From Chloroflexota bacterium (GTDB lineage Bacteria; Chloroflexota; Anaerolineae; Anaerolineales; Anaerolineaceae), in the NCBI GenBank assembly GCA_021779955.1, contig JAJXZS010000012.1, positions 1-43,948 of the forward strand: a stretch of DNA of 43,948 bases, in the 5' to 3' direction. Below the pieces are notes generated by a model. The model searched no databases and had not been told where the DNA came from. It saw only the letters and a program-made list of their open reading frames with translations. Below, one piece after another: positions 1-43,948 of the stretch (the stretch's first letter is position 1; the number at the start of each line of letters is the position of its first letter). Position numbers and translations under genes: made by a program.

Positions 1-1437
1 TAAACCTCGGGTTCCGTACTTCAAATTCTTTTCACCATCCGTGCTGAATTTATGTTCGTTATTGACTTTCTCGGCTTCCAGTAAAATCTTTCGTGCCAAT
101 TCGCGTTCGCCTCTTGAAAGCATCTTCGAGGCCAAATAGTGCATCCGTTTTACGGCTGAGCGATAGTCTCCATCTCCAACATCTTGACTGTTCTTCTCCT
201 GCATCTGGTAAAGGGTCAATTTGGCGAGTGCTTTCATCAACTCAACGGGCGGTTTTTCGTTTTCAGTTGTCTCTTTTGCTTTGATTGTCAGGTTGAGTCT
301 TGCTCTTACAAGGTTCGTTGCGCCATTATACAACTCCATTTTAACCCTTCCCCTGGCTAAATGAACAGTTTCTTTGCCTCCTTTCAAAGCTGGAATCAAA
401 AACTCGAACAGATACTGCGATTTTGACCCATATGTCAGATCTCCCATTGGAATGGAAGGGCCTTTTTCAAGCGGCATGATCTCGGGATATAACCTGAATA
501 CAGATTTGATTTCAACTCCCGGATCGCTCTTGAATTCGTATGTTAAATTGCCGGCGTAGATTTCTTTGCATGTATCGATTTGCCGATTTAGATAATTATA
601 TAAATCTTCCTCCGACGATACAAACAACGTGTTTCCACCTGTAAAGGATGTCAACCGGTCCAAAAAAGCGTCGTTCCATTCATTACCGATGCCCATCGCG
701 CTGATGACGATGCCCTGGTCGAATGCCTTTCGCGCAAGCTCATAACAGGCCTCTTCATCGCCGTAGGTATGCCCGTCCGTCAACAATACCAGATGACGGA
801 TTGGATCGTGTAATCCCTGCAGCCAAAGTAGATCGACACCTGCTTTCAATCCCTGGTAGATCTCTGTTCCGCCTGAGCATCTGATCTCTTGAATCTTCTG
901 CTCGAGATGTTCGATCTGCCCTCTGGGTGCAGAAGCACTTAGAATTTCCGGCCTGTCGCTGAAGGTGACGATCGAAACCAGGTCTGAAGCCCGAATTTTA
1001 GGCAAGATCCGGCTAAAATTCGCCTTCACCATATCCATCCGGTTGCCCGCCATCGATGTCGACCGGTCGATCACGAAACAAAAATGCGTCGTTGGACTTT
1101 CAGCTCGCTCGCTCTTTGCGGTGCATTCGAGCTGCACCATCGCGTAGAGCAATTGCGGTTCATCCAGCTTCGCCAACCGGGTTTTACTCATCATCGTTTC
1201 GATCTTGACCTGCGCCTCGGGGTTGGCCGGCGGTGCCAGATGGCGATCGTATACCCGGCGTTTCTTGGCATCTCTTAAGACCTCGTACGCTTCCTGAACT
1301 TTGAGAAAGCGTTCAGTGGCATCCGCCTGGGGGTTGGCATCTGGATGCTCAAAGCGCACGATTTCGAAATAGGCATCCCGAATTTCTTCCGGAGACGCCT
1401 CCCTGTCTAAACCTAACAGGTCGTAGTAATCCCCCAT
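1..1437 (-). CDS. J-domain / von Willebrand factor A (VWA) protein, 3' end cut by window
   Basis: The reading frame is open from an ATG at 1437 down to base 1, giving 479 codons with no stop, so the C-terminus lies outside the window. Residues 1 to about 65 form a DnaJ-type J domain: it begins MGDYYDLLGL, carries the HPD tripeptide needed to stimulate Hsp70, and ends in a KVQEAYEVL helix. From about residue 115 a VWA domain follows, with an intact MIDAS metal site: DRSTS at D124-S128, then SGGTE and LLTDGHTYGDE. A beta-rich region and a helical tail follow, as in VWA proteins of the chloride-channel-accessory type. No signal peptide or membrane segment is visible, so it is probably cytoplasmic. 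It is the last visible gene of a minus-strand operon, 9 bp after the PP2C gene. A role as kinase/phosphatase effector or Hsp70 co-chaperone adaptor is inference. Confidence 0.85.
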   Translation of the reverse strand, partial: MGDYYDLLGLDREASPEEIRDAYFEIVRFEHPDANPQADATERFLKVQEAYEVLRDAKKRRVYDRHLAPPANPEAQVKIETMMSKTRLAKLDEPQLLYAMVQLECTAKSERAESPTTHFCFVIDRSTSMAGNRMDMVKANFSRILPKIRASDLVSIVTFSDRPEILSASAPRGQIEHLEQKIQEIRCSGGTEIYQGLKAGVDLLWLQGLHDPIRHLVLLTDGHTYGDEEACYELARKAFDQGIVISAMGIGNEWNDAFLDRLTSFTGGNTLFVSSEEDLYNYLNRQIDTCKEIYAGNLTYEFKSDPGVEIKSVFRLYPEIMPLEKGPSIPMGDLTYGSKSQYLFEFLIPALKGGKETVHLARGRVKMELYNGATNLVRARLNLTIKAKETTENEKPPVELMKALAKLTLYQMQEKNSQDVGDGDYRSAVKRMHYLASKMLSRGERELARKILLEAEKVNNEHKFSTDGEKNLKYGTRGL

Positions 1438-1446
1438 CGCTCTCCC

Positions 1447-2355
1447 TTATTGTCCAAGAAAGTTCACCAGTATCACACTGATGTTGTCCGGTCCTCCTGC
1501 TGCATTGGCTGCTTCAACGAGTTTATGACAGGCAAGGCTTGGATCTGGCGCATTGCTGATAATTTTATGGATCTGGGCGTCCGGAACGCTTCCCCAAAGT
1601 CCATCGCTGCACAATAATAAATAGCCCACACGCGGAGCCTGGTGGGTCTGAATATCCGCGCGTACGGGGTCTGCCTGGCCAAGCGCCCGAAGCAGCACAT
1701 TCCGGTTCGGATGTGACATGGCTTCTTCTTCTGTGATCTCATTCAGATCGACCATTCTTTGCACCAGCGAATGGTCCTGCGTGATCCTCTGGGTGCGGCC
1801 GTCTGGATACACAAAATAGGCCCGGCTGTCGCCGATATGACCGATTGTCACCTGGTCTCCAAGCGTCAGCGCGCACGTAAGCGTAGTACCGCCGCCCGGT
1901 GCATACCGCAATACAGCTTTTTGCGCTTCACGGATGGCTGATTCTACGGTTTCCTGCAGACTTTCATCCATCGGCTCTGGATTCGGATCGATCAGCTTGT
2001 AATATACTTTCGAAATCAGGTATTTGGCTACAACCCTTGCAGCTGCCTGTGACGCAGCCTCGCCATGGATATGGCCTCCCATCCCATCGGCAATGATAAA
2101 AATCCCAAATGGCAGATCTGATTTACCATCTGCTACGACTGTGCTCATCATAAACAAGGCATCTTCGTTATGGTCGCGCTGCAGACCGTTCGATTGACCG
2201 CATCCGGCCAGGTACTGTTGTGGATGCATCGGGATGGGTTCCTGCGTAACCACCTTTAACTGTTCTTCAGTCAAAGGCGTGGTCTGGACATTCATTTCGC
2301 CTGTCGACTGCGCTTGGCTTGGTTTTTTGAATAGCTTGTCTAGGAACGTCTTCAC
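1447..2355 (-). CDS. PP2C-family serine/threonine protein phosphatase
   Basis: A 302-residue protein. It removes phosphate from Ser/Thr residues using a two-metal centre. The family motifs are in order: RDHNEDA (residues 60-66), ADGMGGH (89-95), GHIGDSRAYF, CSDGLWG and GGPDNIS near the C-terminus. These supply the metal-binding aspartates, so it should be active. The first 45 or so residues are a polar extension without a recognisable domain; no membrane segment is seen. The start is a GTG with GGAG about 7 bases upstream. It lies 23 bp after the PQQ-kinase gene and 9 bp before the J-domain/VWA gene, which implies co-transcription. The phosphatase is the natural antagonist of that kinase; the pairing is common, while the specific substrate is unknown. 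Confidence 0.93.
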   Translation of the reverse strand: MKTFLDKLFKKPSQAQSTGEMNVQTTPLTEEQLKVVTQEPIPMHPQQYLAGCGQSNGLQRDHNEDALFMMSTVVADGKSDLPFGIFIIADGMGGHIHGEAASQAAARVVAKYLISKVYYKLIDPNPEPMDESLQETVESAIREAQKAVLRYAPGGGTTLTCALTLGDQVTIGHIGDSRAYFVYPDGRTQRITQDHSLVQRMVDLNEITEEEAMSHPNRNVLLRALGQADPVRADIQTHQAPRVGYLLLCSDGLWGSVPDAQIHKIISNAPDPSLACHKLVEAANAAGGPDNISVILVNFLGQ

Positions 2356-2378
2356 GAAAAACTCCTCAAGTCCAAAGT

Positions 2379-4268
2379 CTAGGGCATGAAAGCATAGATC
2401 TTATGGTCGCTGGAACCAATATAGACAAGGTCATTGGCTGCAGCAGGCGTTCCCGTAATTGGACCGTGTGTCACGTACTTCCATCGCTGTCGCCCTGTCT
2501 TGTAATCCAGGCAATAGAATGCTCCATCGGCCGCTCCGAAGTAGATTCCGTCCTTGTAGACAATCGGAGAGCCGCTTACTTGATGGTCGCACTTGAATCG
2601 CCAGATTTCGCGTGAACTTGATTTATCCAGGCAGTACATATAGGTATCTGCTGATCCAACATACACAAAATTTTCCACCGAACAGGGTGAGGAGATCGAT
2701 CCCTTGCCCATTCTGAACCGCCAGATCGTCCATCCTGATTTTGCATCCAGCGCATAGAAATTGCCGTCCAGTGATGAGAAGTAGACGATCCCATCAAGTA
2801 CAAGCGGCGATGATGTGTTCGGACGTTTTGTGCTGAACCGCCATTTCACCTGCCCGCGGAAATCTGCGCAGGTGAATTCGTTGGCTTCATTTCCAAAGTA
2901 AATCAACCCGCCCTGGATCGCCGGGGTCGATCGGATTGCGCCTTCCGTGCTCAAGGCCCAGCTTTTGCGATATGAAGCAATATTGATCGCATAAAGATTG
3001 CAGTCGTCCGATCCGACGAAAATGTGCCCTTCCGCAATCCTGGCCGAACCTCGTATGGGTGCGCCTGTCGCATAATCCCAGATAAGCTTGCCCGTCTTGG
3101 TGGAAACCGCGTGGAGCTTACCATCCTCGCTGCCAAAGTAAATCACCCCGTTATCGACGAGCGGCTTTGATGTGATCGCTCCTTCGGTCGGATACTTCCA
3201 GATGAACTCGCCCTTTGCAGCGGTCAGCGCGTACAGGTTGTTGTCATACGCGCCTGCAAACAGGATCCCGCCTTCCACGCTGGGCGAACTGCGCACTTCG
3301 TCTTCCAGTGCAAATTCCCACACCGCAGTGATCGGTTGTTCCTGCAGCGTCAGGCTGGCAGATGTTGCCTTGGTCAACGCACCGGTTCGGCGTGCCAGCG
3401 CGACCAATGCAGCCTTCATGTCTGAAGCGCTTGGAAAACGCTCTTCAGGGTTGTACTGCAAAGCTGTGTCCACGATCACCTCAAGTTCCGGGGATACAAG
3501 CGGATTAATCTCCCGGATTGGCCTGTCTTTGAATGAAAATGGCGCTTCCAACCGTGGGTCGCGATGCGTTAATAAATAATGCATCGTTGCGCCTAACGCA
3601 TAGATGTCGGTCTGCAGTGTGGCATCGCCGCGGTACTGCTCCGGGGGCGAATAACCCTCGGTACCGATCATCGTACCCTTCTGCCCCGTCTTGAATATCT
3701 TTGCGATCCCAAAGTCCACCAGCACTACGTGATTCATCTGGTTGATCATGATGTTCGATGGCTTGATATCCCGAAAGATGATCGGCTCGGGTTGGTGAGT
3801 GTGCAGATACATCAACACGTCGCAAAGCTCGATTGCCCATAAGATGGTTTGTTCTTCGCGAATCGGCGTTGGAGACTGTTTGAGAACCGTTTCGAGATCC
3901 TTCCCATTGATGAATTCCTCAACGAGATAGGACCGTTCGTCATGGGTGAAGAAATCGTAGATTTTCGGGATCGAAGGATGATTCAGCGTGACCAGGATGT
4001 TGGCTTCGCGCTCGAAATTTTGCACGATCGTCTGCCGCACAAGCGGATCGGGAGCCTGGTTGATCATCTCTTTGACAGCGACCAGCTTAAGCACGTTTGG
4101 AAAATGCATGTCACGCGCACGGTAGACCGAACCCATTCCGCCGACGCCAATTACATCCTGAACCTGATAACGGCCAACCAGGGTTGTGCCGGATCTCAGT
4201 TGATTCAGAGCTCCTGTGTTTCCATCCAATGAGTTTTCTATGCGACGTGTTTCCAGGGCGCCCTCCAA
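2379..4268 (-). CDS. Ser/Thr protein kinase with C-terminal PQQ-type beta-propeller
   Basis: A 629-residue protein. Residues about 33-295 are a Hanks-type kinase: glycine loop GVGGMGSVYRA (41-51), catalytic Lys66 in VAVKEM, FRDIKPSN (165-172), DFG (185-187) and a YSPPEQYRG activation segment. The usual HRD histidine is Phe165, but the catalytic Asp167 and Arg166 are kept. Residues about 315-629 contain eight repeats of about 40 residues, each with a tryptophan (W317, 357, 397, 437, 476, 516, 556, 596) and YFGS/DGxxYALD-like strands, predicting an eight-bladed PQQ/BamB-like propeller. No transmembrane segment separates the two halves, so the propeller should be cytoplasmic. The start used is TTG with no convincing Shine-Dalgarno; a start a few codons downstream is possible, and the kinase domain is unaffected. 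First gene of the operon with PP2C and the J-VWA protein. Confidence 0.92.
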   Translation of the reverse strand: MEGALETRRIENSLDGNTGALNQLRSGTTLVGRYQVQDVIGVGGMGSVYRARDMHFPNVLKLVAVKEMINQAPDPLVRQTIVQNFEREANILVTLNHPSIPKIYDFFTHDERSYLVEEFINGKDLETVLKQSPTPIREEQTILWAIELCDVLMYLHTHQPEPIIFRDIKPSNIMINQMNHVVLVDFGIAKIFKTGQKGTMIGTEGYSPPEQYRGDATLQTDIYALGATMHYLLTHRDPRLEAPFSFKDRPIREINPLVSPELEVIVDTALQYNPEERFPSASDMKAALVALARRTGALTKATSASLTLQEQPITAVWEFALEDEVRSSPSVEGGILFAGAYDNNLYALTAAKGEFIWKYPTEGAITSKPLVDNGVIYFGSEDGKLHAVSTKTGKLIWDYATGAPIRGSARIAEGHIFVGSDDCNLYAINIASYRKSWALSTEGAIRSTPAIQGGLIYFGNEANEFTCADFRGQVKWRFSTKRPNTSSPLVLDGIVYFSSLDGNFYALDAKSGWTIWRFRMGKGSISSPCSVENFVYVGSADTYMYCLDKSSSREIWRFKCDHQVSGSPIVYKDGIYFGAADGAFYCLDYKTGRQRWKYVTHGPITGTPAAANDLVYIGSSDHKIYAFMP

Positions 4269-4298
4269 CAGCGGGTGAAACTGAACATCTATTGACCG

Positions 4299-4327
4299 AT
4301 TATAGCCATGCTCAAAAAAGGGCGCAA
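4299..4327 (-). promoter_or_regulatory. Predicted sigma70-type promoter for the kinase-PP2C-J/VWA operon
   Basis: On the minus strand, TTGCGC (4327-4322) and a perfect TATAAT (4304-4299) are separated by 17 bases. Transcription would begin near 4292, about 24 bases before the proposed TTG start of the kinase. It is the only good promoter-like match seen in this divergent interval on this strand. Confidence 0.6.
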
Positions 4328-4370
4328 TAAAAACTACGTAACAATCGAGTCACTTTTCAACATTGGTAGC

Positions 4371-4399
4371 TGGTCACAACCGCCTGCTTAATGTAGAAT
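4371..4399 (+). promoter_or_regulatory. Possible promoter for glnA
   Basis: TGGTCA (4371-4376) and TAGAAT (4394-4399) are 17 bases apart, giving a start point near 4406 and a leader of about 28 bases that contains the glnA Shine-Dalgarno. The -35 matches the consensus at only four of six positions, so this is a moderate prediction. No obvious GlnR/TnrA-like or NtrC-like operator was recognised. Confidence 0.42.
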
Positions 4400-4434
4400 A
4401 CGCATGTATCCTATTCTGTTCTCCTGGAGAGCAC

Positions 4435-5853
4435 ATGTTTTCGAAATACGAAGAAGTGCGGGCTTTCATTGAAAACAATCATATTCGACTGGTCGATTTG
4501 AAATTCATCGATCTTTGGGGCAGATGGCACCACGTCACGCTCTCTGCGCGCGAATTCGATGAAGACGTACTCGTCTCAGGCGTCGGATTCGATGGCTCAA
4601 GCGTTGGCCTTAAATCGGTCAAATCCGGTGACATGGCGTTGATTCCAGACCTGAGCACGGGTTTCGAAGATCCATTCGCCGAAGTCCCCTGCCTGAGCTT
4701 TATTTGCTCAACCGTGGAAGCGGACACCAAGAAACCTTTCCTCCGGGATCCCCGCCAGATTGCAATTCACGCCGAAAGCGTGATCGCTTCGACAGGTGTT
4801 GCAGATGCCAGCATGTGGGGGCCTGAATTCGAGTTCTACGTTTTCACGAGCGCTACCTTCGAAAATACGAACAATGCAGCCTCCTACCACCTGGAAGCCG
4901 AAGAAGGCATCTGGAACAACCCCGAGGGTGGCGAAGGCAACTATATCCCCACCCACGGCGGTTATCACATCATTCCACCCAAAGACAAACTCTTTGGATT
5001 GCGGTCGGAGATGGCCGTGGCGCTTGAAGATGCAGGCGTTCCGGTCAAATATCACCATCACGAAGTCGGCGCCGCCGGCCAGTGCGAGATCGAGACTCCT
5101 CTTCTCGGTCTCGTCAAAGCAGCCGATGCAACCATGATGGTGAAATACTTCACCAAGAGCATCGCGGCGCGCAATGGATACACTGTTTCCTTCCTGCCCA
5201 AGCCGCTCTTCTGCGAAGCCGGCAGTGGACTGCATTTTCACCAGCAACTGCTGCTCAAAGGCAAAAATGCATTCTACGATGCTAAATCGGGCAACCTGAT
5301 GAGTCAAAATGCGCTCTACTACATCGGAGGCCTGCTTAAACATGCGCCTTCAGTCCTCGCCTTCACCAACCCCTCCACCAATTCCTATCGCCGCCTGGTC
5401 CCCGGTTATGAAGCACCTGTCAATTGCTTCTTCTCCACGGGCAATCGCAGCGCCGCCATCCGTATCCCCAAATATGCCACCCAGCCCCAAAAGGTGCGCT
5501 TCGAATTCCGTCCTCCCGATGCCACATGCAATCCATACCTTGCTGAAGCTGCCATGCTCATGGCCGGCCTGGATGGCATCATCAATCGCATTGATCCCAC
5601 AGCCGAAGGATTTGGCCCCATCGACCAGGACATTTTCAGCTGGCCGGCTGAAAAACGAGCCACCATCAAAAGTCTGCCCACTTCTCTCGAGGAAGCTGTC
5701 CATAGCCTCGAGGTTGACCAGGATTTCCTCAAACGGGACGGTGTATTCGACGACCTGCTGATCTCGGATTGGATCAAAGCCAAACGCGCTGAAGATTACG
5801 ACATCCGCATTCGTCCGCATCCATACGAAATCGAGAAGTATTTCGACTTCTAA
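4435..5853 (+). CDS. glnA: Glutamine synthetase, type I
   Basis: ATP-dependent synthesis of glutamine from glutamate and ammonia, the main entry of ammonium nitrogen, by a cytoplasmic dodecamer. I start at the ATG at 4435 because CTGGAGAG lies just upstream; the longer frame from 4363 adds residues unlike the family. That gives 472 residues, typical for GSI. Visible landmarks are the beta-grasp segment with GFDGSSVGL, the GPEFEFYVF metal-binding strand, the HHHEVGAAGQCEIE loop, GSGLHFHQ, NRSAAIRIP and RPPDATCNPYLAEAAMLMAGLDGI. At the position of the adenylylated tyrosine of enterobacterial GlnA (NLYDLPPE) this protein has Phe401 (DIFSWPAE), so adenylylation control looks impossible. Single-gene unit followed by a hairpin terminator. 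Confidence 0.96.
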   Translation: MFSKYEEVRAFIENNHIRLVDLKFIDLWGRWHHVTLSAREFDEDVLVSGVGFDGSSVGLKSVKSGDMALIPDLSTGFEDPFAEVPCLSFICSTVEADTKKPFLRDPRQIAIHAESVIASTGVADASMWGPEFEFYVFTSATFENTNNAASYHLEAEEGIWNNPEGGEGNYIPTHGGYHIIPPKDKLFGLRSEMAVALEDAGVPVKYHHHEVGAAGQCEIETPLLGLVKAADATMMVKYFTKSIAARNGYTVSFLPKPLFCEAGSGLHFHQQLLLKGKNAFYDAKSGNLMSQNALYYIGGLLKHAPSVLAFTNPSTNSYRRLVPGYEAPVNCFFSTGNRSAAIRIPKYATQPQKVRFEFRPPDATCNPYLAEAAMLMAGLDGIINRIDPTAEGFGPIDQDIFSWPAEKRATIKSLPTSLEEAVHSLEVDQDFLKRDGVFDDLLISDWIKAKRAEDYDIRIRPHPYEIEKYFDF

Positions 5854-5860
5854 ATCAAAA

Positions 5861-5884
5861 CCGGCTGCAGATCACTGCAGCCGG
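5861..5884. terminator. Bidirectional hairpin terminator between glnA and the SH3b gene
   Basis: A perfect 10-bp GC-rich stem (CCGGCTGCAG / CTGCAGCCGG) around an ATCA loop sits between two convergent genes, 7 bp after the glnA stop and 5 bp from the SH3b stop. On the minus strand the stem is followed by TTTTG, so it serves the SH3b gene best; on the plus strand the T-tract is poor. Confidence 0.8.
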
Positions 5885-5889
5885 TCGAT

Positions 5890-6366
5890 TTATTGTTGTC
5901 CCTCGATGATCGTCAGATATTCTGCTGACGCCCATCCTGTGCGCGAGTCGTCGTATGGAGCCACGAGTTGGTACCAGGTGATATCGTCAGTGGTTACCGG
6001 ACCGCCTATCACTTTAAATACTTCAGATTCATTGGCGATGAAATTGACCGAATAGCTGGTCCCGGCGCCTTCCCGAATACGCAAACCTGCTCCACCGGTA
6101 CCGCTGATCTGTACATACCTGCCAATGCCGAAACCGTTTTGGTCCGTTGTTATTGGCATTGGCGTGGGAGTGGCTGTCTCGGAAAGCAGCGACATATCCT
6201 TGGTGGGTACCGAAGCGGCTGCGATTACGGTCAACCCTGCTGACGGCGTTGAATTTGCCGAGCTTTCGAACTGCATTCCGTTAAGGAGCAGAAATGCATA
6301 AAAGCCCAAAAGCAAGGCGGTGATCAAACCACCGATAAGTGTGTACTTGTTCAACAAGATTCTCAT
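5890..6366 (-). CDS. Membrane-anchored extracytoplasmic SH3b-domain protein
   Basis: A 158-residue protein. Residues about 8-29 form one hydrophobic helix after a short basic N-terminus (MRILLNKY), so it is an uncleaved anchor or signal peptide with the rest outside. Residues about 30-80 are a Ser/Thr/Pro/Ala-rich linker (TATPTPMP). Residues about 84-155 match bacterial SH3 (SH3b) domains: GGAGLRIREGAG, then a GxxWYQLVAPYDDSRTGWASAEYL ending. Such domains bind cell-wall or extracellular ligands in other proteins; no catalytic domain is attached here. No lipobox cysteine is seen. It is a single gene, convergent with glnA and divergent from a membrane kinase that itself lacks an external domain, which suggests (inference only) a detached sensor for that kinase. 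Confidence 0.8.
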   Translation of the reverse strand: MRILLNKYTLIGGLITALLLGFYAFLLLNGMQFESSANSTPSAGLTVIAAASVPTKDMSLLSETATPTPMPITTDQNGFGIGRYVQISGTGGAGLRIREGAGTSYSVNFIANESEVFKVIGGPVTTDDITWYQLVAPYDDSRTGWASAEYLTIIEGQQ

Positions 6367-6404
6367 TCTCTTTCCGTTCCTGGATGGCCGGTTCCCATTC
6401 GAGC

Positions 6405-6410
6405 ATTATA
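6405..6410 (-). promoter_or_regulatory. Possible -10 element for the SH3b gene
   Basis: A perfect TATAAT on the minus strand, about 40 bases upstream of the SH3b start; transcription would begin near 6398. No good -35 hexamer lies at 16-18 bases, so the call rests on the -10 alone. Confidence 0.35.
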
Positions 6411-6437
6411 AACGAATTCGCCAACACACGCCTATGT

Positions 6438-6443
6438 TATAAT
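6438..6443 (+). promoter_or_regulatory. -10 element placing the membrane-kinase transcript start at its ATG
   Basis: A perfect TATAAT ends 8 bases before the ATG at 6452. A start point 7-8 bases downstream would fall at or next to the A of the start codon, giving a leaderless mRNA; no Shine-Dalgarno is present. The -35 region is weak. Confidence 0.5.
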
Positions 6444-6451
6444 CCCATCGT

Positions 6452-7510
6452 ATGGAAGAACACGATACCACGGGGATTATCCTGCTCAATCGCTATAAAT
6501 TATTGCGCCAGATCGGCAAAGGCGGCATGGCACTTGTCTTTGAAGGCAAAGACCTGATGCTTGAGCGCCCGATCGCGGTTAAACTACTTCGCAATGATTT
6601 CTCTAAAGACGCTGATTTTCAGAATAGGTTCCGCCAGGAAGCGCGTTCTGCGGCTAACCTCTCCCATCCGGGGATTGTCACCATCTATGATTTTGGCATC
6701 GACCCCCAGGGAATCTTCATTGTCATGGAATATGTCGCCGGAAAAGACCTTAAAACTCGCATCCATGAAAAAGGTTTCTATTCGGCTGAAGAGGGCATCC
6801 CTTTGATGATTCAGGCTTGTGCGGCACTCGGCTATGCGCACAGGTCGGGCATCGTCCATTGCGACGTCAAACCTCACAACATGCTCGTCACTAATGACCG
6901 TCGCTTGAAGATCACTGACTTTGGAATCGCCCGCGCATTGGCGACGATCAATGCTGAGGAACGAGCCGAAGTAGTCTGGGGTTCTCCCCAATACCTTTCG
7001 CCTGAACAGGCCAAAGGCGAACCCCCTTCTCCAGCTTCAGACGTGTACTCCCTGGGCGTGGTTATGTATGAAACCTTCACGGGAAAGCTTCCATATGCAA
7101 CCAATAACGAAGAAGAGCTCGCCAGGTTGCGCGAAGAGAGCTCTCCCACTCCGCCCCACCTGATCAATCCCGAAATCTCTCCCTCCCTCGAACAGATCAT
7201 CCTCAAGGTGCTCTCTCGCGAGCCTTCCTCGCGCTATCGCACAGCCGATCAACTTGGCCGGGTATTGATGACCTTTGGCACGCAGCCGGTGAACCTCTAT
7301 TCAGTCCCTCCCGCCCGAGAAACCAAACCCTCGTTGGCGATGCCCATCATTCCCCCGTCTGCGTCTGATACTGAAATTGAAGAACCTGAAAAGGGCGAGG
7401 TCGATTGGAAAACGATCGGCTATGCCTTGCTTGCTGTTTTGCTGGTTGGCGGGTTGATCCCATTTTGGCTCTATATCTGGTTCACGGTAAAATCGCTTAT
7501 GGGTGCATGA
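6452..7510 (+). CDS. Membrane-anchored Ser/Thr protein kinase (HCD variant)
   Basis: A 352-residue PknB-like kinase. Residues about 15-280 are the kinase domain: IGKGGMALVFEG loop (21-32), Lys44 in IAVKLL, HCDVKPHN (136-143), DFG (156-158) and GSPQYLSPEQAKG. The RD arginine is Cys137, which defines a non-RD kinase and may mean no activation-loop phosphorylation is needed; the catalytic Asp138 is kept. A Pro-rich juxtamembrane stretch (about 285-318) leads to one transmembrane helix (about 322-346) and only about six residues beyond it, so there is no external sensor domain, unlike PASTA kinases. The ATG at 6452 has no Shine-Dalgarno and is probably leaderless. Its stop overlaps the first codon of rpe (ATGA). 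Another kinase lies upstream on the opposite strand, but domain architecture differs. Confidence 0.93.
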   Translation: MEEHDTTGIILLNRYKLLRQIGKGGMALVFEGKDLMLERPIAVKLLRNDFSKDADFQNRFRQEARSAANLSHPGIVTIYDFGIDPQGIFIVMEYVAGKDLKTRIHEKGFYSAEEGIPLMIQACAALGYAHRSGIVHCDVKPHNMLVTNDRRLKITDFGIARALATINAEERAEVVWGSPQYLSPEQAKGEPPSPASDVYSLGVVMYETFTGKLPYATNNEEELARLREESSPTPPHLINPEISPSLEQIILKVLSREPSSRYRTADQLGRVLMTFGTQPVNLYSVPPARETKPSLAMPIIPPSASDTEIEEPEKGEVDWKTIGYALLAVLLVGGLIPFWLYIWFTVKSLMGA

Positions 7511-8172
7511 TGACAGACTATATTCTTTCTGCTTCGATCCTTTCAGCTGATTTCTCGAACCTCGCAGATCAAATTCACCAATGTGAACAGGGCGGCATCG
7601 ATTGGATTCATGTCGATGTCATGGACGGTCATTTTGTCCCCAATATCACCATGGGGCCTTTCATCGTCGAAACCTGCCGGCGGATTACTGTCCTGCCTCT
7701 GGACGTTCACCTGATGATCGAAACCCCGGAAAAATACATCGATGACTTCGCCAAAGCTGGCGCGACAGGTCTCACAGTCCATCCCGAAGGAAACCCGAAC
7801 ATCCACCGCACGCTACAGCACATCCGTGCCCTCAACTGCCGCCCAGGCATCGCCATCAACCCTGGCACTTCCCCCGAATCGATCGAATATCTGCTCCCTC
7901 TGGTTGATATGGTGCTGGTAATGTCGGTCAACCCCGGTTTCTCGGGGCAATCTTTCATCCCCGAAGCTGTGGATAAGATCGCTGTGGTAAAATCTCTCAG
8001 CGCTAAATGGAAGCTGCCTATCGATATCCAGGTGGATGGCGGGATCTCGCCCGATACCATCGCGATCCCCCGTAAGGCAGGTGCAAATGTGTTTGTTTCT
8101 GCCACCGCAATCTTCAAGAATTCAGCCGGTATTGTCGCGGGTATTCACACTCTGCGTGAAGCCTTAAAATAA
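7507..8172 (+). CDS. rpe: Ribulose-phosphate 3-epimerase
   Basis: Interconverts ribulose 5-phosphate and xylulose 5-phosphate in the pentose phosphate pathway; a cytoplasmic metal-dependent TIM barrel. The 221-residue protein has the full set of family motifs: SASILSADF at the N-terminus, HVDVMDGHFVPNITMGP (metal-binding His and Asp), DVHLMIETP, VMSVNPGFSGQ (phosphate region) and VDGGIS (second catalytic Asp). Starts at 7507 and 7510 (adjacent ATGs) are both possible; the longer frame from 7405 lies inside the kinase gene and is not used. The overlap with the kinase stop implies translational coupling, a frequent arrangement of rpe after a kinase gene. A palindromic terminator begins at the last base of its stop codon. 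Confidence 0.96.
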   Translation: MMTDYILSASILSADFSNLADQIHQCEQGGIDWIHVDVMDGHFVPNITMGPFIVETCRRITVLPLDVHLMIETPEKYIDDFAKAGATGLTVHPEGNPNIHRTLQHIRALNCRPGIAINPGTSPESIEYLLPLVDMVLVMSVNPGFSGQSFIPEAVDKIAVVKSLSAKWKLPIDIQVDGGISPDTIAIPRKAGANVFVSATAIFKNSAGIVAGIHTLREALK

Positions 8173-8197
8173 AAATTACGGCCGCGGCCGTAATTTT
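8172..8197. terminator. Bidirectional terminator between rpe and rpmB
   Basis: A perfect 26-bp palindrome: an A/T-rich arm of AAAATTA and its complement flank a CGGCCGCGGCCG core. As RNA it folds into a GC-rich stem with an A-tract before and a U-tract after it in both directions, fitting two convergent genes (rpe and rpmB). Confidence 0.85.
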
Positions 8198-8215
8198 CGA
8201 AGTTCAAAGAAAGGC

Positions 8216-8398
8216 TTAGCTTCCTTTTACCATTGTGCGGATGCACCGTGCGCACAGCACCTTTTGAACCTTTTGGCCATTCTCAAAAACGGTAACTTTT
8301 TGCAGGTTGGCTTTGAAAGTTCGGTTGGTTGCTCGAAGTGAATGACTTCGATTGTGGCCGAAAGCTGTGGTTTTTCCGCAAGATTCGCACTTTGCCAT
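8216..8398 (-). CDS. rpmB: 50S ribosomal protein L28
   Basis: A 60-residue basic ribosomal protein of the large subunit. The start at 8398 gives MAKCESCGKTTAFGHNRSHS, the usual L28 beginning; the longer frame from 8440 is not used. It is a zinc-binding (C+) form: a CxxC near the N-terminus (Cys4, Cys7) and a second CARC near the C-terminus. The RATNRTFKANLQKVTV segment is typical. It diverges from the Asp23-FakA operon, the same neighbourhood as in many Gram-positive-type genomes. A promoter lies about 75 bp upstream. Confidence is very high from motif and length. Confidence 0.96.
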   Translation of the reverse strand: MAKCESCGKTTAFGHNRSHSLRATNRTFKANLQKVTVFENGQKVQKVLCARCIRTMVKGS

Positions 8399-8470
8399 CT
8401 CAGATTCCTTTCCGTACAATAATTGCAAAATTGTGTACAATCAGGGTATTCATCCCACTTACAGGCGGGG

Positions 8471-8499
8471 ATTGTATCACATACCGTATCTTTTTTCAA
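8471..8499 (-). promoter_or_regulatory. Predicted promoter for rpmB
   Basis: On the minus strand TTGAAA (8499-8494) and TACAAT (8476-8471) are separated by exactly 17 bases; each hexamer matches the sigma70 consensus at five of six positions. The start point would be near 8464, leaving a leader of about 65 bases. Confidence 0.65.
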
Positions 8500-8532
8500 G
8501 AAAGAATGTTATAAACAGAGGGACAAATTACT

Positions 8533-8889
8533 ATGAGCACAGTGAACAATCCAATAGGAAGTATCTTCCTTTCCCACCGGGCAATTGCTACGATTGCCAA
8601 CGAATCCGCTTTGGAATCCTATGGCGTCGTCGGCCTGACTGCCAAGAATCTCGCCAGCGGCCTTACCCAGGCATTGGTAAAAGATCCTACCATGGGCGTG
8701 GACGTTGAATTTCACGAAAATGCTGTTACAATCGACCTCTACATCATCGTTGAATATGGTACACGTATTAAATCCGTTGCTTCCAGCGTAGCTGAAAACG
8801 TCAAGTATCGAGTCGAAAATACAACCGGTCTTTCGGTCAAGAACGTTAATGTGCATATTCGCGGATTACGAATCAGCAATCCTGACTGA
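8533..8889 (+). CDS. Asp23/Gls24 family protein
   Basis: A 118-residue small cytoplasmic protein of the Asp23/Gls24 (alkaline-shock) family. Visible features: GSIFLSHRAIATIANESALESYGVVG at the N-terminal side, VDVEFHENAVTIDLYIIVEYG in the centre and VKNVNVHIRGL near the C-terminus, which is the family's alternating beta pattern. The start at 8533 follows GAGGG, with a slightly long spacing of about 11 bases. It is first in the operon asp23-fakA-degV-recG-coaD; in Firmicutes the equivalent gene (yloU) has the same position. The exact function is not settled even in model species; it is linked to envelope stress and envelope homeostasis. Confidence 0.9.
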   Translation: MSTVNNPIGSIFLSHRAIATIANESALESYGVVGLTAKNLASGLTQALVKDPTMGVDVEFHENAVTIDLYIIVEYGTRIKSVASSVAENVKYRVENTTGLSVKNVNVHIRGLRISNPD

Positions 8890-8914
8890 AATTCAATTGC
8901 CCTTTTGGAGAACC

Positions 8915-10576
8915 ATGACCGAAGCCCCTATTCTCAGCAGTCAATCTCAACACGACCCGACGGTCTATCCGAAATCGATTAATGGCCAGCAACTGAAGAA
9001 TTACATTTCTTCCGCTCTAATATGGTTGAAAACCAACCAGCAGACGGTGAACTCGTTGAACGTTTTCCCCGTACCCGATGGCGATACCGGTACCAATATG
9101 GTTCTCACCATGCAGGCGGCGTACAATGAAATCGCCAATTCCGATGAAACGAACGTTGGCAAGATGTCCAAGGACATTGCCCAGGGCGCGCTGATGGGCG
9201 CTCGCGGCAATAGCGGCGTCATCCTTTCGCAAATTCTGCGCGGCTTCGCCAGAACCCTCGACAGCCTGCCCGAAATGGATGCTGCCACTTTCGTTCACGC
9301 ACTTGCTGAAAGTAGAAATACGGCGTATAAAGGCGTGGTTCGTCCTGTCGAAGGCACGATCTTGACGGTGATCAAGGATATTGCTGCAGCTGCTGATGAA
9401 TCGTACAAGCGCGGCTCTTCCTTGGACGTGATTCTTGAAGACCTGGTAAAAGCCGCTGATATTTCCGTCCGAAACACCCCGGAACTCCTCCCCATCCTTA
9501 AAACGGCAGGCGTTGTGGATTCGGGTGGCAAAGGTTTGTTCTTTCTTTTTGAAGGCATCTTACGTCAATTACAAGGAGCCACCCTCGAAGCATCTGCTGC
9601 GGTGGTACAACCCATTAATGCTATGAATATTGGAAACGCTATGGATGAAATCGAAGAAGGCCAGGACGTCGAAGTTGTCATCGACTTCAAACCCTTTAGA
9701 GAACTGGATCTGCAATCGTTCTATCAAGACCTCTCCAACATCGGAACATCCATTCAGGTCGGTGAAGGCGACGGCATCTATAGAATGCACATTCATGTCG
9801 AAGAGGGCAAACAAGATCTTCCCCATGAATACATTACCAGGATGGGCATTTGGACCAGAGAAGCGCGCGAAAACCTTCGCGCCATGATGCCTAAATATTC
9901 CCTTGCCGAAGTACAACCCGGCCAGATCGCTGTCATTGTGATTTCCCCCGGCGACGGACTTTCACGCATCTTCGCCAGCCTTGGCGCCGCCGCTATCATC
10001 GAAGGCGGGCAGACCATGAATCCCAGCACCGAAGAGATCTTGAATTCCTTCGAAAATCTGCCGACGGAGAAAGTGATCATACTCCCCAACAACAAGAACA
10101 TCATTCTGGCGGCGAACACCGCGAAGTCATTATCCGTAAAGAATGTCGCAGTGATCCCGTCGAAAAACATACCCCAGGGCCTCTCAGCCATTCTGCGCAT
10201 CAACCCTGAAGGTGATTTCAACAAGATCGTCGAAGAAATGAACGAAGCTCTCACCGAAGTCGAATGTGGTGAGATCACCATTGCTACTCGCTCCGTAGAA
10301 TTGAACGGCGTTGAAGTCGAAGAAGGCAAGGTCATCGGTTTGGTCAACGGCCAGTTGGTCATTGCCGCATCCTCTGTCGAAGAGGCCTGCATGCAGGTCC
10401 TCGAAAAAGCCGATGTCCAATCTCGCGAGCGGGTGACCTTGTTCTACGGCAACAACATCTCCAAAGAAGAAGTCGACCGCATCAGCGATCTGATCAAGCA
10501 AAAATACCCCGATCACGAACTCGAAGTCCACTCAGGTGGTCAGCCGCATTATCAATTCATCATCTCGATCGAATAG
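8915..10576 (+). CDS. fakA: DAK2-domain fatty acid kinase-like protein (FakA/YloV family)
   Basis: A 553-residue protein of the YloV/FakA family. FakA phosphorylates fatty acids held by DegV-type FakB proteins so that exogenous fatty acids can enter phospholipid synthesis. The N-terminal DAK2 kinase domain (about residues 15-220) carries PVPDGDTGTNM with the metal- and nucleotide-binding aspartates, and GARGNSGVILSQILRG; the middle and C-terminal FakA-type domains follow. I start at 8915 because GGAG precedes it by 8 bases; the longer frame from 8849 overlaps Asp23. It lies 25 bp after asp23 and 3 bp before a degV gene, so the FakA/FakB pair is presumably co-translated. The substrate is inferred from family and context. 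Confidence 0.9.
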   Translation: MTEAPILSSQSQHDPTVYPKSINGQQLKNYISSALIWLKTNQQTVNSLNVFPVPDGDTGTNMVLTMQAAYNEIANSDETNVGKMSKDIAQGALMGARGNSGVILSQILRGFARTLDSLPEMDAATFVHALAESRNTAYKGVVRPVEGTILTVIKDIAAAADESYKRGSSLDVILEDLVKAADISVRNTPELLPILKTAGVVDSGGKGLFFLFEGILRQLQGATLEASAAVVQPINAMNIGNAMDEIEEGQDVEVVIDFKPFRELDLQSFYQDLSNIGTSIQVGEGDGIYRMHIHVEEGKQDLPHEYITRMGIWTREARENLRAMMPKYSLAEVQPGQIAVIVISPGDGLSRIFASLGAAAIIEGGQTMNPSTEEILNSFENLPTEKVIILPNNKNIILAANTAKSLSVKNVAVIPSKNIPQGLSAILRINPEGDFNKIVEEMNEALTEVECGEITIATRSVELNGVEVEEGKVIGLVNGQLVIAASSVEEACMQVLEKADVQSRERVTLFYGNNISKEEVDRISDLIKQKYPDHELEVHSGGQPHYQFIISIE

Positions 10577-10579
10577 CCC

Positions 10580-11458
10580 ATGGCCTCGACTTGCATCATT
10601 ACCGACAGCTCTGTTCAATTTGCACAGCCGAATTTTTTAGGTTCTAACAAGATTCACATCATCAACCACCAGATTGAAGTGGGTGGCAAAGTATATGAGC
10701 GCCTTCACGAACTGAAGATCAATAGTTTTCCCAGGCAAGTCTCCCCCGATTTTCAGCCCAAGATCATTACGCCCTCTTACGAATCGCTATATGAAACAAT
10801 CTCGGGGTTGCTCCCCCAATACGACGATTTGTTCTTTATCGTCCTCTCAAAGGAAGTCAATCCACTTTTCGAGCGGATCTCCAGCGTGGCATCCAGGCTG
10901 CACGGCCGCGCCAAGATCCACTGTATCGATTCTCAGAATTTCTCCATCGGCCTGGGCATGATCGTGCAGACCGCGAGTGAACTTGCGGTCAAAGGGGTTC
11001 CAGGCGATGACATCGAGCAATTCCTCCGCAAGTTGACCCCGCACGTCTACACCTTGCTGTGTACTCCCAATTTGTCCTATCTGCACTGGAGCGGGTCGAT
11101 CGACTATGCTCAATCCGTCGTCGGCGAGATGATCTCTCTGCTGTCCATCTTCACTCTCGAAGAAGGCAAGCTCAACCCTCTCGAAAAAGTGAAGAACGTT
11201 AAGGGTGCGATCGATTTCTTCGTCGAATTCTTCGACGAATTCGACAATGTGAAGCACCTCTCCGTTCTTCAACCCGCGCCTCCTTCCATTAACGAGATGC
11301 GCGTGCTTCACCAGCACATCGACGAGGTTGGCAGCACGGCGACCTTCTCGGAATATCCGATCAATACCTTCCTGGCTTCCATGATCGGTCCAAAAGGATT
11401 TGGCCTCGTTTTGATGGAAAACGTCAAGCAGGATTTCCATACCTCTAAAGACAATTGA
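10580..11458 (+). CDS. DegV-family lipid-binding protein (FakB-like), atypical
   Basis: A 292-residue protein. The start (CIITDSSVQF) and the stretch IHCIDSQNFSIGLGMIV match the DegV fold, which binds a fatty acid and presents its carboxyl group to FakA. Two conserved sites look altered: the TSQPS loop is represented by ITPSYES, and the SSGLSGTYQSA motif by LSKEVNPLFERIS, so the SGT residues that grip the carboxylate in characterised FakB proteins appear to be missing. It may bind a different ligand or be a structural partner. The gene begins 3 bp after the fakA-like stop, and recG follows after 29 bp. Confidence 0.82.
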   Translation: MASTCIITDSSVQFAQPNFLGSNKIHIINHQIEVGGKVYERLHELKINSFPRQVSPDFQPKIITPSYESLYETISGLLPQYDDLFFIVLSKEVNPLFERISSVASRLHGRAKIHCIDSQNFSIGLGMIVQTASELAVKGVPGDDIEQFLRKLTPHVYTLLCTPNLSYLHWSGSIDYAQSVVGEMISLLSIFTLEEGKLNPLEKVKNVKGAIDFFVEFFDEFDNVKHLSVLQPAPPSINEMRVLHQHIDEVGSTATFSEYPINTFLASMIGPKGFGLVLMENVKQDFHTSKDN

Positions 11459-11481
11459 CCGTCGGTACTTTGCGGTAAAAT
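11455..11481 (+). promoter_or_regulatory. Possible internal promoter giving leaderless recG mRNA
   Basis: TTGACC (11455-11460) overlaps the degV stop and TAAAAT (11476-11481) ends 6 bases before the recG ATG. The 15-base spacing is short. If used, transcription would start at or next to the recG start codon. No Shine-Dalgarno precedes recG, which supports a leaderless start. Confidence 0.35.
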
Positions 11482-11487
11482 AATCTC

Positions 11488-13995
11488 ATGCCAGTTTCTG
11501 TAGATAAATTATTGAAATTCTTCCAACTCGAGAAAGAGAAAAATTTTCAAGATCGAGCTGTTATAGGCGGTTTGTCCAAGATTCTGGGCAATTGGATCTT
11601 TGAAGCCAGAAAAGACCACTTGCCCGATGCTCTCATCGCTGATGTCAAGACCGGCCTGGAGAACTATTCGGCAATATCGCCTGAAGCACGCCAGGTATTG
11701 TTGGATGAATTGATCCTTGAAGTAAAGAAGTTTTCTCCCCCATCTTCACAACCCCAAAGCAAGCCGCTGACACCTGCGCCAGCACAGGCGCCGGTAAAGC
11801 AGCATATCCCCGAACATCGGCCGGAGGTGAAACCGGCTTTCCATCCGCAAGCTCCTCGACCTCAACCTGCCCCAAAACCTGCTCCCGCCACGCAAAGAGA
11901 GTTCATCGGGCTGAATGCCCCATTGACCGTGATCAACGGCATCGGTCCAGCGGTTTCCGCAGCATATAAGAAGATTGGGCTGAAGACGCTCAGCGACTTG
12001 CTTTACCATTTCCCCCGCAGATACGACGATTACTCCCAACTCAAGCCCATCAATCGCGTCGAGATTGGCGACGAACTGACCATCATCGCCAGCGTTCAGA
12101 GCTTGTCGGTGGTCACCCAAAGCCGCAATGGGATGACGCGCGCGGAAATTGTCGTCAGCGACGGTACCGATTTCATGCGCCTGATCTTCTTCAGGCGGGG
12201 TCCGCAGTTTGCGCGATATTTCGAATCCAAATTCGGCCGCGGGGTGCAATTGGTTATTTCGGGTAAGGTGACTGCCTACCTGGGTCGTAAACAGATGCTC
12301 GAGCCTGAATGCGAACTGCTTGAAAAGACGCATCTGAGCACAAACGGCATCATTCCGGTCTACCCTCTGACTGAGGGCATAAGCCAGAATTCGATGCGCA
12401 GCAAGATCTACCAGGTGATTACCTACTACGCACCTAAAGTCCCGGATTTCCTTCCAGATGAAATCCGCTCATCGGCGAATCTGATCGAACTTCCCATTGC
12501 GCTCAAGAATATCCACTACCCGATGAACCACGAGTCATTAAAGTCTGCCCGTGAGCGCCTGGCCTTCGACGAAATCTTCCTACTTCAATTGGGCGTTTTG
12601 CAGCAAAAACAAAGCTGGCAGGCATTGCCAGCAGAAAAATACGCCATCGATGACACTCGCCTTGCGGAATTTGTCGACCGCCTGCCGTACAAGCTGACCA
12701 GCGCCCAGCAAAAAGTGATCGCCGAGATCCGCCACGATCTTACCTCCGGGCACCCCATGAATCGCTTACTCCAGGGCGATGTCGGATCAGGGAAGACGGT
12801 TGTTGCCGCTATCGCCATTCTGATCATTTCCGCAAACGGGGTTCAATCGGCCATCATGGCGCCCACGAGCATTCTGGCGGAGCAGCACTATCGCAGCTTG
12901 TCGAATCTGCTGGCATGTGAAGGCCTGGATCAGCCCTTCTTGAAGAAAGAGGAGATATGCCTACTCACAGGTGATACCCCCGAAGCAGAGAAGCGCGAGA
13001 TCAAGAACAGGCTTGCCTCGGGCGAAATCAAGTTGATCATCGGTACGCATGCGCTCATTGAAGACAATGTGGCGTTTAAAAACCTGCAGCTTGCTGTCAT
13101 CGATGAACAGCACCGCTTTGGAGTCGCCCAGCGCGCGGCCTTGCGCGAAAAAGGCAGCAATCCTCATCTCTTGGTCATGAGTGCCACTCCCATCCCCCGC
13201 TCCCTTGCGCTGACGCTCTATGGCGATCTCGACCTGTCTGTGATGGATGAGCTTCCTGAAGGAAGGCAGCCTGTCGAAACCTATGTCTTGAGTCCTCTCG
13301 AACGTGAAAGAGCTTATCAATTGATTCGCTCCCAGCTCGAGTTGGGCCGCCAGGCATTCATCGTCTATCCCCTGATTGAGAATTCTGAAGAAAGCGAAAC
13401 GAAAGCCGCTGTCTCCGAGCACGATCAGTTGCAAAAAGAGATCTTCCCTCAGTACAAGTTGGGTCTTCTGCACGGTCGGATGAAGCCTGATGAAAAAGAC
13501 CAGGTGATGCTCCGCTTCCGCGAGAAGGAATTCCAGATTTTGGTTTCGACCACCGTGATCGAAGTCGGCGTGGATGTGCCGAACGCAAGCATCATGCTCA
13601 TCGAAGGCGCCGAACGCTTTGGCCTTGCTCAGCTTCATCAGCTGCGCGGAAGGGTCGGCAGAAACAGCGAACAATCCTACTGCCTGCTCATCCCCAGCAC
13701 GGATGACGCCACCGAGAACGAGCGCCTCGCCGTGATGAACGAAACCAACGACGGTTTTGTTCTGGCAGAGAAAGACCTTGCCCAGCGCGGTCCGGGCGAT
13801 TTCATCGGCTACCGCCAATCCGGTTTTTCCGATCTTCAGCTCGCCAGCATCACCGATGTTCGCCTGATCGAGAAAGCCAGAAACCAGGCCGAGAAGTTGT
13901 TCGAGAAAGACCCAGACCTCTCGCAGCCCGAAAATCAACCCCTTGCCAGGAAGCTCGCGCAATTCTGGCAGTCCATTCCCTCCGATATGAGTTAG
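11488..13995 (+). CDS. recG: ATP-dependent DNA helicase RecG
   Basis: Superfamily 2 helicase that regresses stalled replication forks and processes branched recombination intermediates. At 835 residues it is longer than the usual roughly 690 because of an N-terminal extension of about 145 residues: a helical part then a Pro/Ala/Gln/Lys-rich linker (about 85-135). This extended form is common outside Proteobacteria. The wedge/OB region starts at NGIGPAVSAAYKK. Helicase motifs are intact: GDVGSGKT (430-437), DEQHRFG (539-545), MSATPIPRSLALT, STTVIEVGVDVPNA and QLHQLRGRVGR. The C-terminal QRGPGDFIGYRQSG segment is also typical. The ATG at 11488 has no Shine-Dalgarno. Followed after 9 bp by coaD. 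Confidence 0.97.
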   Translation: MPVSVDKLLKFFQLEKEKNFQDRAVIGGLSKILGNWIFEARKDHLPDALIADVKTGLENYSAISPEARQVLLDELILEVKKFSPPSSQPQSKPLTPAPAQAPVKQHIPEHRPEVKPAFHPQAPRPQPAPKPAPATQREFIGLNAPLTVINGIGPAVSAAYKKIGLKTLSDLLYHFPRRYDDYSQLKPINRVEIGDELTIIASVQSLSVVTQSRNGMTRAEIVVSDGTDFMRLIFFRRGPQFARYFESKFGRGVQLVISGKVTAYLGRKQMLEPECELLEKTHLSTNGIIPVYPLTEGISQNSMRSKIYQVITYYAPKVPDFLPDEIRSSANLIELPIALKNIHYPMNHESLKSARERLAFDEIFLLQLGVLQQKQSWQALPAEKYAIDDTRLAEFVDRLPYKLTSAQQKVIAEIRHDLTSGHPMNRLLQGDVGSGKTVVAAIAILIISANGVQSAIMAPTSILAEQHYRSLSNLLACEGLDQPFLKKEEICLLTGDTPEAEKREIKNRLASGEIKLIIGTHALIEDNVAFKNLQLAVIDEQHRFGVAQRAALREKGSNPHLLVMSATPIPRSLALTLYGDLDLSVMDELPEGRQPVETYVLSPLERERAYQLIRSQLELGRQAFIVYPLIENSEESETKAAVSEHDQLQKEIFPQYKLGLLHGRMKPDEKDQVMLRFREKEFQILVSTTVIEVGVDVPNASIMLIEGAERFGLAQLHQLRGRVGRNSEQSYCLLIPSTDDATENERLAVMNETNDGFVLAEKDLAQRGPGDFIGYRQSGFSDLQLASITDVRLIEKARNQAEKLFEKDPDLSQPENQPLARKLAQFWQSIPSDMS

Positions 13996-14004
13996 GAAGT
14001 ACCC

Positions 14005-14529
14005 ATGATCCGAGCCATTTTCCCCGGTTCTTTTGACCCAGTCCACAACGGTCATATCGATATCGCCTGCCGCGCAGCCAGGATCGTCGACGAGTTGATC
14101 ATCGCCGTCTACGATAAACCCCTCAAGGATTTTGTCTTCTCGCCCGAAGAACGCCTCGCCCTGGTTCGGGAAGCAATCAAGGATTGCCCCAAAATCACGG
14201 TGGTCGGCTACAGCGGGCTTACCGTCGAATATTGCAAGCAGAACAACATCCAGGTGATTGTGCGTGGTCTGCGCGTGTTCTCCGATTTCGAATATGAATT
14301 CCGCATGGCGCTCGCCAATCACAGGCTGGTGCCGGAGGTTGAAGTGATTGCCCTCATCACTTCCGAGGAGCACACCTTCCTTTCTTCCTCAACGGTTCGT
14401 GAAATTGCCTCCCTTGGCGGTGATGTCTCGACCATGGTCCCGGATTTTGTGGTGAAAGCGCTCAACAAGCGCATGGCGGAGCTCAACGAGAATAGATCCA
14501 TTACCCCGCTCATGATCAGGCGCGATTAG
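14005..14529 (+). CDS. coaD: Phosphopantetheine adenylyltransferase
   Basis: Transfers AMP from ATP to 4'-phosphopantetheine, the penultimate step of coenzyme A synthesis. The 174-residue protein starts MIRAIFPGSFDPVHNGHIDI, which contains the nucleotidyltransferase signature (HNGH), and has the second signature SSSTVREIASLGGDVSTMVP. Length is slightly above the usual 160 because of a short C-terminal tail. It follows recG by 9 bp with a purine-rich AGGAAG near the start, and ends the operon core; a coiled-coil gene follows after 52 bp. Assignment is secure. Confidence 0.97.
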   Translation: MIRAIFPGSFDPVHNGHIDIACRAARIVDELIIAVYDKPLKDFVFSPEERLALVREAIKDCPKITVVGYSGLTVEYCKQNNIQVIVRGLRVFSDFEYEFRMALANHRLVPEVEVIALITSEEHTFLSSSTVREIASLGGDVSTMVPDFVVKALNKRMAELNENRSITPLMIRRD

Positions 14530-14581
14530 GTTTCTCTTTCTTTTTTGGCACTTGTATATATAATGATTGCAGGAGGCGTCT

Positions 14582-15052
14582 ATGGATATCCTACACCTGG
14601 TTGACCGATTGGAAGAACTTTTCAACGAAAGCCGGCCCATATGGTTTACCCATAATGTCGTGGTCGACGAAGACCGGATGCTGGACATCATCGACCAGAT
14701 GAGAGTATCCATTCCGGATGAGATCAAGAAGGCTCAACAGCTTCTTGCCCAGCGCGACCGTATCCTTGCTCAGGCCCAGGAAGAAGCCAGCCGCACGGTT
14801 GCCCTTGCCCGTGAAAAGGGTGATAAGTTGGTTGATAAAGACCCCATTGCCCAGGCAGCCCAGGCTCGCGCTGACCAGATCATCGCTCAAGCCCGCCTTG
14901 AGTGCGAGCAGACCAAGCGTGATGCCGACCAGTACGTCCTTCATACTCTTACCGATCTCCAGGCCGAGACGGAGAAGATTCTGAGTCAGGTCAAGAATGG
15001 CGTCATGGCACTCCAGGCCGAAAACCAAAAGGTCGCTGAACCGAAAGCCTGA
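14582..15052 (+). CDS. Coiled-coil protein resembling DivIVA / F-ATPase b stalk
   Basis: A 156-residue, highly charged and Ala/Gln-rich protein. Residues about 1-50 hold a short conserved-looking segment (MDILHLVDRLEELFNES, then IDQMRVSIPDEI); residues about 50-150 are a long heptad-like helix with KAQQLLAQRDRILAQAQEEA and RADQIIAQARLE, as in ATP-synthase b subunits or DivIVA-type proteins. There is no transmembrane helix, so it is not AtpF. The start at 14582 follows AGGAGG at good spacing. A TATAAT-like box (14559-14564) lies upstream and could drive it alone. Its place after coaD suggests a conserved but unassigned role, possibly in division or envelope organisation. Function unknown. Confidence 0.8.
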   Translation: MDILHLVDRLEELFNESRPIWFTHNVVVDEDRMLDIIDQMRVSIPDEIKKAQQLLAQRDRILAQAQEEASRTVALAREKGDKLVDKDPIAQAAQARADQIIAQARLECEQTKRDADQYVLHTLTDLQAETEKILSQVKNGVMALQAENQKVAEPKA

Positions 15053-15070
15053 ATTGCATACAAAATAAAG

Positions 15071-15101
15071 AAACTGGCAGACGTCGAATGTCTGCCAGTT
15101 T
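15071..15101. terminator. Bidirectional terminator between the coiled-coil gene and lon
   Basis: A perfect 12-bp stem (AAACTGGCAGAC and its complement) with a 7-base loop, followed on the plus strand by TTAGTTTT. Genes converge here, and the A-rich left flank gives T-rich sequence on the minus strand too. Confidence 0.82.
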
Positions 15102-15120
15102 TAGTTTTAATCCTGACCCT

Positions 15121-17613
15121 TTACTGGTCCTTCGATTTTCTCCGCTTGGTTCTCCCTGCGATCTTCCTTAGCGGGGATTCCTCGTTCCCATCCACGTCGC
15201 GCAACGCCAGCTTGACCACATCATCCATGTGCTGCACAAAGACCAGGTTGACGTCCTCGCGCACCTTCTTGGGTACCTCTACAAGGTCTTTCTGGTTCTT
15301 TTCGGGCAATATGATCGTCTTCAGCCCTGCGCGGTGCGCCGCGAGTATCTTTTCGCGGATTCCGCCCACGGGCAAAACGTTTCCGCGTAGCGTGATCTCG
15401 CCTGTCATCCCGATCTCCTTCCGCACTTTGCGTCCGGTAAAGGCGGAGATCAGCGCTGTCGCCATGGTGATGCCCGCGCTCGGCCCATCCTTGGGGATGG
15501 CCCCCTCCGGAATGTGAATGTGAATGTCGATATCCTCGAATAGATCTGGGTCGATATCGAATTGCTCCGCCCGCGACTTGAGATAAGAAAGCGCAGCTTG
15601 TGCAGACTCCTGCATCACGTCGCCGATCTGGCCGGTTACCTGCAGGTTACCCTTTCCCTCAAGGATTAGCACTTCCACGGGCATGATATCGCCGCCGTTC
15701 TCCGTCCAGGCAATCGCAGTAGCCACGCCGGTCTCGTCCTTGCGCTCAGCCTCCGTCATAAAGAACTCGGGCGGACCCAGGAACTTTTCGATCATGCTCG
15801 CTGTGATATGCTTGGCATACCGCTTGTGCTCAGACTTGAGCCTCGCGATCTTACGGCACAACCCTCCGATCTCGCGTTCCAGGTTGCGCACGCCGGCTTC
15901 GTATGTATATTCGCGGATCAACTTCTTCAGCGAATTCTCGTCGAAATAGATCTCGTTATCCGTCAGGCCGCTTTCTTCCAACTGCCTCGGGATCAAGAAG
16001 CGCCTTCCGATCTCGATCTTTTCCTCTTCGATATACCCTGGAAACTCGAGGATTTCCATCCGGTCGAGCAGCGCCGGTGGGATCGTTCCAAGATTGTTCG
16101 CCGTTGTGATGAACATCACTTTTGACAGATCGTAGGCGACCTCAAGATAATGATCCGAGAACGCGAAGTTCTGCTCGGGATCCAGCACTTCAAGCAGCGC
16201 AGAGGATGGGTCGCCGCGGAAATCGGACCCGATCTTGTCGATCTCGTCCAGCATGAACAACGGGTTGATCGTTCCGGCGCGTTTCATCGTCTGGATGATC
16301 CGTCCCGGTAAGGCGCCGATATACGTGCGCCTGTGACCCCGTATTTCAGCCTCATCGCGCACGCCCCCAAGCGACAGCCGCACAAACTTCCTGCCAAGAG
16401 CGGTCGCAATTGATCTTCCCAGCGAAGTCTTCCCTGTTCCCGGAGGGCCTACAAAGCACAAGATTGGCTGGCGTTCTTTCTTTGGCTTCAGGCTTTTCAC
16501 CGCAATGTACTCGAGGATGCGATCCTTGGCCTTCGCCAGGCCGTAATGGTTCTCTTCGAGAATCTTCGCAGCGTGTGCCACATCCAGGTTGTCTTCGGTT
16601 TTTTCCGACCATGGCAGATCCACGATCCAATCGATGTAACCGCGCAGTATTCCGGCTTCCGGCGCAAGGGGCGTCATCTGGTTGAGATGCTCGATCTCCT
16701 TCATCGCCGCCGCCTTGACTTCTTCGGGCATGTGCTTGGCTTCGATCTTAGCGCGTAATTCCACCAACTCATGCGCCCAAACGTCCCCTTCGCCCAGTTC
16801 ATTTTGAATCGCTTTTAGCTGCTCGCGCAGGTAGAATTCGCGTTGACTGCGGTCTACCTCTGATTGCACTCTCGACTGGATCTCATCTTCGAGCTGCAGC
16901 ACATCCAGCTCTTGTGCCAGCAGCCAGTTAACCTTCTTCAGTCTTTCTTTCGGTACAAGGATGTTGAGCAGTTCCAACCGCTCGTTGAAAGGCAGTGAAA
17001 TCGCAGTCGCGACCATATCTGCCAGCCATCCCGGTTCAGAGATATTGATCGAGAAAAGATGCGCCTCATCCGGCAGTGTCCGGTCGAGCTGTACGCACCG
17101 TTCGAAGAGATCCCGCGTCGTCCGCATCAAGGCCTCGGTCTGCCGATCGACAACTGTGCTCTCCTCGATCACTTTGCCGCGTACCCATTTGAACGGCTCT
17201 CCTTCGATAATCTCGACAACTTTGATCCTGCGCCTTCCCTGCACCAATGCAGACCCGTTGCCGTCCTGCAGATTCAGCAGCCTTCCAACAGCCACTTCCA
17301 CGCCAACGCTTTCATAATCGGTGACCTTGGGCTTTTCGATCTCGCTATCCTTGAGCACAAGCGCGATCATCGTCCCGCCCACCTTCTGGGTATGCGTGAT
17401 CGCCTCGAGATTCGCCCCTGGATTGACAAAGATCGGCGAAACCATTCGCGGAAAAACCACGATGTCGCGCATCGTCAATACCGGGCATTCGATGATGCCT
17501 TTGTCATCTACCGGTGCATCGGGGATTTGATACAACTCATCAGTGCGTTGATACAAGGCAGCGGTATATTCTTCGGGGTTATCAGGCCGCTTTTTCCATT
17601 CATCATTCTTCAT
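15121..17613 (-). CDS. lon: ATP-dependent protease La
   Basis: Cytoplasmic AAA+ serine protease that degrades misfolded and regulatory proteins. At 830 residues it has the full Lon architecture: an N-terminal LAN domain (about 40-240, starting [13 protein letters not shown]), a coiled-coil linker, the AAA+ module with Walker A GPPGTGKT (389-396) and a [17 protein letters not shown] loop, and the protease domain with catalytic Ser712 in [10 protein letters not shown] and Lys755 in GGIREKI. All key residues are present. Its ATG follows the folC stop codon directly with no intervening base, so translation is coupled. A basic tail ([11 protein letters not shown]) ends the protein. No CIRCE-like or other heat-shock operator was recognised in the region. 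Confidence 0.97.
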
Positions 17614-19014
17614 CTAATTCACCAAACTTTCCGTTCCGATCGTTTTGTCGATATCTGGCCAGAGTTCTCTTACTGCTGCCGCCACAAAAATGCTTCCTGC
17701 GACAACGATTGCTGCATTCTTTCCTGCGTGGATCAAGGCCTGGGTTAATCCTTCTTCGATGCTTTGCGTCGCGATCGCAGGCTTGCCATATTGTTGAGCT
17801 AATTCTACCAGCTTCGCAGGGTCCATCGCCCTTGGATGAATGCTCTTTGTGGCAATGAACAGCCTCACTCTGGGGATCAACTGGTCCAGCATCCCTTTGA
17901 TATCCTTGTCCTCGGATACGCCGAAAAGAAGCACGATCGGTTTGCCGTTGAGATAATCGTCCATCGCCAGGCGCAGCTTCAGCGCAGAATCCTGGTTGTG
18001 CGCGGAATCTACCACCACGATCGGGTCGCGCTGCAGAATCTCGAACCTGCCCGCCCATTCGACCCTGGCAAATCCGTTGACAATCGCCTTCTCCGAAATC
18101 TTGATGCCTTGCTGCCTGGCCACTTCAAGCGCTGCGTACGCCGTTGCTGCATTCTGCACTTGATGGTACCCGAGCAGCGGAATCGTCAGGTGTACGGGTT
18201 CCCAGGCGATCCTTCCGCCCGATTGCACGTACTCGTTGATCAGCTCCTGGTCCTTCGCAGGCCATACGAGCAGCGACTGCCCGTCCAGTGAATGCGATGC
18301 AGGGCTGAAGAAGTAATCCCTCCCTATGAGCGTCAGCGGAGCGTTTCGCTCTTCCGCAATTCTCACCACGACGTTTTCCGCGGCCTGCATCTGGGGCGCC
18401 AGCACGACCGGCCGCCCGGGTTTGATGATGCCGGCCTTCTCGAACGCGATTTGGTCGATCGAATTGCCAAGCACATTCATGTGATCGTATGAAAGCGATG
18501 TGATGACCGATACCAGCGGGTCGACCACGTTTGTCGCGTCCAACCTGCCCCCGAGTCCCACCTCGATGACCGCGATATCGACCTTTTGGTCTGCAAATGC
18601 CATGAATCCAAGCGCAGTCGTGATCTCGAAGGTTGTCAACTCGGGCACTTCTGCAATGAAAGGCTTGAGCCGCTCCAGCAGATCGACGAAATACTCATGT
18701 TCGATCGATTTTCGGTTGATCTGAATTCGCTCGACGTAATCCTGCAGGTGTGGCGAAGTGTACAGCCCGACCTTGTACCCGGCTTCCTGCAGCACCGCCG
18801 CGATCATCGCGGCCGTCGACCCCTTCCCCTTGGTTCCAGCGATATGGATAACCGGATACGCCTTCTCAGGGTTTCCCAGCTTGTCCATCAGGTCCAGCAT
18901 GCGGCCTAAATCGAATTTTGCGGCGGATAGCCGGTCCTGGCGGGTCAGGCTGAAATCGACAAAGCTATACACATAGTCAAGGGCGCTTTGATATTTACGG
19001 TCATCGAATACCAT
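17614..19014 (-). CDS. folC: Bifunctional folylpolyglutamate synthase / dihydrofolate synthase
   Basis: Mur-ligase-type ATPase that adds glutamate to dihydropteroate and to reduced folates. At 466 residues it has the P-loop GTKGKGST (60-67), the SPHLQDYVERIQIN segment, SYDHMNVLGNSIDQIAFEKAGI and the C-terminal DSAHNQDSA. Length is slightly above the common 420-440. The ATG at 19014 lacks a clear Shine-Dalgarno; a good promoter lies 40 bp upstream. It is the first gene of a two-gene minus operon with lon, joined stop-to-start. Diverges from the DUF503 gene. Whether both activities are present cannot be read from sequence alone, but the family member is clear. Confidence 0.94.
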   Translation of the reverse strand: MVFDDRKYQSALDYVYSFVDFSLTRQDRLSAAKFDLGRMLDLMDKLGNPEKAYPVIHIAGTKGKGSTAAMIAAVLQEAGYKVGLYTSPHLQDYVERIQINRKSIEHEYFVDLLERLKPFIAEVPELTTFEITTALGFMAFADQKVDIAVIEVGLGGRLDATNVVDPLVSVITSLSYDHMNVLGNSIDQIAFEKAGIIKPGRPVVLAPQMQAAENVVVRIAEERNAPLTLIGRDYFFSPASHSLDGQSLLVWPAKDQELINEYVQSGGRIAWEPVHLTIPLLGYHQVQNAATAYAALEVARQQGIKISEKAIVNGFARVEWAGRFEILQRDPIVVVDSAHNQDSALKLRLAMDDYLNGKPIVLLFGVSEDKDIKGMLDQLIPRVRLFIATKSIHPRAMDPAKLVELAQQYGKPAIATQSIEEGLTQALIHAGKNAAIVVAGSIFVAAAVRELWPDIDKTIGTESLVN

Positions 19015-19051
19015 ATTATGATTAACCAGTCGCTTTCCATTTAGTGGTAGG

Positions 19052-19080
19052 ATTGTAATCTTGCGGCATCGTTAATGCAA
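19052..19080 (-). promoter_or_regulatory. Predicted promoter for folC-lon
   Basis: On the minus strand TTGCAT (19080-19075) and TACAAT (19057-19052) are spaced by exactly 17 bases. The start point would be near 19045, about 30 bases before the folC ATG. Confidence 0.6.
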
Positions 19081-19096
19081 GACCAACAGGTTGCGG

Positions 19097-19393
19097 ATGA
19101 ACGAGAATGGCAGTGTCAGTTTGCTTACCCTTGAATTGGACTTGGCGGGATGCAAGAGTCTCAAGGAGAAGCGCGGCATCCTCCAGCCTCTGATTTCACG
19201 GCTTCACAGGCAATTCAATATTTCCATTTCGGAAATCGGTTTCCAGGATAAGTGGGACAGATCGCTGCTCGCATGCGCCGTCGTCTCGAACGATGGCAGG
19301 TATAATCAGGAGTTGCTTGCCGCGGTGGTGAACTACATTTCGGCGCACTTTTTGACTGTCGAGGTAGTGGGATATCGGATCGAAAGCAGGTGA
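19097..19393 (+). CDS. DUF503 family protein (YlxP-like)
   Basis: A 98-residue protein matching DUF503/YlxP: LTLELDLAGCKSLKEKRGILQPLISRL at the N-terminal side, then a GFQDKWDRSLLACAVVSND core, ending in VEVVGYRIES. In other bacteria this family often sits in the infB-rbfA ribosome-assembly cluster, and its biochemical role is unassigned. Here it instead starts a plus-strand series of genes and is followed after 4 bp by an SDR gene. I use the ATG at 19097; a TTG two codons upstream is in frame but has no better ribosome site. Predicted cytoplasmic. Confidence 0.88.
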   Translation: MNENGSVSLLTLELDLAGCKSLKEKRGILQPLISRLHRQFNISISEIGFQDKWDRSLLACAVVSNDGRYNQELLAAVVNYISAHFLTVEVVGYRIESR

Positions 19394-19397
19394 AAAA

Positions 19398-20189
19398 ATG
19401 GATCTCTTGTTGAAAGGAAAGAAAGCTCTTGTGACGGGGTCCTCACACGGACTCGGGTTCGCTGTGGCTTCCATGCTTGCCGCTGAAGGCGCAGAGGTTT
19501 CGATCAATGGCCGCAATCAGGCCGCTATGGCATCGGCCCGTGACAGGATTCTTAAAGCCACAGGCGTGAACGTCCACGGCTTCACCAGCGACCTGTCGAA
19601 TGCAGGCGCGCCTGCCCGCCTGATCGATGACGCAGCTTCGGCCATGAGCGGTCTGGATATCCTCATCACAAACACAGGCGGACCTCATCCAGGCCGTTTT
19701 GAAGACTCAACAGAAGCGGATTGGCTCGGCGCTTTCAATCTGCTTTTAATGAGCCACGTGCGCATGATTCACCAGGCTTTGCCTTATCTGCGCCGCAGCA
19801 GCATCCCCTCTGTACTCACCATCACTTCTTTCGCGGTCAAGCAGCCCATTTCCAATCTGGTGCTTTCGAACAGTCTGCGTGCGGCCACGGTCGGCCTGAC
19901 CAAGACACTTGCGCTCGAGTTGGGACCTGAGGGCATTCGCTTCAACTCGATCCTGCCGGGGTGGACGGATACCGAGCGTGTCCAAACCTTGATGCAGAAT
20001 CGCGCATCTCAAAACAAGACCACGCCTGAAGAAGAATTGAAGAAGCAGGCAGCCGATATTGCCTTGGGCCGCCTTGCCACGCCTGAAGAGTTTGCGTACG
20101 CCGCAGTGTTTCTCGTCTCTCCGCGTGCCTCGTACATCACAGGTACCATGCTTTCAGTTGACGGCGGCGTGCTCAAAGGACTGTTCTAG
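19398..20189 (+). CDS. SDR-family protein with altered catalytic Tyr/Lys (BKR-like)
   Basis: A 263-residue Rossmann-fold SDR. The nucleotide loop TGSSHGLGFAV (residues about 14-24) and the NTGG strand are present. In the catalytic region the usual SSxxG...YxxSK is replaced: the protein reads ITSFAVKQP and then LVLSNSLRAATVGLTKTLALEL, so the active-site Tyr aligns with Ser and Lys with Arg. The rest (RFNSILPGWTDTER, then ITGTMLSVDGG) is standard for ketoacyl-reductase-like SDRs. A known SDR subgroup with an imperfect catalytic tetrad has this pattern, so the change is probably real and not a sequencing error. Substrate unknown. AGGTG precedes the ATG; it lies 4 bp after DUF503. Confidence 0.88.
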   Translation: MDLLLKGKKALVTGSSHGLGFAVASMLAAEGAEVSINGRNQAAMASARDRILKATGVNVHGFTSDLSNAGAPARLIDDAASAMSGLDILITNTGGPHPGRFEDSTEADWLGAFNLLLMSHVRMIHQALPYLRRSSIPSVLTITSFAVKQPISNLVLSNSLRAATVGLTKTLALELGPEGIRFNSILPGWTDTERVQTLMQNRASQNKTTPEEELKKQAADIALGRLATPEEFAYAAVFLVSPRASYITGTMLSVDGGVLKGLF

Positions 20190-20202
20190 ATTGAGGTTAT
20201 TG

Positions 20203-22074
20203 GTGGATCAAAAGGAAATCATTCGTCGAAGACTGAAACGTATCCTTCCCACGGTGCAGAAACCGGGTAGATACTTTGGTGGTGAACTCAACGCCGTTGT
20301 CAAAGAATGGCAGAGCGTCGCTGTGCACATGGCGCTCGTCTTTCCGGATATTTATGACCTCGGCCTGCCCAACCTCGGCATCATGATCCTGTACGAGCTG
20401 ATGAATCAGCGTCAGGATGTCCTGTGCGAGCGCGCTTATGCTCCATGGCTGGATATGGAAAAAGCGATGCGCGAGAACGACATTCCGCTCTATTCTCTCG
20501 AAAGTCTGCATCCGCTGTCTGAGTTCGACATCGTCGGCTTTACCCTGCCGTACGAAACCCTCTACACCAATGCCCTGAATGTGCTCGATCTCGCCAGGAT
20601 TCCGCTCAAAAGCGCAGACCGCATCGTCGGGCACCCTCTGGTGATTGCAGGCGGTCACGCCGCGTACAATCCCGAACCCATGGCACAATTCATCGATGCC
20701 TTCGTCATTGGCGAAGGGGAAGAGGTACTGCCTGAGCTCGTCGATTGCTACAAAACCTGGAAATCTTCGAACGTAAGCCGTGAAGAGCTGCTCTTGAAAC
20801 TGTCGCAGATTCAAGGTGTGTATGTCCCTTCTCTCTACCAGCCGGCTTACGATTCCGCTGGTCATCTCACCTCTCTCGCCCCAACCCGCGAGACCGTCCC
20901 CCCACGCATCCTCAAACGTATCGCCGCCGTGCTGCCGCCGCCTCCCACCCATTTCATCGTGCCTTCGATCGGCGTGGTTCACAACCGCATCGCCATCGAG
21001 ATCATGCGCGGATGCACTCGCGGCTGTCGTTTTTGCCACGCCGGCTTCATCTCCCGTCCCGTTCGCGAGCGTACTGTGGACCAGATCGTCGAAACCGTCG
21101 AGAAAGCACTCGATGCCACAGGCTACGAAGAAATCGCCCTCTTATCTCTGTCCTCCAGCGACTATACGCATATCAATGAGCTGGTCTCGGCCATCAGCTC
21201 CCGCTTTGCCGGCAAAAATCTGACCATTTCCCTTCCTTCGCTGCGCATCGACTCCTTCTCCGTCGACCTGATGGAGAATTTGCGCGGAGTTCGCCAGGGC
21301 GGTTTCACCCTGGCTCCTGAAGCAGCCACCGACAGGATGCGCAGCATCATCAACAAGCCCATCCAGTCGTCTCAGCTTCTCGAGACCGCCGAGGCAATCT
21401 ATTCTCGCGGTTGGCAGACGATCAAACTCTACTTCATGATCGGCCATCCTTCCGAAACCCTCGAGGATGTCGCTGCCATTGGGGATCTCTGCCGCGCTGT
21501 GCTCAACGTCGGACATAAAGTCATCGGCAAGCGCGCTTCTTTGCACGTTGGCGTCTCCACCTTCGTCCCCAAGCCCCACACACCCTTCCAGTGGGTGCCC
21601 TGCGACGATCCTGACAAGGTCATCGCCAAGCAGGCCGTCCTTTGGGAGAAACTCAAAGGTCCGGGCATCAAGCTCGTCTGGTCCAATCCAAAGGAAACCA
21701 TGCTCGAAGCCGTGCTCACCCGCGGCGATCGTCGTGTTGGAGATGCCATCCTCAAAGCCTGGCAAATGGGTGCCAAGTTCGATGCCTGGCAGGACCAGTA
21801 TCGCTACGAAACCTGGCTCAAAGCCTTTGAACAAAGCGGATTCGACCCCGCCTTTTACGCTTATCGTGAAAGGGACGTCGCCGAACTTCTCCCCTGGGAT
21901 CACATCAGCCCTGGCGTGAGCCGCCATTACCTGGAGAGGGAATATCGCAAGTCCCAAACCCCCGAAACGACCCCTGATTGCCGCACCAATTGCTACGGCT
22001 GCGGTATTCTGCCGGCTTTCTCTGACGAACGCCGCGAAAATCCCGGCGATCTTTGGCTCTGCCCCGAGGTCTGA
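20203..22074 (+). CDS. B12-binding-type radical SAM protein, TIGR03960 family
   Basis: A 623-residue protein. The N-terminal half (about 40-250) has a cobalamin-binding-like fold (VFPDIYDLGLPNLG, then HPLVIAGGHAAYNPEP). The radical SAM core carries the [4Fe-4S] cluster motif CTRGCRFC (Cys271, 275, 278) in a MRGCTRGCRFCHAGF context, followed by SLSSSDYTHI and a TLAPEAATDRMR segment. A C-terminal CRTNCYGCG motif may hold another metal. I choose the GTG at 20203, which has GAGG 6 bases before it; the longer frame from 20059 is inside the SDR gene. It is followed by its usual partner (TIGR03936/DUF2344) after 2 bp. The reaction is unknown; links to RNA modification or RNase-related loci in other genomes are context only. 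Confidence 0.9.
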   Translation: MDQKEIIRRRLKRILPTVQKPGRYFGGELNAVVKEWQSVAVHMALVFPDIYDLGLPNLGIMILYELMNQRQDVLCERAYAPWLDMEKAMRENDIPLYSLESLHPLSEFDIVGFTLPYETLYTNALNVLDLARIPLKSADRIVGHPLVIAGGHAAYNPEPMAQFIDAFVIGEGEEVLPELVDCYKTWKSSNVSREELLLKLSQIQGVYVPSLYQPAYDSAGHLTSLAPTRETVPPRILKRIAAVLPPPPTHFIVPSIGVVHNRIAIEIMRGCTRGCRFCHAGFISRPVRERTVDQIVETVEKALDATGYEEIALLSLSSSDYTHINELVSAISSRFAGKNLTISLPSLRIDSFSVDLMENLRGVRQGGFTLAPEAATDRMRSIINKPIQSSQLLETAEAIYSRGWQTIKLYFMIGHPSETLEDVAAIGDLCRAVLNVGHKVIGKRASLHVGVSTFVPKPHTPFQWVPCDDPDKVIAKQAVLWEKLKGPGIKLVWSNPKETMLEAVLTRGDRRVGDAILKAWQMGAKFDAWQDQYRYETWLKAFEQSGFDPAFYAYRERDVAELLPWDHISPGVSRHYLEREYRKSQTPETTPDCRTNCYGCGILPAFSDERRENPGDLWLCPEV

Positions 22075-22076
22075 CC

Positions 22077-22730
22077 ATGCAGCGAATCCGCATCCACTTC
22101 ACCAAGGGCGAAGAGCTCCAATTTACCGGTCACCTCGATCTGCATAAGATCTGGGAACGGACCTTCCGCCGCGCTCATCTCTCGCTGGCATATTCTCAGG
22201 GTTTTCACCCTCAACCCAGGATTCAGCTTGCATGCGCTCTTCCCCTCGGCTTTACCAGCACTGCTGAAATGGCTGACGTTTGGTTGGACAACGATGCTCC
22301 ACTGGATGAGATCGCTGTGATCCTCAAATCGACCGCCCAACCTGGCCTCAAGATCCACTCGCTCGAATCGATCCCGATCTACGAAATTCCTTTGCAGAAC
22401 CGCGTCACCTCGGTTATCTATCAGCTCGATTTCCTCGACCCGGTGGACAAGAACCAAATTGAAGAGAAAATCAACTCCTTGCTTGCCAAAGATCAGATTC
22501 AGCGCGAAAGGCGCGGCAAGACCTATGACCTGCGCAGCCTGGTCGAATCCGCGCAACTCTTGGACGATGCGGATCGTCTCCACATCCGATTGCAGCTTGC
22601 AGCCCGTCCTGGCGCCACCGGCCGGCCCGAGGAATTCCTGGAAGAACTGGGTATCGATCCCTTCTCGGTGGATGTTCAACGGATTGAGATCGTTCTTGCT
22701 CCGTTAGTCCAAAAGGATGTGCGCGCTTGA
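22077..22730 (+). CDS. Radical SAM-linked protein, DUF2344 / TIGR03936 family
   Basis: A 217-residue protein starting QRIRIHFTKGEELQFTGHLDL, the family hallmark, with RTFRRAHLSLAYSQGFHPQPRI next; GFHP is strongly conserved in this family. In many genomes it is fused to, or directly follows, the TIGR03960 radical SAM protein, as here (2-bp gap). The ATG at 22077 has GAGG 8 bases upstream. Its last four bases overlap the TTG used for the next gene. The partnership suggests one functional unit, probably substrate or RNA binding for the radical SAM enzyme, but no activity is established. Confidence 0.9.
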   Translation: MQRIRIHFTKGEELQFTGHLDLHKIWERTFRRAHLSLAYSQGFHPQPRIQLACALPLGFTSTAEMADVWLDNDAPLDEIAVILKSTAQPGLKIHSLESIPIYEIPLQNRVTSVIYQLDFLDPVDKNQIEEKINSLLAKDQIQRERRGKTYDLRSLVESAQLLDDADRLHIRLQLAARPGATGRPEEFLEELGIDPFSVDVQRIEIVLAPLVQKDVRA

Positions 22731-23380
22731 CTCCCGAGCCTGAGTTCGTGATGCTGCAGTGTAAGAATCCGGACTGCCGGTTTCGCTGCCCATCCAACCT
22801 CAGTGAAAAGAGTCTTCCCGTGTGCCCCATTTGCGGAAGTCCCATTGTCTCGGCAACAGCCCCTTTCACCAACCAGAAGCTTGCGCGGCCCCAAGCTGTC
22901 GAATCTCATCCTGTGTTCGAAGTTATGCTCGACAATCTGCGCAGCACGCTGAATGTCGGGTCGATCTTTCGCACCGCCGACGGCGCAGGCATCGACAGGC
23001 TCCACCTCTGCGGTACAACCCCCACGCCCGAGCATCCCAAGATTGCCAAAACCGGCCTGGGCGCCGAGTGGACCCTTCCCTGGGAAATGCACCGCAACGG
23101 TTTGGACTTCACGCGCTCGAGGCAAAATGCCGGTGTTGCGGTAATCTCCCTCGAGGCTGCTCCTTCTGCGAAATCGATTTTCGACCTCGATCTTCAGGCT
23201 TCCCGCCCGGTCTTGCTCGTCGTTGGCAACGAGGTATCGGGCATCGACCCGGGGATTCTCGAAGAATCGGATCTCGTCTGTTCGATTCCCATGTCAGGCG
23301 TTAAATCGTCTCTGAACGTGGCTGTTGCATTTGGCATTGCGGTTTATACTATAAAAAGCATCTATCGCCTTGCGATTTAG
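22727..23380 (+). CDS. SpoU/TrmH-type RNA 2'-O-methyltransferase with N-terminal zinc ribbon
   Basis: A 217-residue protein. The catalytic SPOUT domain (about 60-215) has VMLDNLRSTLNVGSIFRTADG, the NEVSGIDP motif and the C-terminal trefoil-knot sequence IPMSGVKSSLNVAVAFGIA, which together bind S-adenosylmethionine and the 2'-OH of tRNA or rRNA. Before it, residues about 10-40 hold a small zinc ribbon (CKNPDCRFRC, then CPICG), an unusual addition that may help RNA binding. The start is uncertain: TTG at 22727 (overlapping the previous stop) or GTG/ATG at 22748/22751, which would still keep the zinc ribbon. The RNA target cannot be told from sequence. Confidence 0.88.
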   Translation: MTPEPEFVMLQCKNPDCRFRCPSNLSEKSLPVCPICGSPIVSATAPFTNQKLARPQAVESHPVFEVMLDNLRSTLNVGSIFRTADGAGIDRLHLCGTTPTPEHPKIAKTGLGAEWTLPWEMHRNGLDFTRSRQNAGVAVISLEAAPSAKSIFDLDLQASRPVLLVVGNEVSGIDPGILEESDLVCSIPMSGVKSSLNVAVAFGIAVYTIKSIYRLAI

Positions 23381-23418
23381 GTAGTTGCTTGACTCTTTAT
23401 CATTTTTGAGGTGCGCCT

Positions 23419-23643
23419 ATGCCAATCTACGAATACGCATGCGCTTCTTGCGGCGCCAAATTCGACACCATGCGTCCCATGAGAGACGCCGACAAAGTCG
23501 TTGAATGCGTAAAATGCCATTCCACCCACACCAGGCGGATTCCATCTGTTTTCTTTTCCAGGACACAGGGTCGTCAAACCTCGACATCCGGCAGCAGCTG
23601 CAGCGGGTGTTCAGGCGGATCATGCAGCACATGCGGACATTGA
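23419..23643 (+). CDS. FmdB-type zinc ribbon protein
   Basis: A 74-residue protein starting MPIYEYACASCGAKFDTMRPM and continuing to CVKCHS, the zinc ribbon of the FmdB/CxxC_CxxC_SSSS family, with four ligand cysteines. A Ser/Gly/Cys-rich tail (SCSGCSGGSCSTCGH) adds extra cysteines, as is common in this family. The original FmdB label (formamide regulator) does not define function here; a transcription or RNA-associated metal-binding role is possible. GAGGTG precedes the ATG. The SDR gene follows after 3 bp. Confidence 0.9.
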   Translation: MPIYEYACASCGAKFDTMRPMRDADKVVECVKCHSTHTRRIPSVFFSRTQGRQTSTSGSSCSGCSGGSCSTCGH

Positions 23644-23646
23644 GCA

Positions 23647-24486
23647 ATGAAACCCTCCTTTTATTCAGGTAAATCGGCACTCATCACAGGCGGTTCAAGC
23701 GGCATTGGTTTCGCATTGGCGAAAGGCATTGTCGCGCAAGGTGGTAACGTGGCGATTCTGGCCCGCCGGCTTGAGATGCTTACGAGCGCAGCCGCCGGGT
23801 TGGAACAATCCAGGCAGACTCCCGGGCAGCAGATTCTCACCATCGAAGCGGATGTCACTCGCCTCGATGAACTGAACGCAGCCCTCGACTCGTACAAATC
23901 CCAATATGGCGTCCCCGATATCGTCATCAATTCAGCGGGCGTAGCCCACCCCGGAAATTTCACCGCCACTCGCCCCGAGATCTTCCACTGGATGATGGAC
24001 GTCAACTACTTTGGCACCGTCAATGTGCTCAAGAATCTCGTCCCCGATATGGAAAAGAGAAAATCGGGAACGATCGTGAATATCTCATCCATCGCCGGAT
24101 TCATTGGCGTTTACGGATACACCGCCTATGGCGCGAGCAAATTCGCGGTTCGCGGCTTTTCAGATGCGCTGCGATCTGAATTGAAAATCCATTGTATCAA
24201 GGTATCGGTCGTCTTCCCTCCAGATACCCAGACCCCTCAATTGGAATACGAAAGCAAGATCAAGCCATTTATTACCAGGGAGATCGGCGGCTCTGCCAAC
24301 CTCATGTCCGCGGATGCCGTTGCTGCTGAAGTCCTCAGCAAGGTGGCCAGGGGACGATATATCATTTTGCCCGGATCCGAAGGAAAGATATTGTTTGTCG
24401 CGCAAAATCTCCTTGGCCGCAGCATGTACTGGGTGATGGACGCGCTCATCCGCGGTGCGATTCGCAAGATTAAGTTCGGCAAATAA
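23647..24486 (+). CDS. SDR oxidoreductase, 3-ketodihydrosphingosine reductase-like
   Basis: A 279-residue classical SDR. The cofactor loop TGGSSGIGFAL (residues 14-24) is followed by ILARRLE, whose arginines fit NADPH. NSAGVAHPG, NISSIAGFIG and YGASKFAVRGF give an intact Ser-Tyr-Lys triad. The stretch VVFPPDTQTPQLEYESKIKP closely resembles the PPDTDTP region of eukaryotic 3-ketodihydrosphingosine reductase and its bacterial relatives, and the C-terminus has hydrophobic stretches (FVAQNLLGRSMYWVMDALI) that could associate with membrane. The reaction is inferred from that motif; a sphingolipid-like or other long-chain ketone substrate is plausible. No serine palmitoyltransferase gene lies in the window. 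Ends at a strong terminator. Confidence 0.85.
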   Translation: MKPSFYSGKSALITGGSSGIGFALAKGIVAQGGNVAILARRLEMLTSAAAGLEQSRQTPGQQILTIEADVTRLDELNAALDSYKSQYGVPDIVINSAGVAHPGNFTATRPEIFHWMMDVNYFGTVNVLKNLVPDMEKRKSGTIVNISSIAGFIGVYGYTAYGASKFAVRGFSDALRSELKIHCIKVSVVFPPDTQTPQLEYESKIKPFITREIGGSANLMSADAVAAEVLSKVARGRYIILPGSEGKILFVAQNLLGRSMYWVMDALIRGAIRKIKFGK

Positions 24487-24501
24487 TCCATCCTTAACGT
24501 G

Positions 24502-24529
24502 AGGGCGAGACGCGGTCTCGTCCTTTTTT
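24502..24529 (+). terminator. Rho-independent terminator after the SDR gene
   Basis: A 10-bp stem (AGGGCGAGAC with GTCTCGTCCT, one G-T pair) with a 3-base loop, followed directly by six Ts. It begins 15 bp after the SDR stop and ends the DUF503-to-SDR gene series. Confidence 0.88.
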
Positions 24530-24563
24530 GTTTAAACTCACTGATCTCGCCTCTAAATACGCA

Positions 24564-24572
24564 TGATATACT
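24564..24572 (+). promoter_or_regulatory. Extended -10 promoter for argF-rocD
   Basis: TGATATACT is a TGn-extended -10 element (TATACT at 24567-24572). No convincing -35 lies 17 bases upstream, as often with extended -10 promoters. The start point would be near 24579, about 27 bases before the argF ATG. Confidence 0.5.
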
Positions 24573-24605
24573 TTTAACGCTATTCCATTCTTGATTGAGG
24601 AAATG

Positions 24606-25526
24606 ATGAAAAAAGACTTTTTGGCAGTGTCCGACTATTCACCCGAATCGCTTCAAGAGATGCTCGACCTGGCTGTAGCGCTCAAGAAAGAGCACTTTGC
24701 CAGCGGAAATAAGCCGTTATTCAAGGGCAAAGTCCTGGGGATGATCTTTCAGAAACCCAGTTTACGCACCCGCATCAGCTTCGACATGGCCATGCGCCAC
24801 ATGGCGGGCGACGCGCTCTACATTTCGCCCGCAGAGATCGGCCTGGGTCAACGCGAATCCATTGCCGACGTTGCGCGGGTGCTCTCAGGTTACGTGGATG
24901 CCATCATGGCCAGGGTTTTCGAGCACAAGCACATTCTCGAACTCGCCAAATGGTCCTCGATTCCCGTGATCAACGGCCTCAGCGATTACAATCATCCCTG
25001 CCAGGCGATGGCAGATGCACTCACCATTGTCGAGAAATTTGGTGATCTCAAAGGCTTGAACGTGGCATACATCGGCGATGGCAATAATGTCGCCGTCTCA
25101 TTGATGCACATCTGCGCCAAACTGGGTGCCAACTTCACCATCGCCTCCCCGGAGTGCTACGATATCGTGCCAAACGCCATCGAAGATGCCAGGAAGTTTG
25201 CGGCATCCTCTGGCAGCAAGCTGGCGTTCATTCGCGACCCGCATGAAGCCGTGAAGAACGCCCATGTCATCTATACTGATACTTGGACGAGCATGGGCCA
25301 GGAAGCCGAAACCGAGAAACGCAAGCTCGTCTTCCCGCCTTACCAGGTCAATCAGAAACTCGTATCCGAAGCGGATAAAGACGTCATCGTCATGCACTGC
25401 CTGCCCGCCCATCGCGGCCAGGAGCTGACGGACGAAGTCGCAGATGGTCCGCATTCGGTCATCTTCCAGCAAGCCCACAACCGTTTACATGCCCAAAAGG
25501 CGGTGCTGGTCAAACTACTGGAGTAG
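24606..25526 (+). CDS. argF: Ornithine carbamoyltransferase
   Basis: Forms citrulline from ornithine and carbamoyl phosphate, or runs in reverse in the arginine deiminase pathway. The 306-residue protein has the carbamoyl-phosphate loop [10 protein letters not shown] (S52-R56; the more common version is STRTR), the [12 protein letters not shown] motif and the OTC signature [11 protein letters not shown] start at the second ATG (24606) because GAGG lies 5 bases before it. rocD follows after 6 bp, so the pair makes and breaks down ornithine products in one unit. No carbamate kinase or arginine deiminase gene is present nearby, so anabolic versus catabolic use cannot be decided here. Confidence 0.94.
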
Positions 25527-25532
25527 GCCAAA

Positions 25533-26735
25533 ATGAAAACAGCAGAATACATTTCGCTTGAAGATCAATACGGTGCAAACAACTATCACCCTCTCGACAT
25601 CGTCATCGGCAAAGCCCGGGGTGTTTGGGTTTATGATGTTGAAGGGCGTAAGTACCTGGATTGTCTGAGCGCGTATTCTGCTCTGAACCAGGGCCACGTC
25701 CACCCCTCCATCCAGAAAGCCCTTTTCCAGCAGGCTAAAAAGCTGACCCTCACTTCGCGTGCGTTCCGCAACGATCAGTTACCGCTCTTCTACCGGGAAT
25801 TGTGCGAGATGACGGGATATCAAAAAGCTCTGCCCATGAACAGCGGTACGGAAGCCGTCGAAACAGCCCTTAAACTGGCGCGTAAATGGGCATATGAGGT
25901 CAAGGGAATCGCCCGCCACCAGGCGGAGATCATCACAGCCTCAGGCAACTTTCACGGCCGCAGTATTACGATCGTCTCGTTCTCGTCGGAAGCCCAATAT
26001 CGTGATGATTTCGGCGCGTTTACGCCGGGGTTCAACACCGTCGCATATGGCGATGCCTCTGCCGTTGCCGCGGCCATCACGCCAAACACAGCGGCAGTCA
26101 TGCTCGAACCGATTCAGGGTGAAGGAGGGGTGATCCTGCCGCCAGTCGGATACCTTGCCGAGGTGAAGGCGATCTGTGAACGCAATAATGTTCTCTTCAT
26201 CGCCGATGAAATCCAGACAGGTTTGGGCAGGGTGGGTAAGCTGTTTGCTTGCGAGTACGAAAACGTCCGTCCGGACATCATGATTATCGGCAAGGCGCTG
26301 TCGGGTGGTTTCTATCCGGTTTCAGCGATCCTGGCAGATGAGCCGTTGCTTGGCCTCTTCAAACCTGGCGATCACGGCTCCACGTTCGGAGGAAGCCCGC
26401 TGGCCTGCGCCGTTGCACGCGCTTCCCTCAAGGTGATCCGTGACGAACACCTCGCCGAACGTTCTGCCGAACTCGGCGAATACTTCATCACCGAGTTGCG
26501 CAAGATTCAGAGTCCGCACATCAAGGAAATACGTGGCAAAGGTTTGCTCATCGGCATCGAGCTCAAGCCTGAAGCCGGTGGAGCCCGCCGCTTCTGCGAA
26601 GCCTTGATGAAGCAGCGTATCCTCGCCAAGGAGACGCACCAGAACGTGATCAGGTTCGCGCCGCCCTTGGTCATCGACAAAAAGACGATCGATTGGGCGC
26701 TGCCTCGCATCAGAAGAGTCCTGCGCATGAAGTAA
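25533..26735 (+). CDS. rocD: Ornithine aminotransferase
   Basis: PLP enzyme transferring the delta-amino group of ornithine to 2-oxoglutarate, giving glutamate semialdehyde. The 400-residue class III aminotransferase has the family order: YLDCLSAYSALNQGHVHP near the N-terminus, MNSGTEAVETALKLARKW, ASGNFHGRS, EPIQGEGGV, ADEIQTGLGR with the PLP-contacting Asp, and Lys254 in IIGKALSGG as the Schiff-base lysine. The N-terminal sequence and AYSALNQGH favour OAT over acetylornithine aminotransferase. It lies 6 bp after argF and before a stem-loop terminator. Together the genes connect ornithine to proline/glutamate and citrulline pools. Confidence 0.93.
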   Translation: MKTAEYISLEDQYGANNYHPLDIVIGKARGVWVYDVEGRKYLDCLSAYSALNQGHVHPSIQKALFQQAKKLTLTSRAFRNDQLPLFYRELCEMTGYQKALPMNSGTEAVETALKLARKWAYEVKGIARHQAEIITASGNFHGRSITIVSFSSEAQYRDDFGAFTPGFNTVAYGDASAVAAAITPNTAAVMLEPIQGEGGVILPPVGYLAEVKAICERNNVLFIADEIQTGLGRVGKLFACEYENVRPDIMIIGKALSGGFYPVSAILADEPLLGLFKPGDHGSTFGGSPLACAVARASLKVIRDEHLAERSAELGEYFITELRKIQSPHIKEIRGKGLLIGIELKPEAGGARRFCEALMKQRILAKETHQNVIRFAPPLVIDKKTIDWALPRIRRVLRMK

Positions 26736-26746
26736 ATCGAACTCGA

Positions 26747-26780
26747 GAATCCCTGACAATAGCGCGACCGTCAGGGATTC
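26747..26780 (+). terminator. Stem-loop terminator after rocD
   Basis: An 11-bp perfect stem (GAATCCCTGAC and its complement) with a 12-base loop, beginning 11 bp after the rocD stop. The following T-tract is short (TTATG), so efficiency is uncertain. Confidence 0.65.
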
Positions 26781-26851
26781 TTATGTCCGTTTCTCCGAAC
26801 GGCTGTAAAATGAACCTGGTCTTATTTTTAGTCCTCCGAGGAATATTTAAT

Positions 26852-28297
26852 ATGAGATACACCAAAATCGTGTGCACGCTGGGACCCAGCAGTTCTACGG
26901 AAAGCGAAATCACAAAGCTGATCGAAGCCGGGATGGACGTCGCCCGCATGAATTTCTCCCACGGAACGCATGAATTCCATGCTGCCACCATCGACCTTGT
27001 CCGCCAATGCTCTGCCAAACTCAACAAGCCGGTGGCAATTCTCCAGGATCTTCAAGGGCCCAAGCTCAGGGTCGGAGACCTCCCTCCGGAGGGTGTCCAA
27101 CTAAAAGAAGGTTCTACGGTTTTTCTATATGTGGTCGGCGAAACCCAACCTCAGCAAAAAGCGGGACAGGAATACCTGCCGCTTTTGGTTCCGAATCTCG
27201 CGAAGGCCGTCAAACCGGGAAGTAGGATCCTGCTCGACGACGGCAACCTCGAATTAAATGTTACCGGCGTGCAGGGCGACACAGTGGTTGCCCGCGTCGT
27301 CCTGGGCGGCACGATCACCTCGCATAAAGGAGTCAACCTGCCCGGAACGAACCTCGGCATTCCAGGGTTCACCGAAAAAGACCGCGTCGATCTGGAATTC
27401 GGCCTCTCCCAGGATATCGATGTTTTGGCAATCTCCTTCGTCGAGCGTGCAGAAGACATTGCCAGGGTTCGCAAATTCATCCAGGAGACCAGGCCTGACC
27501 GGTCGTCTCTACCCATTATCGCCAAGCTCGAAAGGCCGGAGGCGATTACGAACCTGCATGAGATCATGCACGAAGCGGATGGCGTTATGGTCGCTCGCGG
27601 TGATCTCGCTGTGGAAACCTCGCCTGCAATTGTCCCTGTGATCCAGAAGGAAGCGATTCGCATGGCAAATCGCCATGCCAAATACGTGATCACCGCCACC
27701 CAGATGCTCGATTCGATGATTCACAACCCGCGCCCCACCCGCGCTGAGGCTTCAGACGTGGCAAACGCCGTATTTGACGGCACAGATGCTGTCATGCTCT
27801 CAGCTGAGACCGCCAATGGTTCCTACCCGATCGAAAGCGTCAAAATGATGGATGAGATCGTCCGTGAAGCCGAAAAACATTCGCTGGAATGGAGCCGTCT
27901 GGCCGATTTACCTGAAGAAGCCAAAAAAGATGATGCGTTGAGTATTTCCAGGGCAGCCCGTGAGCTTGCCCACGACCGTAATGTCGCAGATATCGCTGTC
28001 TTTACCCACTCTGGCAAAACAGCCTTGTTGATGTCTAAATCCAGGCCGCGAGTCCCCATCCTGGCATGCACTCCCGAAGAGCGCACCTATAAGCTTCTCA
28101 GCATGTATTGGGGGGTTGTCCCCCTGGTGGTTCCCCACGCCTCCACCCTCGAACAAATGGTGCATTACGTGGACGAAGCCCTGAGCAAACGCTTTCACCT
28201 GAAACCTGGCCAGCAGGTGATTCTGATTAGTGGATTCCCCCTGGACGCCATGATCCCGCCAAACCTCGCCCTTTTACACACGCTGGGCCAGTCATAG
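26852..28297 (+). CDS. pyk: Pyruvate kinase
   Basis: Transfers phosphate from PEP to ADP in the last step of glycolysis. The 481-residue protein has RYTKIVCTLGPSS at the start, RMNFSHG, ILQDLQGPKLR, the catalytic-site strand PIIAKLERPEA, ARGDLAVE and the signature TATQMLDSMI then PTRAEASDVANAVFDGTDAVMLSAETA. A C-terminal regulatory domain is present (about 355-481), but no extra PEP-utiliser domain. I start at 26852, with GAGGA upstream; the frame opens earlier (26693) within rocD but those residues are unrelated. A single gene with its own leader. Confidence 0.97.
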   Translation: MRYTKIVCTLGPSSSTESEITKLIEAGMDVARMNFSHGTHEFHAATIDLVRQCSAKLNKPVAILQDLQGPKLRVGDLPPEGVQLKEGSTVFLYVVGETQPQQKAGQEYLPLLVPNLAKAVKPGSRILLDDGNLELNVTGVQGDTVVARVVLGGTITSHKGVNLPGTNLGIPGFTEKDRVDLEFGLSQDIDVLAISFVERAEDIARVRKFIQETRPDRSSLPIIAKLERPEAITNLHEIMHEADGVMVARGDLAVETSPAIVPVIQKEAIRMANRHAKYVITATQMLDSMIHNPRPTRAEASDVANAVFDGTDAVMLSAETANGSYPIESVKMMDEIVREAEKHSLEWSRLADLPEEAKKDDALSISRAARELAHDRNVADIAVFTHSGKTALLMSKSRPRVPILACTPEERTYKLLSMYWGVVPLVVPHASTLEQMVHYVDEALSKRFHLKPGQQVILISGFPLDAMIPPNLALLHTLGQS

Positions 28298-28328
28298 TAG
28301 CGCTTACAGCACTGACAGGAGAATCGCA

Positions 28329-29444
28329 ATGCAGCGGCGAACCATCGACACAACCGATAAAAAAGATATTGACCGATTCTGTTCATTCCCATTTGACCTT
28401 TACAGGGAGAATCCCTATTGGGTACCTCCCTTGCATGGCGATATCGAAGCCCTTATGGATCGCGCGGCGCACCCCTTTTACACGCACTCTCAGGCCGATT
28501 TTCTGGTCGTTGAAGACGAAGGCAAGACTCTCGGACGAATCGCCGTCCTCAAGAACGAGAATTTCTGCGCCTATCACAAGGCCGAAGTCGCTTTTTTCTA
28601 CCTCTTCGAATGCGTGGATGATCTGCAAGTCTCCCGGCTTCTGTTTGACGGCGCCTTCGAATGGGCAAAATCGCACGGCGCAACCCAGATCATGGGTCCC
28701 AAGGGATTCCTCCGTTCCAGCGGATTGGGCCTGCTGATCGAAGGCTTCGATCTGCTCCCGGCAATGGGCATTCCCTACAACCTGCCTTACTACGCCAGGC
28801 TCATCGAAGCCGCCGGATTCGAAAAAGAGACTGACCACGTTTCAGGTTTTCTGAATCATCATCTCACCCCAAAGCTGCACCAGGCCGCCGAGCGCGTCAT
28901 CGCCCGGGGCCAGTTCTCGGTCAAGAAGTTCAAGTCCAAAAAAGATCTTATGGCCATGATCCCGGTTGTAGACTACGTCCACAAGAAAGCCTTTGAGAAC
29001 AATCCGGGGTTCTACCCGTCCACGCCTGAGGAATTCGCTCTGATCGCCAGGAGCATCATCGCCATTGCCGATCCAAAGATGATCAAGATCATCATGCATA
29101 ACGGCGACGTTGCCGGTTTTGTCATCGCCTACCGCAACATCAATAGCGCCATCCAAAAGGTCAAGGGCCGGCTCTATCCCTTTGGTTGGATTACCCTCCT
29201 CAACGCCAAACGATCCTCTCGCACCGCCGACCTCAACGGCTTGGGTTTATTGCCCGAATTTCAGGGGCTGGGTGGCAACGTGCTCTTATATTCTGAAGTC
29301 GAAAAGACGCTCGCAGATTCCGGCATGACCTCCGGTGAGATCGTGCAGGTGGACGAGCGTAATTTCCGCAGCAAGTCTGATATGGACTTTATGGAAGTGG
29401 TTTGGAACAAGCGCCATCGCACGTATCGAATATCCCTGATTTAG
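28329..29444 (+). CDS. GNAT-fold protein of unknown substrate
   Basis: A 371-residue protein. The C-terminal half has features of an acetyltransferase fold: ADLNGLGLLPEFQGLGGNVLLYSEVEKTLADSG resembles the acetyl-CoA-binding loop (Q/RxxGxG/A) and following helix. The N-terminal half starts with FPFDLYRENPYWVPPLHGD, which is typical of a conserved family of uncharacterised GNAT-like proteins (YghO-like). Length is nearly double that of a single GNAT domain, so two such domains are likely. The start at 28329 has AGGAGA about 6 bases upstream. Gap to the transporter downstream is 8 bp, so the two are probably co-transcribed. Substrate unknown. Confidence 0.75.
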   Translation: MQRRTIDTTDKKDIDRFCSFPFDLYRENPYWVPPLHGDIEALMDRAAHPFYTHSQADFLVVEDEGKTLGRIAVLKNENFCAYHKAEVAFFYLFECVDDLQVSRLLFDGAFEWAKSHGATQIMGPKGFLRSSGLGLLIEGFDLLPAMGIPYNLPYYARLIEAAGFEKETDHVSGFLNHHLTPKLHQAAERVIARGQFSVKKFKSKKDLMAMIPVVDYVHKKAFENNPGFYPSTPEEFALIARSIIAIADPKMIKIIMHNGDVAGFVIAYRNINSAIQKVKGRLYPFGWITLLNAKRSSRTADLNGLGLLPEFQGLGGNVLLYSEVEKTLADSGMTSGEIVQVDERNFRSKSDMDFMEVVWNKRHRTYRISLI

Positions 29445-29452
29445 AGGTGTCC

Positions 29453-30943
29453 TTGACCACGATCAATCCTTCCACCAGCTTACCCGCGAAGATCGAAAGC
29501 ACCGCTTTATCGCTAAGCACCAAGCTCATCTACGGCAGCGGCGATTGGGGACGCGCGTCTTTCAATACCCTCCGCCAGATCTTCTATGCCATCTTCCTCA
29601 CGGACGTCGTCGGTATCGATCCGCGTTTGGCATCCATCGCTGCCCTCATCAGCACGCTGTGGGATGCCATAAACGATCCTCTTGTCGGCTCCATTAGCGA
29701 CAAAGTCCACAGCAAATTCGGACGCAGGCGCCCATTCCTTCTCATCTTCGCCATCCCATTCACGTTTGCCTTTATGATCCTCTGGTGGGCTCCACCATGG
29801 CACAGCCAGATTGCGCTCACGGTCACAGTCACCCTCGCCTATATGATCGCAGACACGATCCAGACCCTGGTCACCGTGCCCTACCTCGCCCTCACTCCAG
29901 ACCTTGCACGCGATTACGATCAACGCACCTCTCTGACCAGTTACCGCATGTTCTTCAACCTCGTCGCATCCCTGGTTACTGCAGTCTCCGCGCCGATGAT
30001 CGTCGATGCAGCCTTGAAATCGGGCGCAGGCACTCAGCAGGGCTACATGATCGTGGCTGCCCTATTCGGCGGGTTCGCTGCCATCCCCTTCCTGATCATC
30101 TTCTTCAGGATCAAGGAGCGTCCGGTTGATGCTGAAGAAAAGCTCGAAAAAGTCACTCTCGGTAAAACGATCCGCGTTCTCGTCGACAACGGTCCCTTCC
30201 GCTTTGCCACGGGTATTTACGTTCTGAACTGGATCTCTTTCGATCTCGTCTCGCTCATGCTCCCCTATTTCCTCATCTACTGGGTAAACCAGGGCAACAT
30301 GATCTCGCAGGTATCTGTCTTCGGCATGGACATCTCGTTGACATCGGTTGTCCTCGGCGTGCTGATGATTGTGGCCGTTATGGCCCTTCCGCTCTGGTCT
30401 GCCATCGCCCAAAAGTTCAGCAAGCGTTGGGCATATATCGTCGGCATGGTCTTCTGGATTGGCGTGCAGATGCTCATCTTCTCCATCCAGCCCGGGAGTG
30501 TCACTTTTATCATCATCCTGGCTGCGCTTGCAGGTCTCAGCGTATCGACTGCTCACGTCATGCCTGAAGCGATCTTCCCCGATGTCATCGACTGGGACGA
30601 ACTGCGCACGCATAAGCGCCGCGAAGGCACATATTACGGCGCGATCAACTTCCTCCGCAAAGTCAGCAGCGCCGGCGCGATATTCCTGGCTCTCCAGGTG
30701 CTTGGCTGGTTCGGATACAAGAGTCCTCCTGAAAACGCGCTCCATTTCACCCAATCACCCATCACGCTGACCGCCATCCGCTACCTCACAGGCCCGATCG
30801 TAGCCTTCCTGCTTCTGGTCGCGATTTTTGTTGCCTGGCGCTACCCCCTTTCACGTGAACGCCAGCGCCGCATCCAGAAAGCGCTTATCAGGCGTAAAAA
30901 TCGGAAACCCAACTTGAAGACCGAAGAGATTCGATCAGAATGA
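29453..30943 (+). CDS. GPH-family (MFS-2) sugar:cation symporter-like transporter
   Basis: A 496-residue integral membrane protein with about twelve hydrophobic segments. The first conserved region is LIYGSGDWGRASFNTLRQIFY, then LWDAINDPLVGSISDK and KFGRRRPFLL, the loop 2-3 signature of GPH symporters (melibiose/glucuronide type). A second such loop sits midway and a WDELRTHKRREGTYYGAINFLRK segment near residue 385 is typical of the family. I start at the TTG at 29453 with AGAGG 5 bases upstream; an in-frame start at 29402 lies inside the previous gene. The cargo (sugar or other solute) cannot be told. Overlaps the next gene by ATGA. Confidence 0.88.
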   Translation: MTTINPSTSLPAKIESTALSLSTKLIYGSGDWGRASFNTLRQIFYAIFLTDVVGIDPRLASIAALISTLWDAINDPLVGSISDKVHSKFGRRRPFLLIFAIPFTFAFMILWWAPPWHSQIALTVTVTLAYMIADTIQTLVTVPYLALTPDLARDYDQRTSLTSYRMFFNLVASLVTAVSAPMIVDAALKSGAGTQQGYMIVAALFGGFAAIPFLIIFFRIKERPVDAEEKLEKVTLGKTIRVLVDNGPFRFATGIYVLNWISFDLVSLMLPYFLIYWVNQGNMISQVSVFGMDISLTSVVLGVLMIVAVMALPLWSAIAQKFSKRWAYIVGMVFWIGVQMLIFSIQPGSVTFIIILAALAGLSVSTAHVMPEAIFPDVIDWDELRTHKRREGTYYGAINFLRKVSSAGAIFLALQVLGWFGYKSPPENALHFTQSPITLTAIRYLTGPIVAFLLLVAIFVAWRYPLSRERQRRIQKALIRRKNRKPNLKTEEIRSE

Positions 30944-31803
30944 ATTCGCCGGAGTACACCCTTTTAATCAGCGCTGCTGAGCTTGCCCGGCATCTTCACC
31001 AGCCCGATTGGGTTATCGTCGATTGCCGCTTCAGCCTGGCGGAACCCGATTGGGGCGAAACCGAGTACACAGCCATCCACATCCCCGGCGCCGTCTATGC
31101 GCACCTCGATCGTGACCTCTCGGGTCCAAAGACGCCCGATGTTGGCAGGCACCCGCTTCCCCCCGCTGAAAAGGTCTTCAGGGTCTTTTCGAACCTCGGC
31201 ATCGACAGCTCCAGGCAGGTCGTCGTTTACGACGCCACCAGTGGGAGTTTCGCCGCCCGGCTCTGGTTCATGCTCAATCTCTATGGTTTCACCCGGGTCG
31301 CCGTCCTTGACGGAGGTCTCGTATACTGGCACGCGCAGGGATATCCCATCGAATCGGGCGAAAACCACAATCCCGCCGCCCGCTTCGAAGGCGTTTACCA
31401 TCCAGAGTTGATGGTTACCACCGCTCAAGTCGAGCAGCTCATAGGCAACAAAGACTGGCGCATCATCGACGCGCGCGCCGCCGAGCGCTACGCCGCCGAG
31501 ACCGAGCCGATCGACCCGGTCAAAGGCCATATACCCGGCGCGCTCAACCGCTTCCACGAGCTCAATCTCGACAGGGATTCACTCTTTAAATCTCCAGAGC
31601 AGCTCAAAGAAGAGTTCATCCCCTTGCTCGATCCTGAGCATCCTGAAAACACCATCGTTTACTGCGGCTCAGGCGTCACATCCAGCCACCACCTCATCGC
31701 TATGAAACTCGCCGGCCTGCCCGCGCCCAAACTTTACGTCGGCTCATGGTCCGAGTGGATTCGAGATCCCTCCCGCCCCATCAAACAGGACAAAAAACCC
31801 TGA
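30940..31803 (+). CDS. sseA: Thiosulfate / 3-mercaptopyruvate sulfurtransferase
   Basis: Two tandem rhodanese domains in 287 residues. Domain 1 (about 10-135): VIVDCRFSL, HIPGAVYAHLDRDLSGP, VVVYDATSGSFAARLWFML, where the active Cys is replaced (non-catalytic, as usual). Domain 2 (about 155-285): RIIDARAAERY, GHIPGAL and the active loop CGSGVTSSH with the persulfide cysteine. CGSGVT favours a SseA-type enzyme. It transfers sulfur from thiosulfate or mercaptopyruvate to thiol acceptors. Start overlaps the transporter stop by 4 bases, so they are translated together. The symbol is by motif and is only moderately certain between SseA and thiosulfate sulfurtransferase. Confidence 0.88.
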   Translation: MNSPEYTLLISAAELARHLHQPDWVIVDCRFSLAEPDWGETEYTAIHIPGAVYAHLDRDLSGPKTPDVGRHPLPPAEKVFRVFSNLGIDSSRQVVVYDATSGSFAARLWFMLNLYGFTRVAVLDGGLVYWHAQGYPIESGENHNPAARFEGVYHPELMVTTAQVEQLIGNKDWRIIDARAAERYAAETEPIDPVKGHIPGALNRFHELNLDRDSLFKSPEQLKEEFIPLLDPEHPENTIVYCGSGVTSSHHLIAMKLAGLPAPKLYVGSWSEWIRDPSRPIKQDKKP

Positions 31804-31821
31804 CCGAATGGTCAGGGTTTT
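31794..31821. terminator. Bidirectional terminator between sseA and korB
   Basis: A perfect 12-bp stem (AAAACCCTGACC and its complement) with a GAAT loop; A-tract before and T-tract after, serving both convergent genes. It overlaps the sseA stop. Confidence 0.88.
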
Positions 31822-31827
31822 ACATTT

Positions 31828-32874
31828 TTACGCAAACGATGCGTTGATCTTTTTCAACGAATTCTGATCAGGCCTCAATTCGCTTTCTTTCATCCGGTTC
31901 AGCGCCTTGTCGGGTAAATTGTACATATCGAACATCGATGGCACATCCGGGTCGACGTAGATTAAGCCGGTCACCAGCCAATTCTTCTGATTGCCTTCCT
32001 CGAGCACTCGTAGCGCCTCGAACTTGTTCGACGGATCGTAATCTGTTTCCAGTTTCTTCAAAACGATCGTGCTTCCGTCGTGTAAAGTCACATCCCGCTC
32101 GGTGCCCTCTTCAAAATCTTCGACGGTAATCTCTTCGCGCGCAGGCACAAAATTGATCTCATGCAGGGGAACCTCGTGCTCCTTGCCGAAGGCATACGAG
32201 TGCAGTGAATCCTCATGGTTGCCGAACGTCACGCATGGGCTGATGATGTCCAGCACAGCCGTGCCGCTGTGACTGAACGCCGCCTTGATCAATTCCTTCA
32301 CCTGCCGCGGATCGCCTGCAAAAGACCGAGCTACGAACGAGGCGTTCGCTGCCAGCGCTTCCATCGCAATATCGACGGGCAGGTACGGATTTTTGCCCTG
32401 TTTCTTGATCGATAACCCTTTTTCAGCAGTCGCTGAGAATTGTCCTTTTGTCAGGCCATAAACGCCATTGTTCTCGACGATGTACACCATCGGCAGGTTG
32501 CGCCGCACAATGTGCTTGAACTGACCCATGCCGATGCTCGCAGAGTCACCATCACCGCTCAAACCGATGCCTTTGAGCGAGGTATCCGCAAACAGGCTGC
32601 CTTCAGCCAGCGAAGGCATTCTTCCATGCAGGCCGTTGAAACTGAATGAGCGGCTCATGAAATAGGTTGGACTCTTGCTCGAGCAGCCGATGCCGCTAAA
32701 CTTGACCACATCCTCCGGGATCAGGTTCAGCTCGTAGCAGGCTGCCACGATTTGCGCCGCAATTCCGTTATGCCCGCACCCCTGGCACAGCGTGCTCGAT
32801 GCGCCGCGGTAGTCAGCCTTGCTCATCCCAACCAGGTTCAACTGAGTCGTTGTCGGTGTGATGGTTTCTGTCAT
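31828..32874 (-). CDS. korB: 2-oxoacid:ferredoxin oxidoreductase, beta subunit
   Basis: A 348-residue TPP-binding subunit. The N-terminus has LCQGCGHNG and IGCSSKSPTYF; the TPP site is GDGDSASIGMGQ with NNGVYGLTKGQ, and cysteines in the N-terminal part probably hold one [4Fe-4S] cluster. With the fused gamma-alpha subunit it oxidatively decarboxylates 2-oxoglutarate or a related 2-oxoacid to acyl-CoA and reduced ferredoxin. I start at the ATG at 32874, with GGAG upstream; it overlaps the korA stop by ATGA. A longer frame upstream of 32874 lies within korA. Length and motif order match the KorB type more than pyruvate or branched-chain enzymes, but substrate preference is unproven. Confidence 0.93.
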   Translation of the reverse strand: MTETITPTTTQLNLVGMSKADYRGASSTLCQGCGHNGIAAQIVAACYELNLIPEDVVKFSGIGCSSKSPTYFMSRSFSFNGLHGRMPSLAEGSLFADTSLKGIGLSGDGDSASIGMGQFKHIVRRNLPMVYIVENNGVYGLTKGQFSATAEKGLSIKKQGKNPYLPVDIAMEALAANASFVARSFAGDPRQVKELIKAAFSHSGTAVLDIISPCVTFGNHEDSLHSYAFGKEHEVPLHEINFVPAREEITVEDFEEGTERDVTLHDGSTIVLKKLETDYDPSNKFEALRVLEEGNQKNWLVTGLIYVDPDVPSMFDMYNLPDKALNRMKESELRPDQNSLKKINASFA

Positions 32875-34706
32875 CTTTGCATCTCCAATTCGCCCATGAT
32901 CTGCTTTGTGATCCACTCTGCTGAGAGAGATAGCCCGTCCATGTGCGCCAATTTGACCAGCTTGCCTCCCAATTGCGGGAACTCGACCGTCAGCAATTGC
33001 GCCAGTTGGCCGTCCCGGTTGTTGTCCACAACGTAGCAAATCGAGTGCTGCTCGATGAAGTCCTTGACCTCATCGCCAAATGGAATGCTGCGCACCCTCA
33101 GATAATCGCTGGCAATTCCTTTTTCGGCCATCAGATCGCGCGCCTCTTCCACCGGTGCCGATGAACTCCCTGTTGCGATGATGCCGAATCCTGCGCCTGC
33201 GGCAGTTTCGATCACCGCTTTGGGCAGGTATTTCTTCCCAAGCTCGATCTTCTTCTTCAGCCGGTCGAAAACGCGCACCCAAACCTCAGGCGCTTCGCTG
33301 TAACGCGCATACTCGTCGTGCGAAGTTCCTCGCGTGAAATAAGCGCTCTTCGGATGCCGGTTACCTGGCACCGTGCGGTATGGAATTCCATCCCCGTCCA
33401 CATCCAGGTACCGTCCCCAGTTGCCCTCAAGCTGCTTTAGCTTTTCCTCGAGGTCTTTTTCCCAAAGTACCTTTCCGCGATCCATGGATTTTTCAGGGTA
33501 ATTGAACTCGGGGGTCGTCCATTGATTCATCCCGAAGTCCAGGTCAGACATGATCACCACGGGTGTCTGCAAGCGTTCGGCGATATCAAACGCCCTCCAC
33601 CCGAACTCGAAGCATTCATTGACTGATCCGGGGATAAGCTGGATCATTTGCGTGTCGCCATGGCTGATGAAATTCACCATGGTCAGGTCGCCCTGCGAAG
33701 ATCGCGTCGGCATACCGGTGCTCGGTCCCACTCTTTGGACGTCCCAAATGACCACGGGTACTTCGGCATAGTAAGCCAGGCCTAAAGTCTCAGACATCAA
33801 TGAAAGCCCCGGTCCCGAGGTCGATGTCATTGCCCGCAAGCCGCTCCAACCCGCGCCAACTGCCATTCCGATGGCCGCCAGTTCGTCCTCCGCCTGCACA
33901 ACAACATAAGTATCTTTTCCGGTCTCGGGGTCTCTACGCAGTTGCGGCAAATACTCCATCAGTGACTCGGCCAGGCTCGTCGCAGGTGTGATCGGATACC
34001 ATCCAACGTATTGCACGCCGCCGTAGATCGCGCCAAGCGCCGCGGCAAGATTGCCGTCGGTCATGATGCAGTGATCCGTCTTGTCCATCTGTTCAACGGC
34101 ATATCCATCGCGCTTGGTGAGGTTCGCGGTCGCCCACTCGTATGCTGACTTGACCGCATTTGAGTTCGGCTCGATTGCCGCTTTCTTCCCTTTGAAGTTG
34201 AAATCCAGTGCATCTTCGATCGATTTCAAGCTGATTCCAAGCAAATGGGCCAGTACGCCCACATACACCATGTTTGCCACATAATCCCGCAATTTAGGGC
34301 TCACTTCTGAATCGCGCATCAGCTTTCTTACAGGCATGCTGTAGACAATGATATCCTCGGGTATTTCGGACACTTTGAAATCGTCTGGCATCAACAGCAC
34401 GCCGCCCGGCTTGAGATATTTGACATCATTGGCGAGGGTTGCCGGGTTCATCGCTACGACAATGTCGTCTTTTTCCACCCTGCCGTAATATCCCTTGTTG
34501 CTCAATCGCAGCGAGAACCAGGTGGGCTGTCCCTGGATATTCGATGGGAAGATGTTCTTTCCCGAAACCGGGATCCCCATCTTGAAAAGCGCCCGCATCA
34601 ATACCGTGTTAGCTGTTGCACTGCCGGAACCGTTGATTGTGCTGAATGTGATGCAGAAATCGTTGATCTTCTTTTTCGAGTCCGCCATGATTGCGTCATT
34701 CTCCAT
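32871..34706 (-). CDS. korA: 2-oxoacid:ferredoxin oxidoreductase, fused gamma-alpha subunit
   Basis: A 611-residue protein in which the gamma domain (about 12-195, starting INDFCITFSTINGSGSATANT) precedes the alpha domain (from about 215: MTDGNLAAALGAIYGG, YPITPATSLAE and MTSTSGPGLSLMSE). This gamma-alpha fusion is characteristic of KorA/VorB-type two-subunit enzymes. The alpha C-terminal half holds the CoA-binding region. Two starts are possible: ATG at 34706 or ATG at 34688 (MADSKKK); a GGAG between them favours the shorter form, though spacing is long. It follows the FadR-type regulator gene by 15 bp and overlaps korB, so all three probably share one promoter. Confidence 0.92.
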   Translation of the reverse strand: MENDAIMADSKKKINDFCITFSTINGSGSATANTVLMRALFKMGIPVSGKNIFPSNIQGQPTWFSLRLSNKGYYGRVEKDDIVVAMNPATLANDVKYLKPGGVLLMPDDFKVSEIPEDIIVYSMPVRKLMRDSEVSPKLRDYVANMVYVGVLAHLLGISLKSIEDALDFNFKGKKAAIEPNSNAVKSAYEWATANLTKRDGYAVEQMDKTDHCIMTDGNLAAALGAIYGGVQYVGWYPITPATSLAESLMEYLPQLRRDPETGKDTYVVVQAEDELAAIGMAVGAGWSGLRAMTSTSGPGLSLMSETLGLAYYAEVPVVIWDVQRVGPSTGMPTRSSQGDLTMVNFISHGDTQMIQLIPGSVNECFEFGWRAFDIAERLQTPVVIMSDLDFGMNQWTTPEFNYPEKSMDRGKVLWEKDLEEKLKQLEGNWGRYLDVDGDGIPYRTVPGNRHPKSAYFTRGTSHDEYARYSEAPEVWVRVFDRLKKKIELGKKYLPKAVIETAAGAGFGIIATGSSSAPVEEARDLMAEKGIASDYLRVRSIPFGDEVKDFIEQHSICYVVDNNRDGQLAQLLTVEFPQLGGKLVKLAHMDGLSLSAEWITKQIMGELEMQR

Positions 34707-34721
34707 TTTGTATGCCCAAAA

Positions 34722-35423
34722 TCATTCGAACGATTGACGAGGGGAAGGCTTTTCGCGCTGTTTGATCAATTCCATGTGCTCGAGCAAAACGTTCAAACCT
34801 TGTGCGTAATCCCTGCTCTTGATCAGATCGGCAATCCTGGCGTGATAATGCCAGATGCGCTGTAGATAATTGATGTCGGGATACATCTCCAGGCCGGATG
34901 CGCGGTAAAGATCCCAATACGATTCCAGGATTCCGGTCACGAATGGATTGTCGATATGCTGGTACACCATTAAATGGAATTCGCGGTGTTCGCTCTTTGG
35001 CAATTGAAAAGCGTTCCCCATGATTTTGTCCTGGGCTCGCTCGACGACCTGCTGCAATGCCGATATTTCCGGTCCGGTCAGCATCTGCGCAGCTTCGATA
35101 AAATATGCCGCTTCGACATGCTTTCTCAGATCGGAAAAATGATTGAAATTCGTCGCATTTTGTGAAATGGCGTAAGCCAGGCTTGTCGCAACTGCGGGGC
35201 GAAAACTATAATCCAGTTTACGGATACCGGTCTTCGGGCGCACTTCCACAATACCCATCATCCGCGCCACTTCGAGCTGCTCTCGCAGTGTCGCTGTCGA
35301 AATCCCCAAATCATGGCTCAAATCAGCCAGCGTGGGTACTCGCTGGCTCCCGTCTTCTGGTAATGCGGCTAAATACTTGAGGAACTCCGAAAGATTCGCA
35401 AAGGAGGAAGGTTCTGATTCCAT
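34722..35423 (-). CDS. FadR/GntR-family (FCD-domain) transcriptional regulator of korAB
   Basis: A 233-residue regulator. Residues about 10-75 are a winged helix-turn-helix (PTLADLSHDLGISTATLREQLEVARMMGIVEVRPKTGI), and residues about 95-225 form an all-helical FCD ligand domain with the metal/ligand-type histidines in EHREFHLMVYQH and IWHYHARIADLI. FCD regulators usually bind organic acids. It is first in the korA-korB operon and is likely autoregulated because a palindrome covers its predicted transcription start. The ATG at 35423 has a weak purine-rich ribosome site. The effector is unknown; a 2-oxoacid or related acid is an inference from the neighbours. Confidence 0.9.
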   Translation of the reverse strand: MESEPSSFANLSEFLKYLAALPEDGSQRVPTLADLSHDLGISTATLREQLEVARMMGIVEVRPKTGIRKLDYSFRPAVATSLAYAISQNATNFNHFSDLRKHVEAAYFIEAAQMLTGPEISALQQVVERAQDKIMGNAFQLPKSEHREFHLMVYQHIDNPFVTGILESYWDLYRASGLEMYPDINYLQRIWHYHARIADLIKSRDYAQGLNVLLEHMELIKQREKPSPRQSFE

Positions 35424-35439
35424 AATTTTCTCTTTATTA

Positions 35440-35455
35440 ATCTGATTATTCAGAT
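35440..35455. promoter_or_regulatory. Predicted operator of the FadR-type regulator
   Basis: A perfect inverted repeat ATCTGA-TTAT-TCAGAT (six-base arms, four-base spacer) lies directly downstream of the -10 and spans the predicted transcription start of the regulator-korAB operon. Its size fits a FadR/GntR dimer site. A related ATCTGATTA sequence recurs at 35525-35533. Confidence 0.6.
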
Positions 35456-35461
35456 GATATC

Positions 35462-35490
35462 AGTATAACAAAACTCAAACAGAACGTCAA
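35462..35490 (-). promoter_or_regulatory. Strong predicted promoter of the regulator-korA-korB operon
   Basis: On the minus strand TTGACG (35490-35485) and TATACT (35467-35462) are spaced by exactly 17 bases; both match the sigma70 consensus at five of six positions. The start point would be near 35455, within the predicted operator. Confidence 0.72.
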
Positions 35491-35526
35491 TCCCCTATTA
35501 TACTCGTCTGTTTGATTATTATCATC

Positions 35527-35536
35527 TGATTAATCA
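35527..35536. promoter_or_regulatory. Second operator-like palindrome upstream of the korAB promoter
   Basis: TGATTAATCA is a perfect 10-bp palindrome. It overlaps the stop codon of the M20 gene and lies about 37 bases upstream of the -35. It shares the sequence ATCTGATTA with the operator at 35440-35455, so it may be a second, lower-affinity site. Short AT-rich palindromes can arise by chance. Confidence 0.35.
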
Positions 35537-36721
35537 ATCGATTGGAGATTCTCGCAGAAGCGCGATGCAGCAATCCGCCAGGATTCCCGCTGCCAATGAC
35601 AGCACATCTTCATCGAAATCGAACCTGGGATGGTGATGCGAATAAATCTTCCCCTTTGCCGCATTCCCGCTGCCGATGAGCAAATAACACCCTGGAACGT
35701 CTTCGAGGTAATACCCAAAATCTTCAGACACGCTCGTCTGGTAGCTTTCATCGATCATCAATTCGGGGTACTTACCCGCGACTGCAGCCTTCACCCTCTG
35801 GGCGATCCTGGCATCGTTGATTACTGCGGGCGCGATCTCGCTGACCGTCAATTCCCCCCGGCAGCCCATTGCGGTAGCCGTTCCCTGGATGATCTCTTTC
35901 ATCCTCTCCAGCATCTTCTCTCGTATGAGTTTGTCGAACGTTCGCAAAGTGCCTTTGACTTTTACCTCATCCGGGATGACATTGAACGTCGTCCCGCCAT
36001 GAATCGAGCCAAGGCTCAGCACAGCCTGGTCGAACGGCGAAAGGTTGCGCGAGACGATGGTCTGCAGCGCCGTCACGATCTGCGCGGCGCAAACGATCGG
36101 GTCGATCGTCTGCTGCGGTAAGCCGCCATGCCCGCCCTTGCCGCTTACGCGAATCTCAAACGTATCTCCTGCTGCCATCAAGGGTCCGCTCTTGATACAG
36201 ATCGTACCGGTGGGCTTCTCGTTCCACAGGTGAAACCCCAGGATGAAGTCAGGCTTGGGATTCTTCAACACGCCCTCTTCGATCATCTTTTTCGCTCCGC
36301 CGTCCCCTTCTTCAGCGGGTTGGAATATGCACTTCACATTCCCCGGCAGGCTTGCGTGCTGCTCCTGGAGCATCCGCGCAACGCTGACGCCGGCGGCCAT
36401 GTGTCCATCGTGTCCGCAGGCATGCATCACGCCTGACGTTTTCGACGCGAATTCCAGGCCGGTCTCTTCATGGATCGGCAGTGCGTCCATATCGAACCGC
36501 AGCATTCCGTTGGCTTCGCCACTCTGACCCTCGATCTCCGCCACCAGTCCGGTGACTGCCAGCCCGCGTCTGACCTTGACCCCGTACTCTTCGAGGAATT
36601 CGGAAACCAGGTTCGATGTCTTGAATTCTTTGAAACCCAATTCGGGGTTTTGATGCAAGGTCCGTCTGAGGCTGATCGTCTGATCTGCCATTTCCTTCGC
36701 CCGCTCTTTGAATGGACTCAT
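35534..36721 (-). CDS. M20-family metallo-amidohydrolase (hippurate/IAA-amino-acid hydrolase-like)
   Basis: A 395-residue zinc amidohydrolase. Motifs: RRTLHQNPELGFKE, LRFDMDALPI, MHACGHDGHMA (metal His and catalytic Asp), FQPAEEGDGGAKKMIEEG (metal Glu) and a late HHHPRFDFDE histidine. The lid domain with GKGGHGGLP is in the middle. Such enzymes cleave N-acyl or N-aryl amino acids. Start ATG at 36721 is 2 bp after the PIG-L stop, so it is translationally linked to it. Substrate unknown; the link to a deacetylase suggests both act on N-acylated compounds. Confidence 0.92.
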   Translation of the reverse strand: MSPFKERAKEMADQTISLRRTLHQNPELGFKEFKTSNLVSEFLEEYGVKVRRGLAVTGLVAEIEGQSGEANGMLRFDMDALPIHEETGLEFASKTSGVMHACGHDGHMAAGVSVARMLQEQHASLPGNVKCIFQPAEEGDGGAKKMIEEGVLKNPKPDFILGFHLWNEKPTGTICIKSGPLMAAGDTFEIRVSGKGGHGGLPQQTIDPIVCAAQIVTALQTIVSRNLSPFDQAVLSLGSIHGGTTFNVIPDEVKVKGTLRTFDKLIREKMLERMKEIIQGTATAMGCRGELTVSEIAPAVINDARIAQRVKAAVAGKYPELMIDESYQTSVSEDFGYYLEDVPGCYLLIGSGNAAKGKIYSHHHPRFDFDEDVLSLAAGILADCCIALLRESPID

Positions 36722-36723
36722 AT

Positions 36724-37455
36724 CTACCCCAGGATGATGCGAAAGAATTGCTCGTAATAGGCTAATTTGCCTGTGACTTCATCTTTGACGAACCGCTCGC
36801 GCATGCGGCTGTCGAAAAAATCCGCGTCTTCATTGATTTGCGACTTGTGGCAGTGAATGGCTTGCAGCTTTTTTTCGAAGTGTGCCGTTACATCCACGAT
36901 CAGATTGGGCTGCGAAGTGGCGCTCAGCCATATTTCTTTGACCGTGTGCGGCGCTAAATGGTCGTTGCTGATCAATTGCGGGAAAAAGCTCGGATTGCCC
37001 GCTGCCGGGAATGCCGCGTCCACCACCGCCTCGCCCGCGGCCCTGTGATCGGGATGGTTGATTCTTCGATCCGTTGGGAACAGGTTGCGTGGGTCGCTCG
37101 CCACTAAAATGCTTGGCCGCCATTTACGGATTGACCGCACGATCTCCAGGCGCATTTCGTTGTCGGGAAAGACCTCGCCGTCAACGTAGTTCAGGTACTC
37201 CACTGATTTGACGCCAAGCAAGTCTGCTGCGTTCTGCTGCTCTGCCCTGCGGATGGCTGCGAGCGCTTCCGGCTTCATTTCAGGGTCCTGCGTCCCCTTT
37301 TGACCCTGGGTAAGCAGGCAGTAATGCACTTCGTGCCCAAGTTCGCACCATCTGGCGATCATCGCCCCACAAAAAAATTCTGGATCATCCGGATGAGCCA
37401 GAATGACCAGAATTTTCTGTTTTTCAGACCAATTCTCGAGGTTTTCAGCGTCCAT
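36724..37455 (-). CDS. PIG-L family (LmbE-type) zinc N-deacetylase
   Basis: A 243-residue protein. The signature AHPDD at the N-terminus (residues about 20-24) and NHPDHRAAG midway bind the zinc ion and provide the catalytic Asp. This family removes N-acetyl groups from amino-sugar conjugates, for example in bacillithiol or mycothiol synthesis, or in glycolipid and chitobiose metabolism. The start at 37455 follows the ricT stop codon with no gap, and the M20 gene follows after 2 bp, an arrangement that makes the three genes one operon. Substrate cannot be told; no BshA or MshA glycosyltransferase is present in the window. Confidence 0.92.
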   Translation of the reverse strand: MDAENLENWSEKQKILVILAHPDDPEFFCGAMIARWCELGHEVHYCLLTQGQKGTQDPEMKPEALAAIRRAEQQNAADLLGVKSVEYLNYVDGEVFPDNEMRLEIVRSIRKWRPSILVASDPRNLFPTDRRINHPDHRAAGEAVVDAAFPAAGNPSFFPQLISNDHLAPHTVKEIWLSATSQPNLIVDVTAHFEKKLQAIHCHKSQINEDADFFDSRMRERFVKDEVTGKLAYYEQFFRIILG

Positions 37456-38364
37456 CTACGCTTCTTTCTGTGGGCAGTCCTTGCACTCCCCTGCTGTACC
37501 GCTGGCTTCAGCTTTTTTCACGAAGGCTTCATACTCTTCAGCAGGTTTGATGTCCTCTTTACGATAAGTGCGCCTGCCTGATTCCGGAAATTCGACAACG
37601 ATCATTTCCAGCAGCGGCTGCACGTCCACAACCTTGCCCTCTCCATCAGGCGTGATCACCCGCTTGTTTTTCTTGGGCAGTGTTTTTCGTGCTTCGACAT
37701 AATTCTCATATTCGTAAATCAGGCAGCAGCGCAGGCGTCCGCACATGCCTGTGATCTCCGCGGGTGTGAGCGAAATGCCCTGTTCCTTGGCCATGCGGAT
37801 CGAGATCGAGCTGAATTCTGTGATAAATTGCGAACAGCAGCGGCATTCCAGCCCGCACGCGCCCATTCCACCCAGGTACTTGGCAACATCTCGAGGACCG
37901 ATCTGCCTCAGTTCGACCTGTGAAGGCGCAAATGCCTTCTGCATGTCCGACCTCAGTGATTTCAACTCGACTTTATCTTCAGAATCGCTGCTGAAGAATA
38001 GAGAAAGCCGGCTCCCGTCATAACTATATTCTGCCGAAATGATCTTGATCCCCTGCAGTCGCAGCTCTCTTGCGCGGTTGCGGCAGTGGATCGCGGCATC
38101 TTCTTCTTTAACCTGCCAACTCTGGCGCTGCAGCAGATCTCGCGGCGTGGCCAGCCTGTCGATTTGTTTCCATCCGCCTTCTTGTGGCTGTGTTGGATTT
38201 TCGACCTTTACTGCAACGGTCCCGAGCTGCCAGCCGCGGCTGGTTTCTACGACAATGACATCTCCAACCCGGACGTTATCCAGCCTGGAAGCGTCAAAAT
38301 GATAAATTTTGCCTACTTTGGAAAAACGAACCCCTACGATCGTAGGAGATATACTCACATTCAT
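37456..38364 (-). CDS. ricT: RicT / YaaT-type PSP1-domain protein
   Basis: A 302-residue PSP1 C-terminal-domain protein. The N-terminal stretch (VGVRFSKVGKIYHFDA, then VGDVIVVETSRGWQLGTV) is followed by the signature region GLECRCCSQF and MCGRLRCCLIYEYENY, with cysteines that in RicT help hold [4Fe-4S] clusters of the RicAFT complex. In Bacillus this complex directs RNase Y mRNA processing, competence and sporulation; here no RicA or RicF is seen in the window. The C-terminus adds a Glu/Lys-rich tail with a CKDCPQKE motif. Joined stop-to-start with the PIG-L gene. The promoter is not clear. Confidence 0.92.
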   Translation of the reverse strand: MNVSISPTIVGVRFSKVGKIYHFDASRLDNVRVGDVIVVETSRGWQLGTVAVKVENPTQPQEGGWKQIDRLATPRDLLQRQSWQVKEEDAAIHCRNRARELRLQGIKIISAEYSYDGSRLSLFFSSDSEDKVELKSLRSDMQKAFAPSQVELRQIGPRDVAKYLGGMGACGLECRCCSQFITEFSSISIRMAKEQGISLTPAEITGMCGRLRCCLIYEYENYVEARKTLPKKNKRVITPDGEGKVVDVQPLLEMIVVEFPESGRRTYRKEDIKPAEEYEAFVKKAEASGTAGECKDCPQKEA

Positions 38365-38448
38365 TTACTACTCCACATTTCGATTACTGCGCGTAACTAT
38401 AACCCATAAACCCAAGTTTGAGCGGAATTCCTTTTTCTGAATACGGTC

Positions 38449-38772
38449 TCAAGACGGCTTTGCAAGGAATTCCTGGACAGAATGCTTCATTTGCTCGTAT
38501 TGCTCCACCAGTTCTTTATCTTTTCCTTTAAACCGCTTGATCGTCAACCGCGAGCATTGCGTGCAGCCGCGCATCGCACGAAAAGAATCCGCGTTGCAAG
38601 CGCCGCAACCGCCAAGGTGTACGATCAACCCGGTGAATGCGATCTTTGCCACCGAATCGTCAGGCTGCTTCGCCACATCTTCCACCAGCATTTGCCATTC
38701 GGCTCCGCGCAAATTCTGTAATGAAGCGATCACGCGCACCGGGAATAAGATTTCAGTATCGGTATTGAACAT
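38449..38772 (-). CDS. Small cysteine-rich protein at the end of the nuo cluster
   Basis: I do not recognise this 107-residue protein. Between a helical N-terminal segment (residues 1-50) and a charged helical tail (about 80-107) it has a compact cysteine cluster, GGCGACNADSF and RGCTQCSR, that is CxxC repeated (four cysteines, plausible Fe-S or zinc site). It starts 18 bp after nuoI, on the same strand, so it is likely in the complex I operon. It may be an assembly or accessory factor, but that is only position-based. No membrane segment is seen. A gap of 84 bp separates it from ricT. Confidence 0.7.
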   Translation of the reverse strand: MFNTDTEILFPVRVIASLQNLRGAEWQMLVEDVAKQPDDSVAKIAFTGLIVHLGGCGACNADSFRAMRGCTQCSRLTIKRFKGKDKELVEQYEQMKHSVQEFLAKPS

Positions 38773-38790
38773 ATCTTCGCCTCTGCCCGA

Positions 38791-39381
38791 TCAACTTGCA
38801 GCAGGTTGCTTTTTTGCTGCCCTGGCTTCTTCCTCACGCCGGTAATTGTCTGGTCGAATTTTAGCATAATAATCGACAGGCTTGCCAAGCTGCTCCATCG
38901 AAACCACGCTGTTCTCGCGGCTGTAACTCGAAAGCTCGTAATCGTGATCCATTTTGATCGCATCGAATGGGCAATATTCCGCGCAATATCCGCAGTTCAT
39001 GCAAATATCGATGTCGATCGTAAATTCCTCAGGATGCGGACTCGGCCTGCCTGTTGCCGGATCGGTCATCCGTTTGATCCATATGCACTGTGGCGGGCAT
39101 ACCTTGGCGCAGATGCCGCACGCCGTGCAGCGAAATTCCTTATCTCCCTGTTCGTTGACCTCGTATAGTAGGAATGGCACGAATCGAAACTCTTCAGGCA
39201 GCATCGGTTTCTCTTCGGGATATTGCACGGTGAAAATCCCCTCGGTGGATGGATCGTACCGGCTCTCGATCCCTTCTTCCGTGTAATAATGCTTACTCCC
39301 CAGCTTGTTCGTCACGAAGTACGTCTGGAAGAAACGTTTGAGTGTGACCGCAAGCCCTTTGATCAATCCGAATCCAATCAT
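38791..39381 (-). CDS. nuoI: NADH-quinone oxidoreductase subunit I
   Basis: A 196-residue ferredoxin-like subunit carrying two [4Fe-4S] clusters (N6a/N6b): CTACGICAKVCPPQCI and CMNCGYCAEYCPFDA. It passes electrons towards NuoB and quinone in the peripheral arm of complex I. The N-terminal amphipathic segment (MIGFGLIKGLAVTLKRFFQ) matches the membrane-contacting region. It begins 13 bp after nuoCD. NuoH, usually between D and I, is missing here. Confidence 0.95.
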   Translation of the reverse strand: MIGFGLIKGLAVTLKRFFQTYFVTNKLGSKHYYTEEGIESRYDPSTEGIFTVQYPEEKPMLPEEFRFVPFLLYEVNEQGDKEFRCTACGICAKVCPPQCIWIKRMTDPATGRPSPHPEEFTIDIDICMNCGYCAEYCPFDAIKMDHDYELSSYSRENSVVSMEQLGKPVDYYAKIRPDNYRREEEARAAKKQPAAS

Positions 39382-39394
39382 TTTTTACAACCTC

Positions 39395-41134
39395 CTAGCG
39401 GTCCACTTCGCCCAAAACGATATCCAGCGAGCCCAGAATGGTCACAGCATCGGCAATTTTCATCCCAAGGCACATCTGCTCCAGCCCGGTCAGGTTGACG
39501 AAAGATGGAGAGCGCACGTGATACCGCTTCGGATTTGGTTTTCCATCGGAAACGACGTAAAATCCCAATTCGCCCTTCGGCCCTTCGACGCGGCCGTAAG
39601 CCTCGCCCGCCGGCACTCTCACCTGGTACTGAGGTCGTCCGGTCATGATCGGGCCATCGGGCATCTGGTCGAGCACCTGTTTCAGGATCCGCACGCTCTG
39701 CCGCATTTCTTCCAGGCGCACAAGATACCGGTCGTAAACATCCCCGTGCATTTTGGTGATGACATCGAATTCCAGCCGTTCGTAAATGCTGTAAGGATCA
39801 GCCCTCCGCACGTCGTACGGAACGCCCGACGCGCGCAGCACCGGTCCTGTGATCGAGGTGTTGATCGCCTGCTCGTCCGTCACCACCCCAACGCACTGCG
39901 TGCGAACCTTGACGATTTCACTGTCGGTGAGATAGCGGTCTAGCTCATCGATCTTGCGCGGCAGCCGGTCGTGCACCAGAGAGTGCACTTTCTTCAGCGT
40001 TTCAGGCGGAATATCTCTTGCTACCCCGCCAAACCGGAAGTAGTTGCACATCATCCGCGAACCTGCAGTCGCCTCGAAGACATCCAGAATGAGCTCGCGC
40101 TCTTCGAGTGAATATAGCGATGGGGTAAAGTATGCTCCCAGGTCGTTGAGCAAAAACCCGTTTGCCATGATGTGGCTGGCGATCCGGGTCAACTCCGCCA
40201 TCATCACCCGCAAATACTCAGCCCGCTCGGGAGGAGTAATGCCCATCAACTTCTCTACCGCCACAGCGTAGCCGAAATTGTTGCTCATCGATGTGATGTA
40301 GTCCAGCCTGTCGGTATAGGGCATGTTTTGCAGAAAAGTGTTCCGCTCGCCGATTTTCTCATGATTGCGATGGAGATAGCCAAGCACGGGTTTCAGGCTG
40401 ACGATCGCCTCCCCTTCCGTGGCAGCCACCATGCGGAAAACGCCGTGCGTGGAAGGATGTTGCGGACCCAGGTTCAGAATCAATTGCCCGGTCTCAAGTC
40501 CTTCGGTTTCGGCCTCCGGCTGCATGAGATCGATGAGTGCTTCCTCAGTTGGCGGCGTCCAATTCTTCGGAGTGAAATCCGGAGGATATTGCACGTTATC
40601 GTTGAATGGATTTTTGCTCTCATTCGGTTCGGCTTTACCATCGGGCCAGCGGCTTTTGAAGGGCTTGGCTTCTTCTTCGTAGAAAGGCTCCTTCCAGTCT
40701 TTGCGCAGCGGGTGACCTTCGAACCCTTCCCATAACAGGATCCTGCGCAGATCCGGGTGGCCGCTGAACTTGACCCCGAACAAATCCCATACTTCGCGCT
40801 CCTGGAATTCTGCGCCTTTGTAAATTTTGGTCACGGATGGAACAATTGGACTCTCGCGGTCCACGACGACCTTCAATTCAAGTGGTCCGCCGCCGATCGA
40901 CTTGAACACATGATAGACGACTTCAAGCGTCGCTTCGGGGAAATTGTCCACCGCAGTCAAAGAAGAGAGAAAATCGTATCCAAAGCGTTGGCTGAGTTGC
41001 TCGAAGACATCGGCGATCTTTTCTGCCGGAACAATCCATCCTGAGTACCCCTGGCGGGTCTCCGCGGTTCCTGATGAAGCAAGATACTCCGCTTCGCCCT
41101 GTACCCCCGCGGGAGCAGTGAACTCGTCGCTCAT
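39395..41134 (-). CDS. nuoCD: Fused NADH-quinone oxidoreductase subunits C and D
   Basis: A 579-residue fusion. NuoC-like sequence occupies about 1-200 ([43 protein letters not shown]); NuoD-like sequence occupies about 205-579 ([21 protein letters not shown], then [15 protein letters not shown] and the C-terminus [20 protein letters not shown]). NuoCD supports quinone binding and N2 cluster surroundings. NuoCD fusions are known in other bacteria. Start overlaps the nuoB stop by ATGA and has GAGG upstream. Complete in length. Confidence 0.95.
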
Positions 41135-41793
41135 GCCTCACCTCCGTGACTTTCTGGCGAGGTATCTTCGTTATCTTCCGGATGCATCGGTCCGATCGGG
41201 AAAAGGTTGACCTTTCGCATATCGATCAGGTCGGGGCCCAGCACAGGCACGGGGATCTCATCAGAGACATTTTTCTTGTACCACGATGCAGTGGTCACGC
41301 TCTCGTGCTCGACCTTCTTTTGCAGCGTGATCAAGCCGTTGAGCAGCGCTTCGGGTGTGGGTGGGCATCCTGCGACATACACGTCTACAGGGATGAACTT
41401 ATCCACGCCGGGCACCACATTGTAGCCTTCTTTGAAAGGCCCGCCTCCTGAGGCGCAGCTTCCCATCGCGATGACATATCTTGGCTCGGCCATCTGGTTG
41501 TACAACCGTACGATCAGCGGGATCATCTTCTTGGTCACCGTCCCCGCCACAATCATCACATCCGCCTGGCGTGGGCTGGCGCGCATCACCTCGGCGCCAA
41601 AGCGCGCAATGTCGAACCGGCTGGCCGCTGTGCAGATCATCTCGATGGCGCAGCAAGCCAGGCCGAACATCATCGGCCATAGCGACTTGCTCCTGCTCCA
41701 GTTGTAGATCCTGTCAAGCGTGGTCACACTCACCTGCTGCTGCAACTCAGGTGGGATCGTTACACCTTCTTTGTTCAATTCAGAAGAGCTCAT
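41131..41793 (-). CDS. nuoB: NADH-quinone oxidoreductase subunit B
   Basis: A 220-residue subunit that carries cluster N2, the terminal Fe-S centre of complex I. Cys ligand motifs are visible: [17 protein letters not shown] and [13 protein letters not shown] start at the ATG at 41793 because AGGAG lies 7 bases upstream; the extra residues from 41856 overlap the promoter. It is the first gene of its operon; no nuoA precedes it. Its promoter overlaps that of the divergent winged-helix regulator. Confidence 0.95.
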
Positions 41794-41828
41794 CGCTTTT
41801 CTCCTGCTTGTGTAGACTGCTTGCCTGA

Positions 41829-41856
41829 ATTCTAACTTGCATCTTGTACCTGTCAA
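41829..41856 (-). promoter_or_regulatory. Predicted nuoB promoter
   Basis: On the minus strand a perfect TTGACA (41856-41851) is 16 bases from TAGAAT (41834-41829). The start point would be near 41822, about 29 bases before the nuoB ATG. The -35 lies inside the spacer of the opposite promoter. Confidence 0.65.
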
Positions 41857-41865
41857 GGATATAAT
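41837..41865 (+). promoter_or_regulatory. Predicted promoter of the winged-helix regulator
   Basis: TTGCAT (41837-41842) and a perfect TATAAT (41860-41865) are 17 bases apart. The start point would be near 41872, about 20 bases before the regulator's ATG at 41893, which has no Shine-Dalgarno. It overlaps the nuoB promoter on the opposite strand. Confidence 0.65.
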
Positions 41866-41891
41866 TAAGCTAAATTTCTTTTGCTTAATTA
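41862..41891. promoter_or_regulatory. Operator-like inverted repeat at the nuoB / regulator interval
   Basis: Nine-base perfect arms (TAATTAAGC and GCTTAATTA) are separated by 12 bases. The repeat overlaps the regulator's -10 and its transcription start and lies next to the nuoB -35 region. Its size and placement fit a dimeric winged-helix repressor site controlling its own gene, and possibly nuoB. An RNA hairpin in the regulator's leader is an alternative. Confidence 0.55.
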
Positions 41892-41892
41892 A

Positions 41893-42447
41893 ATGAAAAA
41901 ATATTCGACCCGCAAAAAGATATTGGATTTACTTTCGAGCCGGCAGTCGGTCACGGTGATCGAACTGAGTCGTTTGCTGAAACTGACAAAAGCAGACGTG
42001 CGTTATCAGCTCGCGCGTTTGTTGGACGAAGGCTTTGTGCTCAAATCACCCCCTCCTGATGAGCATTCAAGTGCTGGCAGGCCGCCTTCCTCCTTCGGGC
42101 TCTCGACCAAAAACCTGCCGCCCATAGTCGCAAGATTCCTGGATGGTATTAGCATGCTATTCAGCCGCCCCGAGATCGATTCTCTCACCCGGGACGTGAT
42201 CCTGGACTCGCTGCTCGACTCGATGACTGCCAATTTCCATCCCCACAGCTCAGGCTCGGCCAGGATGAACGAGATCGTCAAGTACCTCAACAGCCTGGGC
42301 TTCTCTGCCAGATGGGAAGCCGGCAGCTCGGGCCCCAAGATCATCCTCTACAACAACCCTGCGTCCTTCTACCTTAATCATCCCCTCATTCGCTATGACG
42401 TCACCGAAAAACTCGTCCGCCGCCTGATGAATTCTACTGAACCGTAG
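41893..42447 (+). CDS. Winged-helix (ArsR/MarR-like) transcriptional regulator
   Basis: A 184-residue protein. Residues about 5-75 form a winged helix-turn-helix ([43 protein letters not shown]) with a wing ending [13 protein letters not shown]. The remaining 110 residues are a helical C-terminal domain with no recognised ligand site and no cysteines of ArsR metal-sensor type. It diverges from nuoB, and an inverted repeat sits between the two genes. A target in respiration is an inference from position. Its 3' end is duplicated 123 bp downstream as non-coding sequence. Confidence 0.85.
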
Positions 42448-42449
42448 GG

Positions 42450-42510
42450 GTGGAGCATCGTGGAGACGCCCCGAACGCAACAAAACCCTCGCCCACTCAC
42501 GAAGCTTCTA
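42450..42510. repeat. 61-bp palindrome-ended repeat, copy 1
   Basis: Starts GTGGAGCATCGTGG and ends CACGAAGCTTCT. The ends are near-perfect inverted copies of each other, as in copies 2 and 3, but copy 1 has a mutated left end (GTGG, not GTGA) and right end. Begins 3 bp after the stop of the regulator gene. Confidence 0.75.
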
Positions 42511-42570
42511 ATTCGCTATGATGTCACCGAAAAACTCGTCCGCCGCCTGATGAATTCTACTGAACCGTAG
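42511..42570 (+). pseudogene. Duplicated 3' fragment of the winged-helix gene
   Basis: Repeats the last 19 codons and stop of the regulator, with a single silent difference (GAC to GAT). It has no start codon or promoter of its own and is part of the second 123-bp copy. Shows that the duplication began within coding sequence. Confidence 0.8.
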
Positions 42571-42572
42571 GG

Positions 42573-42633
42573 GTGAAGCATCGTGGAGACGCCCTGAACG
42601 CGACACAACCCTCGCCCACTCACGAAGCTTCAC
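42573..42633. repeat. 61-bp palindrome-ended repeat, copy 2
   Basis: Left end GTGAAGCATCGTG and right end CACGAAGCTTCAC are 13-base inverted repeats with one mismatch. The centre is GC-rich (GAACGCGACACAACCCTC). No ORF, so a REP- or MITE-like element. Confidence 0.78.
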
Positions 42634-42793
42634 CCTCAAGCAACCCCAGGCTGTAATGCGCGTGGTCTCATACGCCCCTACCCCAACGCATGCACCCTCC
42701 ATGTCTCTCTCGTACCTGCACCCTTGACAACCGCCCTGATGATGCTTTTCGTCAGCGGTGTGGTGCCCACCCCTGCCCCGGAGCATACACGGC

Positions 42794-42854
42794 GTGAAGC
42801 ATCGTGGAGACTCCCTGAACGCGACACAACCCTCACCCACTCACGAAGCTTCAC
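42794..42854. repeat. 61-bp palindrome-ended repeat, copy 3
   Basis: Same 61-bp unit as copy 2 with only two differences by eye (GACTCCC for GACGCCC, and CTCACCC for CTCGCCC). It is separated from copy 2 by 160 bp and lacks the regulator-tail sequence, so it is an independent copy, not part of the tandem duplication. Confidence 0.78.
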
Positions 42855-43003
42855 CCCTGGTTCGACCGATCACTTCAAATTACCAACCTTACAATTATGA
42901 CATTGCCACCAAATTCGCTTCCCAGTTCTTCCCGTAAGTCCTGATGACTAAATACTAATTTCCACCCACGGTTCTCGAATCTCGGTTTACGGTTCTCGCG
43001 CCT

Positions 43004-43948
43004 TTACTCCACCGTCACCGACTTCGCCAGGTTTCTCGGCTGATCGACATCCAGCCCCCTCAACCTTGCGATGTGATACGCCAGCAACTGCAGCGGAATG
43101 ACCGTCACCACGGGGCTGAGCAGCCAGGGCACTTCCGGAATCCAAAACACGCCGTCGACCAGGCTCGCCACCCGCTGATCTCCTGAAGTCGCCACGGCGT
43201 ACACCTTGCCGCCCCTCGCCTTCGCCTGCTCGATCTGGCTGATCATCTTCTCGTACCACGGGTCATTGGGAGCAATCGCCAGCACCGGCATATCCTCATC
43301 GATCAGCGCGATCGGCCCGTGCTTCATCTCTCCCGCAGCATACCCCTCGGCATGGATGTACGAAATCTCCTTAAGCTTGAGCGCTCCTTCATAGGCAATC
43401 GGCATATTGATCCCGCGCCCCAGGAACAGCATATCCTTCGAATCTTTGAGCGTCTCGGCGATGCGCACCACTTCAGGCTCATGCTCCAGGCAGACCCCAA
43501 CAAGTTCGGGAACCAGGCTCAGATCGTGCGCAAATGTGATCCTCTCATCCTTGGTGATCGTGCCCCGCAGGTCCGCGAGCAGCACCGCCAGCATATACAG
43601 GTCCACCAGCGGAGCGGTGAAAGCCTTCGTCGATGCCACGCCGATTTCCGGCCCGGTTTGCATCGAGATGAAACCATCTGATACGCGCATCGCCTGCGAT
43701 CCAATCGCGTTGACGATCGACCACACCAGAGCGTGCTTTTTCCGCGCTTCTTCCATCGCTGCCAATGTGTCTGCTGTTTCGCCCGACTGGCTGATGGCCA
43801 GCACCAGCGTGCGCTCATCGATGATCGGGTCCTCGTATCGGAATTCGCTTGCGATCTCTACATTGCACGGAATGTGTGCGATCCGCTCCAATAACGTTTT
43901 GCCAACCATGCCGGCGTGTGCTGCTGTTCCGCAGGCAGTGATGATGAT
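43004..43948 (-). CDS. glmS: Glutamine:fructose-6-phosphate aminotransferase, C-terminal part
   Basis: The frame is open to the window's end; 314 codons are visible. They cover both SIS sugar-binding domains: ACGTAAHAGMVGK at the upstream edge, the phosphate loop SQSGETADT, GRGINMPIAYEGALKLKE with KEISYIHAEG, GEMKHGP, and the C-terminus PRNLAKSVTVE ending at a TAA. The enzyme makes glucosamine-6-phosphate from fructose-6-phosphate and glutamine, the first step towards UDP-GlcNAc. The N-terminal glutaminase domain and start codon lie outside the window; the internal ATG at 43909 is not the start. The ACGT motif at the edge shows the frame continues upstream. Confidence 0.96.
   Translation of the reverse strand: MIITACGTAAHAGMVGKTLLERIAHIPCNVEIASEFRYEDPIIDERTLVLAISQSGETADTLAAMEEARKKHALVWSIVNAIGSQAMRVSDGFISMQTGPEIGVASTKAFTAPLVDLYMLAVLLADLRGTITKDERITFAHDLSLVPELVGVCLEHEPEVVRIAETLKDSKDMLFLGRGINMPIAYEGALKLKEISYIHAEGYAAGEMKHGPIALIDEDMPVLAIAPNDPWYEKMISQIEQAKARGGKVYAVATSGDQRVASLVDGVFWIPEVPWLLSPVVTVIPLQLLAYHIARLRGLDVDQPRNLAKSVTVE

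Follow-up and report, generated by a model that had tools for sequence, protein, structure and literature searches.

Three hairpin repeats lie near the end of the window, by which we mean the whole 43,948-nt stretch of DNA analysed here, at a place where two ORFs converge and 556 bp separate the stop codon of the upstream ORF from the downstream ORF (Table 1). The window belongs to a 2.83-Mb assembly of 56 contigs, which we refer to as the home genome. A sequence-only reading had placed three copies of a 61-bp palindrome-ended repeat at 42450-42854. The repeats proved to be real and three in number, and the arms quoted, GTGAAGCATCGTG and CACGAAGCTTCAC, are present as given in copies 2 and 3, but the unit had been drawn too small. 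The true unit of about 69 nt begins with GTAG (at 42444 and 42567), three bases before the GGGG foot, and forms a hairpin of 68-70 nt whose 16-bp stem consists of 10 bp (GGGGTGAAGC/GCTTCACCCC), one conserved A.A mismatch and a further 6 bp. The loop measures 31-33 nt in the elements of the home genome. Over 66 nt, the identity to the middle copy (42570-42635, 100%) is 88% at 42447-42512 and 95% at 42791-42856.

Table 1. Features of the hairpin region, in positions of the window
Feature	Coordinates	Strand	Remarks
Upstream ORF	41893..42447	+	184 aa; helix-turn-helix regulator-like by eye
Tandem duplication unit 1	42385..42507	+	3′ end of upstream ORF and copy 1
Copy 1	42444..42508	+	GTAG-tagged hairpin; right end cut at tandem-duplication junction
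Tandem duplication unit 2	42508..42630	+	upstream ORF tail and most of copy 2
Copy 2	42567..42636	+	complete: GTAG, 10-bp stem, A.A mismatch, 6-bp stem, loop
Copy 3	42788..42857	+	complete hairpin; CACG in place of GTAG
Downstream convergent ORF	43004..43948	-	glmS-like by eye

The first two copies are part of a 123-bp tandem duplication, the units of which are 95% identical and which takes in the end of the upstream ORF (63 nt, comprising 20 codons and the stop). The TAG stop of this ORF is supplied by the GTAG of copy 1 (42444-42447). The ends of copy 1 do differ from those of the other copies, as had been noticed, but not through ordinary divergence: its right end was lost at the junction of the duplication. 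In a related Anaerolineaceae MAG (DNOU01000210.1, isolate UBA8906), these two genes are again adjacent and convergent, their stops lying about 40 bp apart as read by eye. This locus (L269), the only one among 41 pattern matches of an empty-site scan that encodes a relative, is about 67% identical and cannot be aligned at the junction, and hence provides no base-resolution empty site. No repeated flank was found on both sides of the element in the aligned home copies. Elsewhere in the window, a 579-aa ORF at 39395-41134 on the minus strand resembles by eye a NuoC-NuoD fusion and lies beside NuoB- and NuoI-like genes.

When folded as RNA, copy 2 was more stable on the plus strand than all 200 shuffles (z -4.1), and on its minus strand only 1 of 200 shuffles was as good (z -2.9); the corresponding figures for copy 3 were a z of -2.9 and 2 of 200, and copy 1 folded no better than shuffles (z +1.1, 167/200). 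The arm motif alone, with up to two mismatches, is weakly enriched in the window (8 occurrences against 4.3 expected, a number reached by 5 of 100 shuffles). The folds of copies 2 and 3, together with the further copies in the genome, indicate that the hairpins are not chance structures.

Those further copies are numerous. The sequence-only reading had suggested dispersal of the repeat in the genome, to be abandoned if no copies were found elsewhere; the count was made, the home genome holds about 30 copies, and that ground for abandoning the proposal therefore falls away. Using a 66-nt query, blastn returned 20 matches in the assembly at E<=10, 17 of them outside the window and the weakest doubtful; after one without a hairpin (L019) was dropped and two others (L011 and L017) were joined into one element, 18 were left. 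A search of the home genome with a left-arm pattern brought up further subfamilies. In total, 28 home copies were aligned, and the covariance model built from this alignment found at least 33 home-genome places at E<=0.01 (32 of which were listed; 28 of the 33 had trained the model), a lower bound because all 33 candidates scored qualified. The copies occur on nine further contigs (C4, C6, C11, C12, C13, C21, C25, C30 and C54), and their flanks differ except inside local arrays. Mean identity among the 28 copies is 46% in the loops (28% when shuffled) and 78% in the stems. Copies on different contigs reach at most 87% identity, so the aligned copies show no sign of recent dispersal, and the family in the home genome looks old. 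On C4, five tandem copies of another long-loop subfamily, spaced 85 bp apart (L044:12031-12438), begin 5 nt behind a gene that by eye resembles that of dihydrolipoamide dehydrogenase. Short palindromes of the form GTAGGGG...CCCCTAC occur beside the long-loop family at L039:5951-5979 (C54, 29 nt) and L048:5991-6017 (C30, 27 nt).

The two ends of the home elements are not alike. GTA directly precedes the G-run in 16 of the 18 copies found by blastn, a count free of query bias because the query lacked GTA, and GTAG is absent from copy 3 and from C54:23090. At the right end, CTAC stands in register in none of the 28 home copies, with near misses at C4_12371, which has TTAC, and at C30_36963, where CTAC is one base off. 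When the right arm was allowed to end anywhere within 45-99 nt, 27 of the 28 elements measured 67-71 nt, the exception being the truncated copy 1. For copies retrieved with the whole unit, the search itself partly dictates this length; the copies found by the left arm alone agree with it (the other C4 copies, C11, C13, C21:20581, C21:20607, C25:7730 and C30:36963).

The stem is conserved as a structure. Across the 28 copies, standard pairs fill 92.0% of the paired cells (84.0% in shuffles), changes on both sides of a pair affect 37 cells (11.6 in shuffles), and the covariation score is 0.260 (0.122 in shuffles); each of these three values was reached by 0 of 500 shuffles, and two other measures were unremarkable (79 and 43 of 500). 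Sliding the partner by one to three columns lowered pairing to 37-50%. Kinship among the copies inflates the covariation scores. As for position, 30 elements of the home genome form 16 sites, two weak places (C15:60 and C32:76375) having been left out. A simple ORF heuristic places an element no more than 20 nt from a stop codon at 9 of the 16 sites and not at the other 7; the GTAG side adjoins the stop at 7 of these 9 sites, and the orientation is opposite at the other 2. The position near stops agrees with published descriptions of GTAG REPs (PMC3733652).

Related genomes carry elements built in the same way, whose stems are better paired and whose ends are often GTAG...CTAC. The covariance model matched 30 of 151 genomes, the home genome included, and none of the 15 other genomes of the genus, in a search that scored up to 33 candidates per genome under stricter filters. 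Among the matches listed, some of these 30 genomes show short palindromes of 25-40 nt (e.g., G028, G123 and G143), which are not long-loop elements. A strict pattern that used no model and left the arm spacing free within 26-56 nt (52-82 nt in total) matched 28 of the 301 genomes searched in the order, compared with 0 for the reversed control, and the matches listed measured 62-70 nt in total, with one of 79 nt. In the fetched loci, which were partly picked by the model or the pattern, 69 of the 75 distinct dispersed elements extend over 65-69 nt to CCC, where 46-101 nt were allowed.

It is in these relatives that hairpins of like architecture lie beside and inside genes for RAYT, an HUH tyrosine transposase. 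The linkage emerged when coordinates of weaker Y1 matches in copy-rich genomes were compared with those of the elements. In G082, a 172-aa RAYT (L147:8442-8957) is situated between two elements. Full-length RAYTs from nine genomes (G062, G077, G106, G132, G181, G206, G208, G213 and G288) contain a long-loop element in frame, and a tenth genome, G241, has an embedded element likewise, with the front part of the gene masked. The embedding site is located between the HUH motif and a GSxGAIxQNFKS stretch, and the element there reads RGEA...(D/N)ASP or close variants; G109 provides a frame-broken case of an element in a RAYT. Nine of ten aligned RAYTs carry the embedded element, which is not a frequency because nine of the ten were chosen through element-bearing loci. 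Four RAYTs match NCBIfam NF047646 (REP_Tyr_transpos) with E values of 8e-18 to 2e-19, below the curated cut-off, and the sole match of our RAYT profile in the PDB at E<=0.001 was E. coli TnpA-REP (4er8, E 2.8e-7).

The strength of this association depends on how the loci were obtained. The 59 loci brought in by elements were reduced to 39 by merging overlaps and dropping those in which a scan found no element, and a RAYT lies within 600 bp at 8 of the 39. Among Y1_Tnp loci chosen with Pfam, 0 of 30 from close relatives (L085-L114) and 1 of 28 from copy-rich genomes and controls (L184-L211) hold an element. An apparent linkage in G035 (L096) was rejected, as only one of its two matches was perfect and the other had 3 mismatches. 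The RAYT profile matches 23 of the 30 genomes with covariance matches and 70 of the 121 without, a weak association that is perhaps due to common RAYTs with other REPs, and G027, with 19 covariance matches, yielded no RAYT at E<=1e-6.

Palindrome embedding in RAYTs is general. An inverted repeat scoring at least 9 follows the HUH motif in 24 of 33 RAYT ORFs (L212 being counted twice), compared with 0 of 33 in an interval of equal length behind it and 1 of 33 in the interval before HUH (L166), where masked bases account for the score. The score of L241 is 9, and its shuffles reach 11; L185 scored 5 with an interval trimmed by the motif search, though an element is present there. The 30 loci brought in by the RAYT profile (L232-L261) comprise 19 that were scored, 5 repeats of RAYTs already listed and 6 unscored for misfit of the motif search (L240, L247, L250, L253, L258 and L261); 15 of the 19 had the inverted repeat, or 14 when it had to exceed the best of 20 shuffles. 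The embedded palindromes vary, with a long loop in some RAYTs and short in others, such as GTAGGGGCGCAGCG c CGCTGCGCCCCTAC in L243. Throughout L237-L260, in many relatives, GTAG palindromes that are short or long and quite unlike in sequence are read in frame at the same loop of the RAYT protein.

An intact RAYT was not found in the home genome with either Pfam Y1_Tnp or the RAYT profile, both at E<=1. The profile hit one place, C22:13451-13669, where its alignment spans positions 115-187 of the 188 in the model, i.e., just the C-terminal portion beyond the embedding site. Ahead of this fragment and in the same open frame is a GTAG palindrome of 29 nt, its end 28 nt away, and behind the fragment (L262:1444-2030) is a tandem array of units of about 57 bp that contain GTAGGGGCGTATGGCC. 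Because the front part is missing and the palindrome is short, unlike the type in the window, the fragment does not qualify as the cognate enzyme. Comparable truncated copies, consisting of an element and the 3′ half of a RAYT, are present in G206. In that genome, one RAYT is complete with its embedded element, one is frame-broken and one is truncated and starts at the element (L212:3475-4032, 6940-7840), a pattern that points to the embedded element as a place of breakage or recombination. The sole Y1_Tnp match by Pfam in the home genome (C32:235518-235847, minus strand) falls within a 512-aa protein (L021:1450-2988, minus strand) that joins a region like a response-regulator receiver, just under the Pfam cut-off, to a Y1 transposase domain. 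Since long open frames with a Y1 domain were found in many relatives, this fusion suggests a domesticated transposase.

Overall, we consider it very probable that all three units belong to a long-loop type of non-autonomous GTAG REP, spread by a RAYT that either has been lost or is absent from the assembly. There is support for the REP reading. For the REP/BIME-like mobile family and the RAYT-type mobiliser that the sequence-only reading had proposed, dispersal and the GTAG tag bear out the former, and the hairpins beside and inside the RAYTs of relatives speak for the latter, but an intact RAYT was not found at home. The link to RAYT comes from the relatives, from which we infer that an enzyme of their kind moved the home-genome copies. 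Among the RAYTs of relatives, none was found to carry exactly the home subfamily, and the elements that those RAYTs do carry pair better and often have two feet, unlike the home copies with their mismatched stem and GTAG on one side only. By analogy with the published biochemistry of other REPs, the transposition would proceed through single strands. The elements would fold on single-stranded DNA, where a RAYT would recognise the GTAG foot and the stem and would cut and re-join the elements, causing their spread, often to sites just behind genes. The RAYT gene itself could carry such an element in frame, as in relatives, and the home genome would since have lost the mobilising enzyme, unless it is missing from the assembly. 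In the window, the local 123-bp tandem duplication would have raised the copy number further.

Three other explanations were weighed. According to the first, the elements are miniature inverted-repeat elements of a DDE transposase of the IS630/Tc1 type, and the TA of GTAG...CTAC is a target duplication. CTAC directly follows 77 of 119 distinct elements of relatives (both strands and RAYT-embedded elements counted), which speaks for it, but at home it is found in register in none of the 28 copies despite its two near misses, although GTA remains at the left in 16 of 18. Moreover, the bases around the TA are conserved as well, and the elements occur beside and inside RAYT genes; we regard this explanation as improbable. 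We think it equally improbable that the units are regulatory RNA hairpins selected behind genes, as stabilisers of mRNA 3′ ends or terminators, and are not mobile. The sites close to stop codons, the covarying stem and the stable RNA folds of copies 2 and 3 would all suit such a role. However, the single terminator-like match, on the minus strand inside copy 1, is at chance level (1 against a mean of 1.0 in shuffles), Rfam gave no match in the window at the gathering threshold, the other 15 genomes of the genus lack covariance matches, and 2 of the 9 sites near stops are oppositely oriented. A mobile element may also act on mRNA. Local tandem duplication alone, with nothing mobile, would account for copies 1 and 2 and for the further tandem arrays at C4 and C54 but is refuted as a full explanation by the copies on nine other contigs with different flanks outside local arrays, and we give it almost no credence.

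Other element classes were considered and rejected. CRISPR-like spacers came to mind for the unrelated-looking loops of near-constant length, but the arms are inverted and the inner stem covaries; additionally, similar loops recur in distant copies in G206 and G186. An integron attC site was rejected because its core sites are absent and the orientations are mixed within clusters, and an intrinsic terminator because of the chance level of terminator-like matches.

The long-loop REP is best placed next to known systems by its features. For the GTAG REP families 1-24, Di Nocera et al. 2013 (PMC3733652) list stem lengths of 5-13 bp and loop lengths of 2-20 bp; these REPs often lie no more than 20 bp from the 3′ end of a gene and often provide its TAG stop, and GTAG repeats are also reported there from Chloroflexi. 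Our elements share with these the GTAG tag, the site downstream of genes and the stop codon taken from GTAG, and they are dispersed, multicopy and mostly extragenic, with GTAG at the 5′ foot and a stem conserved as structure. They differ from the families described there in the 10+6 bp stem with its mismatch and in the loop of 31-33 nt. A GTAG REP is a palindrome of 20-40 bp with a loop of 2-20 nt, and at 68-70 nt our elements exceed it in both; we therefore regard them as a variant that works like a REP. In relatives, a RAYT is flanked by or contains elements, as is expected of RAYT-associated REPs.

Compared by features alone, the closest match is subclass 2.4 of TnpA-REP and its REPs. As characterised in the relevant parts of Quentin et al. 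2018 (PMC6006769), this subclass has double-foot REPs as well as canonical long REPs whose stem base has three G-C pairs, and also REPs within the transposase gene that leave the frame unbroken, generally between HUH and Y. In-frame embedding as such is therefore not new. In contrast to our loop, the search rule given there specifies 2-5 nt or a bulged second stem, and the home form is one-footed, contains the A.A mismatch and was found with no intact transposase. On the biochemical side, TnpA-REP is reported to cut single-stranded REPs; for the E. coli enzyme, GTAG is described as crucial and a stem bulge as required, and the role of GTAG in its group as more limited (PMC8266576).

Like the REPINs treated in the corresponding passages of Bertels and Rainey 2011 (PMC3116915), in which the spacer seems constrained in length and in its ability to form a hairpin, with compensatory changes, our elements consist of two conserved arms around a variable spacer. 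The arms of a REPIN, however, are REPs in inverted pairs, whereas each arm here is half of one hairpin, and the GTAG at both outer ends of a REPIN is lacking at home, where no CTAC is in register, and is seen with 77 of the 119 elements of relatives. Rickettsia palindromic elements and other intragenic REPs, as introduced in PMC3733652, are likewise palindromic DNA read within proteins; in contrast to both, the host protein here is the transposase itself, at one fixed loop. Among the open-licence papers listed in our literature searches, none describes long-loop REPs in Anaerolineae in its title or abstract. What is new here is the long loop of near-constant length and its coding copies.

We further considered, as a tentative and rather doubtful idea, that the in-frame copy embedded in the RAYT might be the master copy, with the enzyme copying the hairpin out of its own gene. 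Ten long-loop elements lie between HUH and the FKS motif, nine of 68 nt and one of 65 nt to CCC, all frame-compatible and open; two further elements elsewhere in RAYT ORFs, of 66 and 69 nt, are frame-incompatible. Among the dispersed elements of relatives, 62 of 75 have one or both strands open in the RAYT frame, compared with 48.6 (sd 4.1, maximum 59) in 200 sets of shuffled loops, a comparison in which the opposite strand was approximated and which overstates the coding bias because the copies share ancestry. The lengths of only 33 of the 75 fit the RAYT frame, and the home copies showed no coding bias, 19 of 28 being open in the RAYT frame and 19 and 21 in two others.

If the embedded copy were indeed the master, the dispersed elements would be pieces of coding sequence, reading frame and hairpin would jointly hold the length of the element, and the transposase would not depend on having its own flanking ends. 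Breakage at the embedded element, as in G206 and at the short palindrome in the home genome, would then be one way in which the transposase dies. Apart from this idea, the elements found in 28 of the 301 genomes of the order extend the GTAG REPs to hairpins with a long loop of nearly constant length. The embedding of very different palindromes at one protein loop makes it testable whether embedded copies seed new REPs and how the length and stem of a REP are selected.
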